Source: Bacillota bacterium
Lineage (GTDB): Bacteria; Eremiobacterota; SpSt-956; JAKJGF01
Assembly (NCBI GenBank): GCA_029555925.1
Contig: JAKPQU010000545.1
Location: forward strand, 1-13,442
Length of the DNA: 13,442 nucleotides
Direction: 5' to 3'
Below, piece after piece: positions 1 through 13,442 of the stretch. The notes under the pieces are model-generated. The model had not been told where the DNA came from and did not search any database. It worked only from the letters and a program-made list of their open reading frames with translations. A program made the position numbers and the translations under genes. The number at the start of each line of letters is the position of its first letter. Positions within the stretch are counted from its first letter, which is position 1.

Positions 1-131
1 AGTTTCATAACTATCCATAAATAATGACCTCGTAATGCGTGACGCGTAATGCGTGATGCGCAGGGATTAAACCCGTCACGCGTCACGCGTTACGCGTCAC
101 GACGACTTAAATTCTAATAAGTTATGAAATA
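1..131. repeat. Palindromic heptamer-repeat element with terminal inverted repeats
   Basis: Two arms of tandem 7-bp units face each other. The left arm (31-60) reads CGTAATG, CGTGACG, CGTAATG, CGTGATG, CG. The right arm (74-101) reads CGTCACG, CGTCACG, CGTTACG, CGTCACG. They are imperfect reverse complements around a small GGGATTAAACCC-type loop (63-74). Outside them lies a perfect 10-bp inverted pair, TTTCATAACT at 3-12 and AGTTATGAAA at 120-129, so the whole block could fold as one long hairpin. There is no coding capacity. The shape resembles a MITE or REP-like element, but the left edge abuts the window boundary, so target-site duplications cannot be judged. Confidence 0.75.
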
Positions 132-189
132 CACTATACATCACCTGGCAGGTAAGATAGTAAATTAACATAATTTCGCCTTCTTCCCG

Positions 190-218
190 TATACAGAAAT
201 AAAGCTTTTTGTTATAAT
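190..218 (+). promoter_or_regulatory. Predicted sigma70-type promoter for the zinc-ribbon/nucleoside kinase genes
   Basis: A perfect TATAAT lies at 213-218, with TATACA (4 of 6 matches to TTGACA) at 190-195 and a 17-bp spacer. Transcription would start near 225, about 75 nt before the ATG at 300. It is the best promoter match upstream of the first plus-strand gene. The call rests on consensus only. Confidence 0.5.
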
Positions 219-235
219 ATATTACAGATAAGAGA

Positions 236-273
236 GCAGGGGAGACAGAATATAGAAAAATTCTGTCTCCTGC
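236..273 (+). promoter_or_regulatory. 5' leader stem-loop
   Basis: The arms around 236-251 and 260-273 are near-perfect reverse complements (GCAGG-GAGACAGAAT against ATTCTGTCTCCTGC). The stem is about 14 bp with a GG bulge and a short A-rich loop. No U-tract follows, so it is not a standard intrinsic terminator. It would start about 10 nt after the predicted transcription start and end 26 nt before the ATG at 300. It could stabilise the mRNA or bind a regulator. The structure is visible; the function is inferred. Confidence 0.45.
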
Positions 274-299
274 AATATCTGGAAAGAAGCTGAAATAAT

Positions 300-515
300 A
301 TGTTTTTTATTATCTGGGGCAGTAAGTGGAAATATGAAAGAAAACAGGGAGGTATGATGGTAAATAAAACCTGTCCTGCATGCCTGAGAGAGGGAGTTTT
401 CTTTGAGGTAATACCGAAAAAATATTTTACATTATACTGGATTCCGTTATTTTCTACGGAACAAAAATCGTCTCTTCTTGAGTGTCCTAATTGTCATGAA
501 AAATTTTATATTTAG
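300..515 (+). CDS. Small zinc-ribbon protein (zinc_ribbon_15-like)
   Basis: A 71-residue protein with two cysteine pairs, CPAC (C25, C28) and CPNC (C62, C65), able to bind one zinc. Between them lies a hydrophobic segment, YFTLYWIPLF (42-51). The N-terminal MFFIIWG, the central Y/WFTLfxIPlf motif and the second CPxC match the small zinc-ribbon family I know as zinc_ribbon_15. A stronger-looking ribosome site (AGGGAGG, 346-352) precedes in-frame ATGs at 354 and 357. The longer start at 300 is preferred because its N-terminus is the family's conserved one and GGAAAGAAG lies at suitable spacing. The next gene begins 15 nt downstream, so co-transcription is likely. The biological role is unknown. 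Confidence 0.8.
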   Translation: MFFIIWGSKWKYERKQGGMMVNKTCPACLREGVFFEVIPKKYFTLYWIPLFSTEQKSSLLECPNCHEKFYI

Positions 516-530
516 AAAGGAACTGGTTCT

Positions 531-2192
531 ATGGAGGAAACTTATAAGATTACCCTCTCTGACGATAGAATAATTGAAGTGAAAAAAAATACAACCCTTC
601 TGGATATAGCAAAACAATCTTTCCCGTGTCCGAGCAGACAATTTCTTGGAGCTCTTGTGGATAACAGCATAAGAGATCTCTGGGAAATGCCTGATAAGGA
701 TTGTAATGTCAGTTTTGTAGATATTACCCATCCCGATGGATCAAAGATTTATGTGAGAGGTTTATCTATGGTTCTGGCAAAAGCCAATCATGAACTGTTT
801 CCTGACAGGCATCTGAAAATAGTCCACTCTCTGTCTAAAGGACTTCACTGCAGATGGGATAGTAGAATACCGATGAAAAGCTCTGATCTTGCAGCACTTA
901 CGGCAAAGATGAATGAAATCATTAAAAAAGATATCCCTTTTACGGGAAAAGTCATAAAGAAAGAAGAAGCTTCGGAAATTTTTGAAAAAATGAATAAAAT
1001 GGATAAGGTGGCTCTTATCAAATTTCGTAAAAAAAATTACATAAGACTCTATTTCTGTGATGATTATCCCGATTACTTCTTCGGACGCCTTCCTCCCTGC
1101 ACGGGGGTAGTGGATAATTTTGAATTGATACTCTGTCCTCCCGGATTGATTCTTCGTTATCCAAATCATTACAGCCCCGATAAAATACCGGTTTTTGAAC
1201 CGCAGTTCCAGCATGCCAGTATTTATAAAGAATACAGGCGGTGGGGGGAAATTCTGGAAGTCTTTGATGTGTCGTCTCTGAATTCCATCATTATGAAGGG
1301 AGAAATCAATGATCTTATCCTTATAGCGGAAGCACTCCATGAAAAAAAGATTGCAGCTATTGCGGATCAGATAAAAAATAACAGAGACAGGATAAAGGTA
1401 ATTCTTATAGCAGGGCCTTCTTCTTCGGGCAAAACTACCTTTGCCCAGAGATTGATGGTTCAGCTCAAGGTTAACGGCCTTAAACCGGTTGCCATTTCTC
1501 TTGATGATTATTATCTTGATAATGATAAAACTCCGAAAGATGAACAGGGAAAACCTGATCTTGACCATATAAATGCCATAGATTTACACCTTTTTAATGA
1601 TCATCTTGAAAGACTCCTTGCAGGAGAAAAGGTGTTGAGACCCAGATTTGATTTTAAAAAGGGGCAGCGCAGTGCCGATACTAAAGAAATGAACGTGCCT
1701 CCGAATAGCATACTTATAGTGGAGGGAATTCATGGCTTAAATCCTCTTATGAGCGAATCTATTCACCCTGATAATAAATATAAAATATATGTCAGCCCTC
1801 TCACACAGCTCAATCTGGATAATCATAACAGAATTCCCACTACGGACAACAGAATAATAAGACGTATTGTAAGAGACAGTCAGTTCAGAAATTACAGTGC
1901 TTTTCAGACAATACACAACTGGCCTATGGTAAGAAGGGGAGAAGAGCGTTTTATATTTCCTTTCCAGGAAGAAGCCCATATTATGTTTAATTCTGTTCTC
2001 ATATATGAACTGGGTGTGCTTAAAGCATTTGTAGAACCCCTTCTTCTGGAAATTCCCAAATCTCTTCCCGAATATGCGGAAGCAAAGAGAATTTTGAGTT
2101 TTACAGGAAATTTTTTACCTATAGGAACGGACATGATCCCGGCAAATTCTATTTTAAGAGAATTTATAGGCGCTACATGTTTTTCCCATTGA
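531..2192 (+). CDS. TGS-domain nucleoside (uridine) kinase
   Basis: A 553-residue multidomain kinase. Residues 1 to about 62 look like a TGS domain. Residues about 70-230 resemble the editing-type region that follows TGS in threonyl-tRNA synthetases (note FFGRLPPCTGVVDNFEL). The C-terminal half is a phosphoribulokinase/uridine kinase P-loop domain with Walker A GPSSSGKTT (295-303, lysine K301), SLDDYY (323-328, substrate-binding region) and VEGIHG (397-402). This architecture is a known family annotated as nucleoside or uridine kinase in Clostridia, Thermotogae and others. The expected reaction is ATP-dependent phosphorylation of uridine or another nucleoside to the 5'-monophosphate in the cytoplasm. 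The TGS/editing part is presumably not used for tRNA charging. AAAGGA sits upstream of the ATG. Substrate specificity cannot be read from the sequence. Confidence 0.88.
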   Translation: MEETYKITLSDDRIIEVKKNTTLLDIAKQSFPCPSRQFLGALVDNSIRDLWEMPDKDCNVSFVDITHPDGSKIYVRGLSMVLAKANHELFPDRHLKIVHSLSKGLHCRWDSRIPMKSSDLAALTAKMNEIIKKDIPFTGKVIKKEEASEIFEKMNKMDKVALIKFRKKNYIRLYFCDDYPDYFFGRLPPCTGVVDNFELILCPPGLILRYPNHYSPDKIPVFEPQFQHASIYKEYRRWGEILEVFDVSSLNSIIMKGEINDLILIAEALHEKKIAAIADQIKNNRDRIKVILIAGPSSSGKTTFAQRLMVQLKVNGLKPVAISLDDYYLDNDKTPKDEQGKPDLDHINAIDLHLFNDHLERLLAGEKVLRPRFDFKKGQRSADTKEMNVPPNSILIVEGIHGLNPLMSESIHPDNKYKIYVSPLTQLNLDNHNRIPTTDNRIIRRIVRDSQFRNYSAFQTIHNWPMVRRGEERFIFPFQEEAHIMFNSVLIYELGVLKAFVEPLLLEIPKSLPEYAEAKRILSFTGNFLPIGTDMIPANSILREFIGATCFSH

Positions 2193-2202
2193 CCGGCATT
2201 AT

Positions 2203-2237
2203 CAGTAAACAGTGAGCATTTATCAGTGACCAATGAT
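2203..2237 (+). repeat. Short heptamer array, CAGTGAN type
   Basis: Five consecutive 7-bp units lie just after the kinase stop codon: CAGTAAA, CAGTGAG, CATTTAT, CAGTGAC, CAATGAT (2203-2209, 2210-2216, 2217-2223, 2224-2230, 2231-2237). The third unit is degenerate. They share the GTRA core and 7-bp period of the other repeats in the window. The array lies in the gap before cutA. Confidence 0.55.
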
Positions 2238-2274
2238 TGGCGGCGATGACTTAAAATATAGGGGGAATAAAATT

Positions 2275-2613
2275 ATGACAGATTTTATAGTAACATATGT
2301 AACAGTTTCATCTATGGAAGAAGCAAAGAAAATATCTTATTCTCTTGTGGAAAATAAACTTGCTGCCTGTGCAAATATTGTTCCTTCCATAACTTCTGTT
2401 TATACATGGCAGGAAAAAATCTGTGAAGATCAGGAATGTTTACTTATTATAAAAACAAAGAAAGAGCTTTTCCCGGCTCTTCAGGAGAAAGTCAAATCCC
2501 TTCACAGTTATACTGTGCCGGAGATAATAGCTTTACCGATACTTGAAGGTTCTGAGAGTTATCTTGACTGGATCAGGAATGAAACAGTAGATTATGAGAA
2601 TCGTGAAGAGTGA
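2275..2613 (+). CDS. cutA: CutA-like divalent-cation tolerance protein
   Basis: A 112-residue protein with the CutA1 family signature: a beta strand near the N-terminus (FIVTYVT), KLAACANI (29-36), YTWQ (43-46), CLLIIKT (55-61) and HSYTVPEIIALPI (77-89), then YLDWI. CutA forms very stable cytoplasmic trimers with a PII-like fold. It is linked genetically to copper tolerance in E. coli, but its molecular role is unsettled. The reading frame extends upstream to an ATG at 2233. The ATG at 2275 is chosen because the conserved first strand begins there, a G-rich site (GGGGG, 2261-2265) precedes it, and the extra 14 residues would run into the heptamer array. Confidence 0.92.
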   Translation: MTDFIVTYVTVSSMEEAKKISYSLVENKLAACANIVPSITSVYTWQEKICEDQECLLIIKTKKELFPALQEKVKSLHSYTVPEIIALPILEGSESYLDWIRNETVDYENREE

Positions 2614-2671
2614 GGTGTGAAGAGAGGATAGTTCTCATACTTCGTTTTGAACACCCGGTCATGGCTGTTAA

Positions 2672-2737
2672 AGTGAAAAGTGTAAATGCAAAACAGATTT
2701 TACTTAATTTTCATTTTTTACTACTCACTTTTTACTA
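2672..2737. repeat. Palindromic AT-rich heptamer repeat, AGTGAAA type
   Basis: The left arm has AGTGAAA (2672-2678), AGTGTAA (2679-2685) and ATGCAAA (2686-2692). The right arm (about 2711-2737) reads on the opposite strand as AGTAAAA/AGTGAGT/AGTAAAA-like units. The two arms converge on a short AT-rich centre, giving a hairpin with a 7-bp period. It occupies the gap between cutA and the acetyltransferase gene and ends about 10 nt before that gene's ribosome site. Confidence 0.6.
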
Positions 2738-2762
2738 AATATGAGAGAGGGAGATGAAAAAA

Positions 2763-3299
2763 ATGAGAGAGAATACATGTGTAATCAGAGGAAATACTCT
2801 GGAACTCAGAGAAAGAGTTAAAGAAGACCTGGTAAGGGAATTATTGTGGAAAAAAGATAAAGAAGTCTGTTATCTTGAAGGACTTCTTCATGAAGGCTAC
2901 AAAATTCCTGACTATGATATAACGGAATGGGACACCATTTCTCATACGGATGAATTTAACAGAGACAAACTTGTTCTGTCAATTTATACTCAGGAAAATC
3001 ATATAGGTGCAACAGGTTTTTTCCCAGACTCCCAGGATATAAGTTCGGGAGAAGTGGGCATAATAATCGGTTCTCATGACTGCCGGGGAAAGGGATATGG
3101 CACTGAAGCACTGAAACTTTTTATAAATTATCTATTTGAAGCCAGAGGAGTAAAAAGACTCTACGGAGTAGTTTATAAATTCAATGAAAGAGCCTATAAA
3201 ACTGCTTTAAAGGCAGGCTTTACGGAAATAAAGGTCATAAGTAAATATCATCCCGAATACGGCTTTTACGAACAATCTTTCCTGGAATTGAAATTATGA
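2763..3299 (+). CDS. GNAT-family N-acetyltransferase
   Basis: A 178-residue protein of the RimJ/RimL-like GNAT class. The acetyl-CoA pyrophosphate loop is visible as RGKGYG (108-113) after the strand GEVGIIIG. The later NERAYKTALKAGF (141-153) is the typical motif B, which helps place the CoA tail and ends in the 'GF' turn. It should move an acetyl group from acetyl-CoA to an amine on a small molecule or protein N-terminus; the substrate cannot be told. Two in-frame ATGs (2754, 2763) exist. The second is preferred because AGGGAG (2748-2753) abuts the first but lies 9 nt before the second. It is the last plus-strand gene before a convergent junction with murG. Confidence 0.82.
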   Translation: MRENTCVIRGNTLELRERVKEDLVRELLWKKDKEVCYLEGLLHEGYKIPDYDITEWDTISHTDEFNRDKLVLSIYTQENHIGATGFFPDSQDISSGEVGIIIGSHDCRGKGYGTEALKLFINYLFEARGVKRLYGVVYKFNERAYKTALKAGFTEIKVISKYHPEYGFYEQSFLELKL

Positions 3300-3346
3300 A
3301 ATGTGCTAAGTACCGTTACAGGTAAAATGTTATCCGTAAAAAGCTT

Positions 3347-3480
3347 CTGCCTGGCGGGCTCTGGAGAAGAAAAATTAGTTTTTTATATAGAATTAAAAAT
3401 TAAATAAGGGCTAATTTATTGTCTGTAAAACAAATTAAATAAGGGCAAATTATTTTTCTTCGTAAGAACCTGTCAGGCAG
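3347..3480. repeat. 134-bp inverted-repeat element (MITE-like)
   Basis: CTGCCTG at 3347-3353 is matched by CAGGCAG at 3474-3480. Further in, GAAGAAAAAT (3366-3375) is matched perfectly by ATTTTTCTTC (3452-3461). The arms thus resemble each other as reverse complements over about 30 bp with small differences, around an AT-rich centre. A related arm occurs at 13345-13374 near the right edge of the window. There is no coding capacity. It sits in the convergent gap between the acetyltransferase gene and murG. Confidence 0.6.
3397..3446. repeat. 15-bp direct repeat inside the inverted-repeat element
   Basis: AAATTAAATAAGGGC occurs identically at 3397-3411 and 3432-3446, 35 bp apart start to start, with AT-rich sequence between. 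Both copies lie in the centre of the inverted-repeat element. It may be an internal duplication or a paired protein-binding site. Confidence 0.55.
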
Positions 3481-3509
3481 ACAAATTATTAGAACGATTG
3501 ATATCCTCG

Positions 3510-3537
3510 CATCACGTGTTACGCGTTATGCGTTACG
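3510..3537 (-). repeat. GC-rich heptamer array overlapping the murG stop
   Basis: Four contiguous 7-bp units read on the plus strand as CATCACG, TGTTACG, CGTTATG, CGTTACG (3510-3516, 3517-3523, 3524-3530, 3531-3537). On the minus strand they are CGTAACG, CATAACG, CGTAACA, CGTGATG. The murG stop codon (3526-3528) and its last three sense codons (3529-3537) fall inside the array. Confidence 0.7.
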
Positions 3538-4647
3538 AGCAACCGATAAAATGGTTTTTGCTATTAGTTCTGCTGCATCAGGCTTTGCCAGAGAAGCAGC
3601 TTTGTCGGACATGTTTTTCAGTTTTTCTCTGTCTGTAATCAGACCTTTAATGGTATTTAAAAGGAGGTCTTCTGTCATAAGGGACTGTTCTATTATAATA
3701 CCGGCACCGTGCTGCTCAATGACTCTTGCATTTTTCATCTGATGATTATTGGCTGCTTTGGGAAGTGGTATGATGAGGGACGGCTTTTTTAATACCATGA
3801 GTTCACTCAGAGTATTGGCGCCACCTCTTGTAAGAACAAGATCGGCACTCTGTAAAGCCAGGGGCATATCATCTGTAATAAAGGAAAATAATTTGTAATT
3901 TTTTTTCAGATTTTCCGGTAATGTCTCCTGCATCTCGCAGAGAGAAGGATAATCCAGCTCTCCTGATTGATGAAGAACCTGAACAGAGGGAAGAAGAGCA
4001 GGTAATATACCTTTTATGGCATTATTTATTGCTCTTGCACCCTGGCTTCCTCCTGTGACGAAAAGAACCGGTATGGCAGGGGCCAATCCGAAATGTTTTA
4101 CTCCTTCACTTTTTTCAGTAAAAGCGATTTTCATAACAGCCGGGTTTATGGGACTTCCCGTATACTTCCCTTTTTTTTGAACCTCTGCCGGATAATTGTC
4201 TTCCGGAAAACCCAGTGATATGCCTTTCAGAAATCTCAGGAGAATTTTATTGGAAAGACCTATTACCGTATCGGATTCATGGGCTATGACAGGAATGCCG
4301 AGAATTCCGCCTGCCAGCCCTACCGGCACTGTTACATATCCGCCTTTGGTAAAGATTACATCAGGTCTGAAGCTTCTTATAATATTCAATGATTGAAAAA
4401 AACCGGCGCATACTTTAAACATATCGGTGAAATTTTCCAGAGAAAAATATCTTCTCAATTTCCCGCAATGAATGCCTCTGAATGTTATACCATTATCCGG
4501 TACTATATTGGCTTCCATGCCTGTTACGGAACCTACATAGAGAATCTCCGTATCTGCAAGTTCCTTTAATTTATTTATTACAGACAGAGTAGGTATGATA
4601 TGTCCTCCAGTTCCTCCGCCTGTAGCAATGATTTTCAATGACTTCAT
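3526..4647 (-). CDS. murG: UDP-GlcNAc:lipid I N-acetylglucosaminyltransferase MurG
   Basis: A 373-residue GT28-family enzyme. MurG transfers GlcNAc from UDP-GlcNAc to lipid I on the inner face of the cytoplasmic membrane, making lipid II for peptidoglycan. Visible motifs are the N-terminal glycine loop GGGTGGH (10-16), the acceptor-side HESD (123-126), GGSQGARA (199-206) at the domain hinge, and the donor-site RGGANTLSE (274-282) with NHQ (301-303). Length is normal for the family. The gene starts 3 nt after the LolA-like stop codon, so it is probably translated from the same mRNA; no strong ribosome site is seen. It is separated from the usual division/cell-wall cluster. Its last residues (RNA) and stop are encoded by a heptamer repeat. 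Confidence 0.95.
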   Translation of the reverse strand: MKSLKIIATGGGTGGHIIPTLSVINKLKELADTEILYVGSVTGMEANIVPDNGITFRGIHCGKLRRYFSLENFTDMFKVCAGFFQSLNIIRSFRPDVIFTKGGYVTVPVGLAGGILGIPVIAHESDTVIGLSNKILLRFLKGISLGFPEDNYPAEVQKKGKYTGSPINPAVMKIAFTEKSEGVKHFGLAPAIPVLFVTGGSQGARAINNAIKGILPALLPSVQVLHQSGELDYPSLCEMQETLPENLKKNYKLFSFITDDMPLALQSADLVLTRGGANTLSELMVLKKPSLIIPLPKAANNHQMKNARVIEQHGAGIIIEQSLMTEDLLLNTIKGLITDREKLKNMSDKAASLAKPDAAELIAKTILSVARNA

Positions 4648-4650
4648 AAG

Positions 4651-5298
4651 CTAAAATCTTAACCCTGTATTTGTTGTAAAATTATAAAACTGAACAATCA
4701 TTCTTGCACGCCATTCCGGAAAGGTAATACTTATATCGTCATAGGAAGGCAGCATATAACCGTTAATCTTTTCAAATTTCTGTTCTGCCCTTACATAACC
4801 TCCCGATGCATATTTGAGTATAACTTTATTTGATGTGTAATTTACTGCATGAATCCAGAATCTTGCTTCCTGAAGATTATCTTTTTTATCCAGGGCAGTG
4901 CTTTTTATAACATAATATGGTTCTCCCTGTATAAATTCCGTCATTGCAATAGAGTGGGAAAACTTTTTTCTGTCAATGAGTTCCTGTATAGATTTATCTG
5001 TTATAATTTCTTTATGTTCTCCGAGAAAACTTGGCAGTCCTTCCAGGACAAATTTAACCCTGTCAGGGAGAATACATGATAGTTTCCCCTTTACATTGAG
5101 ATGGATGTCTCTTGAACTGGCATCTACATTGAATTCACTCGTGTAATCACGAAGCCCTGAAAGGGAACCGTCTACTCTGTTCCATAATTCATCACCGGTC
5201 ATGTTAGAATCGAATTTGAAATCCTTACAGAATACTGGAGAAGTAACTATAAAAAGAACAAGCAGAATAACAGAAGAGTATAGAAAAAATCTGGTCAT
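4651..5298 (-). CDS. Exported LolA/LolB-like protein
   Basis: A 215-residue protein with a signal peptide: MTRFFL, then a long hydrophobic stretch to about residue 22, with likely cleavage near 24. The mature part begins with a helix (about 35-50) and then alternating beta strands. One run (DIHLNVKGKLSCILPDRVKFVLEG) fits the 'secreted unstructured/greasy substrate' half-barrel of outer-membrane lipoprotein sorting proteins. That fold binds acyl chains in LolA, LolB and RseB. The cysteine near the cleavage site lacks a proper lipobox (-1 is Phe), so a lipoprotein is unlikely. AAAGGGG precedes the ATG. It lies 96 nt downstream of the TPR gene in an AT-rich gap and 3 nt upstream of murG. Assignment is by pattern, so family level only. 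Confidence 0.6.
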   Translation of the reverse strand: MTRFFLYSSVILLVLFIVTSPVFCKDFKFDSNMTGDELWNRVDGSLSGLRDYTSEFNVDASSRDIHLNVKGKLSCILPDRVKFVLEGLPSFLGEHKEIITDKSIQELIDRKKFSHSIAMTEFIQGEPYYVIKSTALDKKDNLQEARFWIHAVNYTSNKVILKYASGGYVRAEQKFEKINGYMLPSYDDISITFPEWRARMIVQFYNFTTNTGLRF

Positions 5299-5394
5299 TA
5301 CATAAACACCCCTTTAATATAATAAGTGATTTTATTATCAAATATTACAATTTCTATGCCTAATTTTAATTATGAGAAAAATTTTTATAAAAAA

Positions 5395-6564
5395 TTATTC
5401 CTGATTTTCTATATCTTCTATAGATATATCTATTCTTCCTTTATCTCTATAGGTTATTCCCTTGGCAAGATAACTGTCAGGATCTGTTTTATTACCAGAC
5501 ATTGATTCGAAATCTTTCAGGGTATTTTCTGTGTCTTTCATTAAATAGCTTATACATCCGAGTCCGTAAAGGTATTTTTCCGAGGAAGGACTTAGTTTTA
5601 CTGCCTGAGAAAACTCTTTTAAAGCACTGTCGTAGTTTCCGAGTTTAAAATATATACAGGCAAGATTATAATGATATTTCCCGTTTGACGGAGATAGTTC
5701 TACTGATTTGATAAATTGTTCCCGTGCTTTATCAAAATCACCCTTTAAATAATAAATACATCCGATATTATAATACGATGAAGGTTCCTTCGGCAGAAGT
5801 TTTGCTATTTTTTCAAAATGAACAAGGGCGTTATTAAATTCTTTTCTTAAATAATATATGGAGGCAAGTCTTCTGTGAACTTTTACTCTGTAAGGATCTA
5901 TACCTATGGCTTTACTGTAATAATTGGCTGCTCTGGAGAAATTTCCGTATTTATAGAAAACATCTGCTACAGAAAGACATGTTTCCAGATTGTCCGGTTC
6001 CATAAGGAACGATTTATCCAGATAGTCCATTCCTTTGTTTATTTCATTTTTTTCCAGATAGAACAGGCCGAGGCGGCAGAGAAGTTTCGGAGAAACCTGG
6101 GGCAATATTTTTATAGCTTCTTCAAGTTCCGAAATTGATTCCGCCATGTTCCCCTGGCTGTGGTAAATATCAGAAAGATTGTAATAGGGAGTCACATCGG
6201 CAGGAGAAAGTTTTTTTATCTTTTTCCAGATATTTATTGATTTTCCTTTTTCTCCCGTTATTAAATAAAGATCTGCCAGCTTGTAAAGGTATAATAATCT
6301 GGATGGCTGGAGAGATACTGCTTTCTCAAGTACAGCAATAGATTTCCCTGTTTTACCCTGTTCCTTTAAAATCTGTGATTTGTAAAAAAGGGCCTGATGA
6401 TTATTCGGTTCCTCTGAAAGAACTTTATCGAATGCCTCCAGGGCTTTAGTTGCATTGCCGGAATAAACATAATTGAGACCTGTATAAAAATAATCTGTTT
6501 TTGCCTGTATGCATACGGGCAACAGGATTATCAGAAAAAAAATACAAATATATGATAGTTTCAT
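5395..6564 (-). CDS. Secreted tetratricopeptide-repeat protein
   Basis: A 389-residue protein with a signal peptide (hydrophobic 5-20, probable cleavage after IQA at 21). Ten 34-residue TPR units follow back to back from about residue 24, plus a partial eleventh at the C-terminus. Typical signatures recur: W/L-G-Y-A-x-F-P positions such as YNIGCIYYLKGDFDKAREQF and YNLACIYFKLGNYDSALKEF. TPR arrays are protein-interaction scaffolds, so a periplasmic or surface assembly role is likely. CPV at 16-18 is not a valid lipobox. A good ribosome site (AAAGGAG, 6572-6578 on the complement) lies 7 nt before the ATG, in the 20-nt gap after the upstream gene. No enzymatic domain is visible. Confidence 0.85.
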   Translation of the reverse strand: MKLSYICIFFLIILLPVCIQAKTDYFYTGLNYVYSGNATKALEAFDKVLSEEPNNHQALFYKSQILKEQGKTGKSIAVLEKAVSLQPSRLLYLYKLADLYLITGEKGKSINIWKKIKKLSPADVTPYYNLSDIYHSQGNMAESISELEEAIKILPQVSPKLLCRLGLFYLEKNEINKGMDYLDKSFLMEPDNLETCLSVADVFYKYGNFSRAANYYSKAIGIDPYRVKVHRRLASIYYLRKEFNNALVHFEKIAKLLPKEPSSYYNIGCIYYLKGDFDKAREQFIKSVELSPSNGKYHYNLACIYFKLGNYDSALKEFSQAVKLSPSSEKYLYGLGCISYLMKDTENTLKDFESMSGNKTDPDSYLAKGITYRDKGRIDISIEDIENQE

Positions 6565-6584
6565 TTAATAACTCCTTTCACTCT

Positions 6585-8429
6585 TCACTGGCTTTTCAAC
6601 ATAAGTCTTACCGGATAATGAGAGCCTCCCTGCGGAATAGTATTCACATGAACTATTCTTTCTTCTCCACCTTTAAGAAACAGAGTAGCTAAAGATACAT
6701 GTTCCGAAGATTTGACTATAGGAGTTTCTATCATGCGACCGTCTATAAGAAACGTTCCCTGAGCTATACCTCCCTGGGAGGTAAAACTCATTTCCACTTC
6801 TTTTACAGAGGAAGAGGGATTTTTTATTTTAATGGTCATATCATATAAAACTCCGTAGTTCCCGTAAAGAGGGCCTCCTTCGTCCATGGAGTCAAGAAAA
6901 GGACTCTTACCTATGTATATAGATTTTTCCGATTCTCCTACATTGTATGTTTCATTTATATTCACAAAAGGTTCTGGATAAACACCTCTACAATGGGTGG
7001 AGTCCGAGTCTCTTGGAAGCATTTCTTTCGTAATCTGGCCTGAAGGTTTTGACTCGGCTCTTATTGTAAGTTCCAGAAATGACGATCCGGGAGACTGGAT
7101 GTGGAAAAGACCTGTAAGTATTTCCTTGGGGGCCATTTTCTGCATGTATATAATAACTCTCTCTTCAGGTGCTATGGTAAGAAACTGTCCCGCATTATAA
7201 AGACAGTTTCTCATAAACCTGGATGTTGCTACATGGCCTACAAAGGCCTCCTGAGTGTTCGGTCCTCCTGTACCGCTTATAAACCATATTTTACATGCTG
7301 TTTTATAAGGGTTGAACACTTCTATTATAAGATATTTCTCTTTTTCGGAGCCATTCTGATGATAATATAAAAGCCTTGCAGGTGAGCCGCCGGACAGGAT
7401 ATGGGAAAACATTATACCGTCTTTTACAATTTTTTCCGGGCTGTCACTTACAAAAAGTAAAACAGGTTTTGTGAATTTCTCTTCCTGATGCCTGACTTTT
7501 AGCGGTAAAAATCGTTCTATACTGACAATACCGTCTCCTTCTATCCTGACCGGAACGAGAAGATTTAATTCTTTACCCGAAGAAAGGGGAGCAGGATTAA
7601 TATTAAACGGATCTATAGATAATTTTGCTCCTGAAGTCAGAGAAATAGAACGGTTCAATTCCTTTATGACCGCATCTTTTATAACATCAGGCTGACATGG
7701 TGTACCACTCACGGAAATAATATTCGGCGCAGAAAATTCGGCACACTTTTCCCTGACTGAAACAGTTATCTTAAGTTTAACTCCTTCTTTTTCGAATTCT
7801 ACAGTGCTGTCTCCTTTATTGATAGCCCTGACAACCAGCCTGTCTTTGATAGCTGTTTCTTTTATCTCTATAATATTTTGCGTGTTTATTTTCCATGTGA
7901 TTTTACCTGTTGCGTTACCCAGGATTTTTATATCACTTTTTTCGCCGGGTACAAGAAGAATCTGTGAAGGAAATACCTTAAGTGTCGGAGGAGAGGAAAA
8001 AGCTTTCTGCAGATTTCCTGCCCATCTGGCTGCCAGTTCTTCAGCACCTGAATTATTCAATTTACCCTGCAAATCAGTAATAGTAATAAGTTTTTCCTCA
8101 CCCCAGTAGATGCTTGCACCGGCAGGTTTTTCTGTTACCTTTCCATTCTCCTCTACCTTTTTTATTTCTTTTTTGTAATATATTTTGTCTGTGGAAATTC
8201 CCTTTGAATATAGATAGTTTAATTTATCTGCAATAGCCCGGGCTCTTACCTCCGGGTCATAGGAACTTTCCTGATGAATGGTCATTACAGATTGTTCTCT
8301 TATATATATGTCTTCCGCAATATGAGCTTCATCCGTTCTGGGTCTTACTGACGCCAGTTCCTGGCCGTATATGAAAGATGGAAGACACATCAGTAATAGA
8401 AAAAAATAGACTGCAAAACTGAATTTCAC
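6585..8429 (-). CDS. Large secreted Ig-like conserved hypothetical protein
   Basis: A 614-residue exported protein with a signal peptide ending about IYG (22). Residues about 30-125 form an alpha/beta module ending in EELAARWAGNLQKAF. I recognise its pattern (strand IYWGEEKLITIT, then a helix with LA..WA..L) from other secreted bacterial proteins. Residues about 128-210 resemble a BIG_2 Ig-like domain (PSQILLVPGEKSDIKI ... AINKGDSTVEF). The last ~105 residues (LYGNYGVLYDMTIKIKNPSS ... IPQGGSHYPVRLML) look like a beta-sandwich seen in uncharacterised proteins of Armatimonadota-type bacteria. The start is GTG (8427-8429). Its ribosome site AAAGGG lies in the final codons of the HEAT-receiver gene, whose stop is 4 nt upstream, so the two are probably translationally coupled. 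No catalytic motif is seen; function is unknown. Confidence 0.75.
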   Translation of the reverse strand: MKFSFAVYFFLLLMCLPSFIYGQELASVRPRTDEAHIAEDIYIREQSVMTIHQESSYDPEVRARAIADKLNYLYSKGISTDKIYYKKEIKKVEENGKVTEKPAGASIYWGEEKLITITDLQGKLNNSGAEELAARWAGNLQKAFSSPPTLKVFPSQILLVPGEKSDIKILGNATGKITWKINTQNIIEIKETAIKDRLVVRAINKGDSTVEFEKEGVKLKITVSVREKCAEFSAPNIISVSGTPCQPDVIKDAVIKELNRSISLTSGAKLSIDPFNINPAPLSSGKELNLLVPVRIEGDGIVSIERFLPLKVRHQEEKFTKPVLLFVSDSPEKIVKDGIMFSHILSGGSPARLLYYHQNGSEKEKYLIIEVFNPYKTACKIWFISGTGGPNTQEAFVGHVATSRFMRNCLYNAGQFLTIAPEERVIIYMQKMAPKEILTGLFHIQSPGSSFLELTIRAESKPSGQITKEMLPRDSDSTHCRGVYPEPFVNINETYNVGESEKSIYIGKSPFLDSMDEGGPLYGNYGVLYDMTIKIKNPSSSVKEVEMSFTSQGGIAQGTFLIDGRMIETPIVKSSEHVSLATLFLKGGEERIVHVNTIPQGGSHYPVRLMLKSQ

Positions 8430-8433
8430 CGGA

Positions 8434-9843
8434 TCACCCTTTAAAGACTGAGAGAATTTCCCTGATGGTTTTTGTCAGTTCAACCGGATTAAAGGGTTTT
8501 ATCATATAACAGGCAACTCCCAGTTCTTCACCTTTCTGTACATCTTTTTCCTGAGATTTAGCTGTTACTATAATTACAGGTATAGATTTTGTTTCAGGAT
8601 TTAATTTTAATTTTTCTGCCGTTTCCCAGCCATCCATTACAGGCATCATAATATCAAGCAGTATAAGGTCAGGTCTGCTCTCTTCAACCTTTTTGAGAGC
8701 TTCTGCGCCGTTATATGCCACACCTATTTCATATCCTTCCGAACTCAGGACACTGGAAATAAATTTTGATATAAATTTATCATCATCTACGATAAGTATT
8801 TTTTTACGACCTTCCGAACCTTTACGGGATCTTATCATGCCTATTGCTTCGGAAAGATAGGCTCTCACCCAGTTATCTTTTTCTTTTTCCAGAGCCTTAT
8901 TCAGTGCTTCTTCTATTTCTGGCCCTCCCATTATGCCGAGTGATTTTGCCGCATTGCTTCTCACTGTTTCATGTTCATCGTCCAGTAATTTTACCAGCGG
9001 ATCCACTGCTTTTTCATCACAGAGTTTACCAAGGGAATCTGCCGCATTACTCCTGGTATTCCAGCTCTCATCAAAGAGGGCATTGATAAGAGGTTCAACT
9101 GCTCTTTTATCACCCAGTTTACCCAGTGCTTCTGCAGCATTTCTTCTTACATCCCAGTCACTGTCAGAGAGGGCTTTTATTAAAGGCTCTACAATTATTT
9201 TATCTTCGAATTTTCCCAGAGCTTCACAGGCACTGCTTCTTACACTGCTTACTTTGTCTTCTAGCAAAATTTTAATAAGCGGTTCTATTGCCGAATTATC
9301 TCTGAGTTTCCCGAGAGATTCCGCTACACTTGTTCTTACTGTCCAGTCTTCATTAGCAAGACTTTTTATAAGGAACGGCACAGCACTCTTCGCACCGATT
9401 TTCCCGAGAGCAGACGCAGCCCTTCCTGCTACCCATCCGTCTTTATCTTCAAGAGCTTTAAGAAGTGGTTCCGTATGGCCGAGCATACCGAGAGACTGGG
9501 CTACATCGGCTCTTATTTCCCAGTCATCAAGTAGTTTTAATAGAGAGGATACTGCACTTTTATCACCGAGAATACCTAGGGCTTCTACAGCATTCCTTCT
9601 TACTTTCCAGCTTATATCTTCAAGGGCTTTTAACAGTGGTTTTACAACTACTTTTCCTCCTATTTCTCCAAGAGACTTTACTGCTTTTTCTCTTACGTCT
9701 TCATTCTCATCATTGCATAATCCCACTAAAGGATCAATGGCTTTCGGATCTTTAAGTTTGCCCATCATCCAGGCAACTTTCATACGGGTTTCTATATTTC
9801 CGGTTTTTAATTGCTCCATTAATTGATCGATTCTCTCTTCCAT
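8434..9843 (-). CDS. HEAT-repeat/response-regulator receiver fusion protein
   Basis: A 469-residue cytoplasmic protein. Residues 1 to about 340 are ten to eleven PBS-lyase-type HEAT repeats of about 31 residues (pattern VR..AA.SLGKLGD..AV.PLI.AL.D), with one shortened unit around residues 120-135. Residues 347-469 are a complete CheY-like receiver: acidic cluster DDD (353-355), phospho-acceptor D397 in LLDIMMP, T427 and K449 in MIKPF. All key residues are present, so phosphorylation by a histidine kinase is expected. No DNA-binding or enzymatic output domain follows. The HEAT solenoid is therefore the likely output or partner-binding surface. No histidine kinase lies in the window. AAAGGA about 10 nt before the ATG is the ribosome site. 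It is the first gene of a five-gene minus-strand run. Confidence 0.92.
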   Translation of the reverse strand: MEERIDQLMEQLKTGNIETRMKVAWMMGKLKDPKAIDPLVGLCNDENEDVREKAVKSLGEIGGKVVVKPLLKALEDISWKVRRNAVEALGILGDKSAVSSLLKLLDDWEIRADVAQSLGMLGHTEPLLKALEDKDGWVAGRAASALGKIGAKSAVPFLIKSLANEDWTVRTSVAESLGKLRDNSAIEPLIKILLEDKVSSVRSSACEALGKFEDKIIVEPLIKALSDSDWDVRRNAAEALGKLGDKRAVEPLINALFDESWNTRSNAADSLGKLCDEKAVDPLVKLLDDEHETVRSNAAKSLGIMGGPEIEEALNKALEKEKDNWVRAYLSEAIGMIRSRKGSEGRKKILIVDDDKFISKFISSVLSSEGYEIGVAYNGAEALKKVEESRPDLILLDIMMPVMDGWETAEKLKLNPETKSIPVIIVTAKSQEKDVQKGEELGVACYMIKPFNPVELTKTIREILSVFKG

Positions 9844-9946
9844 TCCGGTTCAATCCTTTCTTTGCAAAACTATTAATCTCCCTTATCCTGAACACTTCGA
9901 CTTTAATTTACATTTCCCTGTTTTCTTTATAAATTTATATGTGAAC

Positions 9947-10006
9947 CGTGACGGATGACGGGTGATGCGTAATGCGTGATACTATAATCATAACGCGTCA
10001 CGCGTA
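9947..10006. repeat. GC-rich palindromic heptamer repeat upstream of the envelope operon
   Basis: Left units CGTGACG, GATGACG, GGTGATG, CGTAATG, CGTGATA (9947-9981) are followed by an inverted arm ACGCGTCACGCGT (9993-10005). The arrangement is like the element at the window's left edge, with a short AT-rich loop. It lies about 100 bp upstream of the HEAT-receiver gene, where its promoter should be. Confidence 0.65.
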
Positions 10007-10044
10007 AGTTCTACGACTCACTATTCACTTTTTACCTTTTTTCT

Positions 10045-10107
10045 ATTCAGTTTTCACTTTTCACTATTTACTTTTCACTTTTTACTATTAACTATTCGCT
10101 TTTCACT
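10045..10107 (-). repeat. Nine-unit AT-rich heptamer array, AGTGAAA type
   Basis: Nine uninterrupted 7-bp units fill exactly 63 bp. On the minus strand from 10107 they read AGTGAAA, AGCGAAT, AGTTAAT, AGTAAAA, AGTGAAA, AGTAAAT, AGTGAAA, AGTGAAA, ACTGAAT. Looser units continue to about 10016. The first units encode the last residues and stop codon of the deacetylase gene (stop at 10092-10094). The array directly adjoins the GC-rich heptamer element at 9947-10006. Confidence 0.75.
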
Positions 10108-11600
10108 GCTGTAGAGATTTTTATCATATACTTCTTCGGTTCATAAGATACAGTAACCCCGTTCATAGCTTTCACTGAAGAAAGAGCAATATAAGGTCCG
10201 TCACATGAACCGGTTACCTTGAGATCTTTCGTCCACAGGTTTAAGATCTTTGAAATATCCTCAATTGATACTTTTATTTCATTATTTTCACCATCTCTGT
10301 ATGATTTTAAAGGAACAAAGTCGTCATTTATAATAAATTTTATTAATTTAATATTTATGTCATTATCTTTTTTAAGTTCTATTTCAACAAGACCTGTTTC
10401 ATAAAGAGAAGAAAGGGGTAAATAAGTTGTTCCACAGAAGGTTTTCCCTTTTATTTGTTTATTACCTGTATAAATTTCCATGTCTGATTTCCATTTGAAT
10501 TGTATACCTGTTATATTCTCTACATCTCTTAATATAAAGTACAGTTCTCCATGATAGAAAAAAGCTTTTTTTCTCAGAGATATACCGTTAAGGCATATGG
10601 AAGGATAAAAAAAGTCTGTTTTTTTCTCTCTTATTCGTAGGGAAAATTCTCTAATGAGTATTTCCGTAGAGATAAAAGCTTTACCGTCAATGATCTGGCA
10701 TTTGTATTTATTGCCGCAGAAGGTCAATTCTTTTTTTGAATCATCCCAGTCATAGTCCACCCCCAGGTGATTGAAGAAAAATTTTACAGAAATATACTGT
10801 TTATTTTTCATCACTTTACCATTTTCTCCCAGGGGCTTATTGTTAAAATACATACTGCTTATATCATATTTATCAATAACAGTATATTTCTTTACAGGTG
10901 AATTTCTTAAAGGTTTTTCTATGGCCAGATTGTATTTTTGATACAGTAAGTCTTCTACTGTTATAAATTTGAACCCTTTATACTGCATATGATCGATGAA
11001 TTCCTGAAGTATGTGCCCTGCTGTGGGATAAATGTCATGTAACAGTATTACTCCTCCTCTGTAACATTGTCTGTATAAATTGTCCAGCACATAGTAATCA
11101 CCGTACCCCATCCAGTCCTGGCTGTCTATCTGCCAGAGTACAGGTATTTGCCCGTAATGAGAGAGAAGAGTATATATGCTGTAATCATATTCTCCGTAAG
11201 GTGGACGAATCTGGGCCAGTTTGTAATGATAACCGAGTGCTCTGTCTACCAGTTCCTGAGTCATCTGAAGTTCTTCCAGAATATTATAGGCACTTCTGGT
11301 TTTCATATTTATGTGACTGTAAGTATGGTTACCGAGTGTATGACCTTCTTCTGCTATTCTTCTTATAATATCGGGATAGAGAGAAGCATTTATGCCTGTT
11401 ACAAAAAAGGTTCCTTTAATATTATTTTTTCTGAGAATATCAAGAATTACAGGAGTGTAATAAGGGTCAGGGCCATCGTCAAATGTAAGAGCCAGCCTTC
11501 CCGGGAAATTATCATTATATGAAATTTCATGACAGTTCCCTCTATAAGATATTATGAGAAAAAGAAATAATAATAAATATATTTTTTGTGATAAAGACAT
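10092..11600 (-). CDS. Secreted polysaccharide deacetylase with stalk modules
   Basis: A 502-residue protein of carbohydrate esterase family 4. All five NodB motifs are present: TFDDGPD (39-45, catalytic base D41 and metal D42), H92-TYS-H96 (metal ligands), RPPYGEYD (132-139), DSQDW (159-163) and LLHD (186-189, catalytic H188). It should remove N-acetyl groups from peptidoglycan or another surface glycan outside the cytoplasmic membrane. An N-terminal hydrophobic segment (7-18) is a signal peptide or anchor. Residues about 250-500 look like repeated copper-amine-oxidase N-terminal 'stalk' modules (e.g. NKQYISVKFFFNHLGVDYDWD), likely wall-binding. The frame runs upstream to an ATG at 11714, but that start would overlap the preceding remnant by 91 nt and add 38 polar residues before the signal sequence, so the ATG at 11598-11600 is chosen; its ribosome site is weak. 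The C-terminal VKSE and stop come from a heptamer repeat. Confidence 0.88.
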   Translation of the reverse strand: MSLSQKIYLLLFLFLIISYRGNCHEISYNDNFPGRLALTFDDGPDPYYTPVILDILRKNNIKGTFFVTGINASLYPDIIRRIAEEGHTLGNHTYSHINMKTRSAYNILEELQMTQELVDRALGYHYKLAQIRPPYGEYDYSIYTLLSHYGQIPVLWQIDSQDWMGYGDYYVLDNLYRQCYRGGVILLHDIYPTAGHILQEFIDHMQYKGFKFITVEDLLYQKYNLAIEKPLRNSPVKKYTVIDKYDISSMYFNNKPLGENGKVMKNKQYISVKFFFNHLGVDYDWDDSKKELTFCGNKYKCQIIDGKAFISTEILIREFSLRIREKKTDFFYPSICLNGISLRKKAFFYHGELYFILRDVENITGIQFKWKSDMEIYTGNKQIKGKTFCGTTYLPLSSLYETGLVEIELKKDNDINIKLIKFIINDDFVPLKSYRDGENNEIKVSIEDISKILNLWTKDLKVTGSCDGPYIALSSVKAMNGVTVSYEPKKYMIKISTAVKSE

Positions 11601-11623
11601 TTTCTTAAACCAGCTTCCGCTTT

Positions 11624-12001
11624 TTAGTTTTCTGAAGGGTTCTTTGTTGATCTGGATGTTTCTTCTCTTTTTTGATCTACCGTCGCAATAAGGGTGTTCC
11701 TCTGTTTGTCCCATAAATTTTTTATTTCATCGGAGAAACCTGCTATTGCCCACGGTGCTTTATTACATATGCCGGCTATTATTTCATTGATTAGTATTTC
11801 TTTTCCCTGTGTATAAATGGCTTCCCCTGTCCTTGTCATAATACACAGTTCAAAGGTCTGTCCTGTTGTAATAACACCGTAAGCTTTATGGGTTGTGATT
11901 TTTTTATATATCCACATAATATCTGACAGTTTTACTATGTCAAGGGTAAAGAATCTTTCAATAAGCAGCCACGAAGGCGTAATTTTTACAGAACCGGATT
12001 T
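11624..12001 (-). pseudogene. 5'-truncated remnant of a conserved hypothetical gene (DUF6709-like)
   Basis: The first ATG in this frame is at 11915-11917, giving 97 residues with no ribosome site. The frame stays open and protein-like for 28 more codons upstream (SVKITPSWLLIERFF, then DIVKLSDI) to a TAA at 12002-12004, with no plausible start codon in that stretch. The composition and motifs (TPSWLL, IMWIYKKITTHK, APWAIAGFSDEIKNLW, IATVDQKR) recall the C-terminal half of proteins I associate with DUF6709, which normally have an N-terminal membrane part. That part is missing. A neighbouring frame is open from about 12051 to 11986, so a frameshift may also be involved. A heptamer patch lies about 40 bp upstream at 12043-12056. 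It ends 23 nt before the deacetylase start. If it is still expressed from 11917, it would be a 97-residue protein of unknown role. Confidence 0.6.
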
Positions 12002-12042
12002 TTACAGGTATATACTTCACAACAGATTACAAATAATCCTCC

Positions 12043-12056
12043 CGTTACGCGTCACA
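12043..12056 (-). repeat. Two-unit GC-rich heptamer patch
   Basis: CGTTACG (12043-12049) and CGTCACA (12050-12056), the same units as in the larger elements. It lies upstream of the truncated gene remnant and is followed by AGGATTAT (12059-12066), which recurs after the patch at 12212-12232. The non-coding stretch 12002-12243 holds these two patches, a promoter candidate and otherwise AT-rich sequence in which I see nothing more. Confidence 0.5.
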
Positions 12057-12142
12057 CAAGGATTATAATTTTTCCAACAATTTGCCGGAGTTGTTTTTCT
12101 TGTAGTCCTTAATTTCTAATATGAAACTGACTGTCATTAATA

Positions 12143-12151
12143 TGGTATAAT
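12143..12151 (+). promoter_or_regulatory. Extended -10 promoter candidate for the Ser/Thr kinase
   Basis: TGGTATAAT at 12143-12151 combines a perfect TATAAT (12146-12151) with the TG dinucleotide of an extended -10 element. No good -35 box is seen at 16-18 bp, which extended -10 promoters tolerate. The leader would be about 85 nt and would include the heptamer patch at 12212-12232. Consensus match only. Confidence 0.4.
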
Positions 12152-12211
12152 TATAACACAAAGACCGAAAAAAAGAAAAAGGGTTTGATGTAATGACTTT
12201 ATATTCAGCCC

Positions 12212-12232
12212 GGTAACGTGTAATACGTGACA
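12212..12232 (+). repeat. Three-unit GC-rich heptamer patch in the kinase leader
   Basis: GGTAACG, TGTAATA, CGTGACA occupy 12212-12232 in register. The kinase ribosome site AGGA (12232-12235) directly abuts the last unit. This patch is inverted relative to the one at 12043-12056, and both are followed by the 8-bp sequence AGGATTAT. Confidence 0.55.
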
Positions 12233-12243
12233 GGATTATGATT

Positions 12244-13320
12244 ATGTCATTATGTTCTAATTGCGGCAAAAAAAATAAAGATAGTGCAAAATTTTGCAAC
12301 TGTTGCGGTAATTCTTTAGAGATGAACATTATCTCCGGAGAACCTTTACCTGTATCAACGATACTTCGAAATCGTTATGAAATTATTCAGGTGATAAGAA
12401 AAGGTTCTGAAGGGTTTATTTATAAAGCTGTAGACAGTAAACTGGATAATATATTTGCCGTTAAAGAGATTTTTCACTCCAGTAAAACAGAATTAAATCA
12501 TTCAGTGGAAAGATTCAGAAGGGAAGCAAATATTCTTGCCAATTTAAGCCATCACAGTCTTCCCGGTGTCATAGATTATTTTGTATCAAATGGCCGTTAT
12601 TATCTTATTTTAGATTTTATAGACGGATATAATCTGGCTGAAATACTTGAGAGAGATGGTAATCCCGGTTTGCCGGAGAAAGAAGTAATAAACTGGGCCA
12701 TACAGGTTTTAGATGTCCTGGATTATCTTCATAACAGAAATCCGCCTGTTGTATATCGTGATATTAAACCTCATAATATTATGGTTGAACCAGACGGACA
12801 CATAGTGCTGGTAGATTTTGGAATTGCACGGGCTATAGAACCGGAGAAGAGGCAATTAAATACTGCTATAGGAACAAATGGTTATGCTCCGGGAGAGCAA
12901 TATTTCGGAGCGGCAGAACCAAGATCGGATTTGTATGCCCTGGGAGCAACTCTTCATCACCTCCTTACAGGAATAAGTCCGAAAAGATTCAGATTCGAGC
13001 GGATAAGATCATTCAATCCTGACCTATCACCTGAACTGGAAACTATCATTATAAAAGCCCTTAGATACAACGTTGAAGAAAGATTTTCTTCTGCAATGGA
13101 AATGAAAGAAACACTTGAACGCATAAGTTTATTTAATGAACCTCCTTCATTGCCCCCTGTTACTTATAACAGAGAAAGATACACTGTCAGAAATAGCCGG
13201 GAAGAGAAATATAGAAGAATTACAGCAAAATTTATTCGTAAAGGCAGAATTATTACAAAGATATTAATTCTGTTTATCATAGTTGTTATTGTTATCATTT
13301 TAGTATTAAAAAAGATGTAA
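12244..13320 (+). CDS. Zinc-ribbon Ser/Thr protein kinase, membrane-anchored at the C-terminus
   Basis: A 358-residue Hanks-type kinase. The N-terminal zinc ribbon has C4-SN-C7 and C18-NC-C21. The kinase domain spans about 45-300: a glycine loop RKGSEGF (52-58, first Gly replaced by Arg), ATP lysine K74, helix-C E94, catalytic YRDIKPHN (D173, K175, N178; the usual HRD His is Tyr), DFG (191-193) and GYAPGEQY in place of the APE motif. YRD and APxEQY are common in zinc-ribbon bacterial kinases, so it should be active. A basic stretch (about 315-335) leads to one membrane helix (about 338-355) followed only by KKM. There is thus no extracellular sensor. ATGs at 12238 and 12244 are possible; the second has AGGA at better spacing (8 nt). 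Substrates are unknown. Confidence 0.9.
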   Translation: MSLCSNCGKKNKDSAKFCNCCGNSLEMNIISGEPLPVSTILRNRYEIIQVIRKGSEGFIYKAVDSKLDNIFAVKEIFHSSKTELNHSVERFRREANILANLSHHSLPGVIDYFVSNGRYYLILDFIDGYNLAEILERDGNPGLPEKEVINWAIQVLDVLDYLHNRNPPVVYRDIKPHNIMVEPDGHIVLVDFGIARAIEPEKRQLNTAIGTNGYAPGEQYFGAAEPRSDLYALGATLHHLLTGISPKRFRFERIRSFNPDLSPELETIIIKALRYNVEERFSSAMEMKETLERISLFNEPPSLPPVTYNRERYTVRNSREEKYRRITAKFIRKGRIITKILILFIIVVIVIILVLKKM

Positions 13321-13344
13321 TACTATTTAGCTTTAGACATAGTA

Positions 13345-13376
13345 GTCTGCCTGCCTGGTGTTCCGGAGAAAAAAAT
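13345..13376 (+). repeat. Arm resembling the inverted-repeat element at 3347-3480
   Basis: GTCTGCCTG at 13345-13353, then CCTGGTG, then GGAGAAAAAAA around 13365-13375. This follows the same order as the two arms of the element at 3347-3480 (GTCTGCCTG on the complement of its right end, CTGG..GGAGAAGAAAAAT at its left end). The rest of the tail, 13321-13442, is non-coding and shows no convincing terminator. A second arm, if present, lies beyond the window. Confidence 0.4.
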
Positions 13377-13442
13377 ATCACGGCAACACAGGTATATTTT
13401 ATTGAATTATAATGTAAAGTAGCATGATATAAGCTGTAACTG

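Follow-up and report, generated by a model that had tools for sequence, protein, structure and literature searches.

Heptamer Repeats in the Window and in a Related Genome

Heptamer repeats of bacteria have been on record for decades with no consensus on where they come from or what they do, and such arrays could be elements, binding sites, or debris left by slippage. The repeats examined here lie in a 13,442-nucleotide stretch of a Bacillota bacterium genome (the window). The original prediction described a single repeat class, diversified around a GTRA core and filling most of the larger intergenic gaps, and this description holds. GTRA heptads lie in register at every place that it listed, an array of at least two units is present in six of the eight window gaps longer than 60 bp, and the repeats are dispersed, mostly intergenic, and genome-wide in the nearest relative examined, a 5-Mb MAG named “Bacillota bacterium UR.bin48” (G001).

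The heptamer repeats of the window are real. Two consecutive GTRA heptads occur 26 times, compared with a mean of 1.3 in 300 dinucleotide shuffles of the window, three in register occur 12 times (0.013 expected), and four occur 4 times (0 in the shuffles); a control with the reversed core gives 5, 0, and 0 matches, respectively. In G001, three-unit GTRA matches number 89 versus 0.8 in 10 shuffles and 18 for the reversed core, and exact 7-mers recur 590 times at lag 7 versus 76–232 times at lags 4, 5, 6, and 8, with higher recurrence at lags 12 (639) and 24 (752). Both the excess over composition shuffles and the period-7 autocorrelation that the original prediction called for outside the window are thus observed. 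As tandem 7-nt units that are mainly intergenic and above chance, the arrays belong to the broadly defined bacterial heptanucleotide repeats, or STRRs. Four-unit GTRA sites (277 + 279 in G001) are absent from 142 of 148 further genomes of its phylum that were searched. An exact search of G001 for CGTNACGCGTNACG returns 5 sites only, which makes GC-rich units like those of the window a rarity in this relative. Arrays with a period of 12 in G001 lie mostly within ORFs (9 of 12).

Architecture of the Arrays in the Window

The window begins inside a MITE-like element (1–138, no strand assigned) that shows flank homology to a family of G001 elements, termed family A, and that lacks its outermost left bases because of this truncation. 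A remnant of the left terminal inverted repeat (TIR), TTTCATAAC, is found at 3–11, and the right TIR, GTTATGAAATACACTATA, is found at 121–138. Between them lie a left heptad arm on the plus strand (32–59; GTAATGC GTGACGC GTAATGC GTGATGC) and a right arm on the minus strand (73–100; GTGACGC GTAACGC GTGACGC GTGACGG), and the DNA of 1–138 is predicted to fold into a hairpin of −35.7 kcal/mol (z = −8.2). The original prediction called such loci often palindromic, which is correct for the unit CGTNACG itself; the larger palindrome is formed by the pairing of oppositely oriented arms.

A second pair is composed of a left arm at 2603–2623 (+; GTGAAGA GTGAGGT GTGAAGA), which contains the stop codon of a CutA-like gene (2275–2613), and a right arm at 2715–2735 (−; GTAAAAA GTGAGTA GTAAAAA). 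The heptads predicted at 2672–2737 are present, not as a single array but as a weak plus-strand stretch plus this minus-strand arm. Upstream, a degenerate single array (2203–2237, +) follows a uridine-kinase-like gene; an array had been predicted here, and it exists, with two perfect units at 2205–2218 and with the core kept by some units only. An array at 3509–3536 (−; GTAACGC ATAACGC GTAACAC GTGATGC) contains the stop codon of a murG-like gene (3526–4647, −), and a weak array at 3322–3342 (+), in which two of three units are perfect, is its possible partner.

A further group comprises a six-unit left arm at 9941–9982 (+; GTGAACC GTGACGG ATGACGG GTGATGC GTAATGC GTGATAC), a right arm at 10015–10035 (−; GTAAAAA GTGAATA GTGAGTC), and a further right arm of eight units, six of them perfect, at 10051–10106 (−), which contains the stop codon of a polysaccharide-deacetylase gene (10092–11714, −). 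The sole outward arrangement in the window involves a two-unit array at 12042–12055 (−; GTTACGCGTCAC), flanked by the short inverted words AATCCT/AGGATT, and an array at 12213–12233 (+; GTAACGT GTAATAC GTGACAG) located 157 bp away, directly before a kinase-like gene at 12238.

Convergent Arms with a Shared Core

The repeats of the window and of G001 differ from plain tandem repeats in that most arrays form convergent pairs, [GTRANNN]n–spacer–[NNNTYAC]m. A pattern count over the whole G001 genome gives 283 inward and 0 outward placements, the inward placements overlapping such that several can fall in one element. In a sample of 79 G001 stretches, 6 of them wholly masked, 60 of 81 neighboring GTRA pairs face inward, 4 face outward, and 17 lie on the same strand; of 96 GTRA groups, 61 contain an inward pair and 33 are single arms. 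A test with TRF, which does not use the core, yields 30 inverted, 4 direct, and 19 unrelated pairs among 53. Core classes were judged from TRF places, since the array finder requires the core: 50 of 90 are GTRA, 21 are TYAGY, 1 is TCAGR, and 18 are other. The second class, TYAGYNN, behaves similarly to GTRA, with 22 of 23 neighboring pairs facing inward.

The two arms of an element share the core and evolve independently at the variable bases. Variable-base identity is 0.613 within an arm (250 unit pairs), 0.380 between the arms of an element (292 unit pairs), and 0.358 between elements. Complementarity of the variable bases between arms is 0.516, compared with 0.455 in re-paired arms (sd 0.027), and the GTRA duplex energy is −15.6 versus −14.6 after re-pairing, a stability matched by 6 of 200 re-pairings; the corresponding figure for TYAGY arms is 56 of 200. 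Selection for a hairpin was rejected as an account of the arms, which pair barely better than re-paired ones. Convergent pairs, the TYAGYNN class, independent arm evolution, and the TIR-bounded elements described below were all missing from the original prediction.

TIR-Bounded Elements

Family A consists of short, dispersed, TIR-bounded elements with heptad arms, as in MITEs, and the element at 1–138 of the window is a member. Its TIR pattern, with up to two mismatches, has 62 + 80 matches in G001 versus 8 + 15 for a control. Among 36 complete copies extracted from G001, 15 have lengths in one residue class modulo 7 (102, 109, 123, 130, 137, 144, and 151), where approximately 5 are expected by chance, and the remaining 21, which include subfamilies and decayed copies, fall in other classes. 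With one core mismatch allowed per unit, the 30 canonical copies carry 1–7 units in the left arm and 2–6 in the right. The identity of 1.0 over the first 30 nt of 20 copies is partly by construction, as a word from that region served to select the copies, and is not relied upon. One copy is nested in a heptad array whose 14-bp register is restored only if a single TA is kept, and this copy suggests a TA target duplication for the family. At the start of a hybrid copy, L045, stands a 26-nt sequence that forms the end of a decayed DDE_3 insertion sequence. An intact transposase sharing the family A ends was not found in G001; of seven DDE_3 matches, three contain stops and the other four are partial.

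Heptad content varies further in family B, of which 16 copies were chosen for alignment in two sets. Two copies, L072 and L147, have no heptads, others range upward from one or two units per arm, and one carries a three-unit (∼21-nt) insert relative to five others. A flank-joining search for empty sites returned mostly self matches across short arrays, and only the family B copies and a heptad-poor family A copy, L088, were informative. Flank homology is seen in 27 of 102 GTRA groups, the window element and L001 included, and most groups have no recognizable framework. In 52 convergent GTRA elements outside family A, neither a target duplication nor a TIR, the marks of a MITE, was found, and the longest word shared by their 12-nt flanks has the same mean length as in re-paired flanks.

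Origin of the Arrays

Inward arm pairs together with whole-heptad differences between copies indicate that the repeat class is likely mobile, or once mobile, DNA. As in foldback transposons, inverted arms of short tandem repeats vary in length around a variable middle. On balance, it is probable, though by no means assured, that the heptamers make up the two inward-facing arms of foldback-like, palindromic elements that are dispersed in the genome, change by 7-bp units, and in some cases moved as MITEs. The convergent order would be inherited from an ancestral hairpin stem, and the arms would lengthen and shorten by whole units, slippage during replication or unequal recombination inside an arm being the likely cause; the whole-heptad differences bear out the slippage-type gain and loss of units raised by the original prediction. 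A transposase acting in trans, also raised there, is likely for some elements only and is probably of the IS630 type; this agent, like that of unit gain, is inferred. Arrays with no frame may be elements whose framework decayed while the arms renewed themselves. What G001 displays, with the window in agreement where possible, is convergent order, a common core, independent variable bases, homogeneity within arms, 7-bp length steps with conserved ends, and copies of the second family with zero, few, or many heptads. The 283:0 convergence, the coexisting core classes, and the alignable elements of differing heptad content make the origin question testable.

Slippage within arms, however, leaves the period of 7 and the fixed core beside three varying bases unexplained. 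Ordinary tandem-repeat slippage with no element behind it is decidedly improbable as the whole account. Homogeneity within arms fits it, and heptanucleotides are reportedly the most abundant class of 5–11-nt repeats in most genomes, for which a polymerase footprint has been suggested (cited in PMC4679880 and PMC4692102); yet simple slippage is strained by the polarity and predicts neither the 283:0 order, nor one core per class, nor the absence of four-unit GTRA sites from 142 of 148 genomes. Terminators, RNA hairpins, or all-frame stop cassettes are very unlikely. GTRA holds TGA or TAA, and with the 7-bp step a stop falls in every frame whichever side translation enters from; of 568 ORFs of at least 100 aa, 28 terminate within a GTRA array, all in sense, as do the CutA, MurG, and deacetylase genes of the window. 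In-sense stops, however, follow from the core sequence itself, and the stops of the TYAGY class, as read from the sequence, point mostly outward. Arrays sit beside 3′ ends only somewhat more often than expected (29 of 68 versus 18.4), and they come within 30 nt of an ORF 3′ end more often (39 of 95) than of a 5′ end (25 of 115). T-runs adjoin 21 of 116 element sides (0.18 versus 0.09 in intergenic DNA), an excess too weak for terminators, the 13 terminator-like sites of the window all fall outside arrays, and no Rfam family matches the window at gathering scores.

Protein-binding sites would account for a fixed core with free flanks, and nucleoid, partition, or regulatory proteins reading one heptad per dimer, with convergence as operator symmetry, are a possible but unlikely origin. 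The model is the omega (ParB) protein of pSM19035, which reads 7-bp WATCACW heptads in tandem, in direct or inverted order (PMC9499535), and the complement WGTGATW contains GTGA. For omega, the sole family examined, the bound protein suggested by the original prediction did not hold up: GTRA is followed by A (0.43), G (0.32), or T (0.22), which departs from the omega consensus, and the only Omega_Repress match in G001, a ribbon–helix–helix (RHH) match, scores 26.0 bits against a cutoff of 33.3 and precedes a small ORF that is toxin-like by appearance. A regulator also leaves the 7-bp length steps of the MITE copies unexplained. Scarcely credible is a templated, telomerase-like enzyme that adds heptads to both 3′ termini of a break, which are then joined. 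Such writing would make the arms inward and independent, and it predicts the strict polarity and variable middles; however, MITE copies inherit heptads and vary by unit steps, and no RVT_1 reverse transcriptase is matched in G001, a MAG that may be incomplete, compared with 7 of 28 genomes searched that have one. In REP/REPIN systems with RAYT, a Y1 transposase gene is linked to the repeats. G001 has Y1 transposases, but they are unlinked to the arrays, and REP/REPIN was rejected: none of five intact Y1_Tnp loci (∼2–3.4 kb) has a GTRA array of at least two units, and a sixth, truncated match is accompanied by a single two-unit array.

Comparison with Known Heptamer Systems

Heptamer arrays are already known in cyanobacteria, Xanthomonas, Beggiatoaceae, and Geobacter, as are convergent pairs in Xanthomonas, and common cores or geometry link these separately described arrays. 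The GGGAATC/GGGGAYT repeats of Xanthomonas and Nostoc PCC 7120 are heterogeneous, dispersed, mostly intergenic 7-bp units (PMC4692102), as are those described here. Close convergent pairs, likewise shared, number 70 in Xcc and 75 in Xac and are few in Nostoc, and between Xcc and Xac array length varies while the single or pair type is usually kept (PMC4692102). The Xanthomonas/Nostoc core, however, is a G-tract read as quadruplex-forming, whereas GTRANNN and TYAGYNN have no such core, and their unit composition does not provide runs of at least three G in each unit. The parts of PMC4692102 used here, which also cite a Calothrix STRR case, describe no link to TIR-bounded elements, unlike family A.

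In Geobacter metallireducens, class 3 “global regulator binding sites” are composed of five tandem MTYCTGA heptanucleotides (16 sequences); the site classes are mostly paired, and in classes 1 and 2 the partners occupy opposite strands with varying separation; the sites are proposed to bind IHF/HU (PMC2700814). With the complement TCAGRAK, they share tandem heptads and pairing with the present arrays and differ in core. TAACTGA repeats, intergenic heptamers of Beggiatoaceae, cyanobacteria, and Bacteroidetes, are built from one unit that mostly lies in forward orientation ahead of start codons, with one inverted case (PMC4679880). Their complement TCAGTTA fits TYAGYNN, whereas the arrays here have many units, are mostly convergent, and are commoner near ORF 3′ than 5′ ends. 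The foldback transposon Tetris has inverted repeats with internal tandem repeats and rearranged copies, with no transposase found; the structure is proposed to arise repeatedly via transposase loss and TIR lengthening (PMC4079207). Unlike the G001 elements, Tetris is eukaryotic, with longer units (satellite TIR-220) and 8–10-bp target duplications, which were not found in the 52 elements.

It is conceivable, if rather doubtful, that a single kind of thing underlies the convergent heptamer pairs seen in cyanobacteria, in Xanthomonas, in Geobacter, and in this lineage: bacterial foldback elements with arms rewritten in 7-bp steps, a core held by a trans factor reading from the outside in, and arms outliving the transposon frame. 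The STRRs of Calothrix/Tolypothrix and Nostoc are reportedly tandem 7-bp units, and the likeness to cyanobacterial repeats in an apparently non-cyanobacterial host, pointed out by the original prediction, stands, with G001 filed under Bacillota. The 7-bp unit is common to both; host phylum apparently differs, and G001 is set apart by the density and the range of its GTRA units. A total of 395 kb from four cyanobacterial plasmids contains GTAATTC and TCAGRA heptads, and in a small sample of 11 pairs, 4 are inverted, 1 is direct, 1 is a tie, and 5 are unrelated. In one of these plasmids (L180:5778–5972), GTAATTC arms lie outside TCAGRA arms.

Heptads in the Window and Its Relative

Units of the form GTRANNN (GTRA heptads) are present at all of the window loci for which they had been listed. 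In the window (13,442 b, GC 37%), runs of three and four such units in register (GTRAx3 and GTRAx4) number 12 and 4, compared with means of 0.013 and 0 in 300 dinucleotide shuffles, and the reversed core used as a control gives 0 of each. Most of the larger intergenic gaps contain heptads, as originally noted, with arrays of at least two units in 6 of the 8 window gaps longer than 60 bp. Three inward pairs, with GTRANNN units before a spacer and NNNTYAC units after it, lie at 32/73, 2603/2715, and 9941/10015, and the arrays at 12042/12213, 157 bp apart, have the opposite, outward arrangement. Elsewhere in the window, HEAT repeats and a response-regulator receiver domain share one ORF (8434-9843).

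A contig scan with the uridine-kinase-like protein, which detects close relatives only, yielded a sole relative, the 5-Mb metagenome-assembled genome 'Bacillota bacterium isolate UR.bin48' (G001), whose protein is 74% identical to that of the window over the best segment. GTRAx4 is found at 277+279 sites in G001 versus 29+26 for the reversed-core control. Elsewhere in its phylum, 142 of the 148 other genomes searched have zero sites and the remaining 6 have 1-7 each; a smaller search of relatives for GTRAx4 overlaps this set. In another relative, G009, the reversed-core control has 35 matches versus 2 for GTRAx4, so this genome may carry heptads built on another core.

The expectation that the heptads and their period would exceed chance outside the window was borne out in 60 evenly spaced contig stretches of G001 (6 wholly masked, leaving 554,570 bases). 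GTRAx3 occurs 89 times versus a mean of 0.8 in 10 shuffles (reversed core, 18), and exact 7-mers recur 590 times at lag 7 versus 76-232 times at lags 4, 5, 6, and 8. Recurrence exceeds the lag-7 value at lags 12 (639) and 24 (752). Tandem Repeats Finder (TRF), which assumes no core, returned 97 rows of period 7 with at least 2.8 copies, followed by periods 9 (25 rows) and 6 (18 rows). The period-7 rows merge into 90 places: 50 with GTRA, 21 with a second core, TYAGYNN (TYAGY; units include TCAGCTA, TCAGCAA, and TTAGCTA), 1 with TCAGR, and 18 others; a GTRA word is expected in ~13% of random 7-mers. Outside crude ORF calls lie 80 of the 90 places, and other periods are mostly inside them (14/18 for period 6, 18/25 for period 9, 9/12 for period 12). 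This census and placement indicate that what stays constant is the period of 7 bp, and that two cores cover most places.

Convergent Geometry and Independent Arms

The heptad arrays mostly form convergent pairs. In 79 G001 stretches (60 evenly spaced and 19 chosen for matches), 60 of 81 pairs of neighboring GTRA arrays no more than 100 bp apart point inward, 4 point outward, and 17 lie on the same strand; for TYAGY, 22 of 23 pairs are inward. By group, an inward pair occurs in 61 of the 96 GTRA groups of the G001 sample; another 33 consist of one arm, and the last two are a same-strand group and a group that is outward only. Across all of G001, 283 placements of the inward pattern GTGANNNGTRA-N3-33-TYACNNNTCAC were counted; one element accounts for several of them and, the pattern being self-complementary, either strand gives 283. 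The outward pattern has 0; the 4 outward neighbors escape it because it is stricter and shorter-ranged than the neighbor test. The outward pattern read backwards, a control, has 22 matches, interpreted as these inward arrays in a shifted phase. A parallel search of six other genomes gave 0 inward matches and 1 outward match, a GC-rich palindrome in G005.

The core is common to both arms of an element and the variable bases are not. Variable-base identity is 0.613 within GTRA arms, 0.380 between the arms of an element, and 0.358 between elements; the TYAGY values are 0.545, 0.360, and 0.367. Complementarity of real arm pairs is only slightly above that of re-paired arms. With identity high within but not between arms and complementarity barely raised, arm turnover is local and separate.

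The middles are heterogeneous: some contain a TACTATTACACTATC-like word, others GC-rich palindromes or heptads of yet another class. GC-rich palindromes of the AGGGGCGAAC type, with 31 matches on both strands of the G001 sample at up to 1 mismatch, lie within or adjoin some pairs (L105:10731, L049:17617, and L112:4352, for example). A second dispersed sequence, AAGTACCGNNACAGGTAA, lies at ~3304-3325 in the window and at ~12616 and ~12830 in the stretch L001, and adjoins some heptad elements; at up to 1 mismatch it occurs once in the window, twice in L001, and 20 times in the 79-stretch sample.

Among 568 ORFs of at least 100 aa in the G001 sample, 28 terminate within a GTRA array, each in sense, and the CutA-, MurG-, and deacetylase-like genes of the window also end within such arrays. 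Each GTRA holds TGA/TAA, and 7-bp spacing brings it into every frame in turn, so an ORF entering a three-unit inward arm must stop. Positions adjoining 3' ends are mildly favored (29/68 versus 18.4 expected at random), and gene ends in arrays are read as tolerance, not function.

Element Families and Probable Mobility

Clustering of flanks, with window and L001 groups counted, detected homology in 27 of 102 GTRA groups and 20 of 39 TYAGY groups, and homologous copies often differ by 7-bp steps. Family A has TATAGTNNRTTTCATAAC ends enclosing a heptad pair; its end pattern, at up to 2 mismatches, has 62+80 matches in G001 versus 8+15 for the control. Among 36 complete copies, 15 fall in one length class modulo 7 (102 to 151 bp; ~5 expected) and a few are almost without heptads. 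In 30 canonical copies, allowing one core mismatch per unit, unit counts range from 1 to 7 in the left arm and from 2 to 6 in the right. Depending on the copy, one position is occupied by GTAATGC/GTAAAGC/GTGATGC, GTGAAAC, or GTGAGCA/GTGAACA. A family A copy with GTAATGC/GTGACGC arms is cut by the window start (1-138); its DNA fold is -35.7 kcal/mol (z -8.2), and six other window stretches folded alongside have z of -0.4 to -2.2. Family B, which carries TYAGY heptads, forms a graded series in an alignment of 16 analyst-chosen copies: two have no heptads, several have 1-2 units per arm, and others have more. One copy has a ~21-nt, three-unit insert against five copies.

One family A copy is nested in a heptad array whose 14-bp register is restored only if one TA is kept, as expected of TA target duplication, a habit of IS630/Tc1-mariner elements. 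In one hybrid copy, the first 26 nt are the end of a DDE_3 element. G001 has 7 DDE_3 matches, 3 with stops and the other 4 partial, and no good family A end was seen at these loci among matches with up to 4 substitutions. Neither target duplications nor terminal repeats were detected for 52 convergent GTRA elements that do not belong to family A, so that we infer rather than observe their movement. A partial match to a DDE_3 transposase has, ~75 bp upstream, a convergent GTRA pair with three units per arm (L169:1370-1426, in contig C397 of G001).

The convergent pairs may descend from hairpin stems, with units gained and lost, presumably by slippage. The element frames may have decayed, and a transposase probably worked in trans on some elements. 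For the 7-bp step and fixed core, the simplest remaining idea would be a core-reading factor.

Comparison with Other Lineages

Similar to the G001 heptads, GGGAATC sites of Xanthomonas pair convergently, in 70 and 75 cases, and Nostoc has few pairs (PMC4692102). Other reports describe MTYCTGA heptads in Geobacter metallireducens, whose site classes are mostly paired (PMC2700814), mostly forward direct TAACTGA repeats in Beggiatoaceae (PMC4679880), and foldback elements in Drosophila (PMC4079207). Among the matches listed, judged by title and abstract opening and covering few subscription papers, none interprets paired heptamers of bacteria as foldback elements.

In 395 kb from four cyanobacterial plasmids (one whole, three partial), TRF pairs no more than 700 bp apart are inverted in 4 cases, direct in 1, tied in 1, and unrelated in 5 (a small sample, n=11). 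Within 300 bp, 3 of 3 TCAGRA pairs and 1 of 1 GTRA pair are inward, again small numbers. On one plasmid stretch (L180:5778-5972), TCAGRA arms are enclosed by arms of GTAATTC. On a Nostoc sp. MS1 plasmid (L183:17109-17790), oppositely oriented CAATTCG heptads surround ~600 bp with the inverted repeat GTGACTTGAAGAAGATTTTGGACA. In G001 itself (L188; C240:3857-3979), an RHH protein weakly similar to Omega_Repress precedes a small ORF resembling a toxin-type partner.
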